NCBI RefSeq assembly: GCF_019722725.1
Contig: NZ_CP077941.1
Coordinates: 620,001-684,000 of the forward strand
Length of the DNA stretch: 64,000 nt
DNA from: Vreelandella profundi
GTDB taxonomy: Bacteria > Pseudomonadota > Gammaproteobacteria > Pseudomonadales > Halomonadaceae
Direction of reading: 5' to 3'
In this document: piece by piece, positions 1-64,000 of the stretch
How the letters are laid out: each line of letters begins with the position of its first letter
Position numbering within the stretch: the first letter of the stretch is position 1
Notes under the pieces: model-generated
The model's database searches: none
Told to the model about the DNA's origin: nothing
What the model saw: only the letters and a program-made list of their open reading frames with translations
Position numbers and translations under genes: made by a program

Positions 1-1
1 G

Positions 2-217
2 TACCAGCAGGTAATACAGCATATCGTATTGGCCGGTGTATCAAGCGTGATGCCTGGCCTAGCCGAGCGTATTGCTAACGATAGCGGCACGCCGGTGAGC
101 ATCGCTAACCCCTTTCAGCACATGCAGGTCAATAAACGTTTAAACCTTCAAGGGCTGATGGATGATGCGCCGACGATGTTAACCGCCGCTGGCTTAGCGA
201 TGAGGGTGAATCAATGA
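2..217 (+). CDS. pilM: Type IV pilus assembly protein PilM, C-terminal part (cut by window edge)
   Basis: This is the last 71 codons of an open frame that enters from the left edge and stops at 215-217. It reads YQQVIQHIVLAGVSS, then a stretch with LAERIA, NPF and AAGLAMR, which resembles the C-terminal actin-like subdomain of PilM; the final helix with a GLAMR-type end is typical. PilM is a cytoplasmic actin-fold protein that binds the N-terminus of PilN and links the pilus motor to the inner-membrane alignment complex. Identity rests mainly on the adjoining pilN-pilO-pilP-pilQ genes. The N-terminal two thirds, with the nucleotide-binding motifs, lie outside the window. Confidence 0.9.
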   Translation, partial: YQQVIQHIVLAGVSSVMPGLAERIANDSGTPVSIANPFQHMQVNKRLNLQGLMDDAPTMLTAAGLAMRVNQ

Positions 218-227
218 GGGTCTGCCG

Positions 228-767
228 GTGAATATGAGCATTAATCTGCTGCCTTGGCGGCAGGCACAGCGAGAGCGGCGAACGCGACACTACTATGTCG
301 CTGTGGCGATCATGCTGCTACTGGGCGTAATGATTGGGGTGCTTATCTCTCACTTTTATCAGCTTAAGCTGGCCGTTCAGCAGCAGCGCAACGCGCTTAT
401 TAGCAGCCATATTGAGCGCCTGCATGCGGATATTGACAGCGTGTCGCGCGTAGAGCGCGATGCAGCGCGGTTAAATGAGCAAATAGGCGTGTTTCAGGCG
501 ATGCAGTCTAGGCGTACCGATACCGTACACCTGGTTAATAACGTGGCGAATAGCGTCGTTAATGGCGTGGTCTATCAGCGGCTATCGAGAAGCGATAATA
601 GCGTCAGCGTGACGGCGGCTGCGGACAGCGCTCGGCAGGTGTCCGAGCAGCTTCGTCGTATTGCCGCGCTACCGGGCTTGGGAGTGCCGGTGCTCTCTGC
701 GCTGGAAAGTGAGCAGGACGGCGCGGGCCGCGTGTTTCATTTCGACGTTGAGCAGGCAGCGCTATGA
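228..767 (+). CDS. pilN: Type IV pilus inner-membrane protein PilN
   Basis: This 179-residue protein begins with the short cytoplasmic INLLPWR motif (residues 5-11) that docks PilN onto PilM. One membrane helix follows at about residues 22-45, then a periplasmic coiled-coil and ferredoxin-like domain. It forms a heterodimer with PilO in the inner membrane. I took the GTG at 228; an ATG two codons later (234) is equally possible and leaves the motif intact. It starts 10 bp after pilM and its stop overlaps the pilO start by ATGA, which suggests translational coupling within the pilMNOPQ operon. Confidence 0.93.
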   Translation: MNMSINLLPWRQAQRERRTRHYYVAVAIMLLLGVMIGVLISHFYQLKLAVQQQRNALISSHIERLHADIDSVSRVERDAARLNEQIGVFQAMQSRRTDTVHLVNNVANSVVNGVVYQRLSRSDNSVSVTAAADSARQVSEQLRRIAALPGLGVPVLSALESEQDGAGRVFHFDVEQAAL

Positions 768-1423
768 GTTTTCAGCGCGACTCCTGGGCCATGGAATGGC
801 AGCGCTTGCGCGAGGTTGACTGGCGAGGGTTAGACGTTAAAGAAGCCGGTAGCTGGCCGTGGCTATTAAAGGTTATGAGCTGCGGTTTAACGCTGCTGGC
901 GACGCTGGGCGTGATGCTATGGTTGACGGTCGGTGAGCAGCGCGATGCCTTCATGGCCGCGCAGCGCCAGGAAGTCAGGCTGCTAAGTGAATATCGCAGC
1001 CGAGTCTCTGAAGCCGCTTTCTTGCCGGAACGGCGTGATCAATTGGCAGCCTTAAAAGCGCAGGTGGCGCGCTTTCATACGATGCTGCCCAGCGATGCGG
1101 AAATCCCCTCGCTGCTTGATAGTATCAGTGATGCCGCGGCTGATAACCGCCTGATGATCGACACGATTTGGCTGCGCCCTTCGCTGGAGAAGCCGCACTA
1201 TATAGAGCAGCCGCTGGATATTCAGGTGCGCGGCGGCTATCACCAGTTGGCGCGTTTTATCGCCGATATCGCATCGCTGCCGCGCATGGTGACCCAGCAT
1301 GATTTTACCTTAGCGCCCGTTGAGGGGCACGGCGACATGCTGCAGCTGTCGCTTCTTGCCCGCACCTATCGCTATGCCGAAGACAGTGATCTGCCGCTGG
1401 ATGAGGAGGCAGAAGTGCTATGA
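764..1423 (+). CDS. pilO: Type IV pilus inner-membrane protein PilO
   Basis: This 219-residue protein has a cytoplasmic N-terminus rich in Trp and Arg, one transmembrane helix at about residues 34-55, a predicted coiled coil at about 60-105, and a C-terminal periplasmic ferredoxin-like domain ending in an acidic tail. These features and its place between pilN and pilP fit PilO, which pairs with PilN and binds the lipoprotein PilP. The start overlaps the pilN stop by 4 bp and the stop overlaps the pilP start by 4 bp, so the cluster is read as one message. Confidence 0.93.
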   Translation: MSFQRDSWAMEWQRLREVDWRGLDVKEAGSWPWLLKVMSCGLTLLATLGVMLWLTVGEQRDAFMAAQRQEVRLLSEYRSRVSEAAFLPERRDQLAALKAQVARFHTMLPSDAEIPSLLDSISDAAADNRLMIDTIWLRPSLEKPHYIEQPLDIQVRGGYHQLARFIADIASLPRMVTQHDFTLAPVEGHGDMLQLSLLARTYRYAEDSDLPLDEEAEVL

Positions 1424-1977
1424 CGCCAAGCCAACAGCGACTCTTGAAGCGTGCTGCGCCGCTGGTGATGCTGGGCTCTGTGGTCTTGTTGTCTGGCTGT
1501 GCGGAGCCTGATTTAGACCCGCTGGCGCAGACGCTGGCTGATATTCGGCAGTCGCCGTTAGGCGAGCCGCCATCAATAAGCGTGTTAGCGCCAGAAAGCG
1601 CCTCGTTAGACTACTTGTATAGCGATCAGCGCAGCCCTTTTTTGGCGCCACAAGCGATAGCTGAGAGTGGCAATCAGCGCAACGACCGCGTGCCAGCGCC
1701 GAACTCGCAGCGCGCCTCTGAGCCATTAGAGCAATTCTCTCTGCAAGAGCTGCAGCTGGTGGGCACGATGACAATGGCAGGGCGCCGAGTGGCGTTAATT
1801 GCATCGCCCGATGGCGCCGTGACCAGTGTCAGAAAAGGTGACTACATGGGCACTAACAATGGGCGGATTGCGCAAATAGACGCGCAGGCAATTCATCTCA
1901 CCGAACACGTACTTACTCAACGCGAAGGTTGGCAGGAGCGACAGGTATCGCTCGTCATTAACGAAGACGACTCCTAA
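1420..1977 (+). CDS. pilP: Type IV pilus lipoprotein PilP
   Basis: This 185-residue protein has a lipoprotein signal peptide: a basic start (KR), a hydrophobic core and a lipobox LSGC with the modified cysteine at residue 27. The mature part has a disordered Pro- and Ser-rich linker with a YLYSDQRSPF segment, then a small beta domain at about residues 108-180 with LQLVGTM and VRKGDYMG motifs. PilP sits in the periplasm, binding PilN/PilO on one side and the N0 domain of the PilQ secretin on the other. Coupled to pilO by an ATGA overlap; 14 bp separate it from pilQ. Confidence 0.93.
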   Translation: MTPSQQRLLKRAAPLVMLGSVVLLSGCAEPDLDPLAQTLADIRQSPLGEPPSISVLAPESASLDYLYSDQRSPFLAPQAIAESGNQRNDRVPAPNSQRASEPLEQFSLQELQLVGTMTMAGRRVALIASPDGAVTSVRKGDYMGTNNGRIAQIDAQAIHLTEHVLTQREGWQERQVSLVINEDDS

Positions 1978-1991
1978 CTGGATAATAGCTT

Positions 1992-4088
1992 ATGACAGTG
2001 ACCGCTTGGCAACGAAGATTCTTTTCGGAGGTAGCCGCACGCTTGCCTTCGCTATTGGCGTCATTATGTATAGCAATGGGCGCATCAGTATCAATGGCGT
2101 TGCCTTCATGGGCCGCTGCGTCAGTGCTGACCGACATCGACGTGCTGCCTGCGCAAAGCGGTGGGATTGACGTTGATCTTTATTTCTCCGGCGGCGTGCC
2201 CGAGCTGCGCAGCTATCGATTAACGGCCCCGCCACGCGTCACGCTTGATTTGGCTGCGACGCAAAATGGAACCCCCCATCGGCGTGTGGACGTGAATCGC
2301 GGGGGCATCGAGCAGATTACTGCTCTGGAGGGTAATGGCCGAACGCGCCTAGTTGTTAATCTTCGCGAAGCGCAGAGCTTTACTTCTAGCGTGCTGGAAG
2401 ATCGTTTGCGTATTCGCTTTGAGGCTGACCCTCATGGCGCTAATAACGCCGCTGCAACGGCGCTTGAAATCGACGAGGGGCCGCATATAGAAAACATTGA
2501 TTTTCGACGCGGTCAGGACGGTGCCGGGCGACTCATCGTTACCTTTGACCGTGAAAGTGTGGACGCAAACGTGCGTGAAAGCAGCGAAGAGAGCGTGATC
2601 GTCGAGTTGCCCGGCGTATCCCTGCCTGACGCACTGAATCATATCTACGATGTTACTGATTTTGCCACTCCCATCACGCGCATTACGCCTCGATTAGGGC
2701 CACGGAGTACGCAGCTCGCGATCGCAACGCAGGGGGCTTTTGCGATGATCTCCTCGCAAAATGGTCGCACGTTGACGGTCGATGTTCAGCCCGCTGCCCA
2801 GGCACCGTCTTCTTCTCAAGCGCCGGGGGGTAGCTTTCACGGTGAGCCGCTGAGCCTTAATTTTCAGGATGTTGATGTGCGCTCAGTGTTAGCGACGCTG
2901 GCCCAGTTTACCGGCCAGAACCTGGTCGCCAGTGATAGCGTGACCGGGCGCGTGACGCTTAATTTAAATGATGTGCCTTGGGATCAGGCGCTGGCGCTGA
3001 TTTTACAAACCCAAGGGCTGTCGAGTCGTGAGCAGGGCAATGTGATATGGGTGGCGCCCACTCATGAATTGGCTGATTTAGAGCGCCAGGCGCTGGAAGC
3101 TCGCCATCAGCGTGAAACGCTGTTGCCGCTGGTGACCGAGTTTATCGAAATCAAATATGCGCGGGCCGATGATTTGGCTCAGCTGTTAAGCGGAGGCGAA
3201 AGCGAGGGCTTTGGGCTGCTAACGGAGCGTGGCCGGGTGAGCGTCGATCATCGAACCAATACGCTGCTAGTGCAGGATACCGCCGCGCAGGTGCGCGATA
3301 TTGCCCGCACGATTGATCGTTTGGACGTCGCCGTTCGCCAGGTGCAGATAGAAGCGCGCATTGTCATCGCGCGGGACACCGCGTCCCGCGAACTCGGGAT
3401 TAACTGGGGCATGTCGAGTACGCGAGGTTTTCAACAAGGCGATGATGGCGCGTTTACGCGACGAAATATTAACCCCAATAACATTAACCGAGCACAGGGA
3501 GGCCTGGCCGTTGACTTAGGGGCGGCATCGGGGCGGGGCACCGGCTTTAGCTTTGGCTATTTATCGGGCGATATTTTGTTGGATCTGGAGCTGCGCGCCC
3601 TGGAAAGTGAAGGTAAAAGCCAGACCATTTCTCAGCCTAGAATTATTACTGCCAATCAGCGCACGGCCAGAATAAGCCAGGGCGAGGAGCGCGCTTTTCA
3701 AAGCGTGGATGGCAATGACAATCCGGACACTGAGTTCAAAGAAGCCGAGCTTTCACTGGAGGTCACGCCGCAAATCACGCCGGATAATCGCATTATTATG
3801 GATCTGGTGATCAAAAATGATAGCTTTCGTGAATCAGAGTTCGGCGGTGAGCCGCCGATTGATACCAATCAAATTGAAACCCAAGTATTGGTAGATAACG
3901 GCCAAACGGTGGTATTAGGCGGTATTTTAACGACAGAAGAACTTCGTCAAATCGCCAAAACACCGCTCTTGGGCGATATTCCTTTGCTGGGTAGACTGTT
4001 TCGCTATACCGCAGAGAGCAATGAAAAGGTAGAGTTGTTAGTCTTTATTACTCCACGACTCCTTGACGATGGCTTGACGGTTCGCTGA
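1992..4088 (+). CDS. pilQ: Type IV pilus secretin PilQ
   Basis: This 698-residue outer-membrane secretin lets the pilus cross the outer membrane. A signal peptide probably ends near residue 42 (SWAAA). It is followed by two AMIN domains that bind peptidoglycan (about 45-270), a linker, an STN/N0 domain beginning [18 protein letters not shown] (about 285-350), an N1 domain (about 380-450), and the C-terminal secretin barrel with [10 protein letters not shown] and the signature [13 protein letters not shown]. Length is typical. The stop overlaps the aroK start by one base (TGATG), the usual pilQ-aroK junction in gammaproteobacteria. Confidence 0.96.
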
Positions 4089-4672
4089 TGCAGGATTTAC
4101 CTAATCTATTTCTTATTGGCCCCATGGGGGCTGGCAAAAGTACTATTGGTCGCCTGCTGGCGGCCGAATTGTCGCGCCAATTTTATGACAGTGACCACGC
4201 CATACAGGATCGGTGCGGGGCGGATATCCCGTGGATTTTTGATGTCGAGGGTGAGCAAGGCTTTCGCCTGCGAGAAATTCATATGATAGATGAGCTGACC
4301 CAGCTTTCGTCCGTGGTTGTCGCCACCGGCGGTGGCGCGGTGCTGCGCGAAGAGAATCGCCGCGCGCTGCGTGATCGGGGGACGGTCGTTTATCTACTCA
4401 CCACCGTTGATCAGCAGCTCAAGCGCACGGCGAAAGATCGCAATCGTCCGCTGTTGCAGTGCACTAATCGTGAGCAGGTTCTCAACGATATGTTTGCCCA
4501 GCGTGATCCGCTTTACCGCGCGACCTCGGATATTGCCGTGCGCACAGACCGGCGCAGCCCCCGGGCGGTGGTGAATGAAATTTTGCGGCGAGTATATCGG
4601 CTGGTTGATCCATTAGAACCATTACCGGTTCATCGCGCCGCTGAAACGCTTAACCATAAGGTATTTCCATGA
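4088..4672 (+). CDS. aroK: Shikimate kinase
   Basis: Phosphorylates shikimate at the 3-hydroxyl with ATP, the fifth step of the common aromatic pathway, in the cytoplasm. The Walker A loop is GPMGAGKST (residues 11-19). The shikimate-binding region includes the FYDSD motif and the TGGGAV segment (about residue 79), and the lid holds RNRPLL. At 194 residues it is slightly longer than the usual 170-180 because of a C-terminal tail. It is coupled to pilQ by TGATG and to aroB by ATGA, so pilus and aromatic genes share a transcript. Confidence 0.96.
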
Positions 4673-5775
4673 CCGCTCCAGTCGATGCACGGCGTACGCT
4701 TCACGTTGCCTTAGGTGAGCGCAGCTATCCCATCCATATCGATACAGGGCTCATCGGTCGCGCGGATGCTTTGACGCCATATTTGGCCGGTCAGCAGGTG
4801 ATGATAGTCACCAATGAGACGATCGCACCGCTGTATCTAGACAAGCTCTGCGCCAGCCTGCCTGACGGTGTCGAGGTGCGCACTGTGGTGCTGCCGGATG
4901 GCGAACAGTACAAAACCATTGAACACGTCAGCCGGATTTGGGATGCGCTGTTAGAGGCCGGCTTTAACCGCCGCTGCACTCTGGTCGCGCTAGGCGGCGG
5001 GGTGATCGGCGATATGGTGGGCTACGCTGCCGCTTCCTATCAGCGCGGCGTTGCGTTTATTCAAGTGCCGACCACGCTGCTTTCCCAGGTGGACTCGTCG
5101 GTGGGCGGCAAAACGGGCGTTAATCACCCGCTGGGCAAAAACATGATTGGCGCTTTCTGGCAGCCTAAAGCGGTGCTGATAGATATCGAGTCGCTGAAGA
5201 GTTTGCCGCGTCGTGAGCTGTCGGCAGGGCTTGCCGAAGTCGTTAAATACGGGTTTATCCGTGATGAAGCATTTTTAAGCTGGCTGGAAGCCAATATGCC
5301 AGCGCTGCTGGATGTCACGCCCGATGTGATCGCCGAAGCCATCGCACGCAGCTGTCAGATCAAAGCTGATATCGTTGCCGAAGACGAGACCGAGCAAGGC
5401 GTGCGTGCCTTACTGAATCTAGGGCACACCTTTGGCCATGCTATTGAGGCGCATCAAGGTTACGGCAACTGGTTGCACGGTGAGGCAGTGGGCGCGGGTA
5501 TGGCCATGGCGGCGACGCTTTCCCAGCAGCTGGGTTGGATTGATGAAGCGATGCTTGCCCGAAGTCTGGCGGTCATTGAGCGCGCGGGATTGCCATTAGC
5601 GGCACCGGCGAATATGTCTAGCGAAGACTTTTTAACGCGAATGCGGCTTGATAAGAAGAATATCGATGCCAAGCTGCGCCTGGTACTGCTCAATAGCCTG
5701 GGGGATGCCTGCGTCAGCGACGCCACGCCGGTGCCGGTACTGCAAACCCTGCTGGATGACTATCCGCGCCGTTAA
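4669..5775 (+). CDS. aroB: 3-dehydroquinate synthase
   Basis: Converts DAHP to 3-dehydroquinate in the second step of the shikimate pathway, using NAD and a divalent metal. At 368 residues it has family-typical length. The NAD-binding region has PDGEQYKT and [10 protein letters not shown]. The active-site stretch includes [20 protein letters not shown], and metal ligands are expected at the glutamate of GLAEVVKYG and the histidines of LGHTFGHA and WLHGEAV. It ends the pilM-aroB transcription unit; a strong terminator follows about 70 bp later. Confidence 0.97.
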
Positions 5776-5796
5776 GCGGTGCAATTAAGTGCCAAT

Positions 5797-5828
5797 GCCA
5801 GCAAGTACGTAAGCCAGCAAGTAGTTAA
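5797..5828 (+). repeat. 16-bp imperfect tandem duplication downstream of aroB
   Basis: GCCAGCAAGTACGTAA (5797-5812) is followed directly by GCCAGCAAGTAGTTAA (5813-5828), then a decayed third piece GAACGTAAGC. It lies between the aroB stop and its terminator. The recurring GTTAAG matches the bases around the aroB stop codon. It is one of several short arrays at gene ends in this window. Confidence 0.7.
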
Positions 5829-5844
5829 GAACGTAAGCTAGCTC

Positions 5845-5901
5845 AACCCGTCTTTAATCACCGCTCACTAAGCTAAGCGGCGATTGAAGGCGGGTTTTTT
5901 G
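5845..5901 (+). terminator. Rho-independent terminator of the pil-aroKB operon
   Basis: A long hairpin with left arm from AACCCG (5845) through ACCGCT and right arm AGCGG through CGGGTT is followed by six T residues at 5895-5900. The arms pair over roughly 19 positions with a few G-U pairs and one or two mismatches around a short loop. Confidence 0.85.
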
Positions 5902-6298
5902 TTTCTCGGTTTCCATGCAATTAATGTCTTTTTAGATAATCGGTATGCCTTATGCGCTATCGGCATGGGTTAAATTGCTTATTTAAGACTAAAGTCTAAT
6001 CTCGAATCGCTACCGTTTAAATATCGTTATACGTGCTTGCAAGTGTTTGAAGTCTATATATTTTTTCATAATTAGGTGATGCAAGCTAAGGATTTGAAAA
6101 GAGTTTTTCTAACATCGTATGTAAGTGGCGATTGCGCAAATAGGGTGCGAATCGCTATGCTGGCCGACCATTTTGTTTCAGCAGCGAAGGTGGGAAGCAT
6201 CCCTTTTTGGGTGGGTAATAAACACTATAAAAAAAGCAAAACCTGCCTTTTTACCACACACACGCTGCTAAAAAAAGACCCTGACTAGAGGCGCGCCC
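5902..6298. other. AT-rich intergenic leader upstream of gltB with no supported gene
   Basis: About 400 bp between the aroB terminator and gltB. It is clearly more AT-rich than its surroundings (especially 5930-6070) and probably carries the gltB promoter, but I could not assign a -35/-10 pair with good spacing. A 70-codon frame at 6076-6288 has a GTG start and no recognisable family, so I do not call it. In Pseudomonas a SPOR-domain (DamX-like) gene occupies this position; none is present here. Confidence 0.6.
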
Positions 6299-9200
6299 AT
6301 GAATAAAGGTCTTCACCAGCCTGGCGAATTTCGCGATAACTGTGGTTTTGGCCTGATTGCCCATATGGAAGGGCAGGCTAGCCACGATTTATTGAAAACA
6401 GCCATTGAATCACTGACCTGCATGACCCATCGCGGCGGTATCGCTGCCGATGGAAAAACCGGCGACGGCTGTGGTCTGCTCATCAAAATGCCTACGCTAT
6501 TTATGCAGGCGCTTGCTAAAGAAGCATTTGATGCTGAGCTGGGCGAGAAGTTTGCCGTTGGGGTTATCTTCCTGCCTAACGATGACGCCCGCGAAGCGCA
6601 TGCCCGTGACACGCTGACTCGCGAGTTTGAAGCGCGTGGGCTTAACGTAGTGGGCTGGCGCGATGTGCCTACGGACGCCAGCGTTTGTGGGCCGATGGCA
6701 CTTGACTGCCTGCCGCGTATTCGTCAGCTATTTGTGCAGCCAGGCCAGGGCGAACACTTCGACGTTGATCTGTTCATGGCTCGCCGCCGTGCCGAGCAGG
6801 CGCTGCGCGACGAAGAAGATTTCTATGTTGCTTCGCTCTCGTCGGAAGTTGTCTCTTATAAAGGCTTGGTGATGCCGGAAGATCTACCGGCGTTTTATCA
6901 GGATTTAAATGATCCGCGTTTAGAAACGGCTATTTGCGTGTTTCACCAGCGCTTCTCGACCAATACCGCGCCCCGCTGGCCGCTGGCGCAGCCATTTCGC
7001 CTGTTGGCCCACAACGGTGAAATCAACACCATTGAAGCCAACCGTGGCTGGGCGAACTCGCGTAAAGCGAATTTCGTTAACGAACGCCTGCCCGATATCG
7101 CCGAGCTGGATGAGATCGTTAACACCGTTGGCTCTGACTCCTCCAGTATGGACAATATGCTGGAAGTGCTGCTGACCGGTGGCATGGAACTGCACCGCGC
7201 GGTGCGGATGATGGTGCCACCCGCTTGGCAAAACGTAGAGACAATGGACGCCGAGCTGCGCGCCTTCTACGAATATAACTCGATGCATATGGAGCCGTGG
7301 GACGGCCCTGCAGGCGTGGTCATGACCGACGGTCGCCAGGCCGTCTGTATGCTCGACCGTAACGGCCTGCGCCCCGCGCGCTGGGTTATTACCAAGAATG
7401 GCTATATCACGCTGGCATCGGAAATTGGCACCTACGGCTATAAGCCGGAAGACGTGGTCGCCAAGGGCCGCGTTGGTCCTGGGCAAATGCTGGCGGTGGA
7501 TACTCAAACCGGCGAAGTGCTGCACACTCAGGATATCGATGACCGGCTGAAGTCGGCCTATCCCTACAAGCGTTGGCTTAAGCAAGAAGCTAACTATCTA
7601 GAGTCGGCGCTGACCGAACTTGCGCGCTTCCAGACCATGGATACCGCGGCGCTTAACGTCCAGCAAAAGCTGTTCCAGATCAGTTTCGAGGAGCGCGACC
7701 AGATACTGCGCCCGCTGGCAGAAAGCGGCCAGGAAGCGGTGGGCTCAATGGGCGACGATACCCCCATGGCGGTATTGTCGAGCCGTCCTCGACTGCTGAC
7801 AGATTTCTTCCGTCAGAAGTTTGCTCAGGTCACCAACCCGCCAATCGACCCGCTGCGCGAAGCGATCGTAATGTCGCTGGAAACCTGCTGTGGCGCGGAG
7901 CTTAACGTCTTCAAAGCGACGCCTGAGCACGCCCACCGTTTGATTTTGACCACGCCGGTACTGTCGCCACGTAAATTTACCGCGCTGGTCACCCAGGAAG
8001 ACCCCGCTTTCGCCAGCCACACGCTGTCGCTAGGTTACGACCCCGAGCAGCAGAGCCTTCATCAGGCGGTTAAGGCGCTGTGTGCAGAGGCAGAGGCGCA
8101 GGTACGCGCTGGCAAAGTGATTTTAGTGCTTACCGATGCGGAGCTGGCGCAAGGGCTGATTCCTATCCAGGCCGCTTTAGCGGTCGGTGCCGTGCATTCC
8201 CATTTAGGCCATTTGGCGCTACGTCCCAATGCCAACATTGTGGTGGAAACCGGCTACGCCCGCGATGCCCACCAAATGGCGGTGCTGTTTGGTGTGGGCG
8301 CCACGGCGGTTTATCCGTGGCTGGCCTATCAGGTGATGGCGGATATGCACCGCACCGGCGAGCTGACCGGTAACCCGGCAGATGGTCGCGAGAACTATCG
8401 TAAGGGATTGCAGAAAGGCCTGTTTAAAATCCTTTCCAAGATGGGCATCTCGACGCTGGCTTCCTACCGTGGCTCGATGCTGTTCGAGGCAGTGGGATTG
8501 TCTGACGAGGTGATGGATCTGTGCTTTGTGGGCATGGCATCGCGCATTCAGGGCGCTGGTTTTGCTGAGCTTCAGCTGCAGCAGGCGCTGTTGGCGAAAG
8601 ACGCTTGGATTCCCCGTAAGGGTATTTCTCAAGGCGGCATGTTCAAGTATGTCCACGGCCACGAATACCACGCTTACAACCCTGATGTCGTGATGTCGCT
8701 GCAGCAAGCGGTTCAAGAGGGCAGCTACGCTAAGTGGAAGAAGTTTGCCCAGCTGGTGAACGAGCGTCCGGTAGCGACGATTCGTGACTTGCTCAAGCTT
8801 AAGCCGTCAGAAACGCCGGTTGCGCTTGATGACGTAGAGCCCGTAGAAGACTTGCTGCCACGCTTTGACAGCGCGGGCATGTCGCTGGGTGCGCTTTCAC
8901 CAGAGGCGCACGAAGCGCTGGCTCAAGCCATGAACGAGGCCGGCGGCCGCTCTAACTCGGGCGAAGGCGGCGAAGACCCTGAGCGCTATGGCACTATCCG
9001 TAGCTCCAAAATAAAGCAGATCGCCTCCGGCCGTTTTGGCGTTACCCCGGCGTACCTTGTGAATGCAGAAGTGCTGCAGATCAAAGTTGCCCAGGGCGCG
9101 AAACCCGGTGAAGGCGGCCAGCTGCCCGGCGGTAAGGTCAATGCGCTGATCGCTCGCCTGCGCCACGCGGTGCCTGGCGTTACGCTCATTTCACCGCCGC

Positions 9201-10741
9201 CACACCACGATATTTACTCGATTGAAGATTTGGCTCAGCTGATTTTCGATCTTAAGCAGGTCAACCCAGAAGCTCAGGTGTCGGTGAAGCTGGTATCCGA
9301 GCCGGGTATTGGCACCATCGCCACCGGCGTTGCCAAGGCCTATGCCGACCTGATTACCGTATCGGGCTATGACGGTGGCACCGCCGCGAGTCCATTAACG
9401 TCGATCAAGCATGCCGGGTCCCCTTGGGAGCTTGGTCTGCCGGAAGTGCATCAGGCGCTGCGCATTAACGGCCTGCGGGATAAGATTCGCCTGCAAACCG
9501 ATGGCGGCCTAAAGACGGGGCTGGATGTCGTGAAAGCGGCCATTCTGGGGGCGGAAAGCTTTGGCTTTGGCACCGCGCCGATGGTGGCGTTGGGCTGTAA
9601 ATACCTGCGTATTTGTCACCTAAATAACTGTGCGACCGGTGTGGCGACGCAGGATGACTTCCTACGTGGCGAGCACTTCCGCGGCACCGTGGACATGGTG
9701 AAAAACTATTTCCGCTTTATTGCCGAAGAAGTGCGTGAGCTGATGGCTGAGCTAGGCGTGCGTAAGCTCACCGATTTGATTGGGCGCACTGACCTGCTCG
9801 AAGTGTTGGAAGGCAATACCGCTTCTCAGCGCAAGCTCGACCTTACCCCGCTGTTGGCGAATGACTTTGTGCCTAAAGATGCGCCGCAGTTCTGTAAGGT
9901 AAGCCGTAACGTGCCGCATGACCCTGGCGCCAAGAACCAAGAGGTGCTGGCCGCGCTGAAAGACGCTATCGAGAACCGTTCGGGGGGTGAGTTTAACTTC
10001 ACCATTACCAACTGTGATCGCAGCGTAGGCGCGCTGTCATCGGGTGCGATTGCCAAGCGCTACGGCGATGAAGGATTGGAGTCAGCGCCGGTAACCGCGA
10101 ATTTCGTCGGTGTGGCGGGGCAAAGTTTTGGGGTGTGGAACGCTCGGGGTTTGAATCTCTACCTGGAAGGCGATGCCAACGATTATGTCGGTAAAGGCAT
10201 GAACGGCGGCAGTATTGTGATTATTCCTCCGAAAGTCAGCCAGTTTGAGAGCCATAAAACGGCCATCATCGGCAATACCTGCTTGTATGGTGCAACCGGC
10301 GGTACGCTGTTTGCAGCTGGCACGGCGGGCGAGCGCTTTGCGGTGCGTAACTCCGGCGCCTCAGCGGTCATTGAAGGGGCTGGCGACCACTGCTGCGAAT
10401 ATATGACTGGTGGCTTGGTTTGTGTGCTTGGCGAGACCGGGGTGAACTTCGGTGCCGGTATGACCGGTGGGTTTGCCTACGTGCTCGATGAAGATCGCTC
10501 CTTCGTCGATAAGTACAATCACGAGCTGGTCGAAATTCATCGCGTCACCACAGAGGCTATGGAAGCGTATCGCCGCCATCTGCGTGAAACGATTGAAGCC
10601 TATGTGGCCGCGACCGGTTCCGCACGTGGCGAAGCCATTTTGGAAGACTTTAGCGACTACGCGCGCCACTTCTGGTTAGTGAAGCCGAAAGCGGCCAGTT
10701 TGGGCAGTTTGTTGGATCAGTCTCGGCGTCAGCCGCAATAA
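6299..10741 (+). CDS. gltB: Glutamate synthase (NADPH) large subunit
   Basis: This 1480-residue large subunit releases ammonia from glutamine and channels it to 2-oxoglutarate to make glutamate. A short propeptide precedes the catalytic cysteine C15 (DNCGFG), the N-terminal nucleophile of the class II amidotransferase domain (about 15-430). A central domain follows, then the FMN synthase domain (about 850-1220) with SNSGEGGED and [13 protein letters not shown], and the 3Fe-4S motif C-x5-C-x4-C in [12 protein letters not shown]. The C-terminal glycine-rich beta-helix (GxxG repeats, about 1230-1430) is typical. It is followed after 36 bp by gltD, the electron-supplying subunit. Confidence 0.98.
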
Positions 10742-12196
<1,455 letters not shown>

Positions 12197-12216
12197 TGCG
12201 TCTTTGCTTAGGTTGA

Positions 12217-12237
12217 GCGGGGCCATATTGGCCTCGC
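12217..12237 (+). terminator. Weak hairpin downstream of gltD
   Basis: GCGGGGCC and GGCCTCGC form an 8-bp stem (one G-U pair) with a 5-nt loop, 20 bp after the gltD stop. There is no T-tract, so it may be a Rho-assisted end or an RNA-stabilising stem rather than an intrinsic terminator. Confidence 0.4.
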
Positions 12238-12296
12238 GACTATTCCGGCGTCGCTATGTGCCATTAATCAACTGTTATCTTCATCAGCAGTTCAAA

Positions 12297-12325
12297 TTGA
12301 GCCTGGAGGCGTAATCTGCTAGTCT
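12297..12325 (+). promoter_or_regulatory. Candidate sigma-70 promoter for pyrG
   Basis: TTGAGC (12297-12302) and TAGTCT (12320-12325) are separated by 17 bp, about 60 bp upstream of the pyrG start. The -35 is a good match to consensus and the -10 only a fair one. Confidence 0.35.
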
Positions 12326-12365
12326 GTCGACCCATCCTGGCGTGGCTTTCTGCCGTGCCTTCTGA

Positions 12366-14929
<2,564 letters not shown>

Positions 14930-14974
14930 CTATCGCTATGCTAGGCAGAACGCCATTTTAATGATTTTATCTGA

Positions 14975-16285
<1,311 letters not shown>

Positions 16286-16317
16286 AACGCTGAAATTGAG
16301 CGAATTATTAGGCTGCT

Positions 16318-16357
16318 TGTAAGAGATGTCTCAATATTTTGTAAGAGATATCGTACA
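16318..16357 (+). promoter_or_regulatory. Two GacA-type upstream activating sites
   Basis: The Gac/Rsm upstream activating sequence is TGTAAG-N6-CTTACA. Site 2, TGTAAGAGATATCGTACA (16340-16357), matches it with one mismatch. Site 1, TGTAAGAGATGTCTCAAT (16318-16335), has a perfect left half and a weaker right half. The left halves are 22 bp apart, two helical turns, so both sites face the same side of the DNA. A third inverted pair, GGTAAG/CTTACC, lies at 16385-16407 with an 11-bp gap. GacA is inferred as the binder from the family consensus; no gacA gene is in the window. Confidence 0.75.
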
Positions 16358-16452
16358 AGTTCCGACGAAAATCGCTCTGGTTAGGGTAAGAAAATACGAA
16401 ACTTACCGCTAACTAAAGTTTAACTCATTGTTTTTTAAGATATAAAAGCTGA

Positions 16453-16480
16453 AAGGCGAGCCGATGCGGCTCGCCTTTTT
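16453..16480 (+). terminator. Rho-independent terminator, probably of eno
   Basis: AAGGCGAGCCG and CGGCTCGCCTT form an 11-bp perfect stem with a 3-nt loop (ATG), followed by T residues to 16480. It lies between the GacA-type boxes and the GGA-rich RNA, so it should insulate that RNA from eno read-through. Confidence 0.9.
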
Positions 16481-16495
16481 GCGTTATAGCCATGT

Positions 16496-16701
16496 TGAGA
16501 AGCCGCCGGGATCTGCCACAATGCAATCAGGACAAGGGGAGGCAGGGATGCTTTAGGCAGAATGCAGCAGGATGAAAGCTCGGAGGCGCCTGGTAATTAG
16601 TGGAGTGATTACTGGCAAGGACGTTTTCCGAAAGGGGTGTGACCTAGGGAGTGGTCAGAGGAAGTGCTTGGAGTGGGGCGGCCTAAGGGCCGCCTTTTTT
16701 T
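16496..16701 (+). ncRNA. rsmZ: RsmZ/CsrB-family regulatory RNA (CsrA-sequestering)
   Basis: No plausible protein is encoded. The strand carries 11 GGA motifs between 16509 and 16672, several as AGGA, GGGA or CGGA, the CsrA/RsmA recognition core. At least two sit in hairpin loops: an 8-bp stem at 16590-16615 with GTGGAGTG in its loop, and a 5-bp stem at 16640-16657 with AGGGA in its loop. It ends at a strong terminator (16677-16701). Two GacA-type boxes lie about 140-180 bp upstream of the presumed 5' end, and fdxA-mutS follow, as beside rsmZ in Pseudomonas. The 5' end is an estimate based on a possible -10 TTATAG at 16484-16489. By family, the RNA would titrate CsrA, encoded at 26526. Confidence 0.82.
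16677..16701 (+). terminator. Rho-independent terminator of the RsmZ-like RNA
   Basis: GGCGGCC (16677-16683) pairs perfectly with GGCCGCC (16688-16694) around a TAAG loop and is followed by seven T residues (16695-16701). No protein gene lies just upstream, which supports a separate non-coding transcript. Confidence 0.92.
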
Positions 16702-16720
16702 ATGCGTGGCCCTGGGGCCG

Positions 16721-16748
16721 AATAAAAAACCAGCTTATCCGCTGGTTT
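16721..16748 (-). terminator. Rho-independent terminator of fdxA
   Basis: Read on the minus strand, AAACCAGC pairs with GCTGGTTT around a 6-nt loop and runs into a T-rich stretch (complement of AATAAAAAA at 16721-16729). It lies about 50 bp after the fdxA stop. Confidence 0.85.
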
Positions 16749-16795
16749 AACAAAACACTCTATTAATAAAGACGAGGTTAAGAAAAACGTCACGC

Positions 16796-17119
16796 TCAGC
16801 GCTCTAGTTTTTCCATCTTACCGGTCTTGCCATCCCATTCTTCGGCATCGGGTAGCGCGTCTTTTCTTTCGACAATATTAGGCCATACGTCTGCCATCTC
16901 AGCGTTAATCTCAATAAAGGCTTCCTGCCCGTCGGGCAACTCATCTTCTGAGAATATCGCTTCGGCGGGGCACTCGGGCTCACACAGCGCGCAATCAATA
17001 CACTCATCCGGATGAATAACCAGAAAGTTCGGGCCTTCATAGAAGCAGTCGACCGGGCAGACTTCCACACAGTCGGTGTATTTGCACTGGATGCAGTTCT
17101 CGGTAACGACAAACGTCAT
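16796..17119 (-). CDS. fdxA: Seven-iron ferredoxin FdxA
   Basis: This 107-residue ferredoxin carries one 3Fe-4S and one 4Fe-4S cluster. Conserved cysteines are at 9, 12, 17, 21, 25, 40, 43, 46 and 50. By family, C9, C17 and C50 bind the 3Fe-4S centre and C21, C40, C43 and C46 the 4Fe-4S centre. The acidic C-terminal extension is typical of the Azotobacter-type ferredoxin I/FdxA family. It is monocistronic, transcribed away from mutS, and ends convergently with the RsmZ-like RNA, the arrangement known beside rsmZ in Pseudomonas. Physiological redox partners are unknown. Confidence 0.96.
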
Positions 17120-17233
17120 CTTGCTATCCCTCTCGCGGGACCGGGTGTGTCCCGGTCATGATTAATCGTGAATGGTTATAAAGCAGCCGTTTTTTATAAG
17201 CTAAAGGTTTGATGACATTCTAGAGGTGCGCAT

Positions 17234-17257
17234 ACCATGCGGCAAGCGCCGCATGGT
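17234..17257 (-). terminator. Hairpin downstream of mutS
   Basis: ACCATGCGGC and GCCGCATGGT form a perfect 10-bp stem around AAGC, 15 bp past the mutS stop. There is no T-run on the minus strand, so its role as an intrinsic terminator is uncertain; it may protect the mRNA 3' end. Confidence 0.5.
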
Positions 17258-17272
17258 CTTCTATTGCAGCTA

Positions 17273-19834
17273 TTAGAGCAAGTCCCGCCATTGATAAAGC
17301 AGGGCGAGGGCTTCGCGCGGCGATAAATCATCCATATCGGTCTTTTCAAGTGCCTCAATCACCGGATGAGGCGTCGCGGCAAATAAATCGTTTTGCTGCG
17401 GCGTCGTTCGCGGCACTTGCGCACCGTTGTCCACATCGCGATGCTCTAAGCTGACCAGTTTTTCGCGGGCGCGTTTAATCACATGATTAGGCACGCCGGC
17501 TAGCTGAGCCACCTGCAGGCCATAGCTCTGGCTTGCCGGGCCTGCCTCTATGCGGTGCATAAACACAATGCTGTCGCCATGCTCGGTGGCCGTTAAATGA
17601 ATGTTGGCCACGCCGTCCATGTGTTCAGGCAGGGCGGTCATTTCAAAGTAATGGGTTGCAAATAGCGTTAGCGCGCGTCCTTTAGCTAAATGCTCGGCGC
17701 TAGCCCAGGCAAGTGATAGGCCATCAAAGGTGCTGGTGCCACGGCCAATTTCATCCATCAAAATCAGGCTTTGCTGGGTAGCATTATGCAGGATATTGGC
17801 GGTTTCGGTCATTTCGACCATAAAAGTAGAGCGCCCGCCAGCAAGATCATCTGACGAGCCAATGCGGGTGAAGATGCGGTCCAGCGGGCCGATGTCGGCG
17901 GCATCGGCGGGCACAAAGCTGCCGCAGTGAGCCAGCAGCGCAATTAACGCTGTTTGACGCATATAGGTCGATTTACCGCCCATGTTGGGGCCGGTAATAA
18001 TTAGCATGTGCTGATCAGGCGTAAGCGTAACGTCGTTAGGCACAAATGGCGTTGCGCTGACGTGCTCAACGACAGGATGGCGCCCGGCTTCAATGCGAAT
18101 GCCGGTGGCCTCGCTGAGTATGGGGCGAACCCAGCTAAGGGCCTCGGCGCGTTCAGCAAAGGCGCACAGTACGTCTAGCTCAGCGACGGCTTGAGAGGTG
18201 CTTTGCAGCGCATGCAGGCTGGCATTGAGATCACCCAGCAGACGGTCATAAAGCCATTTTTCACGCGTCAGCGCGCGCGATTTGGCTGACAGCGCTTTAT
18301 CTTCAAACTCCTTGAGCTCTGGAATGATAAATCGCTCGGCATTTTTCAGCGTCTGGCGACGTATATAGTCGGCCGGCGCCTGCTGCGCCTGGGAGCGGGG
18401 TAGCTCAATAAAGTAGCCATGCACTCGGTTATAGCCGACTTTAAGGTGCGCCAAGCCGGTGCGCTCACGCTCGCGAAGTTCGAGCTGAATAAGATAGTCG
18501 CCGGCGTTTTCGGCCATGCCACGATGCTCATCAAGCTCGGCGTCAAAACCATCAGCAATCACGCCGCCATCGCGGATGACCACGGGCGGGTTCTCGACCA
18601 GCGCGCGGCTCAGCATATCGGCCATTTCCGGATAGGGGCGAATATGCGGGCGCAGGGTGTCCAACGCACTGCCGCTCTCTACCTCACTCAACTGCTGTTC
18701 AAGCGTGGGCAGCGTTACTAGTGCGTCTCTAAGGCGTGCTAAATCTCGTGGGCGGGCGCTATACAGTGCCACGCGAGCCAGAATGCGCTCAACGTCGCCG
18801 ACGGCGCTCAGGGTATCGCGCAGCGGCATGTAGGCGGCATCTAGGCTGAGCAGTGCTACGCCCGCATGGCGTGCCTGGACAATCTCGCGCTGGCGCAGGG
18901 GGCGGTTAAGCCAGCGCTTGAGCAGTCGCGAGCCCATGGCGGTGGTGCAGGTATCCAGTACGCTGGCCAGGGTGTTGTCGCTATTGCCGCCGAGATTGAT
19001 GTCAATTTCCAGATTACGTCGGCTGGCCGCGTCGATGACCACGGCATCATCACGATTTTCAACGCTGATCGCCGTGACGTGGGGTAGGCGCGAGCGCTGG
19101 GTGTCGCGGGCATAATCGATCAATACGCCCGCGGCAATCAGTGCGGTGGTTAAATGCGCGCAGCCAAAGCCGCGCAAATCCTGAACTTCAAACTGATCAC
19201 ACAGGCTGCGGGTAGCGCTGTCTATGTCAAATAGCCATTCGCCCTGACGACGCAGGCTGCGCTTTTGCGACCAGGCATCCGGCAGCGTTAAGCTTTCTGG
19301 TACGAGCAGCTCAGCGGGGGATAGACGCGTGAGCTCGGCGAGCATTTCGGCTTCGCTGTCTACTTCCAGTACGCTGAAGCGGCCGCTGGAAAGCTCAAGC
19401 CATGCCAGGCCCCAGCTATCCTTGCCGGGGGAAACGGACACCAGTACGTTGTCGCGGCGTGCATCGAGCAGCGCTTCGTCGTGGAGCGTGCCGGGGGTGA
19501 CGATACGAACCACCTGGCGGTCAACGGGGCCTTTGCTCGTCGCTGGATCGCCAATTTGCTCGCAAATAGCTACCGACTCGCCGCCGGCAACTAAGCGTGC
19601 CAGGTAGCCTTCAGCGCTGTGGTAGGGTACGCCAGCCATTGGGATGGGTTTGCCGCCTGACTGCCCGCGCTGGGTAAGCGTGATATCCAATAACGCGGAG
19701 GCACGTTTCGCATCGTCGAAAAATAGCTCGTAAAAATCCCCCATTCGGTAGAACAGCAGTACCTCGGGGTGTTCACGTTTGATCTTTAAGTATTGCGTGA
19801 TCATTGGCGTATTCGGGGGGATGGCCTGTGACAT
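17273..19834 (-). CDS. mutS: DNA mismatch repair protein MutS
   Basis: This 853-residue protein recognises mismatches and small loops and starts repair with MutL. The N-terminal mismatch-binding domain has the F-Y-E motif in [12 protein letters not shown] (about residue 35). Connector, core and clamp domains follow, and the C-terminal ATPase has Walker [12 protein letters not shown], the signature [14 protein letters not shown], Walker [17 protein letters not shown] and the FATHYFEMT segment. The C-terminal tail contains the tetramer region. It is transcribed divergently from pncC and recA, matching the Pseudomonas fdxA-mutS-cinA-recA order. Confidence 0.98.
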
Positions 19835-19972
19835 GGGCGTCCTGGTTAAGCGTAGCGTAGGCCGTCTCGGCTGACGGCATGTCTTTGAGCGGTTTCTTTG
19901 CGTCAGTTCTTTAAGAAAGCTAAACGCAGTATTCTACGCTGAACTGACGACTCACTTGAAGGAGCGACGATA

Positions 19973-20503
19973 GTGACCAGCGTATCTAGCCTGAAAAATC
20001 TTGATTTAACACTGCTTGCTCAGCGGCTGGGGCGGCTTTGCCAGCAGTTAAAGGTAGAGGTCACCGCCGCTGAGTCGTGCACGGGCGGCGGCGTTGCCAG
20101 CGCGATTACCGCGGTTGCGGGTAGCTCGGCCTATTTTACGACCGGCTATGTGGCGTATGCGAACGCGGTAAAGAGCCGCTTATTGGGCGTGCCCGACGCT
20201 ATGCTGGCAGCGCACGGTGCGGTGAGTGAAGAAGTGGTAAACGCCATGGTGCTTGGCGCCTGCCGGGAAAGTGGTGCAAGCTTGGGCGTTGCGGTTAGCG
20301 GTGTCGCCGGGCCAGACGGCGGTAGCGAAGATAAGCCGGTAGGAACGGTATGGCTGGCCTGGGGCGATGCCAATGCCCAGCAGGCGGAGTGTTTTCATTT
20401 TCCAGGTGACCGCTCGGCAGTGCGTGAACAGGCCGTGCGTCAGGCGCTTGCCGGGCTAGTGGCGCGCTTGGATGCTCAGGTAAATGCGAGCGATACGAAA
20501 TAA
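19973..20503 (+). CDS. pncC: Nicotinamide-nucleotide amidase (CinA C-terminal domain, PncC)
   Basis: This 176-residue, single-domain CinA-C protein lacks the N-terminal domain of full-length CinA. It shows the family motifs ESCTGGGVASAIT (active-site serine), FTTGYVAYANAVK, AHGAVSEEVV and VSGVAGPDGGSEDKPVGTVW. By family it deamidates nicotinamide mononucleotide to nicotinate mononucleotide in pyridine nucleotide recycling. The start is a GTG at 19973 preceded by AAGGAG with good spacing. It sits just before recA, a conserved neighbour pair that led to its earlier annotation as competence-damage protein. Confidence 0.93.
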   Translation: MTSVSSLKNLDLTLLAQRLGRLCQQLKVEVTAAESCTGGGVASAITAVAGSSAYFTTGYVAYANAVKSRLLGVPDAMLAAHGAVSEEVVNAMVLGACRESGASLGVAVSGVAGPDGGSEDKPVGTVWLAWGDANAQQAECFHFPGDRSAVREQAVRQALAGLVARLDAQVNASDTK

Positions 20504-20556
20504 TTGTGAGAAAGCGTTGTTGAGGATTTGTTTACGACGAAATCTTTGGCATACTA

Positions 20557-20572
20557 CTGGCTAATTATACAG
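20557..20572 (+). promoter_or_regulatory. LexA (SOS) box in the recA promoter
   Basis: CTGGCTAATTATACAG matches the gammaproteobacterial LexA operator CTG-N10-CAG, with an AT-rich centre and the ACAG right half. It lies 21 bp before the recA start. A plausible promoter (TTGTTT at 20528, CATACT at 20550, 16-bp spacer) would place the operator over the start point, which suits repression. Confidence 0.78.
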
Positions 20573-20593
20573 CTTGTTATGAGGAATCACTGA

Positions 20594-21667
20594 ATGGCTC
20601 AGGATGACAACCGCACTAAAGCGCTAAACGCTGCACTCAGCCAAATCGACCGTCAGTTCGGCAAAGGCACCGTCATGCGTCTAGGCGACGCTCCGCGTGT
20701 AGTCATGCCGTCGGTTTCCACCGGTTCATTGGGTCTGGATATCGCGCTCGGCATCGGCGGCCTGCCGTACGGACGAGTATGCGAAATCTTTGGCCCAGAG
20801 TCGTCGGGTAAAACCACGCTGACCCTTTCGGTGATTGCCCAGGCGCAAAAGCAGGGCAAAGTATGTGCCTTTGTGGATGCCGAGCACGCGCTTGACCCGA
20901 GCTACGCTGAAAAACTGGGCGTTAACCTGGATGATCTGCTGGTTTCCCAGCCGGATACCGGCGAGCAGGCGCTTGAAATTACCGACATGCTGGTGCGTTC
21001 TGGCGGTGTTGACGTGATTGTTATCGACTCGGTCGCAGCGCTAACGCCGCGTGCGGAAATCGAAGGCGAGATGGGCGATACCCACGTTGGCCTGCAGGCG
21101 CGTTTGATGTCACAGGCGCTGCGTAAAATTACCGGTAATATCAAAAATGCCAACTGCTTAGTCATCTTCATTAACCAGATCCGTATGAAGATCGGCGTTA
21201 TGTTTGGTAGTCCTGAAACAACGACCGGCGGTAATGCGCTCAAGTTCTACGCCAGCGTGCGCCTCGATATTCGCCGCACGGGCTCGGTTAAGGTCGGTGA
21301 TGAAGTCACCGGTAACGAAACCCGCGTTAAAGTAGTCAAGAACAAAGTGGCGCCGCCGTTCCGCCAGGCTGAGTTCCAGATTCTTTACGGCAAAGGTATC
21401 TATCACGCGGGTGAAGTTATTGACCTAGGCGTGCAGTGTAACCTCGTCGACAAAGCCGGTGCCTGGTACAGCTACAAGGGTAAGAAAATCGGCCAGGGTA
21501 AAGCGAATTCAGCGCTGTATCTGGAAGAGCATCCTGAGATTATGATTGAAATCGAAACGCAAATCCGCGAGCAGCTGCTGGCCAAGCCGGACCCCAAGAA
21601 GGAAAAGGAAGAGGCGTCTGTAGAGGCATCGGTTGACGCAGATGCGGGTGATGACGATCTGCTATAA
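20594..21667 (+). CDS. recA: Recombinase RecA
   Basis: This 357-residue protein forms filaments on single-stranded DNA, promotes strand exchange and stimulates LexA self-cleavage. Walker A is [10 protein letters not shown] (about residue 66), Walker B is [14 protein letters not shown], and the recA signature [14 protein letters not shown] is present along with the L1/L2 loop regions. The C-terminal tail is strongly acidic ([10 protein letters not shown]), as usual. It is preceded by a LexA box and followed after 9 bp by recX. Confidence 0.98.
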
Positions 21668-21676
21668 GGCACCCTA

Positions 21677-22141
21677 ATGGCGTTTGCCTCGCAGCGTGAT
21701 GCTACGCCACGAGTGATCGCCATCGGCTTGCTGGCTCGGCGTGAATATTCGCGCGCTGAGCTGGCACAGCGATTGGCGAAAAAATCCTTTGAGCCCGCCG
21801 CCATTGATGAGTGTCTGGATACGCTGATCGAGCAAGGGTTCCAGTCGGACGAACGTTTTGCTGCAAGCTTTGTGCGCTCACGTATTTTGCGTGGTCAGGG
21901 CGTTATCCGTATTAAGGGTGAGCTACGCCAGCGCGGCGTCGACCAAGAAACGCTCAACGCTGCCTTTGAATCGGTAGTGGCGAGCGAGCAGGTTGACTGG
22001 TTTGAATTGGCCCGTGAAACCTTAGCGCGGCGCTTTACATCTGCTGGTGAAACACCCAAAGAGCGCGCCAAGCGAGAGCGCTTTTTAGCCAGCCGTGGCT
22101 TTGATTTTGAACAAATTCGCTACGCACTTTCTTGTCTTTAA
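21677..22141 (+). CDS. recX: RecA regulatory protein RecX
   Basis: This 154-residue protein binds RecA filaments and limits their growth. It has the expected helix-rich repeats: the N-terminal AIGLLARREYSRAELAQRL, a second repeat DECLDTLIEQGFQSDERFAASFVRSRI, then GVIRIKGELRQRGV and a C-terminal RFLASRGFDFEQIRYAL. Length and position directly after recA are both diagnostic, and co-transcription with recA is likely. The gene's last bases, including the stop codon, are duplicated in tandem just downstream. Confidence 0.95.
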   Translation: MAFASQRDATPRVIAIGLLARREYSRAELAQRLAKKSFEPAAIDECLDTLIEQGFQSDERFAASFVRSRILRGQGVIRIKGELRQRGVDQETLNAAFESVVASEQVDWFELARETLARRFTSAGETPKERAKRERFLASRGFDFEQIRYALSCL

Positions 22142-22160
22142 CGCCTGCCTTTAACGCCTG
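22136..22160 (+). repeat. 13-bp tandem duplication that repeats the recX stop codon
   Basis: CTTTAACGCCTG occurs at 22136-22147 and again at 22149-22160, separated by one C. The first copy includes the last recX codon (CTT) and its TAA stop, so the unit looks like a duplication of the gene end. Confidence 0.8.
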
Positions 22161-22277
22161 TTTAGGTGTCTGCAATACCCTTGTTTCTACGCATAAAAAC
22201 ATCGTCTCTTACATTTCTAATGCCGCTCTAATAGGCTTGTGCATCTTTCTGATTGCAATTCTGCCACTAAGTGCAGC

Positions 22278-22305
22278 TTTAGTCGTTTGACAACTGCGCT
22301 ATAAT
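22278..22305 (+). promoter_or_regulatory. Probable alaS promoter
   Basis: A perfect -10 hexamer TATAAT lies at 22300-22305. The best-spaced -35 is only TTTAGT (22278-22283, 16-bp spacer). A TTGACA at 22287-22292 is too close to the -10 to serve. A start near 22312 would give a leader of about 67 nt before the ATG. Confidence 0.5.
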
Positions 22306-22378
22306 GGCTCTTTTGCGACCCCTGAGGGTAGCGGTGACAGCGCCCTGGGACACCACGCTTTCTTGTTACGGATACCCT

Positions 22379-24988
22379 ATGAAAAGCGCAGAGATAAGAC
22401 AGGCCTTTCTTTCCTTCTTTGCAGAGCAGGGGCACACCATTGTGCCAACCAGCTCGTTAGTGCCGGGCAACGATCCGACGCTGCTGTTTACCAATGCCGG
22501 TATGGTGCCGTTTAAAGATGTGTTTCTGGGTCGCGACCCGCGCCCTTATGTGCGCGCCACTTCTGCCCAGCGCTGCGTGCGCGCGGGCGGAAAGCACAAT
22601 GATTTAGATAACGTTGGTTATACCGCCCGTCACCATACTTTCTTCGAAATGATGGGTAACTTCAGCTTCGGTGACTACTTCAAGCGCGATGCTATTCGCT
22701 TTGCGTGGGTGTTTCTAACAGAAACGCTGGGGCTGCCCAAAGAAAAGCTGTGGGTAACGGTGCATATCAGCGACGACGAAGCCGAACGCATCTGGAAAGA
22801 TGAAGTAGGCATTGACCCTGAGCGTTTTTCCAAGCTGGATGAGGACAATTTCTGGCAGATGGGCGATACCGGCCCCTGCGGGCCCAGCTCGGAAATTTTC
22901 TATGATCACGGCACAGAGGTCTGGGGCGGCCCTCCCGGCAGCCCGGAAGAAGACGGCGACCGCTACATTGAAATCTGGAACTTGGTGTTCATGCAGTTTG
23001 ATCGCGATGCCCAGGGCACGCTTAATCCGCTGCCTAAACCATCTATTGATACCGGTATGGGCCTGGAGCGAGTGGCCGCCGTTATGCAGGGCGTGCACTC
23101 CAACTACGAGATCGATCTGTTTCAGCGCCTGCTGCAAGCAGCTTCTCAGGCAACTGGCCATGCAGATACGGCGACGCCTTCGCTGCGCGTGATTGCCGAC
23201 CACATTCGCTCATGCGCCTTTTTGATTGCCGATGGCGTGCTGCCTTCCAACGAAGGGCGCGGCTATGTGTTGCGGCGTATTATTCGCCGCGCGATTCGTC
23301 ACGGCCATAAGCTAGGAGCGGTCGACCCGTTCTTCCACAAGCTGGTCGGTGCGCTTGACGCTGAAATGGGCGACGCCTACCCAGAGTTGCGCGAAGCCAG
23401 CGGTCAAATCGAGCGCGTGCTGCTGAAAGAAGAAGAGCAGTTTGCCCGTACGCTGGATCACGGTATGGGGTTATTGAACGCGGCACTGGCCGAGCTAGAT
23501 GGCAGCGTGCTGTCGGGTGAAACCGTGTTTAAGCTCTATGACACCTATGGTTTCCCGTTTGATCTGACGGCGGATGTTTGCCGGGAGCGTGGGGTCACCC
23601 TCGACGAAGACGGCTTTCAGCGTGAGCTTGAAGCGCAGCGCGAACGCGCCCGAGCGGCCAGCCAGTTTGGTGCCGACTACAGCGCCTCCATTGACCTGGA
23701 GGGTGAGACCTCCTTTACCGGATACGACCGATTAGAAGATCAGGCCAAAGTGACGGCGCTAGTCGACAGCGAAGGCAAGGCGTTGGCGGCACTTGAGGCC
23801 GGTCAGAAAGGCACGGTGGTGCTGGACCGTACGCCGTTTTACGGCGAGTCGGGCGGCCAGGTAGGCGACACCGGTTACCTGTACGTCGACGGCGGGCGCT
23901 TCCAGGTCATGGATACCCAAAAGCAGAGCGGTCACCACCTTCACCAAGGTGTGATGGTGGAAGGCGCATTGAGCGTCGGTGCTAGCGTGCGCGGGGAAGT
24001 GGATTCCAGCCTGCGCGCTGCGACTATTCGCAATCATTCGGCCACTCACCTACTGCATAAAGCGCTGCGCATGGTGCTGGGCGATCACGTGCAGCAGAAG
24101 GGCTCTCTGGTTAACGCCGAGCGCCTGCGCTTTGATTTTAGCCACTTCGAACCGATAACGGCTGAACAGCTGGCGGAAGTCGAACGGCTGGTTAACGAGC
24201 AGATTCTGGCTAACGCGGCTACCAAGACCGAGCAGATGAGTTTGGATCAGGCCAAAGCCAAAGGCGCTGCGGCACTGTTTGAAGCCAAGTACGCAGAGAA
24301 CGTGCGCGTTCTGACTATCGGTGCTGACGACTTCTCCATTGAGCTTTGTGGCGGTACCCACGTGGCGCGCAGTGGCGACATTGGCTGCTGTCACGTGATG
24401 AGCGAAGTGGGCATTGCCTCGGGCGTACGCCGCATTGAAGCGATTACCGGCGAAAACGCGCTGGCCTACTTCCGCGAGCAGGAAGCCTGCCTTGGGCGCT
24501 TGGGCGATCGCTTAAAAACCAAGCCAGAGCAAGTCGAAGCGCGTGTAGAGTCGCTGGTTGAGCGTAACCGTACCCTTGAGAAAGAGCTTGAGCAGCTCAA
24601 AGCTAAGCTTGCTAGCGCCGCGGGCAGCGACATGCTTAGCCAGGTCCAAGAGATCAACGGCGTTAAGCTGTTAGCGACCCAGCTAGAGGGTGTATCAGGC
24701 AAAGATCTGCGAGGCATGCTTGACCAGATTAAGAACAAGCTAGGCTCCGGCGTGGTTATTCTTGGCGTTGCCGATCAGGCGGCGGGCAAAGTCAGTCTCA
24801 TTGCCGGCGTCACCCAAGACCTGACTGGCCGCGTGAAAGCCGGGGAGCTGGTCAACCATGTTGCCTCGCTTGTCGGTGGAAAGGGCGGTGGTCGCCCCGA
24901 TATGGCTCAGGCGGGAGGTAGCCAACCCGATGCGCTGCCGGATGCGCTGAAGAGCGTACCTCTATGGTTAGAAAACACGCTTAACTAA
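22379..24988 (+). CDS. alaS: Alanyl-tRNA synthetase
   Basis: This 869-residue enzyme charges tRNA-Ala and edits mischarged Ser and Gly. The class II aminoacylation core lies at about 1-250 ([50 protein letters not shown]). The tRNA-binding domain follows, then the editing domain with zinc ligands in HSATHLLH and [13 protein letters not shown], and a C-Ala oligomerisation domain ending near [12 protein letters not shown]. The frame is open back to 22304, but the conserved N-terminus begins at the ATG at 22379 and the likely promoter -10 lies within the upstream part, so I chose 22379. Confidence 0.97.
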
Positions 24989-24993
24989 ACTCC

Positions 24994-25021
24994 AAGGCCG
25001 GTGCATGATTGCACCGGCCTT
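24994..25021 (+). terminator. Hairpin between alaS and lysC
   Basis: AAGGCCGGTGCA and TGCACCGGCCTT form a perfect 12-bp stem with a TGAT loop just after the alaS stop. The sequence after it is TATCGTTAG, without a long T-tract, so termination may be partial. Confidence 0.65.
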
Positions 25022-25082
25022 ATCGTTAGATATGTACGACACATTTCATCCTCCATTTCCGAACGCATAGGAAAAACGGCAT

Positions 25083-26333
25083 ATGGCACTATACGTACAG
25101 AAGTTCGGCGGCACCTCGGTGGGCTCTGTTGAGCGCATCAAGGCCGTCGCTGAAAAGGTCAAAGGCTTTCGTGATCAAGGCCACCAGATCGTCGTCGTCG
25201 TTTCTGCCATGAGTGGCGAAACGAATCGACTAACGGACATGGCCCAGGCGCTGAATGAAGAACCCGCCCCGCGCGAGATGGACATGCTGCTGTCTACCGG
25301 CGAGCAGGTCACGATTTCGCTACTCGCCATGGCGCTTCAACAGATTGGCGTGCCAGCAACGTCGCATACCGGTGCGCAGGTGGGGATTCTTACGGATAGC
25401 GCCTATACCAAAGCACGTATTCAGCGCATTGAAACCGACGACTTAAAAGCGGACTTAGATGCCGGTCGCGTCGTCGTGGTGGCTGGGTTTCAGGGGGTCG
25501 ATGAAAACGGCAATATTACCACCCTGGGGCGCGGTGGCTCCGATACCACTGGGGTTGCATTAGCCGCAGCGCTAGGTGCCGATGAGTGTCAAATTTACAC
25601 CGATGTCGACGGCGTCTATACCACCGATCCGCGCGTATGCTCTAAGGCCCAGCGGCTAGAAAGTATCACTGTGGAAGAGATGCTGGAGCTTGCCAGCCTA
25701 GGCTCTAAAGTGCTGCAAATTCGCGCCGTAGAGTTTGCCGGTAAGTACAACGTACCCCTGCGGGTGCTGTCGAGTTTTGAAGACGGCCCCGGCACCCTAA
25801 TTATTGCAGAAGCAGACAAAGACGAGGACGCAATGGAAGAACCACTGATCTCCGGTATCGCCTTCACCAAAAATGAAGCCAAACTGACCCTGCTGAACAC
25901 GCCTGATGTGCCCGGCGTGGCATCGCGTATTCTTGGCCCCATTGCCGATGCCAATATCGAAGTCGATATGATCGTGCAGAACGTGGCTCCTGCCGGTGAC
26001 TATACCGATTTCACCTTTACGGTCGCGAAGGGTGACTACAAGGCTACCAAGAAGCTGCTCGAAGAGACGGTGATTCCTGATTTGGGCGGCGGTGAACTAC
26101 GCGGTGATGATAATATCGCTAAAGTGTCGCTTGTCGGTGTTGGTATGCGTTCTCATGCGGGTGTAGCATCGAAGATGTTCCGCGTGCTGGCCGATGAAAA
26201 CGTCAATATTCGTATGGTATCAACCTCCGAGATTAAAATTTCGGTAGTGATTGATGAAAAACATATGGAACTTGCCGTTAACGCGCTACACAAAGCGTTT
26301 GGTCTAGATAAAGCAGATGTTGAATCTGAGTAA
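25083..26333 (+). CDS. lysC: Aspartate kinase
   Basis: Phosphorylates aspartate, the first step toward lysine, threonine, methionine and, in halophiles, the compatible solute ectoine. The 416-residue protein has the kinase domain with KFGGTSVGSVERI, LSTGEQVTISLLA, LGRGGSDTTGVALA and YTDVDGVYTTDPR (about 1-250), then two ACT domains (about 265-410) that bind feedback effectors. Length and the LysC-type alpha-subunit layout fit a lysine- and/or threonine-regulated single-function kinase. The alaS-lysC-csrA order is conserved in Pseudomonas. Confidence 0.96.
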   Translation: MALYVQKFGGTSVGSVERIKAVAEKVKGFRDQGHQIVVVVSAMSGETNRLTDMAQALNEEPAPREMDMLLSTGEQVTISLLAMALQQIGVPATSHTGAQVGILTDSAYTKARIQRIETDDLKADLDAGRVVVVAGFQGVDENGNITTLGRGGSDTTGVALAAALGADECQIYTDVDGVYTTDPRVCSKAQRLESITVEEMLELASLGSKVLQIRAVEFAGKYNVPLRVLSSFEDGPGTLIIAEADKDEDAMEEPLISGIAFTKNEAKLTLLNTPDVPGVASRILGPIADANIEVDMIVQNVAPAGDYTDFTFTVAKGDYKATKKLLEETVIPDLGGGELRGDDNIAKVSLVGVGMRSHAGVASKMFRVLADENVNIRMVSTSEIKISVVIDEKHMELAVNALHKAFGLDKADVESE

Positions 26334-26525
26334 CACTAATCGCTTAACTCTTCTACGCTAAAGAGGTACTTGCTGCCGTGGGGTGGTGAGCTTTCTTTCA
26401 GCGGGAGGTTAAGGTATCAAGGAGCCGACGCTTTTTTTGTGATAGGCAGTGCCAGGTGCAATATGGCGTGGCATTGCCTTCGGCTGATATAGCCCGTTGT
26501 AAAACGTCTGAAAAGGAGATCAGCC

Positions 26526-26714
26526 ATGCTCATTCTAACTCGCCGTGTTGGCGAAACCCTGATGATCGGTGATGAAATGACCGTCACGGTGCTAGGTGTG
26601 AAAGGTAATCAAGTGCGTATCGGCGTTAACGCGCCGAAAGATGTGTCGGTTCATCGTGAAGAGATTTACCAGCGCATTCAGCGTGAAAAGAACAGCGAAA
26701 GCGAAGTGGAATGA
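26526..26714 (+). CDS. csrA: Carbon storage regulator CsrA/RsmA
   Basis: This 62-residue homodimeric RNA-binding protein recognises GGA motifs, usually in hairpin loops near ribosome sites, and controls translation and mRNA stability. It has the near-invariant [16 protein letters not shown] start. The key RNA-binding residues L4 and R44 (VSVHREEIY) are both present. The Shine-Dalgarno is AAAAGGAG, itself containing a GGA that could allow autoregulation (inference). The 192-bp gap after lysC probably holds its own promoter. Its likely antagonist RNA lies at 16496-16701. Confidence 0.98.
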
Positions 26715-26835
26715 CGCCTACGTCCGCGCATCATTATGTGATGCTTTCAGCGTAAGGTAAGGCCAGCGCGAAAAAAATCGGCCAAGGGCTGGACAGAAGT
26801 AACCTAAATCGGTAATATTCGCGCCGTGCCGTTAA

Positions 26836-26928
26836 GGAGAGGTGGCCGAGTGGCTGAAGGCGCTCCCCTGCTAAGGGAGTATAGGGTTTATAGCCCTATC
26901 GAGGGTTCGAATCCCTCCTTCTCCGCCA
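26836..26928 (+). tRNA. tRNA-Ser (anticodon GCT)
   Basis: This 93-nt tRNA has a 7-bp acceptor stem (GGAGAGG with CTTCTCC, one G-U), the long variable arm typical of tRNA-Ser (TATAGGGTTTATAGCCCTATC region), a T-loop GGGTTCGAATCCC, discriminator G and an encoded CCA. The anticodon loop CTGCTAA gives anticodon GCT, reading AGC and AGU. Confidence 0.97.
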
Positions 26929-26944
26929 ACTGCACACTAGGTAT

Positions 26945-27021
26945 GCGCCCGTAGCTCAGCTGGATAGAGTACCTGACTACGAATCAGGGGGTCGGAGGTT
27001 CGAATCCTCCCGGGCGCGCCA
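26945..27021 (+). tRNA. tRNA-Arg (anticodon ACG), copy 1
   Basis: This 77-nt tRNA has acceptor stem GCGCCCG/CGGGCGC, D-arm GCTCAGCTGGATAGAG, anticodon loop CTACGAA giving ACG (A34 is expected to be edited to inosine), a T-arm with GGTTCGAATCC, discriminator G73 and an encoded CCA. The body is identical to the second copy at 27068. Confidence 0.97.
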
Positions 27022-27067
27022 CCTTTTAGTTAGTAGCAAGACAAGTAAACGTAAATGCAGTTATTAC

Positions 27068-27144
27068 GCGCCCGTAGCTCAGCTGGATAGAGTACCTGAC
27101 TACGAATCAGGGGGTCGGAGGTTCGAATCCTCCCGGGCGCACCA
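27068..27144 (+). tRNA. tRNA-Arg (anticodon ACG), copy 2
   Basis: Identical to the preceding copy except that the discriminator base before CCA is A73 rather than G73. It follows after a 46-bp spacer and is closed by a strong terminator, so the three tRNAs probably form one transcript. Confidence 0.97.
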
Positions 27145-27150
27145 GATTCT

Positions 27151-27179
27151 AAACCCGCTCTCTTTTGAGAGCGGGTTTT
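27151..27179 (+). terminator. Rho-independent terminator of the tRNA cluster
   Basis: AAACCCGCTCTC pairs with GAGAGCGGGTTT around a TTTT loop, 7 bp after the last tRNA, and ends in TTTT. Confidence 0.92.
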
Positions 27180-27243
27180 CTGTTTCAAGCCTGTTTGTAG
27201 CCTGACCGGAAATGGCTCGCGCCCCGGTCTTGCGATCGTGTGT

Positions 27244-27278
27244 AGCGCCCACCGCTTTTGCGGCTGGGCGCTTTTTTT
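27244..27278 (+). terminator. Second strong rightward terminator, before dusC
   Basis: AGCGCCCA-CCGC and GCGG-CTGGGCGCT form a near-perfect stem with a TTTT loop followed by seven T residues (27272-27278). Its T-tract is on the plus strand, so it does not serve the convergent dusC gene. It is either a back-up for the tRNA unit or the end of a short transcript in 27180-27243. Confidence 0.85.
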
Positions 27279-27293
27279 GGCCATTACTTTTGT

Positions 27294-28271
27294 TTAAGCA
27301 TCGACCACAAGGCTGTCGAGCAGATGATCTAAGTCGGTGAGACGCTTAACGCGTTGAAAGTTCTGGTTAGCCTCGTCGCTGCCTTGGCGCATCTGGGCAA
27401 GCCATTGCTTCACTAACGAGACGGCGACGCGGTCCGGCAGGTGCTGTCGCTGTAGGGCGGCGTACTCTTGAAGTACGCTCGCGCGCATCGCCCAGCTGCT
27501 TTCAGGCAGCCGCTCTCCGGTTTTCTGCCAATGGCGAATGCGCGGTGCAAGCCAGGGGTCTGCCAGCGCGCTGCGTCCTAGCATGACGTCTTCACATCCT
27601 GAGAGCGTGCGCGCTTTCCAGTAATCTTCAAGCGTCCAGATATCGCCGTTGGCGACCACTGGAATGCTGACATGCCGACGAATCTTGCCGATCCACTCCC
27701 AGTGCGCCGGTGGGCGATAGCCCTCGTCACGGGTGCGCGCATGCACCACCAGGTGCGCCGCGCCGCCCGCCTCAGTTGCTTGCGCGCAGGCCACCGCTAA
27801 GCGCCGATTGGAGAAGCCTAGGCGAATCTTGGCGGTCACCGGAATTTCGCCGTCCAGCGCATCTGCAACGGCTTTCACCGCTTGATAGACACGCTCCGGT
27901 TGGCGTAACAGTGCCGCGCCGCCGTCGTGTCGGTTGACTAGCTTGGCGGGGCAGCCGAAATTAAGGTCAACGCTCACTGCGCCTAAGTGGAGCGCCTGGC
28001 GTGCGTTGGCGGCCAGGGCGCTAGGGTCAGAGCCGAGCAGCTGCAGATGTACCGGAATACCGCTCGGGGTTGCCACAGGGGGCTGAGCAAGCTCCGGACA
28101 GTGCTTGTAAAACACCCGTGGCGGCAGGCATGCATCAACCACGCGGACAAACTCCGTCACCGTCCAATCGAACCCCGCGTGGCGGGTTAGGAGATCGCGG
28201 GTGAGCGCATCGATCACTCCCTCCATGGGGGCTAGGCCAATTCTTCCGTTATGTAGTAAATTAACAACCAT
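27294..28271 (-). CDS. dusC: tRNA-dihydrouridine(16) synthase DusC
   Basis: This flavoenzyme reduces uridine to dihydrouridine in the tRNA D-loop. The 325-residue FMN-binding TIM barrel begins IGLAPMEGVID, carries the catalytic cysteine in NFGCPAKLVNRHDGGAALL, then KIRLGF, HARTRDEGY and VVANGDIWT for FMN binding. A C-terminal helical tRNA-binding domain follows. The LAPMEGV-DALTRDLLT start and the length are closest to the DusC (U16) branch rather than DusA or DusB. The start at ATG 28271 is tentative; a GTG at 28280 is in frame, and neither has a strong ribosome site. Confidence 0.9.
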   Translation of the reverse strand: MVVNLLHNGRIGLAPMEGVIDALTRDLLTRHAGFDWTVTEFVRVVDACLPPRVFYKHCPELAQPPVATPSGIPVHLQLLGSDPSALAANARQALHLGAVSVDLNFGCPAKLVNRHDGGAALLRQPERVYQAVKAVADALDGEIPVTAKIRLGFSNRRLAVACAQATEAGGAAHLVVHARTRDEGYRPPAHWEWIGKIRRHVSIPVVANGDIWTLEDYWKARTLSGCEDVMLGRSALADPWLAPRIRHWQKTGERLPESSWAMRASVLQEYAALQRQHLPDRVAVSLVKQWLAQMRQGSDEANQNFQRVKRLTDLDHLLDSLVVDA

Positions 28272-28410
28272 GACTTCCACTATCGCGCCATTGCATTCTA
28301 TTCTGGGTGTGGCAGGTTAGTGTATTCCCTTTACTGCGCCAAGCGCCTTTCATTGCATGGGCGTAATCATGTGCCTATAAGCAGCACTTATAAACGAAGG
28401 AGAGCGTCTT

Positions 28411-28668
28411 ATGCAGGATCAAGAACTATTGCAGGACGGGCTAGCATTGATGGCGCTCGGAATGGGCGTAGTGTTTGTTTTTCTTGCTATTTTAGTGGTC
28501 AGCGTCACGCTGATGTCAAAGCTAATTGACCGCTTTCAACCGGTGCCTGTTGTCGCTGATACGGGTAGAAAGTCACTAAGCTCTTCTGTGTCTTCCTCGC
28601 CGGATGAAGAGGTCATGGCCGTCATTAGTGCTGCAGTGCACCGTTATCGCTCCACGCGACGTAGTTAA
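28411..28668 (+). CDS. oadG: Oxaloacetate decarboxylase gamma subunit
   Basis: This 85-residue small membrane subunit stabilises the sodium-pumping oxaloacetate decarboxylase. It has one N-terminal membrane helix (about 12-35, LALMALGMGVVFVFLAILVV), a short cytoplasmic linker and the C-terminal EVMAVISAAVHRYRS segment typical of OadG. The Shine-Dalgarno is AAGGAGAG. It is the first gene of oadGAB, 90 bp before oadA. Confidence 0.93.
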   Translation: MQDQELLQDGLALMALGMGVVFVFLAILVVSVTLMSKLIDRFQPVPVVADTGRKSLSSSVSSSPDEEVMAVISAAVHRYRSTRRS

Positions 28669-28758
28669 CTTTCTTGTTTTTTTCGTTAAAGCTACTTTTT
28701 GGCTATTTTTTTGTTAACTTTACTACAAACTTGCCATTCTCTACTGTGAGCTAAGACC

Positions 28759-30576
28759 ATGAACGAAGTAAAACGCCCTCTAGGCATTACCGATGTTGTG
28801 CTGCGCGATGCCCATCAATCGCTGTTTGCAACGCGTATGCGCTTGGACGATATGCTGCCGATCGCTGAAAAGCTTGATCAAGTTGGCTACTGGTCGTTGG
28901 AAACATGGGGCGGTGCCACCTATGACGCCTGCATTCGTTACCTGGGTGAAGACCCGTGGGAGCGTATCCGCGCCTTGAAAGAAGCCATGCCGAATACGCC
29001 CCAGGCAATGCTGCTACGTGGCCAGAACTTGTTAGGCTATCGCCACTATGCGGACGACGTAGTGGATAAGTTCGTGGAGCGGGCAAAAACCAACGGTGTG
29101 GATGTTTTTCGCGTGTTTGATGCGATGAATGACCCGCGCAACCTTGAGCGCGCCATTCAGGCGGTGCGAAATGTAGAAGGCCATGCTCAGGGCACCATTT
29201 CTTATACCGTGAGCCCGGTACATACCCTGGATAGCTGGGTCGATCTCGCCAAAACCATTGCAGGTTTAGGCGCAGATTCATTGGCTATCAAGGATATGGC
29301 GGGGCTGCTTACTCCCTACACGGCGTTTGATCTTGTTACTCGGCTGAAGAAAGAGCTGTCGATTCCGATACACCTGCATTGCCATGCCACGACCGGCCTC
29401 TCGACCTCGACCATTCTAAAAGCCGTCGAGGCGGGCATTGATAACGTTGATACGTCAATCTCTTCGATGTCGATGACTTACGGCCACAGCCCGACCGAAT
29501 CGGTGGTCGCGATGCTCAAAGACACCGACCGCGATACCGGTTTGGATCTTGAATTGCTGGAAGATATTGCCGGTTATTTCCGCGAAGTGCGTAAAAAATA
29601 CGCCGCCTTTGAGGGCTCGCTGCGGGGCATTGATTCGCGCATTCTGATTGCCCAGGTGCCGGGCGGCATGCTGACCAACATGGAAAGCCAGCTTAAAGAA
29701 CAGGGCGCTGGCGACAAGCTCGACGACGTGCTGAGCGAGATTCCACGTGTGCGTGAAGACCTGGGGTTTATTCCCCTGGTTACGCCAACTTCACAAATTG
29801 TCGGCACGCAGGCCGTCATGAACGTGATGATGGGCGAGCGCTACAAGTCTATTTCCAAAGAAGTGCAGGCGCTGCTCAAGGGTGAGTACGGCGCGGCCCC
29901 TGCGCCCTTTAACGCAGAGTTGCAAAAGCGCGTATTAGAAGGCGGTGAGCCGATTACCTGCCGCCCGGCGGATAACCTTGCGCCGGAAATGGAAAGGCTG
30001 GCCACAGAGCTGAAAGAGAAGGCCGGTGCGGACGGTATCCGGCTGGCAGAGGGTAAGCAGACAGTTGATGACGTGCTGACCTATGCCCTGTTTCCGCAGA
30101 TTGGTTTGAAGTTTTTGAAACATCGCGATAACCCCGATGTCTTTGAACCCGTGCCTCAGGCGGCGGATGCGAGCGCCGGTAAAGCGGCTGCTCCGGCTGA
30201 AAGTAAGCCGCCAGTCGCAAATGGCGGCCCAGAGACCTATACCGTTAAGCTCAATGGCAAAGCCTACGTGGTGGAAGTGTCTGAAGGGGGCGAGCTCGGC
30301 GAGGTGCAGGAGCAAACGGCAAGCGCGACGACGGCCGCCGCTCCTCAGGAAGCGCCCGCGCCTAGCGGGGAAAGCATCGATGCGCCGCTGGCAGGCAATA
30401 TTTTTAAGGTGAATGTGCGTCCTGGCGATCAGGTCGCTGACGGTGATGTCGTCATTATCCTGGAAGCGATGAAAATGGAAACCGAAGTGCGCGCCAGCAG
30501 CGCAGGCACTGTGTCTAAGGTTAACGTCAGCGAGGGCGACAGCGTCGCCGTAGGCGACACGCTGATCGAACTTTAA
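28759..30576 (+). CDS. oadA: Oxaloacetate decarboxylase alpha subunit (biotin carboxyltransferase)
   Basis: This 605-residue subunit transfers the carboxyl group of oxaloacetate to biotin. The N-terminal carboxyltransferase barrel (about 1-300) has [13 protein letters not shown], metal-binding [11 protein letters not shown] and [13 protein letters not shown] conserved carboxylase domain follows (to about 465), then an Ala- and Pro-rich linker and the C-terminal biotinyl domain with the biotin-accepting lysine K572 in EAMKMET, 33 residues from the end. It works with OadB, which decarboxylates biotin at the membrane. Confidence 0.97.
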
Positions 30577-30588
30577 GGGCACTCGGTA

Positions 30589-31911
30589 ATGGATAAATTA
30601 GTAACCTTATGGGAAGGCTCTGGGCTGTATAACCTTGAGCTTGGTCAGGCGGCAATGATCTTAGTGGGGCTATTGCTGCTCTACCTGGCCATTTATAAGA
30701 AGTTTGAGCCGCTGCTGCTAGTGCCGATTGGCTTTGGTGGCATTCTTGCCAACATACCCGAAGCAGGGCTGGCGCTTTCAGCGTTAGACCAGGCGATTGA
30801 CGTTGCTAAACCTGTCGTTCTGCAGCAGATAGCAACAGCGATAGGCGCCACGCTGGACCCGGCCAGCGGTCTTGAAACATGGCGAGAAATGCTGAAAGTG
30901 ATTGCCCACGATGGCGTTGCGCCAGACCAGCTGCGCGCCGCGCGTGATATCGCCATGAGCGTCGGCTACAGCGACGGTATGCTGTATAGCTTCTATAAAG
31001 TGGCGATTGGCTCGGGTATTGCGCCGCTGATTATCTTTATGGGCGTGGGGGCCATGACCGATTTTGGCCCTTTGCTCGCCAATCCGCGCACGTTGTTTTT
31101 AGGCGCAGCCGCTCAGTTTGGTATTTTTGCCACCCTGTTTGGCGCCGTGCTGCTCACCTCTATGGGCGTGATGGATTTCTCGCTTAATCAGGCGGCCGCT
31201 ATTGGTATTATCGGTGGCGCGGATGGCCCGACGTCTATTTACGTATCAAGCGTGCTAGCGCCTGAGCTGCTGGGTGCGATCGCCGTAGCCGCTTACGCGT
31301 ATATGGCATTGGTGCCGTTGATTCAGCCGCCAATCATGCGTCTTTTGACCACTCAGAAAGAGCGTGAAATTAAAATGACGCAGCTACGGGCGGTGTCCAG
31401 GCTGGAAAAAGTCGTCTTCCCGCTGATGCTGTTGATTTTGGTTGCGCTGTTTTTACCCGATGCTGCGCCGCTGCTGGGCATGTTCTGTTTCGGTAATCTG
31501 ATGCGCGAGTGTGGGGTGGTCGAGCGCTTGTCGGATACCGCGCAAAACGCGCTGATCAATATCGTAACGATTATCCTAGGTTTGTCCGTGGGCTCTAAAC
31601 TCATGGCCGAAAGCTTTCTGGCATTTGAGACGCTGGGGATACTGGGATTAGGGATTGTCGCTTTTGGTATTGGTACGGCCGCCGGGGTATTGATGGCCAA
31701 ACTAATGAACCTGGTGAGTAAAATGCCCATTAATCCGCTCATTGGCGCCGCAGGCGTGTCCGCCGTGCCGATGGCAGCCCGTGTGGCGAATAAAGTAGGG
31801 CTTGAAGCCAACCCGCATAACTTTCTGTTAATGCACGCCATGGGTCCCAACGTGGCCGGGGTGATTGGCTCAGCGGTCGCTGCCGGGGTAATGATTAAAT
31901 ATCTGGGTTAA
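30589..31911 (+). CDS. oadB: Oxaloacetate decarboxylase beta subunit (sodium pump)
   Basis: This 440-residue polytopic inner-membrane protein decarboxylates carboxybiotin and couples this to sodium export. Family motifs are [37 protein letters not shown], the sodium-site region [16 protein letters not shown] with its conserved aspartate, and [18 protein letters not shown] near the end. About nine or more membrane helices are visible. It follows oadA by 12 bp. A sodium-extruding enzyme fits the salt-loving lifestyle inferred for the host. Confidence 0.96.
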
Positions 31912-32020
31912 TCGGCCATTGGCATCAGAGTGCATACTCAGGCCGTTTTTAAGCGTTGGTTTTAATAGCGGATTTTAAAAACAGGTTTTAGGCGCAGAGT
32001 TGAAACGTTAGCGATGAGAG

Positions 32021-32056
32021 CGCGGCATGCTGAAGATTTCAGCTGTCGCGTTTTTT
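32021..32056 (+). terminator. Rho-independent terminator of oadGAB
   Basis: CGCGGCATGCTGAA pairs with TTCAGCTGTCGCG (one bulge, one mismatch) around a GAT loop, followed by six T residues at 32051-32056. The T-tract overlaps the stop codon of the convergent yigZ gene. Confidence 0.85.
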
Positions 32057-32678
32057 ATGGCAGGGCGGTATGAAACTCAATCGTGCTCTTTAAGCGGTTT
32101 TCCAGCGGGGAAAAGTCGAGCGGGCAGTCGCGTGGCCAGCCAACGGCTAACCGGACGCCGTTTCCATCGTAATCGGCTTGTTCAATGGGAATATCCCGCT
32201 CTTCGCACCAGGCGCGAGCAATCGCTTCTTGGGCAAAACTTAGTCGTAGGGTGTAAATGTCGCGCTCAATGACCTCGCAGGTGGGCAGTGTCTCAAGCGC
32301 ATGGCTGACTGCCTGAGCGTAGGCGCGGGCTAAACCACCGGTGCCAAGCTTTGTGCCACCAAAATAACGAATGACCACACAGCCAATGTGACCAAGCTGA
32401 CTGCCTTGTAGCACCTGATACATCGGCCTGCCGGCGGTACCGCCAGGTTCACCATCGTCAGAGAAGCCAATAAAGTTCTGCTCGCCTGGCGGCCCTGCAA
32501 TGTAGGCAGTGCAGTGATGGCTCGCATTAGGGTGTGCCGTTTTAGCAGCATTCAGCAGAGCGGTGAACGCACCAATGTCAGGGGCGTAACATATCCAGGT
32601 TATAAATTGGCTCTTCTCTACGTCAATGTCAGCCGTATGCCATATGGATGCAGGCAGTTTGGGAACCCGGTAACGCAT
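32055..32678 (-). CDS. yigZ: YigZ/IMPACT family protein
   Basis: This 207-residue member of the YigZ (UPF0029) family is related to eukaryotic IMPACT. The N-terminal domain holds KSQFITWICYA, HHCTAYIAG, GFSDDGEPGGTAGRPM and IRYFGGTKLGTGGLARAYA, all diagnostic. The smaller C-terminal ferredoxin-like domain is present. The biochemical role in bacteria is not settled; a ribosome- or elongation-factor-like role has been proposed. Its ATG overlaps the stop of the upstream S24-like gene (TAATG), so the two are translationally coupled. Confidence 0.92.
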   Translation of the reverse strand: MRYRVPKLPASIWHTADIDVEKSQFITWICYAPDIGAFTALLNAAKTAHPNASHHCTAYIAGPPGEQNFIGFSDDGEPGGTAGRPMYQVLQGSQLGHIGCVVIRYFGGTKLGTGGLARAYAQAVSHALETLPTCEVIERDIYTLRLSFAQEAIARAWCEERDIPIEQADYDGNGVRLAVGWPRDCPLDFSPLENRLKSTIEFHTALP

Positions 32679-33067
32679 TAATGCTCCGTAATAGCAGGCT
32701 TGCTCACATGAGGTTCAACACCCATCACCATGCCAAGTACCTGAATATCTCGATTATGCAAAAATAGCGCTGGCTGCAGCGCGTCTTCTGGCCATAGCTG
32801 CACGCCAGAACGGCTTATGGCGAGCTGCTTAAGCGCTATTTTCTGCTGATTGATTTCGGCAACGGCGGTTTCTGTTTGAGTATCGTGCTGGTAGCGCCGA
32901 ATAATAATGACATCGCCATCGAATAAGTTGCAATCGCGCATCGCATTGCCGCGTACTTTAAGCGCATAGGTGTTGTGCCGCGTAACGTTAGACGCCAATG
33001 CATAAGGGCGCGGCAGTGGCTGCCTGTGAGTGGGCGTAGCGGTAGATGCTGCCATTGATATCGTCAT
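32678..33067 (-). CDS. LexA/UmuD-fold (S24-like) protein lacking the catalytic serine
   Basis: This 129-residue protein matches the C-terminal self-cleavage domain of LexA and UmuD. TYALKVRGNAM then FDGDVIII aligns with the active-site region, IALKQL holds the expected general-base lysine (K80), and LFLHNRDIQVLGMVMGV is the usual end. The nucleophile serine of G-[DN]-S-M is replaced by alanine (A42, GCG codon at 32942-32944). No DNA-binding domain precedes it. The S/A to K spacing of 38 is close to the family value. The start at 33067 is chosen for GGAG eight bases upstream; the frame is open to 33145. It is probably a non-cleaving partner or binding module; function unknown. Confidence 0.78.
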   Translation of the reverse strand: MTISMAASTATPTHRQPLPRPYALASNVTRHNTYALKVRGNAMRDCNLFDGDVIIIRRYQHDTQTETAVAEINQQKIALKQLAISRSGVQLWPEDALQPALFLHNRDIQVLGMVMGVEPHVSKPAITEH

Positions 33068-33358
33068 TTGGGAATCTCCATTGCTACGCCGGCTGGTTAG
33101 GCTTCGTTCATGCGTAGTGGCCTTAAAGGTAGCGACCTTAAACATTGACTGCAGACAATCGCTTTAGCGGTGCAGGCGTTGCTGAATCGCGCAAAGCATG
33201 TCTTTCCATACAGTGGTTTTAGTATAGGCCTGTTTTTGCATACAGTGCTAGCGGTAATTCGTCTAATTAGTCATTGGTGTCCATTGTTCAAACGGCTGGC
33301 GGTAGATCGTGCAAGTGGCGAGAAGAAGGCTTTCCGTGTAGAGTTCGACGCGAAATCA

Positions 33359-33997
33359 ATGTGCCTGGAGAGACGCTTGAGCCTGCATCTACAAGCCCAA
33401 GAGCTTGGCTGTGAACGTGATGACCGCTGGCTATTTAAAGGGCTGAATCTGGATATCCATAGCGGTGAAATCGTGCGTATTGAAGGGCCCAATGGCTGCG
33501 GCAAAACAACCCTGCTAAAGATCCTCTCCGGGCAGCTCAGCGACTATCAGGGCGCGCTGTTCTGGAATGGCACGTTAATGAACAAGGCGCGTGACCACTT
33601 TCTCGCCAATCTGTTGTATTTGGGACATGCCCCCGGCATAAAATTAGGGCTTTCGCCGCTAGAAAATTTGGCGTGGTATCAGGCGCTGAGCGATGAAAAA
33701 AACGACGAAGAGCAGCGATTGAATGCGCTTGAAAGCGTCGGGCTTACTGGTTTTGAAGAGGTGCCTGCCGGGCAGCTGTCGGCGGGTCAGCAGCGGCGAG
33801 TGGCATTGGCGCGGTTAACGCTGACGCCGCGAGCGCTGTGGGTATTGGATGAGCCCTTTACCGCGATTGATCGTAATGGCACTGCTGATCTTGAAAGGCA
33901 GCTTGTTGCGCATGCAGAGTCAGGTGGCAGCGTACTCGTCACTACACATCACGAGCTATCCGCCTCGCCGCTGCTGAGGCAGGTAGCGCTGGGGTAG
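33359..33997 (+). CDS. ccmA: Heme exporter ATP-binding protein CcmA
   Basis: This is the ABC-transporter ATPase of the cytochrome c maturation system I; with CcmB it drives release of holo-CcmE. Walker A is GPNGCGKTTLL, the signature is LSAGQQRR, Walker B is ALWVLDEPFTAID, and the switch histidine is in TTHHE. Homologues begin a few residues before LQAQELGCERDDRWLF. The likely start is ATG 33359, or TTG 33377, which has GGAG at ideal spacing; upstream in-frame codons to 33170 look non-homologous. It opens a full ccmABCDEFGHI operon. Confidence 0.92.
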   Translation: MCLERRLSLHLQAQELGCERDDRWLFKGLNLDIHSGEIVRIEGPNGCGKTTLLKILSGQLSDYQGALFWNGTLMNKARDHFLANLLYLGHAPGIKLGLSPLENLAWYQALSDEKNDEEQRLNALESVGLTGFEEVPAGQLSAGQQRRVALARLTLTPRALWVLDEPFTAIDRNGTADLERQLVAHAESGGSVLVTTHHELSASPLLRQVALG

Positions 33998-34114
33998 AAG
34001 GAGACAGCGTTGCATCGCACTTCAAATGGCTCTTCACAGCCTTCAACGCCTGGTTGTTTAGACGGTTCAGCGATCGGCCCGGTTGCGCCGCTGCGCGACT
34101 ATAAGGGCGGGCTA

Positions 34115-34783
34115 ATGACAGCGGTAAAAGCCACGCTATTACGTGATTTAACGCTGTTACTTCGCCGTCGCGGTGACATTCTTAATCCATTAGTATTTTT
34201 TGCGCTCGTGATTACCCTGTTCCCAATGGCTATTTCCCCCAACCCTGAGCTGTTGGCAATGATTGCACCGGGTTTGCTCTGGGTGGCCGCGCTATTAGCC
34301 GCGCTGCTGTCATTAGATAGCCTGTTTCGCAGCGACTATGACGATGGCAGTCTTGAGCAACTGCTGTTAGCCCCGCACTCATTGGCCGCGTTGAGCCTAG
34401 CAAAAGTAGTCGTTCATTGGCTGCTAACCGGCTTGCCCTTAGCGCTGATCGCGCCGCTGTTAGGCATTATGCTGTCGCTGCCTAGCGGCAGCTACGCCGC
34501 GTTAACGCTGTCGCTTGCGCTGGGGTCGGCCAGCCTGAGTTTGATTGGCGCGATTGGCGCGGCGCTAACCGTCGGCTTGGCGCGCGGCGGCGTGCTGCTC
34601 TCGTTGCTGGTGCTGCCGCTGACGATCCCGATATTGATTTTTGGCGCGGGCGCGGTGCAGGCGGCGATTGTCGGCAGCGGTGTCGCCGCACATTTAGCTA
34701 TTTTAGGCGCGCTGCTTGCCGCCTCGCTGATGCTGGCGCCGTGGGCGATTGCCGCATCGCTGCGTATTAGTATTAACGGTTGA
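34115..34783 (+). CDS. ccmB: Heme exporter permease CcmB
   Basis: This 222-residue membrane permease of the CcmAB complex has six expected helices. It resembles E. coli CcmB throughout: [55 protein letters not shown] and [21 protein letters not shown]. The ATG at 34115 gives the usual length. A TTG at 34010, 12 bp after ccmA and with a strong AAGGAG site, would add 35 soluble residues; the real start is undecided. Its stop overlaps the region just before ccmC. Confidence 0.92.
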
Positions 34784-34797
34784 GGACAAAACACGCT

Positions 34798-35565
34798 ATG
34801 TGGGCCTTTATACATAAGCTGGGATCGCCTCGGTGGTTCTATGGCATAAGTGCTAAAATACAGCCCTGGTTTTGGGCCGCCGCGGTGCTGCTATTGGTCG
34901 TTGGTTCGCTATGGGGGCTGGTATTTGCGCCTGCGGATTACCAGCAGGGCAACAGCTTCCGGATTATTTATGTACACGTGCCGGCTGCTTTGTTGGCTCA
35001 ATCCATTTTTATCGCCATGGCCGTGTCGGGCCTGGTGTTTATGGTTTGGAAAATTAAAGTAGCCGATATGGCGGCGACAGTGATGGCGCCGTTTGGGGCA
35101 GTGATGACCTTTATAGCGCTGTTTTCCGGTGCCGTATGGGGGGTGCCTACCTGGGGTACCTGGTGGATGTGGGATGCGCGGCTCACTTCAATGCTGATTC
35201 TGCTGTTTCTTTATCTCGGCATCATCGCCTTACGTGGCGCGTTTGCCCGGCGCGACAGCGGCTCTCGTGCTGCTTCGGTGCTGACGATGGTGGGTATTAT
35301 CAATATTCCCATCATTAAGTATTCGGTTGATTGGTGGTACACCCTGCATCAGCCCGCTTCATTTACGTTAACCTCGCGGCCGACCATGCCCACACAAATG
35401 TGGCTGCCGCTGGTCATTATGCTGCTGGGTTTTTACTGCTTCTTTATCGCGATAACGCTGATGCGCACGCGTAGCGAGATTCTGCGGCGGGAAGCCAGTA
35501 AGCGCTGGGTGCAAGAGTTGCTGACAGATCCGATGTTGAGCACTGCAACGAAGAAGGCGCACTAA
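34798..35565 (+). CDS. ccmC: Heme exporter/heme-handling protein CcmC
   Basis: This 255-residue, six-helix membrane protein loads heme onto CcmE. The heme-binding tryptophan-rich motif is [18 protein letters not shown], flanked by the conserved periplasmic histidines in YVHVPAA and TLHQPASF. I chose ATG 34798 because homologues start MW-x-x-x-H; an in-frame TTG at 34780 overlaps the ccmB stop. The stop overlaps the ccmD start by one base (TAATG). Confidence 0.95.
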
Positions 35566-35753
35566 TGGCATTTACCTCCTTTTCTGACTTTCTCGCCATG
35601 GGCGGCCATGCTCCTTACGTTTGGGCGGCCTGGGGCGTGACGGCACTATTGATGCTCGCAAGCGCTTGGCATGCGCGCCTTGAACAGCGTCAATTGCTTA
35701 GGGTCTTGAAGCGTCGTGCCAGGCGCTCGAAAGGAGCGCGCCATGACGCCTAA
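35565..35753 (+). CDS. ccmD: Heme exporter accessory protein CcmD
   Basis: This small 62-residue protein has one membrane helix (about 12-30: [20 protein letters not shown]) and a basic cytoplasmic tail ([11 protein letters not shown]). The GGHAPYVW motif and tail are typical of CcmD, which helps release heme-loaded CcmE from CcmABC. It begins one base into the ccmC stop and its end overlaps the ccmE start by 11 bp. Confidence 0.92.
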
Positions 35754-36207
35754 ACGAAAACAGAAGCTGTTTGTTATCCTAGGCTTGGTGTCGCTGGCGG
35801 CGATCGCCGTAGGGCTAACTCTTTACGCGCTGCGCGCTAATATTAATTTGTTTTTTAGCCCGGTACAGATCGCCCAAGGTGAAGCCCCCATGGCGCGACA
35901 AATTCGTGCCGGTGGGATGGTCAAAGAAGGTTCGGTGGCCCGCGACCCTGACAGCCTGGACGTTGAATTTATCGTGACGGACTATGTTGATGACCTTCAG
36001 GTCACTTATAGCGGCATCTTGCCCGACCTTTTTCGTGAAGGCCAAGGCGTGGTAGTGGTGGGTGAGCTTCAGGCCGACGGCCATTTGTACGCCGATAAGG
36101 TCCTTGCCCGTCACGATGAGAACTATATGCCGCCGGAAGTAGCCCAGGCGTTGAAAGAGGCGGGTTATTCGCCTGCCGACTATCAGACCAACAGCGCCGG
36201 TAAGTAA
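35743..36207 (+). CDS. ccmE: Cytochrome c maturation heme chaperone CcmE
   Basis: This 154-residue membrane-anchored periplasmic heme chaperone has an N-terminal helix (about 9-30), then an OB-fold. The covalent heme-binding histidine H124 lies in [13 protein letters not shown], with conserved Y128. The start at 35743 has an AAAGGAG site and matches the MTPKRKQ-type N-terminus of homologues; it lies inside the end of ccmD. CcmE passes heme from CcmC to the CcmF/CcmH ligase. Confidence 0.95.
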
Positions 36208-36258
36208 CGATATGGCTGTGCCTGCTTACCGACCAGTCAGTGCTAATTCGGAGCGCCC

Positions 36259-38268
36259 ATGTTCATCACAATGATTCCTGAAATTGGCCACTTTGCGCTG
36301 ATTATTGCGCTGCTTATGGCAGTGGTGCAGGCGGTGATGCCACTTGCCGGCGCGGCGACGCGAAGGCCCCTGTGGATGGCCTACGGCCAAGCGATGGCGG
36401 CAGGGCAGTTTTTGTTTGTCGCCATCGCCTACGGCTGCCTAACCGCGAGCTATATGCTCGATGATTTTAGCGTGGCGAACGTGGCCAATAACGCCAACTC
36501 GCTGCTGCCCTGGTATTACAAATTCAGTGCGGTATGGGGTAATCATGAAGGCTCGGTGCTGCTGTGGAGCCTGATGCTGGCGGGTTGGGGATTTGCTGCA
36601 AGTAGGTTCACCGGTAACCTGCCGCGGGATATGGTCGCCCGAGTGATGGGCGTAATGGGCATGGTCTGCGTTGGTTTTTTGCTATTTATTCTGATTACCT
36701 CTAACCCCTTTGAACGACTGCTGCCCAACATGCCGTCAGACGGTGCCGACCTGAATCCGCTGCTCCAAGACATTGGGCTTATTGTCCATCCGCCGATGCT
36801 TTATATGGGCTATGTGGGCTTTTCTGTGGTGTTTGCATTTGCCATCGCGGCGCTGTTGGGCGGCCGGCTAGATGCGGCCTGGGCGCGCTGGGCGCGGCCT
36901 TGGACCAATGTAGCGTGGGCATTTTTGACCGTAGGCATCGCGCTGGGCAGTTGGTGGGCTTATTACGAGCTTGGCTGGGGCGGCTGGTGGTTTTGGGACC
37001 CGGTTGAAAATGCCTCGCTGCTACCATGGCTAACCGGTACCGCGCTGGTGCACTCGCTGGCGGTGACTGAGAAGCGCGGTTCCTTTAAAAGCTGGACCGT
37101 GCTGCTGGCGATTTCGACTTTTTCGCTGTCGCTGATGGGGACTTTTTTAGTGCGCTCCGGCGTATTGACCTCCGTGCATGCTTTCGCCAACGACCCTGAC
37201 CGTGGGCTCTTTATTCTGATTCTGTTGGCCATTACGGTAACGCTATCACTGCTGCTGTTCGCTCTGCGCGCGCCGCGTGTGAGCCATAGCATCGGCTTTA
37301 ACTGGCTCTCCCGAGATGCGCTGCTGCTGATCAATAACGTCTTTCTGGTCATTATGACCGTCACCGTGTTACTCGGCACCGTTTATCCGTTGATTCTAGA
37401 TTCCCTAAATCTTGGAAAAATCAGCGTGGGCCCGCCTTATTTTAACGCGCTGTTTGTGCCATTAACCGTGATGATGTGTGTGTTTATGGGCCTTGGCTCG
37501 GTCACCCGTTGGAAAGGTATGGCGGCTAAAGACCTTATCCATAAGCTCTGGTGGGCGGGAACTGCGGCGCTGGTCATTGGGGCAATAATGCCGCTGCTTT
37601 ATCGCGGCGAGTGGAATCTGCTGGTCTCTCTGGGTATTGTCTCTGCGCTGTGGGTTGTGCTGCCGATACTGCGCGATATCGTTGATAAAACCCGCCATGC
37701 CCGCTCGTTTTCCGCCGGGGTGCGCAAGCTCTCATTATCATACTGGGGCATGGTGCTAGGCCACGTGGGCGTAGCTGTCGCCATTGTTGGTGTAACGGTG
37801 GTTTCTAACTACAACATTGAACGCAACGTGCGCATGTCACCAGGCACCACGGTAGAAGTGGCGGGCTATCAGTTCACCATGAGCGAGCTGGCCGAGCGCC
37901 GCGGCGCTAACTTTCTGGCAGACACCGCGATAATTCAGGTGCAGCGCGGCGAGTCAGGGCGCCGCTTTACCATGCGCCCTGAAAAGCGCTTTTATCTTGC
38001 GACCGGTATGCCGATGACCCAGGTCGCCCTGCGGGCGGGGCTATTTCGCGACCTTTATGTTGCGATGGGCGAAGACCTAGGCGACGGCAGCTGGGCAATG
38101 CGTGTGCAGTACAAACCGTTTGTGCGCTGGCTGTGGCTGGGCGCCTTATTGATGGCGTTTGGTGGTGTGCTCGCTGTGCTCGACAAGCGCTATCGCCGCG
38201 TCACAGTAGCGCGTGAGACGCCAACTTCGACTGCCCACCGCAATGCGGCGCAGAAGGTGGCGGTATGA
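36259..38268 (+). CDS. ccmF: Cytochrome c heme lyase subunit CcmF
   Basis: This 669-residue polytopic membrane protein attaches heme to apocytochrome c. The tryptophan-rich heme motif WGGWWFWDPVENASLLPW (about residues 236-253) and conserved histidines (GNHEGSVLLW and LVHSLAVTEKRG) are present. About 14-15 helices are expected, with a large periplasmic segment near the C-terminus. The stop overlaps ccmG by 4 bp. Confidence 0.96.
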   Translation: MFITMIPEIGHFALIIALLMAVVQAVMPLAGAATRRPLWMAYGQAMAAGQFLFVAIAYGCLTASYMLDDFSVANVANNANSLLPWYYKFSAVWGNHEGSVLLWSLMLAGWGFAASRFTGNLPRDMVARVMGVMGMVCVGFLLFILITSNPFERLLPNMPSDGADLNPLLQDIGLIVHPPMLYMGYVGFSVVFAFAIAALLGGRLDAAWARWARPWTNVAWAFLTVGIALGSWWAYYELGWGGWWFWDPVENASLLPWLTGTALVHSLAVTEKRGSFKSWTVLLAISTFSLSLMGTFLVRSGVLTSVHAFANDPDRGLFILILLAITVTLSLLLFALRAPRVSHSIGFNWLSRDALLLINNVFLVIMTVTVLLGTVYPLILDSLNLGKISVGPPYFNALFVPLTVMMCVFMGLGSVTRWKGMAAKDLIHKLWWAGTAALVIGAIMPLLYRGEWNLLVSLGIVSALWVVLPILRDIVDKTRHARSFSAGVRKLSLSYWGMVLGHVGVAVAIVGVTVVSNYNIERNVRMSPGTTVEVAGYQFTMSELAERRGANFLADTAIIQVQRGESGRRFTMRPEKRFYLATGMPMTQVALRAGLFRDLYVAMGEDLGDGSWAMRVQYKPFVRWLWLGALLMAFGGVLAVLDKRYRRVTVARETPTSTAHRNAAQKVAV

Positions 38269-38792
38269 AACGAAGGCTACTGCTATTACTGCTGCCGCTG
38301 TGCTTTTTAGGCTTAGCGCTGTTCTTTTATAAAGGCTTGTCGCTGGATCCTTCGCAGCGCGACTCAGCGCTGATGGCGAGGCCGTTTCCAAGCTTTGAAG
38401 CAGTCACGCTGCGCGATGAAAATCAGCGCGTTGACCAAACGCTGCTGGAAGGCGAGGTAACGTTGGTGAACGTATGGGGCGAGTGGTGCCCCGCGTGCAA
38501 GCAAGAGATGCCGCAGCTTTTAGAGTTAGCGGATCACGACGTTCGCATGATAGGCGTCAACTACCGTGACATCCGCGAGAAAGGCTTAGCGTTTCTCAAC
38601 GAATTTGGCGACCCGTTTGAAGCCAATATTTTTGATCCCCAGGGCGAGCTAGGCTTTGACCTTGGCGTTTACGGTGCGCCTGAAACGTTTCTTGTCGATG
38701 CCAAGGGCGTGATTCGCTATCACCACAAAGGTTATATATCGCCGGATGACGTGCGCGAACGGATTCTTCCGGAGGTGGAGAAATGGCGTTAA
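38265..38792 (+). CDS. ccmG: Thiol:disulfide interchange protein CcmG/DsbE
   Basis: This 175-residue membrane-tethered thioredoxin-like reductant has an N-terminal anchor (about 4-24), a thioredoxin fold with active site WCPAC (C75, C78) inside the GEWCPxC family motif, and the cis-proline region YGAPETFLVDAKG. It keeps the apocytochrome CXXCH thiols reduced, together with CcmH. It overlaps both ccmF and ccmH. Confidence 0.95.
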   Translation: MKRRLLLLLLPLCFLGLALFFYKGLSLDPSQRDSALMARPFPSFEAVTLRDENQRVDQTLLEGEVTLVNVWGEWCPACKQEMPQLLELADHDVRMIGVNYRDIREKGLAFLNEFGDPFEANIFDPQGELGFDLGVYGAPETFLVDAKGVIRYHHKGYISPDDVRERILPEVEKWR

Positions 38793-39253
38793 TACGTGTC
38801 GTTGCAGCAATGATGATAATGATCATCGCCTCTAGTGCGGCGGCGGGTGGGATTGAACTGCGTCAATTTGACGACCCGGTGATGCAGGCGCGCTATTACG
38901 ATTTAACCGCCGCCATGCGCTGCCCGCTGTGTGAAAATCAGGCCATCGGTGACTCTAACGCGCCGATTGCCGCAGACATGCGCGACCGCGTTTACCAATT
39001 GCTGCAAGAAGGCCGGTCGGATATCGAAATTGTTGATCATATGGTGCAACGGTTTGGCGAGTACATTCTGTACAATCCGCGCTTAGAGAACCGCACGTAC
39101 CTGCTTTGGGGGTTGCCTATTGCGCTGGTACTGCTGGGGGCGCTGGTAGTGGTGCTGATGGTCCGCGCTCGCCGCAACGCCTCGGCCAAAGCGCTGAGCG
39201 CGGAAGAGCGTCAGCGTGTTGAGGCGCTGGTTAACCGTAAGAGGTCTTCATGA
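38783..39253 (+). CDS. ccmH: Cytochrome c maturation protein CcmH (CcmL-type)
   Basis: This 156-residue periplasmic thiol oxidoreductase has a signal peptide (about 1-21), the RCPLCENQ motif with C47 and C50, a three-helix domain, and a C-terminal membrane helix (about 112-130) with a short basic tail. The C-terminal TPR part found in E. coli CcmH is encoded separately by the next gene, as in Pseudomonas. The start has GGAGG nearby. Confidence 0.95.
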   Translation: MALIRVVAAMMIMIIASSAAAGGIELRQFDDPVMQARYYDLTAAMRCPLCENQAIGDSNAPIAADMRDRVYQLLQEGRSDIEIVDHMVQRFGEYILYNPRLENRTYLLWGLPIALVLLGALVVVLMVRARRNASAKALSAEERQRVEALVNRKRSS

Positions 39254-40167
39254 CGCTGCTTTGGATTGCGATTGCCGTTTTATTGCTACCTGCGCTATGG
39301 CTGTTAGTATCGCCGCTCAGGAGTGCGCGTGCACTGCATGAACAGCAGCGCCAGTTTGAAGCCAGCGACAGCTCCGATGAGCAGAATGTCGCGATTTTCA
39401 AGCGTCGCCTTGCCTCGCTTGAAGCCGCGCACGAGCGCGGCGACATTGACGCCGAACGCTTTGAAGAAGACCGTTTGGAGCTGGAGCGTAGCCTGCTAGA
39501 AGACACCGCCATACGCGAGCGCCGCCCGCTTAAACCTGCCCACGCCGGGCGTTTAGCGGTGCCGCTGATAATGGTGGCGGTGGTGGCGGTTAGCGTGGTC
39601 TGGTATCAGCAAAAGGGTGCTGAGGGCGATCTAATATTGCTTGAGGTGCAGCAAGCCGTGCAGCAAGACCCGGAAGGGTCGCTTGATACGTATATTGAGC
39701 GCATGCAAGAGCAGGCGGAGCGCCAGCCGAATAACCCCAATGTGTGGGGCACCCTGTTTCCGCTTTACCGCGAAACGGGGCAGATGCCTCAAGCCGTTGG
39801 CGCCTTGGAGCGTCTGATCGAGATTGAAGGGCGTCTTCCACCGCTGCTGGCTCAGCTCGCGCAGATTCGCTTTTTTATGGCCGAGCGAGAGCTTACCGAT
39901 GAGGTACAGGCGCTGGTAGACGAAACGCTGGCCAAAGACCCGCGTGAGCCCACCGTGCTGGGAATGCTGGGTCTGCACGCCTTTGATAATGGCGATTATG
40001 AGCAGGCGATTGACCGCTGGCGCCGCGCGATCGCCACTATGCCAGATCCGAATGCCGCCGACTCGCTGCGTGAGGGTATTCGCATTGCCCAAGAGCGGCT
40101 GGACGCGGATTCCGAAGGGCCCGAAGAAAACGTCGACGAAGTAGTGAATAGCCATGCACTTAAATAA
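39250..40167 (+). CDS. ccmI: Cytochrome c biogenesis protein CcmI (CycH-type, TPR)
   Basis: This 305-residue protein has two N-terminal membrane helices (about 2-20 and 98-115) flanking a cytoplasmic coiled coil, then a periplasmic TPR domain (about 145-285) that holds apocytochrome c C-termini. Features such as WGTLFPLYRETGQMPQAVGALERL and LGMLGLHAFDNGDYEQAIDRWRRAI are TPR-like. It ends the ccm operon; its start overlaps ccmH by ATGA. A short tandem array follows the stop. Confidence 0.92.
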   Translation: MTLLWIAIAVLLLPALWLLVSPLRSARALHEQQRQFEASDSSDEQNVAIFKRRLASLEAAHERGDIDAERFEEDRLELERSLLEDTAIRERRPLKPAHAGRLAVPLIMVAVVAVSVVWYQQKGAEGDLILLEVQQAVQQDPEGSLDTYIERMQEQAERQPNNPNVWGTLFPLYRETGQMPQAVGALERLIEIEGRLPPLLAQLAQIRFFMAERELTDEVQALVDETLAKDPREPTVLGMLGLHAFDNGDYEQAIDRWRRAIATMPDPNAADSLREGIRIAQERLDADSEGPEENVDEVVNSHALK

Positions 40168-40172
40168 CCGTT

Positions 40173-40248
40173 TTTTGAAGGGCTATGTTTTGAAGGACTA
40201 TGTTTTGAAGGACTATGTTTTTGAGTAGCTATGTTTTGAGTAGCCCTG
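40173..40248 (+). repeat. Five-copy 15-16 bp tandem array between ccmI and smc
   Basis: Units are TTTTGAAGGGCTATG (40173), TTTTGAAGGACTATG (40188 and 40203, identical), TTTTTGAGTAGCTATG (40218) and TTTTGAGTAGCCCTG (40234). A direct repeat AATAACC flanks the array at 40163-40169 and 40254-40260; the left copy includes the ccmI stop codon. Confidence 0.9.
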
Positions 40249-40276
40249 TTTTCAATAACCAGGGCGTGGTCTCGCT

Positions 40277-43200
40277 ATGCGCTTAACCTCAATACGTTTG
40301 GTCGGCTTTAAGTCCTTTGTGGATCCCGTGACGGTGCCTTTTGATGGCAATATGACCGCCATTGTGGGGCCCAACGGCTGTGGAAAATCCAACATTATTG
40401 ACGCCGTGCGCTGGGTGATGGGCGAGTCTTCGGCAAAAACGCTGCGCGGCGAATCCATGGCCGACGTTATTTTTAACGGCTCGACCGGCCGTAAACCGAT
40501 CAGCCAAGCGTCTATAGAGCTCAAGTTCGACAATAGCGACGGCAGTATGGGCGGCGTTTATGCGCAGTATGCCGAAATCGTCGTTAGGCGCTTAGTGACG
40601 CGGGATGGGCAATCCAATTACTTCTTCAACGGCCAGAAGTGCCGCCGCCGTGATATCGCTGACCTGTTCATGGGGACAGGTTTAGGACCGCGCTCCTACG
40701 CCATTATTGGGCAAGGAATGATTTCGCGGCTGATTGAAGCTCGCCCCGACGATCTGCGCTCGACGCTAGAAGAAGCTGCGGGCATCTCCAAGTACAAAGA
40801 GCGCCGCCGGGAAACCGAAAACCGCATGCGGCGGACCCAGGAAAATTTGGAGCGTCTTGACGATATTCGCGAAGAGCTGGATAAGCAGCTCGATCGCCTT
40901 AAGCGTCAGGCCGAAGCCGCCAAACGTTATCAAGAGCTAAAGCAGCTGGAGTATCGCCTCAAAGGTGAGCTTGCGCTATTGCGCGGTCGAACCCTGCGCG
41001 TCGAACAGTCACATCAAGAAAGTCGCGTTCGCGAGCTGGAGATCGCCGTTGAGAAAGACGTCTTTGGCGTTCGCCAATGCGAAACACGACTGGAACAAGC
41101 CCGCGAGCAGCATGACGAGCTGTCCGAAGTGCTTGATCGTCATCAGCAGCAGTTCTTTGAAACCACTACGCGCATTGCACGGCTGGAGCAAGATCAGGCG
41201 CATCGCCGCAGCCGTGAAGCGCAGCTGGCTAGCGATATCGCCACCGCCCGCGGTGAGTTAGACGAGCAGCGGTGCGTTAGCGAAGGTGATCAGCTTCGCT
41301 TAGCCGCGATTGATGAACGCTTTGACGACTTGCAGCCCGAACACGACGCGTTGGAAGAGCAGCTTGAACGCCTTGAGCAATCGCTGGCCGATGCCTCTCC
41401 AGCGCTGGAAGCGGTCGAGCACCAGTGGGCCGACGCTGAAACGCGCTGGCGCGACGCCAGCCGCGATGCTGAGCGAAGCCAGGATCAACTGCGGGACTTA
41501 GAACAACGGATTCAGCGCTTGCAGGCTGAAAATCAGCGCCGCCGTCAGCAGCGTAGCGAGGTGGCTGATCTCACCGAGCTGCGCGATGAGCACGCTTTGT
41601 GCCACGCGCAGTTAGCGGATGCTCAGCAGCAGGCCGACGACTTTCACGCCGGTCGCGACCAGTGGCAGCAGCGCTACAGCGATGCTAAAGCAGCGTATCA
41701 GCAGGCCGTACAGTCACGGGATCAACAGCGTGCCGCGTTAAGCCAGCAGCAGGGGGAACTTGCCTCGCTTCAAGCGCTGATGGATGCGGCCCTGGCGGAT
41801 CATGACCCTGAGATTGGGGCTCGCCTGGAAGCGCTGGGTCTCGAACAGGCGCCTCAGCTGGGCGAGGTGCTTCAAGTGACACCCGGTTGGGAAGCGCTTA
41901 CTTCTTGGCTTCTCGCGCCGTGGCTTAATGCTCGCCTGGTCGCTAGCCATCAGCTCGCCGCTTTGCCTGATGCGCTGGCTACCGACTGGTGTTTGATTGA
42001 TCAAGCGTCGCCAGCACCATCAACCGCGGGCCAGCGGCTGGATAGCCTAGTAAAAGGCGCGGGGGCGCTGAGTGAATGGTTAGCAAGTATTCACTACACG
42101 GAAACGGCTGGCGAGGCGCAGCAGCAGGTCGCGCACCTAGCACCCGGCGAAAGCGTGGTGAGCCGCGACGGCGTTTGGCTAGGCCGGGGCTGGTTGCATC
42201 AACAGGCCAACGGCGAGGGTATTGATGGATTGCTGCTTATCCGTCGACGCTACGTTGAACTCAATGAGCGTCGTGAGAGCGAAGAAGAAGCGCTAGCGCT
42301 GGCCGAAGAGCAGTGTGAAGCCGCCAGTGAGGCTATTGAGGCGCTGGATCAGGCTCGCGATCAGCAGGCTGAGCAGGAGCGCAGCCACGCCGCTAGCCTA
42401 CAGCAGCTGGCGGTGAAAGAGCGTAGCCTCGCTCAGCGTCTTGAGCATTTAGCCGGCCGTGCGACAGAGCTGGATGAAGAACTTGCCCAGCTGCAAGAGG
42501 ATGAGGCGGAGTTAGTACTTACCTTAGATGAGCAGCGCGCACGCTGGAACGAGGCGATGGCGCAGCTGGAAAGCACCGCAGAAGGACGCGAGCAGGCCTC
42601 GGAACAGCGCCGCTTTTTGCGCGAGCAGCGTGACCAGCTGACCCAGCAGCATTCGCCGCTTAAAGCGCAGCAGCAGGCGCTGGCGCTTGAGCGCGAACGC
42701 TTAAATGCCGAGCGCGCTAGCCTGCGCTCGCAGCAGTCGCGCTCCAGTGACTCTGAAGAACGCCTATCGCTGCGCATTGCCGAGCTTGAAGAGTCCCGTG
42801 AAATGCTGATTGAGCCCGATGAGCTGGCGGGCGAAGAGCTTGAAGAGCTGCTGCATCAGCGTGAGCAGCAGGAAGGGCGCTTAAACGCGACCCGCCAGCA
42901 GGCTCAAGCGCTGGCAGAACAGCTGCGCAATGATGAGCTTGCCCGCCAGCAGCATGAGCGCAATCTAGAGCAGAGCCGCGAACAGCTACAGCAGCGTCGC
43001 ATGGACGTGCAGGCGCTGGCATTGAAAGCCGCCACTCAAGATGAGCAACTGGCAGAATTAGGCCATAACGCTGAAACGCTTGCCGAACAGCTGCCTCAGG
43101 AGGCCACTGAAACGAGCTGGCAAGAACGTCTGGAAAGTACCACCGATAAGATACGCCGCTTAGGGGCAATCAACCTTGCCGCTATTGAAGAGTACGACCA

Positions 43201-43771
43201 GCAGGCTGAGCGACGTAATTATTTAGAGGCACAGCACGCTGAGCTTACCGAGGCGCTGGAAACGTTAGAAAGAGCGATTAAGCGCATTGATCAAGAAACG
43301 CGCATACGCTTTCGGGAGACCTTTGATCAGGTTAATGCCGGGCTGCAAGTTTTGTTTCCGCGCGTGTTTGGCGGCGGTGCGGCATGGTTAACGCTGACGG
43401 GCGATGATTTGTTGGAAACGGGGGTAGCGATCATGGCTCGCCCGCCGGGCAAGAAAAACAGCACCATTCATCTGCTATCAGGCGGAGAAAAAGCGCTGAC
43501 GGCGTTGTCGCTGGTGTTTGCGATCTTCCAGCTTAATCCCGCGCCTTTTTGTATGCTAGATGAAGTGGATGCGCCGCTGGATGACGCTAACGTTGGGCGT
43601 TACGCCAGGCTGGTGAAAGAGATGTCTGAAAACGTTCAGTTTATTTACATCACTCACAACAAAATTGCCATGGAGGCCGCCGAGCGCTTGATGGGGGTGA
43701 CCATGCAAGAGCCCGGCGTCTCGAGACTAGTCTCGGTAGGTATTGAAGAGGCGGCCGCGCTGGTTGATTAA
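40277..43771 (+). CDS. smc: Chromosome partition/condensin protein Smc
   Basis: This 1164-residue SMC ATPase has an N-terminal head with Walker A GPNGCGKSNIIDAV, long coiled coils (about 170-490 and 650-1000), a central hinge (about 500-640), and a C-terminal head with the ABC signature HLLSGGEKALTAL and Walker B PFCMLDEVDAPLDD. It organises the chromosome, normally with ScpA and ScpB, which are not in this window. Proteobacteria such as Pseudomonas carry smc directly before zipA and ligA; here two unrelated genes intervene. Confidence 0.97.
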   Translation: MRLTSIRLVGFKSFVDPVTVPFDGNMTAIVGPNGCGKSNIIDAVRWVMGESSAKTLRGESMADVIFNGSTGRKPISQASIELKFDNSDGSMGGVYAQYAEIVVRRLVTRDGQSNYFFNGQKCRRRDIADLFMGTGLGPRSYAIIGQGMISRLIEARPDDLRSTLEEAAGISKYKERRRETENRMRRTQENLERLDDIREELDKQLDRLKRQAEAAKRYQELKQLEYRLKGELALLRGRTLRVEQSHQESRVRELEIAVEKDVFGVRQCETRLEQAREQHDELSEVLDRHQQQFFETTTRIARLEQDQAHRRSREAQLASDIATARGELDEQRCVSEGDQLRLAAIDERFDDLQPEHDALEEQLERLEQSLADASPALEAVEHQWADAETRWRDASRDAERSQDQLRDLEQRIQRLQAENQRRRQQRSEVADLTELRDEHALCHAQLADAQQQADDFHAGRDQWQQRYSDAKAAYQQAVQSRDQQRAALSQQQGELASLQALMDAALADHDPEIGARLEALGLEQAPQLGEVLQVTPGWEALTSWLLAPWLNARLVASHQLAALPDALATDWCLIDQASPAPSTAGQRLDSLVKGAGALSEWLASIHYTETAGEAQQQVAHLAPGESVVSRDGVWLGRGWLHQQANGEGIDGLLLIRRRYVELNERRESEEEALALAEEQCEAASEAIEALDQARDQQAEQERSHAASLQQLAVKERSLAQRLEHLAGRATELDEELAQLQEDEAELVLTLDEQRARWNEAMAQLESTAEGREQASEQRRFLREQRDQLTQQHSPLKAQQQALALERERLNAERASLRSQQSRSSDSEERLSLRIAELEESREMLIEPDELAGEELEELLHQREQQEGRLNATRQQAQALAEQLRNDELARQQHERNLEQSREQLQQRRMDVQALALKAATQDEQLAELGHNAETLAEQLPQEATETSWQERLESTTDKIRRLGAINLAAIEEYDQQAERRNYLEAQHAELTEALETLERAIKRIDQETRIRFRETFDQVNAGLQVLFPRVFGGGAAWLTLTGDDLLETGVAIMARPPGKKNSTIHLLSGGEKALTALSLVFAIFQLNPAPFCMLDEVDAPLDDANVGRYARLVKEMSENVQFIYITHNKIAMEAAERLMGVTMQEPGVSRLVSVGIEEAAALVD

Positions 43772-43783
43772 GCCCCTTCGCGC

Positions 43784-43804
43784 TTAGTCCTTAGTCCTTA
43801 GCCC
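43784..43804. repeat. Three-copy 7-bp array at the end of tarD
   Basis: TTAGTCC, TTAGTCC and TTAGCCC follow each other at 43784-43804. On the minus strand each unit contains TAA, and the last corresponds to the stop codon of the D-tartrate dehydratase gene (43798-43800). It sits in the short gap between the convergent smc and tarD genes. Confidence 0.75.
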
Positions 43805-44967
43805 TCACCCAGTTCACGCATGACCGCGTACAGTTTGGACTTCGCTTCAAAGCCTACGCCTGGAATATCCGGCAGGCCAACATAGCCATTTTCCACTTGA
43901 ATGCCGTCAGCGAAACCACCAAAGGGTTGAAAAACATCCGGATACGACTCGTTGCCACCTAAATGCAGGCCGGCCGCAATGTTCAACGACATCTGGTGGC
44001 CTCCATGGGGAACGACGCGGCGCGATGACCAGCCCAGGTCTTCCATTACCTTCAGCGTGCGCATGTATTCAACTAAGCCGTAAGAGAGTGCGCAGTCAAA
44101 CTGAACAAAGTCGCGGTCAGGGCGCATGCCGCCATGGCGTAACAAGTTGCGCGCATCTTGATGCGAGAACAGGTTTTCGCCGGTCGCCATAGGCAGGTCG
44201 TAATGATTAGCAAGCTCTGCCTGAAGGGCGTAGTCAAGCGGGTCGCCAGCTTCTTCATACCAAAATAGATTGTAAGGCTTTAGCGCTTCGGCATAGGCGA
44301 TAGCGGTGGCTTGATCAAAGCGGCCGTTAGCATCAACGGCGACGCGGCTGCCGTCACCTACAACCTTAATGACCGCCTCAATGCGGCGTAAATCTTCTTC
44401 AAGCGACGCCGCGCCAATCTTCATTTTGACTACGTTATAACCGCGGTCTAAATAGCTGCGCATTTCATCTTGCAGTTTACTGTGGTCTTTGCCGGGATAG
44501 TAATAACCGCCCGCCGCGTATACCCACACTTTATCGTCGGCGACACCGTTGCGGTAACGGTCGGCCAACAGCTTATAGAGTGGTTTGCCTTCTATTTTAG
44601 CCACAGCGTCCCAAACGGCCATGTCGATTGTGCCTACCGCAACCGAGCGCTCGCCGTGGCCGCCGGGCTTTTCGTTGGTCATTAAGGTTTTCCAGATAGC
44701 AAACGGATCAAGGTTGTTATTCTCTTGATCGATAAGGCTTTCTGGGTCAGCTTCGCTGATGCGATCCAAAAAACGGTCGCGCATCAGCGCACCCTGGCCA
44801 TAACGTCCATTGGAGTTAAACCCATAGCCAATCACAGGCTTACCGTCGCGTATTACGTCGGTCACGACGGCGACCACAGAACAGGTCATCTTGGAGAAAT
44901 CGATATAAGCATTGGCGATGGGCGAGGCAATGGAAACGGTTTTTTCGCGGATTTCAACGATGCGCAT
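43798..44967 (-). CDS. tarD: D(-)-tartrate dehydratase (enolase superfamily)
   Basis: This 389-residue member of the mandelate racemase subgroup closely follows the Bradyrhizobium D-tartrate dehydratase pattern, which dehydrates D-tartrate to oxaloacetate. Diagnostic stretches are AYIDFSKMT, GYGFNSNGRYGQG, NEKPGGHGERSVAVGTIDMA, the base K181-x-K183 in VVKMKIG, metal ligands in VDANGRF, WYEEAGDP and ATGENLFSH, and the second acid/base H321 in VPHGGHQMS. ATG 44967 has AGGAA upstream and gives the characterised length. It is divergent from a LysR gene. No tartrate transporter is adjacent. The product, oxaloacetate, is also the OadA substrate. Confidence 0.88.
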   Translation of the reverse strand: MRIVEIREKTVSIASPIANAYIDFSKMTCSVVAVVTDVIRDGKPVIGYGFNSNGRYGQGALMRDRFLDRISEADPESLIDQENNNLDPFAIWKTLMTNEKPGGHGERSVAVGTIDMAVWDAVAKIEGKPLYKLLADRYRNGVADDKVWVYAAGGYYYPGKDHSKLQDEMRSYLDRGYNVVKMKIGAASLEEDLRRIEAVIKVVGDGSRVAVDANGRFDQATAIAYAEALKPYNLFWYEEAGDPLDYALQAELANHYDLPMATGENLFSHQDARNLLRHGGMRPDRDFVQFDCALSYGLVEYMRTLKVMEDLGWSSRRVVPHGGHQMSLNIAAGLHLGGNESYPDVFQPFGGFADGIQVENGYVGLPDIPGVGFEAKSKLYAVMRELGEG

Positions 44968-45066
44968 AGGGCATTCCTTTATCGGTTTAGTGCCTAACAA
45001 TAAACGTGGTAATTCAGCGCAACCAATGCTATTAATCCGCAACCCCATGCTGAAATGGCATTGCCC

Positions 45067-45936
45067 ATGGAACTTGTTTGGCTTGAAGATTTCATCGCCC
45101 TAGCGGAGCAAGGCAGTTTCGTACGCGCTGCAGACGCTCGCCATATTACCCAGCCAGCGTTTAGCCGCAGGATACGTTCACTTGAGCAGTGGATGGGGGT
45201 GAGCCTATTTGTGCGAACGCCGCAAGGCACCACGCTGACGGAAGCCGGGCGGCATATCTTAACCGACGCGTCTGAAGCCACGAGCCGTCTTTATCGGCTG
45301 CGCACCGAGGCGCAGGAAGTGGCTGGGCATATGGCCAAAACGCTTCCGTTTGCCGCGACTCACTCGCTTTCGTTTACGTTTTTCCCGCGCTGGATTCGCC
45401 AAGTGGATAACGGTGCTCCGATTGAGGCCATTCGTCTTCATTCCGATAGCATGGCAGGGTGTGAAAAATTACTGGTGCATGGGGACGTGCCTTTTTTGCT
45501 CTGCCACCGACACCCTGCCGTGCCTTCACCCTTGGCACCGGGGCTGTTTATTAGCAAACAGGTGGGGGAAGACACCCTGGTTGCGTTGATGAGTCCTAGC
45601 GTAAGTCAAGAAATTCCCTCTCATCAGCTGCCTTATTTGGCTTACACCGAAGCATCGGGCCTGGGGCGTATTGTGGCCCATCGTTTATATGGCAAAGCCG
45701 CGGTTTTGGCGCTTAAGCCACAGTTTAGTAGCCACTTAGCCGCGGTATTAATGTCCATGGCGCTGGAGGGAAAGGGAGTGGCATGGTTACCAAAAAGCCT
45801 TGCAGAGCAAGAGGTTGGCGATGGGCGCTTAGTCCGTGCGTTGGATGAAAGTTGGGATGTTACGTTACAAATACATCTTACCCGCCCTGTTGCGCCATTA
45901 AGTGCGGCTGCTGAAGTATTTTGGAATAAGCTGTAA
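45067..45936 (+). CDS. LysR-type regulator, YjiE/HypT-like
   Basis: This 289-residue regulator has an N-terminal winged helix-turn-helix (FIALAEQGSFVRAADARHITQPAFSRRIRSLEQ) and a substrate-binding domain. The WLEDFIAL start, AATHSLSFTFFPRWI and GKGVAWLPKSLAEQEV resemble the E. coli YjiE/HypT branch. It is divergent from tarD with about 100 bp between them, so control of tarD is likely by position (inference). An in-frame ATG at 45055 would add four residues. LysR genes of this branch are not known tartrate regulators, so the inducer is open. Confidence 0.88.
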   Translation: MELVWLEDFIALAEQGSFVRAADARHITQPAFSRRIRSLEQWMGVSLFVRTPQGTTLTEAGRHILTDASEATSRLYRLRTEAQEVAGHMAKTLPFAATHSLSFTFFPRWIRQVDNGAPIEAIRLHSDSMAGCEKLLVHGDVPFLLCHRHPAVPSPLAPGLFISKQVGEDTLVALMSPSVSQEIPSHQLPYLAYTEASGLGRIVAHRLYGKAAVLALKPQFSSHLAAVLMSMALEGKGVAWLPKSLAEQEVGDGRLVRALDESWDVTLQIHLTRPVAPLSAAAEVFWNKL

Positions 45937-46436
45937 CTTTAAACAGCGGTTTGTTAATCATAGGCTTGTAAACATTAACTTAAATGTGTAAAAAAATGTC
46001 CTAAAGCGCTGAACTTAACTATATTACCTCTATTAAAGTTGATCTTGAGGCCGTTAAGCAGCCTAAAGATAGAGGCTGAAGCTTGAAGTCATAAGCATGT
46101 TTAGTGGGGGAGTGGCAGTGCACTTTCCTAAGATAAATTCAGTCTTTGTTGCTTCTACTGCTTCTATATAAAGCCGCTTAAAGAGCCTTGATCAAATGTT
46201 CGTTGCACTTTTGTTTGAAGTTAAGGTCTATTTTTTTGCTTTTAACCGTGTCAACGTTTTGCTAATGTGCAAAAATTGTGCGAAATAGAGTAAAAAGTGG
46301 CCCTTTTCATAGCATTCGCGCTATGCTTGGTGGTATTAATGGCAAGTATTTATTTAATCGCCGTTACCTTTATTTAGGCATGAATTTTTAGACACAGTGC
46401 CTTAGCAACCGGCAAGATGCCCATGGAACGTTCGAC
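45937..46436. other. 500-bp AT-rich intergenic region before zipA
   Basis: I see no supported gene. The stretch is much more AT-rich than the genes around it and has several runs of A or T. Two small inverted repeats occur: CAGCCT/AGGCTG near 46060-46080 and CATAGC/GCTATG near 46308-46326. It lies at the point where the tartrate module interrupts the smc-zipA order and must carry the zipA promoter. It may be horizontally derived or a remnant (inference). Confidence 0.6.
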
Positions 46437-48236
46437 ATGGAACTAAGAGAGTGGCTAATTATTTTAGGGCTGGCGTTGGTATCGCTCATCGTTATAGACG
46501 GTGTGCGAAGACTTCAACGACAGCGTCGTGTACCCCGCCTTGACCAGGCAGAGAAGGATCTTTCAGCTAGTCAGCTAGAAGACCCCGATGATGCTGCTAA
46601 AGCAGCCGAGATAAATTGGGAGCTTCCTAACGGTGGCGCCCGCGTTGTTAAGCCTGCTGATTATAGCGGGTTAGGAAGTAAGCCAAAGTTAGAACGTCAA
46701 GAGCATCCTGGTGCCTCACGAGTGCTTGCTGAGTTTAGACGCTCAGCCACGGCTAAGGTCGCTAAGCGTAAAGCTGAAAAAGCCGAGAAAGCGGAAGCGC
46801 TAGCGTTTGCTAAAGCGTCGCCCGCAGCACCTCAGGTCAATATCGCTGACACTGCGCCTGAGCATGAGCGCCGCGAGCCCAGTGTTTCTTTTACTGCGCC
46901 GCAGGCTGCTCAATCAGCGTCTGCTTCTATTGCCGATTCATCCGCGGCTACCGAGACGCCAGTTTCTGCTCAGACACCCCCTGTTCAAGCATCGGCACCA
47001 GAACTGGCTGTTTCAGAAGCTATGGCGCCGGAAGTAGCAACGACGCCTGCTGCGGCTTCTATAAGCGCGAGTGAATCAGTCGAAGCTCCGGTGCAGCCTG
47101 AACGCGAGAACGTGCTGCGTGCCGAGCCTGAAGATGCCGCCTTTGCCAAACATGCCTCCAGCGACGCTGCACCAAAACGCCGCAAGCTGCGCTCTGACAC
47201 CGTGGGCGAGCATGATGAGCTGGACGATGATCAGGTAGACGAATATCGTCTTGTTGATTTTGAAGGTATGGGCCGATCTTTTAAACGTCGTCTTATTGAG
47301 CGTCGTTTAGAGCGGCAGCGTAAAAAAGCCGAGAAAGCCATTTGCGATAAAGCGCTGGCAAAACAGAAGGCCGAGCGTAAGGCACTAGAAGCGGAGCAGC
47401 GTCGTGAGGCCAAAGAGGCCGCTGATGCTGAGCGTGCTCGACTGGCTCAAGAGCAGGCCCAGGCACGCGAAGTCGCTGCTAGCGCCGCAGCAGCCGATCG
47501 ACTGGTGGCACAGCAGCGTATCGCTGAAGAGGAAGAGCGTCGCGAGACTGAGCGTTATTCCGAAAGCTATTCAAACAGCCATTCAGACAGCCATTCAGAC
47601 CGTCATGCCGCCTATGAAGATGGCTATGACCACGCTGATGAGCGCGGAGAATACGCTAGCGACGATTCTTTTGATGACCGGGGCGCGAGCGAGCGAGAGT
47701 CCAACCAGCGGGTTCGCGTTCATCCCACCTTGGAAAAAGCCTTACGCCATGACGTTAATGGCGAACACGCGAAAGAAACGCTTTCTGGCGCTGAAGAAGT
47801 CGTGGTTATCAGCGTGCTTTCGCGTGATCCCGAAGGCTTTGATGGCAGCAAACTGCTTGAGCTCATGATGGTATGTGGTTTGCGCTACAGCAGTGGAATG
47901 GGTATTTTCCACCGCTTTGAGACTGAAAGCGAAGACAGCGAGCTACAGTTCTCGATGGTTAACGTTGTTAAGCCGGGCACTTTCCCCATTCAAGAAATGG
48001 GTGAATTTATGACCCCCGGCGTAACGCTGCTGATGCCGCTGCCCGGGGCTGTTGATAGCTCCGCTGCATTTGAGGCAATGGTCGAGACGGCCATGGTACT
48101 GGTTCGTCATATGGGCGGTGAGCTGAAGGATGAAAATCGCAGCGTTATGACCGCACAAACGATTGAATTTGCCCGCCAGCGTGTGCGTGAATTTGAACGC
48201 CGTCATCGACTGCATCGGCATATGCAAGCACGTTAA
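46437..48236 (+). CDS. zipA: Cell division protein ZipA
   Basis: This 599-residue protein tethers FtsZ to the inner membrane. It has an N-terminal membrane helix (about 6-22, WLIILGLALVSLIVIDG) followed by a basic patch, a very long charged and Ala/Pro-rich linker (about 25-450) with KAEKAEKAEA-type repeats and an S-x-S-x-S-H-S-D run, and the C-terminal FtsZ-binding domain (about 455-590: VVISVLSRDPEGFDG, MGIFHRFE, FSMVNVVKPGTFP, LMPLPGAVDS). The linker is much longer than in E. coli (328 residues in total). Upstream of ligA as in Pseudomonas. Confidence 0.94.
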   Translation: MELREWLIILGLALVSLIVIDGVRRLQRQRRVPRLDQAEKDLSASQLEDPDDAAKAAEINWELPNGGARVVKPADYSGLGSKPKLERQEHPGASRVLAEFRRSATAKVAKRKAEKAEKAEALAFAKASPAAPQVNIADTAPEHERREPSVSFTAPQAAQSASASIADSSAATETPVSAQTPPVQASAPELAVSEAMAPEVATTPAAASISASESVEAPVQPERENVLRAEPEDAAFAKHASSDAAPKRRKLRSDTVGEHDELDDDQVDEYRLVDFEGMGRSFKRRLIERRLERQRKKAEKAICDKALAKQKAERKALEAEQRREAKEAADAERARLAQEQAQAREVAASAAAADRLVAQQRIAEEEERRETERYSESYSNSHSDSHSDRHAAYEDGYDHADERGEYASDDSFDDRGASERESNQRVRVHPTLEKALRHDVNGEHAKETLSGAEEVVVISVLSRDPEGFDGSKLLELMMVCGLRYSSGMGIFHRFETESEDSELQFSMVNVVKPGTFPIQEMGEFMTPGVTLLMPLPGAVDSSAAFEAMVETAMVLVRHMGGELKDENRSVMTAQTIEFARQRVREFERRHRLHRHMQAR

Positions 48237-48253
48237 ATCGGGCTTGCTGTCTA

Positions 48254-48287
48254 ACACCCGCCTTCTTTACAGACGGCGGGTGTTTTT
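48254..48287 (+). terminator. Rho-independent terminator of zipA
   Basis: ACACCCGCC pairs perfectly with GGCGGGTGT around a short loop, followed by a T-tract (48283-48287). It lies about 18 bp after the zipA stop. Confidence 0.9.
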
Positions 48288-48369
48288 GTTTATGCGCCTG
48301 CTTTTATAATGGGCGCAGTTTTTAAGGTGTGTTTACATATCTGTTTTGCATTTTCGCTGCCGCTTTTAG

Positions 48370-50423
<2,054 letters not shown>

Positions 50424-50424
<1 letters not shown>

Positions 50425-50699
50425 TGGGCCGATTTATTGAAGTACCCGCACGAATGCTGCCAGAAGAAACCTTGAAAGCGCTGTTGGAGGCCTTCGTTAC
50501 CCGCCAGGGCTACGATACCACCGACACGACAGGCGAGGGCATGCACGGTTGGGTAGCCGAACTGAAAAAACAGCTGGCGCGCAATGAGCTGATCATTGCG
50601 CATGATCTGGAGCTAGAGATGACTGAAGTCATGACCCTAGCTCAATGGCGCTCCTTTGGCCGCGACGTGGCCGATGATGAAGAGGAAGGCGACTACTGA
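50424..50699 (+). CDS. YheU family (UPF0270) protein
   Basis: This 91-residue small acidic protein resembles the YheU/UPF0270 family: FIEVPARMLPEETLKALLEAFVTRQGYD, then WVAELKKQLARNELIIAHDLELEMTEVM. In E. coli YheU the fitting segments are an I-P-W-x-x-L-S-P-E-T-L start and a VKRQL core. Function unknown. It is coupled to ligA by a TAATG overlap (start at 50424), and its last 7 bp overlap the convergent mnmC stop. Confidence 0.75.
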
Positions 50700-52744
50700 G
50701 CGCGGATAATCGCACTAATAATACGTCGTCCTGGGTGTAGGTGATCAACCAGCGGTAATTCTAACGGCATGGGCTCATCGCACAGTCGCGAAGCAATCAG
50801 CTCGGCACAGAGCGGCGCGCTGGCCAATCCTCGCGAGCCGTGCGCGGTGGTTATCCATAGCCCTCTATGGTGCTCGCCACGCTTGTCCGGCACGCGAGTG
50901 GCATCTTTGCTGAGCGCGCAATAGTCAGCCCGCCACGTATCCGCTATCGGCACTGGCCCTGCGTAGGGGCTTTTGTCGGGGCTCGCGGCACGCACCGCAG
51001 CCCGGCCCTTTAGGTTTTCAGGGCTAAGATTAATGCCCGCCTGTTCTAGCTCGTCAACCAGGGCGGGCAGCGTTTGGCGCAGCTCGTCAATGTTGCGCTG
51101 GTGGTCGGACGCTGACACATCGGTGGTGGCGTTGTTGGGCACAAAGCTTGCGCCAAAGGTTAATACGCCATCCAATGCCGGCGCGACATAGCCACCGGCA
51201 CACACCACGCGGCTAGGGCCTGTCACCTGTTCAGGTAGATTGATTTCACTAACCTGGCCACGTACAGACTGCAGCGGCAGCTCTAGCGTTTGTGCAAAGC
51301 GGTTGGCTAAATGGGCGCTGGCAATCACGACCTGGTCCGCCTCCTCGCTGCGGCCCTCGGCTAAGTGGATCTGCCAGCCCTGGCCAGCAGCGCCATCAGC
51401 ATCTTTGCGGTCAAGCGATGTGACGTCGCCCTGCAGCAGCGTGATGTTCGAATGGCTCAGCAAATGCTCGCACAGCGCCTTAGGCCGCACCCAGCCCGCC
51501 TGTGAATAAAAGAGCCCATGAGAGGCGTCAATAGTCAGCGCCGCTGCATCGGTTAGCGCAGGATTTTGCATCGCAGAGACGACCTCGCAAGGCAGCGGGT
51601 GTTGCTCAATAAAGCGCTGCTGGCGAAGCGCTTCTTTATCGCTACTAGCGAGTTGAATGACGCCACACGGTTGCCATAAAGGAGGCGCAGACAACGGCTG
51701 TGTGCAACGCTGCTGCGCCAACCAGCGCTGGCTATAGAGCAGCCCGGCAAGATAAACGCGGCTTTGATGATTTGTCTCTGCGGCAAGTTTCACATACAGC
51801 GCGCCCTGACGGTTGCCAGAGCCGCCCGCGCCAGGGGCCTCACGCTCAATGACCGTCACCTGAACGCCGCGCCGCGCTAGCGCCGCTGCAACGCTACAGC
51901 CCGCAAGCCCCGCGCCGATTATGGCAACGTGCATCGCAACATGTTTAGCCGCCTCAATAGGTGGCGGCGTGAACCAGGGAGTTTTCTCGCGCCGCTGATC
52001 GCTGGGCGGCGACTCAATACTGCCCGCCAGCATTTCTCGTTTACGGCCATAGCCCGGTACTTTTTGCCAGTGAAAGCCTGCCGCTTTCAAGCCACGCTTC
52101 ACAATGCCCGCGCAGGTAAATGTCGCAAAGGTCGCCCCAGGGCGTGAACGTGCGGCCATGGCGTCAAACAGTGCCGGGTGCCACATGTCAGGATTTTTCG
52201 AAGGCGCAAAGCCGTCCAAAAACCACGCATCTACCTGGCCATCCAGCTGTTCTAAGCGCTCTGTGGTATCTCCAAAATGCAGGTCGAGGGTTACACGCTC
52301 GGTTAAGTGCAGGCGATGAATGCCACTGACGGCGGCCGGCCACTGGTCACACAGTACCTGTGCATAAGCGGCCAGTGATGGCCAAACGGCTAAGGCGCGC
52401 TCAAGCGCCTGGCGATCAAAAGGGTATTTTTCGGTAGATAACAAATGCAGCCGTGCATTAGCAGGCGCATGTTGTTCAAAGCACGCCCAGGCGCAGAGCA
52501 TATTTAACCCTGTGCCAAAGCCCGTTTCGCCAATGACAAAAGGGCGCGTCAACGTCCAACTGGCGAAACGCTCAGGAAGATGATTGGCACCGAGAAACAC
52601 GTGTTCCGTCTCCGCGCGGCCATCGCCACGGGTGAAATAGATATCATCAAACGCTGCTGAGCGGGGCGCACCCTCTTCATTCCAGGTAAGTGTGGGCGTG
52701 GTTAGCGCCGCGAGGAGGGGCAAAGCGGTTGGACGTTGGGCCAC
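50693..52744 (-). CDS. mnmC: Bifunctional tRNA mnm5s2U34 biosynthesis protein MnmC
   Basis: This 683-residue fusion finishes the modification of U34 in several tRNAs. The N-terminal methyltransferase (DUF752, about 1-240) includes GETGFGTGLN for S-adenosylmethionine binding and the DAWFLDGFAPSKNPDMW motif. The C-terminal FAD-dependent oxidoreductase (about 265-665) begins VAIIGAGLAGCSVAAALA and ends with ITTAHGSRGLASAPL. The oxidase removes the carboxymethyl group and the methyltransferase then adds a methyl group. It ends convergently with the yheU-like gene, overlapping by 7 bp. Confidence 0.95.
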   Translation of the reverse strand: MAQRPTALPLLAALTTPTLTWNEEGAPRSAAFDDIYFTRGDGRAETEHVFLGANHLPERFASWTLTRPFVIGETGFGTGLNMLCAWACFEQHAPANARLHLLSTEKYPFDRQALERALAVWPSLAAYAQVLCDQWPAAVSGIHRLHLTERVTLDLHFGDTTERLEQLDGQVDAWFLDGFAPSKNPDMWHPALFDAMAARSRPGATFATFTCAGIVKRGLKAAGFHWQKVPGYGRKREMLAGSIESPPSDQRREKTPWFTPPPIEAAKHVAMHVAIIGAGLAGCSVAAALARRGVQVTVIEREAPGAGGSGNRQGALYVKLAAETNHQSRVYLAGLLYSQRWLAQQRCTQPLSAPPLWQPCGVIQLASSDKEALRQQRFIEQHPLPCEVVSAMQNPALTDAAALTIDASHGLFYSQAGWVRPKALCEHLLSHSNITLLQGDVTSLDRKDADGAAGQGWQIHLAEGRSEEADQVVIASAHLANRFAQTLELPLQSVRGQVSEINLPEQVTGPSRVVCAGGYVAPALDGVLTFGASFVPNNATTDVSASDHQRNIDELRQTLPALVDELEQAGINLSPENLKGRAAVRAASPDKSPYAGPVPIADTWRADYCALSKDATRVPDKRGEHHRGLWITTAHGSRGLASAPLCAELIASRLCDEPMPLELPLVDHLHPGRRIISAIIRAQ

Positions 52745-52863
52745 GCAGGCATCCTTCGTAGTGATATCGTCGATGATGACGTAGTGATCAACAGATGGTT
52801 AAAAAATGATCAAAGTGTTGATAGCAGCGCTATCTCTGGCTTAGCGAAAAGCGTCCGCCGGGT

Positions 52864-52906
52864 TTGCACAGAGTTTTCCACAGGCTCTGTGAAGAACTTT
52901 GTGCAA
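52864..52906. repeat. Nested inverted repeats with a DnaA-box-like core
   Basis: The left arm TTGCACAGAG (52864-52873) can pair with CTCTGTG (52885-52891) or, over ten positions with one G-U pair, with CTTTGTGCAA (52897-52906). The two hairpins share the left arm and exclude each other. TTTTCCACA in the first loop is one base from the DnaA consensus TTATCCACA. It lies between mnmC and yciI, which both read leftward. Confidence 0.55.
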
Positions 52907-52938
52907 GACTGACGAACACCCATAGTGGGCTATTAAAA

Positions 52939-53238
52939 TCAAGGCAGCACTTTTTTGAATGGCTTCACAATGACCTTGGCATAGACTCCTGCAATCATGT
53001 AAGGATCTGCATCGGCCCAAGCTTTAGCCGCTTCCAGGCCGTCAAATTCCGCCACGACCAAGCTGCCTGAAAACCCTGCGTCACCCGGGTTTTCAGCATC
53101 AATGGCAGGGTGAGGGCCCGCCAGCACCAAACGGCCTTCATCGCGCAGCGCTTCCAGGCGGGCTAAATGATCAGGGCGAGCTGCCAGTCGGCGCTCTAGG
53201 CTATTGGCGACATCTTCACTAAGAATGGCATACAGCAT
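52939..53238 (-). CDS. yciI: YciI-like protein
   Basis: This 99-residue ferredoxin-like fold of the YCII family begins [28 protein letters not shown] and has the conserved LAGPHPA and [22 protein letters not shown] segments. The family histidine and aspartate positions (RPDHLARL and DADPY) are present. The cellular role is not known. It is divergent from the PHP-domain gene, and yciI, a PHP gene and yciO are near each other in many gammaproteobacteria. Confidence 0.9.
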
Positions 53239-53445
53239 TGAGTATAACTCCTTGATTAGACGAGGTTGCGACGTTAGCGCTAATTGACCATGCGATTATA
53301 AGCGCGCACCATATCTGACGCACCGTTCTCACATGCTGCTTTGAAATACCGTTTCTGACAGACAGGGAGCGGTTAAGTAACGACTGAACAGCATTTCAGT
53401 TTTTCCAATGCTCATTCTGACAAACTGGCCACACGGCGTCATCTT

Positions 53446-54360
53446 ATGCCTCAACTTCCGTATACCTTTGATGCCGATCAGCGCTACCCGGTTGATTTGC
53501 ACATGCACTCCACCGCTTCCGATGGCGCGCTCACGCCCACCGAGCTTGTAACGCTGTGTGCCGAGCGTGGGTTAACGCATATGTCGCTGACCGACCACGA
53601 TACCATGGACGGCATAGACGAAGCGGCCCGCGCGGCTGAACAAGCGGGGCTGTGCCTTATCGCTGGGTGTGAGTTATCCACACGCTGGCAGGGCATCAAT
53701 ATCCATGTCGTGGCACTAATGCCCGGCGGCCTGCAGGGGGCAATGGTCGAAGGTTTGATTCAGCAACGTGATGCGCGCATTCAGCGTGCGGAAGTGATTG
53801 CCGAACGCCTGGAAAAAGTAGGGTTAAGCAACGCGCTGGAAAAAGCGCGTGCGCAGGCTGGCAGCGACCGCCCTTTGGGTCGCCCAGACTTTGCCCGGGC
53901 GCTGGTCGCTGAAGGTGTCGTGCCCGATTGGTCAAGTGCCTTTAAGCGCTACCTGGGCAGTGGCAAGAAGGGCGATGTCAAAGCCCACTGGCCGGAAATT
54001 AGCCAGGTGGTGGCGTGGGTAGTGGCCTCTGGCGGCGTCGCTGTGATTGCGCATCCACTGCGCTATGGCTTAACGCGGCGCAAGCGTGGTTTGTTGATGG
54101 ACACGTTTCAGGCGGCAGGCGGGCAAGCGGTTGAGCTGGTCAGCGGCCAGCAGAACTCGGACAGCACACGCGACTTAGCCCGCCAGCTTGCTGAGCGTGA
54201 GCTTTACGCCTCCCTCGGCAGCGACTTTCACTTCCCCGGCAGTCATGCGGCGCCCGGCAGTATGAGCCTAGTGCCGCGCACCGCTGCCCCTCCCATATGG
54301 CAGCACCCGCGGTTACTGCATTTACGTGACGCACAACCTGGCCTATTGGCGAAGGCCTAG
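53446..54360 (+). CDS. rnm: PHP-domain phosphoesterase (RNase AM / nucleoside 3',5'-bisphosphate phosphatase)
   Basis: This 304-residue metal-dependent phosphoesterase is of the YciV type. PHP motifs are VDLHMHSTASDGALTP, THMSLTDHDT, GCELST, VIAHPLRYGL and SLGSDFHFPG, which together supply the metal ligands. E. coli YciV (Rnm, RNase AM) trims RNA 5' ends and removes the 3' phosphate of 3',5'-bisphosphonucleotides. The ATG at 53446 lacks an obvious strong ribosome site. It is followed by a 13-bp tandem array and yciO. Confidence 0.9.
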   Translation: MPQLPYTFDADQRYPVDLHMHSTASDGALTPTELVTLCAERGLTHMSLTDHDTMDGIDEAARAAEQAGLCLIAGCELSTRWQGINIHVVALMPGGLQGAMVEGLIQQRDARIQRAEVIAERLEKVGLSNALEKARAQAGSDRPLGRPDFARALVAEGVVPDWSSAFKRYLGSGKKGDVKAHWPEISQVVAWVVASGGVAVIAHPLRYGLTRRKRGLLMDTFQAAGGQAVELVSGQQNSDSTRDLARQLAERELYASLGSDFHFPGSHAAPGSMSLVPRTAAPPIWQHPRLLHLRDAQPGLLAKA

Positions 54361-54424
54361 CCCGGTGTTTGTCGGCCGGTAAAGACTGAACCACGTCAAC
54401 GCCAGGTCAGCTATGCTGTATGAG

Positions 54425-54495
54425 CAGGGTTTTAGGATCAGGTTTTAGGATCAGGTTTTAGGACAGGGTTGTAGGATAGGATTTTAAGACAGGAG
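54425..54495 (+). repeat. Five-copy 12-14 bp tandem array running into the yciO ribosome site
   Basis: Units are CAGGGTTTTAGGAT (54425), CAGGTTTTAGGAT (54439), CAGGTTTTAGGA (54452), CAGGGTTGTAGGAT (54464) and AGGATTTTAAGAC (54478), then AGGAG at 54491-54495, which is the yciO Shine-Dalgarno sequence. Each unit carries AGG-type cores resembling a ribosome site. Confidence 0.9.
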
Positions 54496-54502
54496 CAGTT
54501 CC

Positions 54503-55126
54503 ATGAGCCAATATTTTCAGATTCACCCAGAAAATCCCCAGAAGCGTCTAATCGACCAGGCTATTGCGATCATTCGTAAGGGCGGCGTTGTGGCGTATCC
54601 CACCGACTCAGGCTATGCCCTGGGCTGTCATTTGGGCGAGAAAAAAGCGGTTGAGAAAATCAAATGGTTGCGCTCGCTGGACGACAAGCACAACTTTACG
54701 CTGGTGTGCTCTGATTTGTCAGAAATCGGCACTTACGCTAAAGTCGACAACGACGTTTTTCGGCTGCTGAAAGCCCATACGCCAGGGCCTTACACGTATA
54801 TTTTAGATGCCACTTCTGAGGTGCCTCGTCTGCTGCTGCATCCTAAGCGGCGCTCTATTGGCGTGCGCGTGCCGGATCACCGCATCACCCATGCGCTATT
54901 AGCCGCGCTGGGTGAGCCGTTGATGAGCGTAACGCTAATTCCGGTGGGCGAGACCTTGCCCATGAACGACCCGGAAGAAATTCGCGAGCGCTTTGGCGCC
55001 CATTTGGACGCCATTATTGACGGTGGGGCCTGCCATTTAGACCCAACAAGCGTTATTGACCTGCGCGAGCTGCCGCCCAAAATCGTTCGTGAAGGGCGAG
55101 GCGATATCTCTCCTTTCGTAGCCTAA
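54503..55126 (+). CDS. yciO: YciO, Sua5/YrdC family protein
   Basis: This 207-residue YrdC-fold protein has the KGGVVAYPTDSGYALGC strand-loop, KKAVEKIKWLRSLDDKHNFTLVC, PGPYTYILDAT, and the RSIGVRVPDH end motif; these fit YciO rather than TsaC/Sua5. Family members bind double-stranded RNA and nucleotides; YciO has been proposed to have weak or distinct threonylcarbamoyl-AMP activity. It follows the PHP gene, as in E. coli. Confidence 0.92.
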   Translation: MSQYFQIHPENPQKRLIDQAIAIIRKGGVVAYPTDSGYALGCHLGEKKAVEKIKWLRSLDDKHNFTLVCSDLSEIGTYAKVDNDVFRLLKAHTPGPYTYILDATSEVPRLLLHPKRRSIGVRVPDHRITHALLAALGEPLMSVTLIPVGETLPMNDPEEIRERFGAHLDAIIDGGACHLDPTSVIDLRELPPKIVREGRGDISPFVA

Positions 55127-55313
55127 AAGCTCTCTGCAAGGCAAATCCTCGGCTCGTAGCATTATCGAGAAGAGGTTTGTCTTTTTTCGTTGTTTGATTG
55201 TTCAATGAAAATAAAATATGATCCTAATGATTCTTTTCGATAATAAATCGTGATCCTTTAAGGCGCGGAGTCGCCTCGTCTTTTTGAGATCGCCTAGCCC
55301 AGGAGATCATTCA

Positions 55314-56090
55314 ATGAAGATGCCTTTCACCCCTCGCCTCTGCACCCTTGCTGCCCTAGCCAGCCTTACTGCTCTACCGCTGACGAGCCACGCGGATAGC
55401 AATGATGCAGGAATGTGTGCCCAGGAAGCTTATGCGATGGGCCTGCGCTATCAACAGCAGTCTGCTGAGGCTGCTGCCCTCCAGCGTCAGGGTTTTGCTC
55501 TCGCCACCTATCGGCTTGAGGATCAAATTGAAGCACATGGTAGCAGCGACGGCCTGGCTATCATTACCGACCTGGACGAAACGGTGCTGGACAATAGCGC
55601 GCTGCTGGTTCGCGACATGCAGGCGTGCCACGACTACACCGCCTGGGATACTTGGGAGCATTGGGAGCGTGAAGGTGAGCCGCGTTTAATGCCGGGCGCC
55701 AAAGCGTTCCTGGATTACGCAGATGAGCAGGGCGTGGCTATTTTTTACGTTTCTGATCGCTATCAGGAGAATGAAGCCGACACGATCGCCACGTTAAATG
55801 CGTTAGCGCTGCCCCAGGTCTCTGAGCAGAGCGTGATGCTGCTGGGGCCCGCTAAAGAAGAGCGGCGCGCAGAGGTGGTTGAAAGCCATACGCTGGTCAT
55901 GCAGTTAGGCGATTCACTGCACGATTTTGCGGCTGATTTTGCAGGTGCCGACCTTGCCCAGCAGCACGACCTTGTGAACGATAATGCAGAGCGTTTTGGC
56001 AAGGACTGGATTGTATTCCCCAACGCGACCTACGGTGCTTGGAGTGAGGCCGAGCTAGATGCTTGGGAAGCGCCGTTCGAAGGAGAGTGA
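55314..56090 (+). CDS. Periplasmic acid phosphatase / 5'-nucleotidase, e(P4) family
   Basis: This 258-residue HAD phosphatase of the e(P4)/class C acid phosphatase family has a signal peptide ending near SHA-DS (cleavage about residue 27). Unlike the Haemophilus e(P4) protein it has no lipobox cysteine, so it is probably soluble. The catalytic aspartates D86 and D88 lie in TDLDETVLDNS; FYVSDRYQENE, KEERR and LGDSLHDF supply the remaining HAD motifs. It should dephosphorylate nucleotides such as NMN or other organic phosphates in the periplasm. The start at 55314 has AGGAG. The 55127-55313 gap is AT-rich and probably holds its promoter. Confidence 0.88.
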   Translation: MKMPFTPRLCTLAALASLTALPLTSHADSNDAGMCAQEAYAMGLRYQQQSAEAAALQRQGFALATYRLEDQIEAHGSSDGLAIITDLDETVLDNSALLVRDMQACHDYTAWDTWEHWEREGEPRLMPGAKAFLDYADEQGVAIFYVSDRYQENEADTIATLNALALPQVSEQSVMLLGPAKEERRAEVVESHTLVMQLGDSLHDFAADFAGADLAQQHDLVNDNAERFGKDWIVFPNATYGAWSEAELDAWEAPFEGE

Positions 56091-56139
56091 TCCCGAGACC
56101 ACCCCCTTGATCTCTTGCTAATCCAGTAAAAGAGCACTG

Positions 56140-56174
56140 CGCGCCCCAGGTTTCGTTGCCCTGGGGCGCGTTTT
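56140..56174 (+). terminator. Rho-independent terminator after the acid phosphatase gene
   Basis: CGCGCCCCAGG pairs perfectly with CCTGGGGCGCG and is followed by TTTT at 56171-56174. It lies between convergent genes. Confidence 0.88.
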
Positions 56175-56184
56175 AGTCTTTGTC

Positions 56185-57084
56185 TTACTTTTCTTCATCT
56201 TGCTTTTGTTCGTCTTGCTTTTGTTCATCTTTCTTGCGCGGGTCTTCACTGTCCTCGTCTAGCCAGGTGCCACAGCGCATGCAGTAGTGGGCGAGTTGGT
56301 CATGCTGCTCATGTCCGCAGCCGGGGCAGGCTTCTTCCGAGTGGCGATCTTCACGTATTGAGCGAATCACCTGAGCCGAGAAAATCCCAGTGGGCACGGC
56401 AATGATCGAGTAGCCGAGTAACATCAGCACCATGGTAATCGCTTTGCCTAGTGGCGTGATCGGGACGATATCGCCATAGCCTACGGTCGTCATGCTAACG
56501 ATAGCCCAATACATCGACATGGGAATGCTGGTAAAGCCTGCCTCCGGCGATTCGATGGTGTACATCAAGGCCGCAAATAGCGTCACCACCATCAAAATAG
56601 AGAAGAAGAACAGCAGTATCTGGCGCATGCTGCGCTTCAGGGCGTCTATTAACAGGCTGGCTTCACCGACAAACTCCATCAGGCGCAAAATACGAAAAAT
56701 CCGCAGTACCCGCAGCAGGCGCACAATCACCAGCGCGTGGGCGCCGGGCACCAAAAGAACGAGCCACGTGGGTAAAATCGCAATGAGGTCGACGATGCCA
56801 TAAAAGCTTTTGAGATAGAGAAGCGGGCGTTCCAGGCAGTAGATGCGAATGAGCAGCTCAATGCTGAACAGCAGCGTCAGCACCCATTCGGTGTAAAAAA
56901 AGATGTTCCCGTAGCGCTCGGCATAAATCTCAATACTGCCCAGCAGAATCACCGCGACGCTCACCAAAATAGCCACAATCAAGGCGATATCAAATGCTTT
57001 CGCGCCCGGCGTATCGGACTCAAATATGATGTGGAACAGACGGCTGCGCAGGCCTTCCGTGCCTGGAGTTAGGTGAAAATTCAT
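56185..57084 (-). CDS. Voltage-gated potassium channel with C-terminal zinc-ribbon
   Basis: This 299-residue six-helix channel has S1 at about 32-50, S2 at 62-82, S3 at 94-113 and an S4 voltage sensor with arginines at every third position (R122, R125, R128, R131, R134). The pore loop carries the selectivity filter TVGYGD (T200-D205), followed by S6. The cytoplasmic tail has a four-cysteine zinc-ribbon-like motif (C253, C256, C268, C271), then an acidic and Lys-rich end with the repeated pentad EQKQD. It is a Kv-type channel. Potassium handling is central in a halophile, but the direction and trigger are unknown. Confidence 0.92.
   Translation of the reverse strand: MNFHLTPGTEGLRSRLFHIIFESDTPGAKAFDIALIVAILVSVAVILLGSIEIYAERYGNIFFYTEWVLTLLFSIELLIRIYCLERPLLYLKSFYGIVDLIAILPTWLVLLVPGAHALVIVRLLRVLRIFRILRLMEFVGEASLLIDALKRSMRQILLFFFSILMVVTLFAALMYTIESPEAGFTSIPMSMYWAIVSMTTVGYGDIVPITPLGKAITMVLMLLGYSIIAVPTGIFSAQVIRSIREDRHSEEACPGCGHEQHDQLAHYCMRCGTWLDEDSEDPRKKDEQKQDEQKQDEEK
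56195..56239. repeat. 15-bp in-frame tandem repeat at the 3' end of the potassium-channel gene
   Basis: TCATCTTGCTTTTGT (56195), TCGTCTTGCTTTTGT (56210) and a third decayed unit starting TCATCTTTCTT (56225) follow each other. The unit is five codons long and produces the repeated EQKQD pentads at the protein's C-terminus, so copy-number change would not shift frame. Confidence 0.85.
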
Positions 57085-57117
57085 TGCATCATCCTGAAGT
57101 GGGCCCTCAAATCAGCG

Positions 57118-58032
57118 CTAGCGTAGCGCGGTTTGGTACGCCAAGCGATAGGCGAGTGCTAACGCAGCGCTGCCGTAAGCGGCCTGTGGCTGGCCTTGGG
57201 CATCGAGAGCGAGAGGCAGTGTCTGTGCGTAAGTGCGCTCAAGGGTATCTAGCTCAGGATGTTCCGCCAGTGCTTGAATCGCCTGGTGGGCTTCTGCTAG
57301 AAAGCTTGCTTGCTGGCTGTCGTGGTAGGCATCTAGCGCTAGCGTGGCGCGGTGTAGCCATTGAATGGGGGTTTGCGCGTCGGGTAAAGGCCAGTGCTGG
57401 GCGCTCAGCATATTGCCGCGCGCTGCTTTGCTGCTGTCTGATGGGCGCAGGGGAACCTGCTCGGCAAGCTGAAGTGCCAGTGTCCAAAGCGTTTCTGGGT
57501 CGCCCTTTTTTAACTCAAGCTCTATTTCACAGATAGGCGTGCGGTAGCCGCCGCTAATAATTTCGCCTTCATCTAATACCAGCTCAATATGGCTGCTAGT
57601 ATCTGTTAAAGCGGTGCTCGAAAGGCCGCTAGTTAACTGCCAGCTGCGCCGCGTGAAGTCAGTGCGTAGCTGTGGCACTAGTGCGGGTAGCGCCTGCGCA
57701 AGCTCGCCTTGAAACGGTGGCAGCTTGGCAAGCGCCGAGAGGTCTAATTGCGGGCCCGAAACTTGCCATTCCCACTCTTGACGCTGAGAAAGCCCGCCAC
57801 TACCTTGGCCTGCTGTTTTGACAGTGTGCAGCAAGATGCCATCGATTTCGCGCAGGCGAACGGCAATACGTGCCTTGGCTAAATCGCCTGACGGGGTATC
57901 AAAATAGGTGTTGGTCAACGTGTGTTGAGAGACGGGAAGTGAGGCCAGAAGCGGGTGTTGGTTTAACGCAGCCGGCCCAGTGGGGGGCAGCGCCAGCTTA
58001 ATCTCTACTTCTAGAGGAGTTGGGGTTTTCAT
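57118..58032 (-). CDS. CYTH-domain protein (inorganic triphosphatase YgiF-like)
   Basis: This 304-residue protein has an N-terminal CYTH/triphosphate tunnel domain with the signature E-x-E-x-K in LEVEIKLAL, then YFDTPSGDLAKARIAVRLRE, HIELVLDEGEI and ICEIELELKKGD, and a C-terminal helical region resembling a reduced CHAD domain. E. coli YgiF hydrolyses inorganic triphosphate. It is divergent from a DUF47-pit pair, which suggests a phosphate or polyphosphate role (inference). ATG 58032 is used; a GTG at 58044 is in frame. Confidence 0.88.
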   Translation of the reverse strand: MKTPTPLEVEIKLALPPTGPAALNQHPLLASLPVSQHTLTNTYFDTPSGDLAKARIAVRLREIDGILLHTVKTAGQGSGGLSQRQEWEWQVSGPQLDLSALAKLPPFQGELAQALPALVPQLRTDFTRRSWQLTSGLSSTALTDTSSHIELVLDEGEIISGGYRTPICEIELELKKGDPETLWTLALQLAEQVPLRPSDSSKAARGNMLSAQHWPLPDAQTPIQWLHRATLALDAYHDSQQASFLAEAHQAIQALAEHPELDTLERTYAQTLPLALDAQGQPQAAYGSAALALAYRLAYQTALR

Positions 58033-58169
58033 GGCAATCGCCACCTCGTTATCGTGACATATAGATGAATATTTGATTACATTTATGAACTTTTCATGAC
58101 GGCGGCGAGCGCACTCTTTATACTGGCGCCGCCATTTCCAGGCTTTCCGAAAACAGGCTAAAAGGCATT

Positions 58170-58850
58170 ATGGTTACCTCCAATCCTTTTTCTTCGATGT
58201 TTGGCCGCTCGCCATTCCAGCCGTTATTGGCCCATATCGTCAAGGCGAATGAATGTGCCGACCAGCTATTGCCGTTTTTCGAGGCAACCCTGGCTGACGA
58301 CTGGGTCAAAGCGGCTGAGCTGCGCGAAAACGTCACTCGCTTAGAGCATGACGCTGATACGCTGAAAACTGAGTTGCGATTGAACCTGCCCAACACTATG
58401 TTTTTACCGGTGTCGCGGTCTGATCTGCTCGATCTCATTAGCGTACAGGACAAAATCGCCAATAAGGTGCGCGACATTACCGGCATTATGATGGGCCGTA
58501 AAATGCGCGTGCCGGATGAGCTGGCTGAGCCGATGCGCGATTATATCTGCACAAGCGTTGCCTGTGTTGCGCAAGCTCGCCAAGCGTTGGAAGAGCTCAA
58601 AGATCTGCTTGAATCAGGCTTTGGACGTAACGTCGCTGATGTCATGCATCGAATGATCCGTGAACTGCATATTCTCGAACACCAGGCCGATGACCAGCAG
58701 GTGACTATTCGTCGCCAGCTTTTCGCGCTTGAAAGTCAGCTGCCACCCGTCGATGTGATTTTTCTTTATAAAATCATTGAATGGGTGGGTGAATTATCTG
58801 ACCGCGCCGAGCGCGTGGGTAGCCGCTTACAGATTCTGACAGCCCGCTAA
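58170..58850 (+). CDS. DUF47/PhoU-like protein, Pit accessory
   Basis: This 226-residue, all-helical member of the TIGR00153/DUF47 family is distantly related to PhoU. MFGRSPFQPLLAHI, LEHDADTLKTELR, FLPVSRSDLLDLISVQDKIAN and HILEHQADDQQVTIRR are characteristic, with E-x-x-x-D metal-binding-like motifs. Genes of this family nearly always precede pit and are thought to regulate the transporter. 10 bp separate it from pit, so they form an operon. Confidence 0.93.
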   Translation: MVTSNPFSSMFGRSPFQPLLAHIVKANECADQLLPFFEATLADDWVKAAELRENVTRLEHDADTLKTELRLNLPNTMFLPVSRSDLLDLISVQDKIANKVRDITGIMMGRKMRVPDELAEPMRDYICTSVACVAQARQALEELKDLLESGFGRNVADVMHRMIRELHILEHQADDQQVTIRRQLFALESQLPPVDVIFLYKIIEWVGELSDRAERVGSRLQILTAR

Positions 58851-58860
58851 GGGGACTTGT

Positions 58861-60126
58861 ATGCTGATTATTGCCCAGCACGGTGAAATCTTCATTATCC
58901 TGGCCTGCTTGTTCGGCTTCTTTATGGCTTGGGGCGTTGGCGCAAACGATGTAGCCAATGCCATGGGGACCTCGGTGGGATCGAAAGCGATCACCATCAA
59001 GCAAGCCATCCTTATTGCCGTTGTCTTTGAATTTCTGGGCGCATGGCTGGCCGGCGGTGAGGTCACCGCTACCATTCGTGGAGGGATACTCGACCCGGTA
59101 TTATTAGAAGCTAATCCTGAACTATTAGTTTACGGCATGTTGTCTGCACTGTTAGCTGCCGCCATTTGGTTGTTGATTGCTTCAGCACGCGGCTGGCCGG
59201 TGTCTACCACGCATTCTATTGTGGGCGCTATCGTCGGTTTTGGCGCGGTGGGCCTGGGGGTTGATGCGGTGGCGTGGGGCAAGGTAGGTCAAATTGCCTC
59301 TAGCTGGCTCATTTCGCCGCTGCTCGCGGGTACCATCGCCTATGTCCTCTTTAAGTCTGTTCAGCATCTGATTTTTGAAAGCAGCGACCCGCTTGCAGCG
59401 GCTAAGCGCTACGTACCCGGTTACGTTTTCCTGGTAGGCTTTATTGTCTCGATGGTCACGCTGACCAAAGGCTTGTCGCACGTAGGTTTGAACCTCAGCT
59501 TTGGGCAAAGCTTGTTGCTTTCGATTGTGCTCGGCATCGCCATTATGGGCCTGGGCATCGTTATGCAGCGACGCATTAAGTTCGAGCAAAATGCGAACGA
59601 CCACTTTGGCTACGCTAACGTTGAGCGCGTGTTTGGCGTTCTGATGATCTTCACCGCTTGTGCAATGGCGTTTGCGCACGGCTCGAATGACGTAGCCAAC
59701 GCAGTGGGCCCTCTAGCCGCGGTCATTAGCGTTGTACGTAGCGACGGCGTGATCGACAGCGCCGCGCTAGTGCCCTGGTGGGTGCTTATGCTGGGCGGTG
59801 CGGGGATCGTGGTAGGCCTTGTGACCTACGGGCACAGAGTGATTGCGACAGTGGGTACCGGCATTACTGAACTCACTCCAAGCCGAGGTTTCGCCGCCAC
59901 CCTGGCCGCTGCAAGCACCGTCGTGCTGGCCTCGGGTACCGGCTTGCCTATCTCAACGACGCATACCCTGGTTGGCGCTGTGCTGGGGGTTGGTTTAGCG
60001 CGCGGCATGGCGGCTCTTAACCTGCGCGTGATCGGTACCATTGCTATTTCGTGGCTAATTACGCTGCCCGCGGGCGCAGGCCTGGCTATTTTGTTCTTCT
60101 TTATGTTCAAAGGCATGTTTGGCTAA
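58861..60126 (+). CDS. pit: Low-affinity inorganic phosphate transporter Pit
   Basis: This 421-residue transporter of the PiT family has about 10-12 helices and two copies of the signature GANDVANAMG (near residue 28) and GSNDVANAVGPLAA (near residue 280). VSTTHSIVGAIVGFG and ISTTHTLVGAVLGVG mark the two inverted halves. It brings in phosphate as a metal complex in symport with protons or sodium. Its last codon and stop form the first unit of a 14-bp tandem array. Confidence 0.95.
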   Translation: MLIIAQHGEIFIILACLFGFFMAWGVGANDVANAMGTSVGSKAITIKQAILIAVVFEFLGAWLAGGEVTATIRGGILDPVLLEANPELLVYGMLSALLAAAIWLLIASARGWPVSTTHSIVGAIVGFGAVGLGVDAVAWGKVGQIASSWLISPLLAGTIAYVLFKSVQHLIFESSDPLAAAKRYVPGYVFLVGFIVSMVTLTKGLSHVGLNLSFGQSLLLSIVLGIAIMGLGIVMQRRIKFEQNANDHFGYANVERVFGVLMIFTACAMAFAHGSNDVANAVGPLAAVISVVRSDGVIDSAALVPWWVLMLGGAGIVVGLVTYGHRVIATVGTGITELTPSRGFAATLAAASTVVLASGTGLPISTTHTLVGAVLGVGLARGMAALNLRVIGTIAISWLITLPAGAGLAILFFFMFKGMFG

Positions 60127-60204
60127 GCCAGTGCTACCAAATCGGTTCGGCTAAACCAGTTCTGGTAAATCAGTTCGACTAAACCAGTTCGGCTAAACAA
60201 GCCA
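60121..60204 (+). repeat. Six-copy 14-bp tandem array starting at the pit stop codon
   Basis: Units are GGCTAAGCCAGTGC (60121), TACCAAATCGGTTC (60135), GGCTAAACCAGTTC (60149), TGGTAAATCAGTTC (60163), GACTAAACCAGTTC (60177) and GGCTAAACAAGCCA (60191). The first unit contains the final pit codon GGC and its TAA stop, and most other units keep a TAA at the same position. Confidence 0.88.
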
Positions 60205-60221
60205 AGCAGGCATAAAAATAA

Positions 60222-60290
60222 CGGCGGCACTCTTCATTGCGATCTGCATGAGAATCAGCAGATATGCAATTGAAGGTGCCGCTGTTTTTT
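60222..60290 (+). terminator. Long Rho-independent terminator after pit
   Basis: CGGCGGCAC-TCTTCATTGC-GATCTGC pairs with GCAGAT-TGCAATTGAAG-GTGCCGCTG over about 25 positions around a 10-nt loop and ends in six T residues (60285-60290). Confidence 0.9.
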
Positions 60291-60362
60291 ATGCTCTGTT
60301 AAAGTAGCCAAGTTGAACGTGATAACAGCCTGTTTCTTTCACCTGCTGCCGGAGAGCGGCCC

Positions 60363-61676
60363 TTGGATACGCGCTTCCCCTTTGTCGATTGGTTTCGTAA
60401 CGCTTCCCCCTACATTAATGCGCATCGGGGGCGAACCTTTGTCATCTTAATTGAAGGCGAAGCGATGGCCTCTGGCCGCGGGGAGCAGCTGATTCAAGAT
60501 TTAGCGCTGCTGCATACGCTGGGCGTGCGTTTGGTGGTGGTGTTTGGCACTCGCCCACAGGTGCAGGAAGCCTTAACGATGGCGGGCGTTGAGCCCACGC
60601 GTATTGATGGCCGCTGGGTCGCCGACCGCGCCGTGATGGTGCACGTGGAGCAAGTCGCTGCGCACCAACGGCTGTGGCTAGAGGCCCGGCTTTCCCTTGG
60701 ACTGCCCAGCACGCCGCTACACGGCGTAGAGCTCAGCGTGATCTCGGGCAATCTCGTCACCGCTAAGCCGCTCGGCGTAAGAGAAGGCGTGGACTTTGAC
60801 CACGGCGGGGAAGTGCGCCGCGTGCGGGCCAGCGCCATTGAAGGCCTGCTGGAGAAGGGCTCGTTAGTGCTGCTGCCGCCGCTAGGCTTTTCAAGTACGG
60901 GCGAGGTGTTTGACCTGGAGGCCGCCGAAGTTGCCCAGCACGCCGCCGTGGCGCTAAAAGCCGATAAACTGATTTTGCTCGGTGAGTCCGAAGGCTTAGA
61001 CGATGAGGATGGTGCACTGCTGCGCCAGCTTTCTCCGGCAGAAGCAGAGCCGCGCATAAGCGCCGCGCTGCCAGGCAGCGAGTTAGCCCGTCATTTACAG
61101 GCCGCCTGCACCGCCGCAAGGCAGGGCGTGGCGCGCACGCATCTACTTTCCTGGCGCAACCATGACGCTTTGCTGGGCGAGCTGTTCACCCGCGACGGCG
61201 TGGGCACCATGATTACTCAGCATCGTTATGAGCAGCTGCGCCCGGCCACGCTCAACGACGTGGCGGGCTTGCTGGAGCTTTTAGAGCCATTAGAGCGCCG
61301 CGGTATGCTGGTTGCGCGCTCAAGAGAGCGCCTGGAGCACGACATCGATGATTACATGGTCATTGAGCGGGATGGCATGGTGATTGGCTGCGCCGCGCTA
61401 CATGTGTTCCCGGATACGCGCATTGCCGAGCTGGCCTGTGTCGCGGTACACGACAGCTACCGCGGTGGCGAGCGTGGCGAGCGTTTAGTGGAAGCCATAG
61501 AGCGCCGTGCCCGCCAGCGCGGCCTTAGCGAGGTGTTCGTGCTCACTACTCATACCGCGCACTGGTTTGTTGAACGTGGATTCCATGCCGCAAGCCTAGA
61601 TGATTTGCCACCGCTTAAACGTGAGGCCTATAACCACGCGCGTAAATCGAAGGTGTTGATGAAAACGCTGGCTTAG
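60363..61676 (+). CDS. argA: N-acetylglutamate synthase ArgA
   Basis: This 437-residue enzyme acetylates glutamate with acetyl-CoA, the first step of arginine biosynthesis. The N-terminal amino-acid-kinase-like domain (about 1-280) is regulatory and binds arginine, with FVILIEGEAMASG and LVVVFGTRPQVQEAL. The C-terminal GNAT domain (about 290-437) holds AELACVAVHDSYRGGERGERLVEAIE and the THTAHWFVERGF motif. The start is a TTG at 60363. The stop overlaps the convergent yeiH stop by 3 bp. Confidence 0.95.
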   Translation: MDTRFPFVDWFRNASPYINAHRGRTFVILIEGEAMASGRGEQLIQDLALLHTLGVRLVVVFGTRPQVQEALTMAGVEPTRIDGRWVADRAVMVHVEQVAAHQRLWLEARLSLGLPSTPLHGVELSVISGNLVTAKPLGVREGVDFDHGGEVRRVRASAIEGLLEKGSLVLLPPLGFSSTGEVFDLEAAEVAQHAAVALKADKLILLGESEGLDDEDGALLRQLSPAEAEPRISAALPGSELARHLQAACTAARQGVARTHLLSWRNHDALLGELFTRDGVGTMITQHRYEQLRPATLNDVAGLLELLEPLERRGMLVARSRERLEHDIDDYMVIERDGMVIGCAALHVFPDTRIAELACVAVHDSYRGGERGERLVEAIERRARQRGLSEVFVLTTHTAHWFVERGFHAASLDDLPPLKREAYNHARKSKVLMKTLA

Positions 61677-62665
61677 CCCACGAGTAGCTGGCTGAGCAAG
61701 CCGCCGCCCACCACTAACAGCACAAATAGAATCAGTCCTAGAATAAAGGGACGAACACCTAATTCCATGAGCTTCGCTATTCGTGTGCCGAAACCCAAGG
61801 CGGCCATGGCCATCGCTAGCGCCACTTGCCCTGCGAATATCAGCGTCTGACTCAGGACGCTGGGTAGCGTCATGAAACTATTAATACCCACCACCGCCAT
61901 AAAGCCAAAAGCAAACCAGGGAACAACCAGTTTTCCGGTTTTAATGCTCGCGTCAGAGGCATGCTGCTTACTCCACCATTGCCCGATAATCAGCAGAAAA
62001 GGAATCAGTAGCATCACTCTAACGAGTTTGACGATAACGGCATTGGTGAGCGCATCTTGACCCACTGCATCGGCGGCGGCGACCACTTGAGCCACCTCAT
62101 GAACGGTTGCGCCAATATAAACGCCATACAATCCTTCACTCATCCCTGTCAGTGGATACAGCAAGGGATAGATAACCATGGCTAGCGAACCAAACAGCAC
62201 TACCGTTGCGACTGCGATCGACGCGGCGGCGGGCTTAGAGCGGATGGTGGTTTCAGTGGCAAGAACGGCGGCAGCACCACAAATAGCGCTGCCGGCACAG
62301 GTCAGTAGCGTCGTTTCGCGATCCATGCCCAGTAGCCGAGTGCCGATTTGATAGCCGACGACCAAGACAGTGCAGACCACAACTATATCCAGCAGCAACG
62401 CCCACGGCCCTAGTGCGAAAACTTGTTGTACCGTCAATGAAAAGCCGAAAAGTACGACCCCGCCCCGAAGCAGCCAGCGGGTGGCAAAGTCCAGCCCCGG
62501 TTGAGTGCGCGTAAAATGACGTGCAAAGGGCAGGTTGCCTGCTATCAGCCCCAGGAGTAATGCGATCACTAATGGGCTGATGCCGCTGGAGGCTAACCAG
62601 GGCAGATACGTCAGAGCAAAACCTGTAAACGTTAATGCACCACAGAGAAGTAGGCCTTGCCACAT
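61673..62665 (-). CDS. yeiH: YeiH family membrane protein (putative sulfate exporter)
   Basis: This 330-residue protein has about ten membrane helices and belongs to the YeiH/UPF0324 family. Motifs are LGLIAGNL, GGVVLFGFSLTVQQV, CAGSAICGAAAVLATE and GATVHEVAQVVAAADAVG. The transported substrate is not firmly established; sulfate or a related anion is the usual label. It is divergent from a YeiE-like LysR gene, the same pair as in E. coli. Confidence 0.9.
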   Translation of the reverse strand: MWQGLLLCGALTFTGFALTYLPWLASSGISPLVIALLLGLIAGNLPFARHFTRTQPGLDFATRWLLRGGVVLFGFSLTVQQVFALGPWALLLDIVVVCTVLVVGYQIGTRLLGMDRETTLLTCAGSAICGAAAVLATETTIRSKPAAASIAVATVVLFGSLAMVIYPLLYPLTGMSEGLYGVYIGATVHEVAQVVAAADAVGQDALTNAVIVKLVRVMLLIPFLLIIGQWWSKQHASDASIKTGKLVVPWFAFGFMAVVGINSFMTLPSVLSQTLIFAGQVALAMAMAALGFGTRIAKLMELGVRPFILGLILFVLLVVGGGLLSQLLVG

Positions 62666-62667
62666 GA

Positions 62668-62727
62668 GTTAATGCCTTTGATATGAATTTACGGTTAGTC
62701 TATTAAGAAATAAGTTTATGCATTAAC
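62668..62727. promoter_or_regulatory. Inverted repeat between yeiH and the LysR gene, possible operator
   Basis: GTTAATGC (62668-62675) and GCATTAAC (62720-62727) are exact reverse complements 44 bp apart in the divergent, AT-rich promoter region. The second copy overlaps TTTATGCATTAA, itself nearly palindromic. LysR-type regulators often bind such spaced half sites. The left copy lies at the very start of the yeiH leader. Confidence 0.4.
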
Positions 62728-62764
62728 ATTTAATAATAATATAGCTATTCGGTAGAGCCGATGT

Positions 62765-63682
62765 ATGACGCCGCATATAACGTTTCGCCAGCTCCAGGTT
62801 TTTGTGTGTGTCGCTCAGGATGGCACTGTGATTGCCGCGGCTCGGCGCTTAAGCCTTTCTCAATCAGCTACCAGCCAATCACTGGCTGATTTTGAGCGGC
62901 AGTTAGGCGTTGATCTCTTTGAGCGGCTGGGTCGTCGGTTACGGCTCAACGATTTAGGGCGCTCCCTGTTGCCCAAAGCCGAACGCCTGCTGGATGGTAT
63001 GGCTGACTTCGTCGCCGCTGCTGAGGAGCCTGAAGGAGGGTTGCGAGGAACGCTTATGGTGTCGGCAAGCACGACTATCGGCACTTATTTATTGCCTCCT
63101 CTGGCCGGTAATTTTTGTAATCAGCACTCGGAAGTGGATCTGCGCTTAAGGCTGCGTAATACGAGTGATGTCATTACCGATTTGCTGCGTTTTGATGCCG
63201 ATATCGGTTTGATAGAAGGGGTGTGCCACGAACCACGTCTAGTCAGCCAGGCCTGGCATAAAGACAAAATGGTGATCATCTGCTCACCCCAGCACGCCTT
63301 GGCTCAGAAAAAACAGCTGGATGACGCCGACTTGAATGAGGCTGCATGGATTCTCCGTGAGCCCGGCTCCGGGACGCGAGACGTGTTTGAATCCGCAGTA
63401 TTGCATCACGTAGAGCGGCTACAGGTGCGTATGGAGCTCAGTCAGAGCGAAGCCATCAAGCAGTCGGTAAAAGCGGGCTTTGGACTGGGCTGTTTGTCAT
63501 ATCTTAGCGTGGTGGGCGAGCTTCAGCGCGGTGAGTTAGTGGCGCTTGAAAGCCAATTGGCGCTCTCTAGATCTTTTTCGCTGATCTGGCATCCCGAGCG
63601 ATATCGAAGCCCGCTGTGGCAGGCGTTCAAAGTATTTTTGCTAGACGACGGCAATTTCCCCTACGCCAATGTTCGCAGTTAG
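62765..63682 (+). CDS. yeiE: LysR-type regulator, YeiE-like
   Basis: This 305-residue regulator has an N-terminal helix-turn-helix (FVCVAQDGTVIAAARRLSLSQSATSQSLADFERQLG) and an effector domain with STTIGTYLLPPLAGNF, WILREPGSGTRDVFE and QSVKAGFGLGCLS, which place it near the YeiE/CysB-like branch. E. coli YeiE responds to sulfite-related stress and adjoins yeiH. Its place divergent from yeiH supports control of that gene. The start at ATG 62765 gives a normal LysR length. Confidence 0.9.
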   Translation: MTPHITFRQLQVFVCVAQDGTVIAAARRLSLSQSATSQSLADFERQLGVDLFERLGRRLRLNDLGRSLLPKAERLLDGMADFVAAAEEPEGGLRGTLMVSASTTIGTYLLPPLAGNFCNQHSEVDLRLRLRNTSDVITDLLRFDADIGLIEGVCHEPRLVSQAWHKDKMVIICSPQHALAQKKQLDDADLNEAAWILREPGSGTRDVFESAVLHHVERLQVRMELSQSEAIKQSVKAGFGLGCLSYLSVVGELQRGELVALESQLALSRSFSLIWHPERYRSPLWQAFKVFLLDDGNFPYANVRS

Positions 63683-63692
63683 CCAGCGGCTC

Positions 63693-64000
63693 CTAGGACT
63701 TTAAGCGCCGTTTCACCTCGACATTTAACCTGCCTTCCCCGAGCTTCACGGTGAGCTTCTGACCTGGCCGGGTATCGGCGGCGCGCCGAATCACCTGGCC
63801 CTGTTCATCCTGGGCAATCGCATAGCCTCGCCCCAGAACCGCCAACGGGCTGATTGCGTTTAGCTCCCGCGCAGCGCTGGTTAATCTCGCCTGTCGACTC
63901 TCAAGTTGACGCTGCATCGCCGCGCCCAAACGGCGCTGTAGCTGACTTAAACGTTCTTTTTCTGCACGGTGCAGGCGCGTCATATCCTGGCTAACTAAAC
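63693..64000 (-). CDS. xseA: Exodeoxyribonuclease VII large subunit, C-terminal part (cut by window edge)
   Basis: This open minus-strand frame enters from the right edge and stops at 63693-63695. It shows the coiled-coil tail (RLHRAEKERLSQLQRRL) and the conserved XseA end SPLAVLGRGYAIAQDEQGQVIRRA then KLTVKLGEGRLNVEV. The enzyme degrades single-stranded DNA with XseB. The catalytic N-terminal part lies outside the window. An internal ATG at 63983 is not a start. Confidence 0.92.
   Translation of the reverse strand, partial: LVSQDMTRLHRAEKERLSQLQRRLGAAMQRQLESRQARLTSAARELNAISPLAVLGRGYAIAQDEQGQVIRRAADTRPGQKLTVKLGEGRLNVEVKRRLKS

Follow-up and report, generated by a model that had tools for sequence, protein, structure and literature searches.

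The gap between eno and fdxA in the genome of Vreelandella profundi carries no annotated gene, and an earlier note on this DNA, written from the letters alone, had proposed that it encodes a small RNA of the CsrB/RsmZ kind; we asked whether such an RNA gene is present there and what it would do. Vreelandella was formerly classed as Halomonas. In Halomonas anticariensis, GacS/GacA has been demonstrated to govern quorum sensing, exopolysaccharide and biofilm; a 2020 review lists GacS-GacA and a predicted CsrA for that species and enters the sRNA as 'Unknown' (PMC7366521). A search of the full-text literature, mostly non-subscription papers, on Halomonas or Chromohalobacter together with Rsm/Csr RNAs, GacA, CsrA, sRNA or RNA-seq found no such RNA described among the matches listed, and the main text of a prediction paper (PMC5568370) makes no mention of Chromohalobacter, Halomonadaceae or fdxA. 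We analyzed a stretch of 64,000 nucleotides (the window; positions 620001-684000 of the 3.64-Mb single-contig genome) and compared the locus with its counterparts in the family. From the sequence evidence described below, we consider it highly probable that the eno-fdxA gap encodes a GacA-activated, CsrA-sequestering sRNA of the CsrB/RsmZ kind.

The unannotated sRNA gene is located at 16529-16701 on the forward strand, its start being placed from the -10 element and its end at an intrinsic terminator (16675-16696, followed by a T-run) found by a terminator scan; the predicted RNA is thus about 170 nt long, somewhat shorter than the 180-210 nt that the earlier note had expected. It is preceded by a sigma-70-type promoter (16495-16522, from a promoter scan and from conservation), a TTGAGA-N16-CACAAT pair with TTGAGA at 16495-16500 and the extended -10 element TGCCACAAT at 16514-16522. 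Upstream on the same strand lies an ORF (14996-16285) that we take to be eno, encoding enolase, and that served as the eno query. Downstream and convergent lies fdxA (7Fe ferredoxin; 16796-17119, minus strand), identified as an ORF and by the family-wide search and standing as it does beside Pseudomonas rsmZ, followed by an ORF on the minus strand (17273-19834) that is presumably mutS. Since the stretch follows eno on the same strand, and since the GacA-type boxes are themselves part of the eno 3' untranslated region, it might be no independent gene at all but the 3' untranslated tail of eno, left as a processed mRNA end after read-through past the first terminator. However, a hairpin with a T-run, the eno terminator, stands between the boxes and the sRNA promoter (16452-16478; the scan lists it on the minus strand, the stem being symmetric), so that both terminators invoked by the earlier note are in place, and a promoter with a conserved extended -10 element stands just before the RNA.

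We examined the GGA content and the fold of the V. profundi sequence by itself. The 186 nt of 16490-16675 contain 11 GGA motifs, and no 186-nt segment of the window has a higher count, be it on the plus strand (mean 1.75) or on the minus strand (mean 1.27). Ten of them are inside the predicted RNA (at 16530, 16538, 16546, 16570, 16582, 16602, 16619, 16648, 16660, and 16670), while that at 16509 belongs to the promoter spacer. The count of 11 given previously stands, over 186 nt; shuffling of the segment's own letters gave 6.7 ± 2.1. The segment is G-rich, and 181 of 5000 shuffles reached 11, so that the excess in the single sequence is modest (about 2 sd). The GGA motifs at 16602 and 16648 sit in predicted hairpin loops, in agreement with the earlier statement that at least two are so displayed. 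The folding energy was not unusual (z -1.29), as 18 of 200 shuffles folded equally well. With a modest GGA excess and an unremarkable minimum free energy, the single sequence would not decide the matter; the comparison of relatives does.

The family-wide comparison was anchored on fdxA, which was present in 149 of 151 family genomes, and covered 97 oriented eno-fdxA gaps with an alignable eno, named duplicates included. In most of these gaps, 7-13 GGA motifs fell within 165 nt and a GacA-like box was also present. The sRNA was missing from short gaps in genus g4 (Salinicola; 12 gaps of 133-452 bp) and in a few other genomes, such as G007, G038, and G146. A covariance model, R1, built from an alignment (A1) of 53 family sequences, recognized one strong copy in the V. 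profundi genome, with 125.3 bits at 636531-636701 (16531-16701 of the window) and a next best match of 16.2 bits. Across the family, R1 scored at least 49.9 bits in 111 of the 151 genomes, a number tallied by hand from the score rows and checked by genus, and the next weaker match had 31.5 bits; 53 of the 111 had given rows to the model and 58 had not. At E ≤0.01, with weak matches included, the number was 123 of 151. No genome of genera g3, g4, g5, g13, g17, g18, g22, or g24 reached 49.9 bits. Named loci outside the model also scored, namely L052 (94.4 bits), L034 of Vreelandella jeotgali (75.2 bits), L064 (63.7 bits), and L069 of Cobetia (58.1 bits). The GGA motifs and the GacA boxes, on whose persistence in related genomes the earlier note had staked its proposal, were both conserved in most genera at the same locus.

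The position of the RNA in other genomes bears on its independence from eno. The sRNA lies 1.2-2 kb from fdxA in four genomes (G117, G102, G142, and G150) and 16-22 kb from it in G016/G037, and thus persists without the usual arrangement. Further, the eno-fdxA gap of Larsenimonas suaedae (L043, 3491-4210) holds four tandem copies, with R1 scores of 55.6-68.6 bits. Together with the intervening terminator and the promoter, these arrangements make it extremely unlikely that the stretch is merely the tail of the eno transcript. Tandem copies were also seen in G031 and G046, and neither GacA nor a box was found in these Larsenimonas genomes. A second Rsm RNA in the V. profundi genome was considered and, on a genome-wide search with R1, discarded, as R1 gave only weak matches besides the one copy. 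Strong GacA-like palindromes at four other places (L195, L196, L200, and L201) were likewise rejected as Rsm RNA sites, being accompanied by neither a GGA-dense RNA nor a match to an Rsm model of Rfam. A search of the plasmid collection gave no match.

The alignment A1 was examined for covariation. In its consensus structure, 97.4% of the cells were paired, compared with 35-49% for slid structures; 213 cells had changes on both sides of a pair versus 75 in shuffles, and the covariation score was 0.390 versus 0.168. None of 500 shuffles reached the paired fraction, the count of cells changed on both sides, or the covariation score, and the measure of 'further pair types' barely exceeded the shuffles, 35 of 500 of which reached it. 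The 53 rows contained 10.2 GGA motifs per sequence, as against 5.1 after shuffling. Four alignment columns are GGA in 53/53 rows and a fifth in 52/53, the single row without it being that of V. profundi itself. In the hairpin at 16641-16657 (GACC...GGTC), four of the five pairs have changes on both sides, and its loop presents GGA 16648, an invariant column. The central long helix (16580-16632) has on its 3' side GGA 16619, invariant in 53/53 rows, and at its tip in V. profundi GGA 16602, which occurs only in that row, in a loop peculiar to the species.

Judged from sequence, the conservation of the GGA motifs across the family is stronger evidence than their count in a single sequence, and it bears on a reading in which the conserved sRNA does not sequester CsrA but acts with a different partner, for example in Hfq-dependent pairing with mRNAs, so that its GGA motifs would come as a side effect of its G-rich, structured nature. 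Such a reading draws on the count in V. profundi, which lies only some 2 sd above shuffles, CsrA binding being predicted here from the known class. Against it, GGA motifs are twice as frequent as in shuffles over the 53 rows and stay invariant while the flanking helices change, a GacA-type box stands at a fixed distance, and CsrA is present. We therefore regard an RNA with a different partner as very unlikely, and a CsrA-sequestering RNA as the preferred reading.

How the RNA relates to families already described was examined with Rfam, whose models the earlier note had suggested as a check. None of them recognized the RNA. At the gathering level, the only Rfam matches in the window were three tRNAs; PrrB_RsmZ (RF00166) scored 9.7 bits at the locus versus the 44 needed, aligning to the terminator only. 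In a scan of 61 family genomes, none had an RF00166 match over the cut-off, and the only V. profundi match, of 14.1 bits, lay elsewhere. Scans of 20 loci and of 13 loci likewise gave no Rfam family match over the cut-off for the Halomonadaceae RNA. The V. profundi RNA is thus outside the PrrB_RsmZ family as drawn. Matches of RF00166 below the threshold were seen beside fdxA in G004 (39.0 bits), G056 (32.9 bits), G046 (30.8 bits), and G031 (26.3 bits); matches of similar strength lay away from fdxA in G022, G014, and G020, and when matches with E values as high as 10 were admitted, the model responded in 7 of 14 control genomes as well. In the reverse direction, R1 reached only 3 of 10 Pseudomonas rsmZ genes with 14.6-16.8 bits, no higher than an antisense chance match of 17.6 bits in L052.

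The Rfam RsmZ model matched next to fdxA in 10/10 Pseudomonas-labelled loci scanned (72-138 bits) and gave no match in the other ten loci scanned, including Stutzerimonas L050, Atopomonas L059, and six of Halomonadaceae. Published maps of the rsmZ region, in the part of the paper that we draw on, show fdxA, mutS, nlpD, and rpoS (PMC4353343). The parallel with Pseudomonas rsmZ drawn by the earlier note accordingly holds on the fdxA-mutS side, the other neighbor in V. profundi being eno and not the rpoS region. Further likenesses to Pseudomonas RsmZ are the GacA-type box far upstream, the many GGA motifs with some in loops, and the intrinsic terminator; several Pseudomonas loci, such as L033, L037, L038, L039, and L053, also have a pair of TGTAAG motifs, 23 bp apart. 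In contrast to RsmZ, the V. profundi RNA is about 170 nt long versus a 133-position Rfam model, its primary sequence is too distant for Rfam, and the Halomonadaceae RNA has its own consensus fold and invariant blocks. From the gene order and the kind of RNA, orthology with Pseudomonas rsmZ is likely, though not proven by sequence, and as far as can be told the RNA would work like RsmZ.

Other members of the class were compared in the same way. CsrB and CsrC of enterobacteria (RF00018 and RF00084) are described, in the part of the account that we cite, as GGA-rich CsrA sponges whose transcription UvrY, the GacA orthologue, activates from a far-upstream palindrome (PMC4682653), and the mechanism that we propose by analogy is the same. 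Unlike these RNAs, the V. profundi RNA is shorter, with no csrB/csrC synteny seen and no Rfam match in the window; in one relative (L026, among 13 loci scanned), the CsrC model gave 28.8 bits over the RNA (E 4e-5), below its cut-off of 61. The Csr sRNAs Pf1-Pf3 of Pseudoalteromonas fuliginea, another marine, non-model gammaproteobacterium, are known to us from portions of two papers (PMC9927453, PMC11882849); they belong to a different order from Vreelandella and are likened here by description, not by sequence. With multiple conserved GGA motifs, several of them in hairpin loops, a GacA/UvrY-type palindrome upstream, and both CsrA and GacA encoded, the RNA is, by its sequence features, a new and divergent representative of the CsrB/RsmZ class.

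The two TGTAAG motifs begin at 16318 and 16340, 22 bp or about two helical turns apart, so that two sites on the same helical face are present as had been claimed, the distal one with only its left half intact. The proximal box (16340-16357, TGTAAG AGATAT CGTACA) differs by one mismatch from TGTAAG-N6-CTTACA and keeps its position relative to the RNA and the promoter; in the distal box (16318-16335, TGTAAG AGATGT CTCAAT), recognized from the sequence and from relatives, the right half is degenerate. Seventeen other gaps of the genus (L004-L013, L017, L018, and L021-L025) and L034 have a second TGTAAG with the same 22-bp spacing, and most same-genus relatives have the exact palindrome, where V. 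profundi has one mismatch. Of 82 loci, 65 had a best box with at most two mismatches, starting within an interquartile range of -194 to -191 from the model start, whereas a reversed control pattern never did better than three mismatches. A -10-like element, by a motif defined after the sequences had been inspected, was matched in 57 of 77 loci scanned, 35 of the 57 having exactly TGCCACAAT, and TTG[AT][GC] stood 19 nt before it in 47 of the 57. From the box center to the extended -10 element, the median distance was 166 bp (interquartile range 165-167, range 109-188; 50 loci whose box had no more than two mismatches), and that in V. profundi is 165.5 bp. The generic palindrome with at most two mismatches was hardly enriched in the V. 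profundi genome (59 places versus 40 for the reversed control), and we therefore relied on stricter matches with a conserved position.

We also searched for the protein partners. The V. profundi genome has a single CsrA match, the csrA gene at 26526-26714 on the plus strand of the window, whose product is the presumed partner of the RNA, and a single UvrY/GacA match that passes the curated cut-off, with 288.3 bits; the ORF after gacA we take to be uvrC. Of the 151 family genomes, 130 had a GacA match (NF007018, E ≤1e-60), with 231-307 bits. A renewed search at E ≤1e-10 covered all of the 21 misses but G118, with G121 as a positive; the best match among these 20 had 110 bits, as against the 231-307 bits of the 130, so that these matches are other response regulators. 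The box (at most two mismatches) was present in 63 of 73 loci whose genomes encode GacA, as against 2 of 9 whose genomes lack it (82 loci; Fisher p 1.4e-4, which takes genomes as independent and ignores kinship). The seven genomes with neither box nor GacA are confined to the three genera g8 (Larsenimonas), g10, and g15, and the sRNA was kept without GacA or box in g15 (10 genomes; L184-L187 examined) and in g10 (L190). The two exceptions that kept the box without a GacA match at E 1e-60, G144 and G118, are in genera that otherwise have GacA; a recent loss of GacA or an assembly gap may be involved. Ten genomes had GacA and a poor box: in seven the box was degenerate at the usual place (-191 to -207), in two it lay elsewhere, and Cobetia G006 had none. 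In genus g4 (Salinicola), GacA was found in 18/18 genomes in a divergent form under the cut-off (231-261 bits), and G146 likewise has a divergent GacA. For g4 and for G146, the sRNA was absent from the eno-fdxA gaps examined, with no strong R1 match in the genome.

These distributions were weighed against the possibility that the RNA is a CsrA sponge outside GacA control, the boxes serving another LuxR-type regulator. The persistence of the RNA in genera without a GacA match (g8, g10, g15, and g16) would fit this, as would Cobetia G006 with its GacA and RNA but no box, GacA binding being a prediction here. On the other side, the boxes resemble in form the rsmY/rsmZ sites shown in the cited part of a published study (PMC4353343), and the box is missing where GacA is missing. 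Control by a different regulator thus appears very improbable, with GacA as the probable activator.

The conserved RNA, its covarying helices and invariant GGA motifs, the promoter and box at a fixed spacing, the presence of CsrA and GacA, and the association of the box with GacA were all computed here. By analogy with the known class, as set out in parts of earlier studies (PMC4682653, PMC10482370, PMC3985676), transcription of the gene, binding of GacA, binding of CsrA, and an effect on targets would be expected. Upon activation of GacS/GacA, phosphorylated GacA would bind the TGTAAG palindromes, which lie some 166 bp ahead of the promoter, and so induce transcription of an RNA of about 170 nt, terminated at 16675-16696. 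Through its ten GGA motifs, of which some sit in covarying hairpins, this RNA would then bind several CsrA dimers, and the sequestration of CsrA would free the mRNAs that it represses.

GacA-type boxes were further searched for beyond the sRNA locus. A stricter pattern, TGTAAG-NNATNN-CNTACA, occurred at three places in the V. profundi genome: at the sRNA, in the gap between tssB and hcp, and upstream of a vgrG. It was found in 39 of 41 genomes of the genus, with 134 forward matches versus 3 for the reversed control. The divergent tssB-hcp gap holds a perfect palindrome (L196 1501-1518, genome 2969324-2969341). Among the 41 same-genus genomes, 18 have hcp, and in the 17 of these 18 loci with a readable start (L215-L231), a palindrome lies about 340-430 bp before hcp in every case, perfect in 16 and with one mismatch in one. 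The V. profundi vgrG has two upstream boxes 23 bp apart (L201 1501-1541; genome 2479146). Of 20 further box places taken from six genomes, with the hcp boxes excluded and a single sRNA box retained, six lie just before vgrG (L264, L266, L267, L269, L271, and L277), amounting to 6/14 in genomes with hcp and 0/6 in the two genomes without it. Other GacA-type boxes lie near a gene for a BapA-like adhesin, one for a GGDEF protein, and a polysaccharide-synthesis gene (L276, L268, and L281), which would fit a biofilm regulon.

As a motif-level prediction, the palindrome before hcp hints that type VI secretion is a direct target of GacA. In P. aeruginosa, one study found GacA binding upstream of rsmY and of rsmZ and nowhere else (PMC9159945), and control of the type VI secretion system is described in a section of another as running through RsmA (PMC10482370). 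A literature search on Halomonas, type VI secretion, and GacA found no report of direct GacA control among the papers listed. If the hcp and vgrG boxes work, they would contradict, for Vreelandella, the P. aeruginosa rule that GacA binds only at rsmY and rsmZ. A wider proposal, for and against which we see the balance as even, is that GacA in Vreelandella directly activates type VI secretion, at the divergent tssB-hcp promoter and at vgrG, and forms a feed-forward circuit together with the sponge RNA, while in g8, g10, and g15, where GacA and the box are gone and the RNA is kept (in four tandem copies in Larsenimonas, g8), the sponge has come to respond to a different input. The joint loss of GacA and box while the RNA stays offers a natural experiment on a sponge RNA changing its input.

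Taken together, the locus provides a candidate CsrA-binding sRNA for most of the family, and R1 finds the RNA where Rfam does not. It would be the missing middle piece, in these bacteria, of a Gac/Csr circuit well known in Pseudomonas, and the circuit thereby becomes testable in industrially used halophiles.
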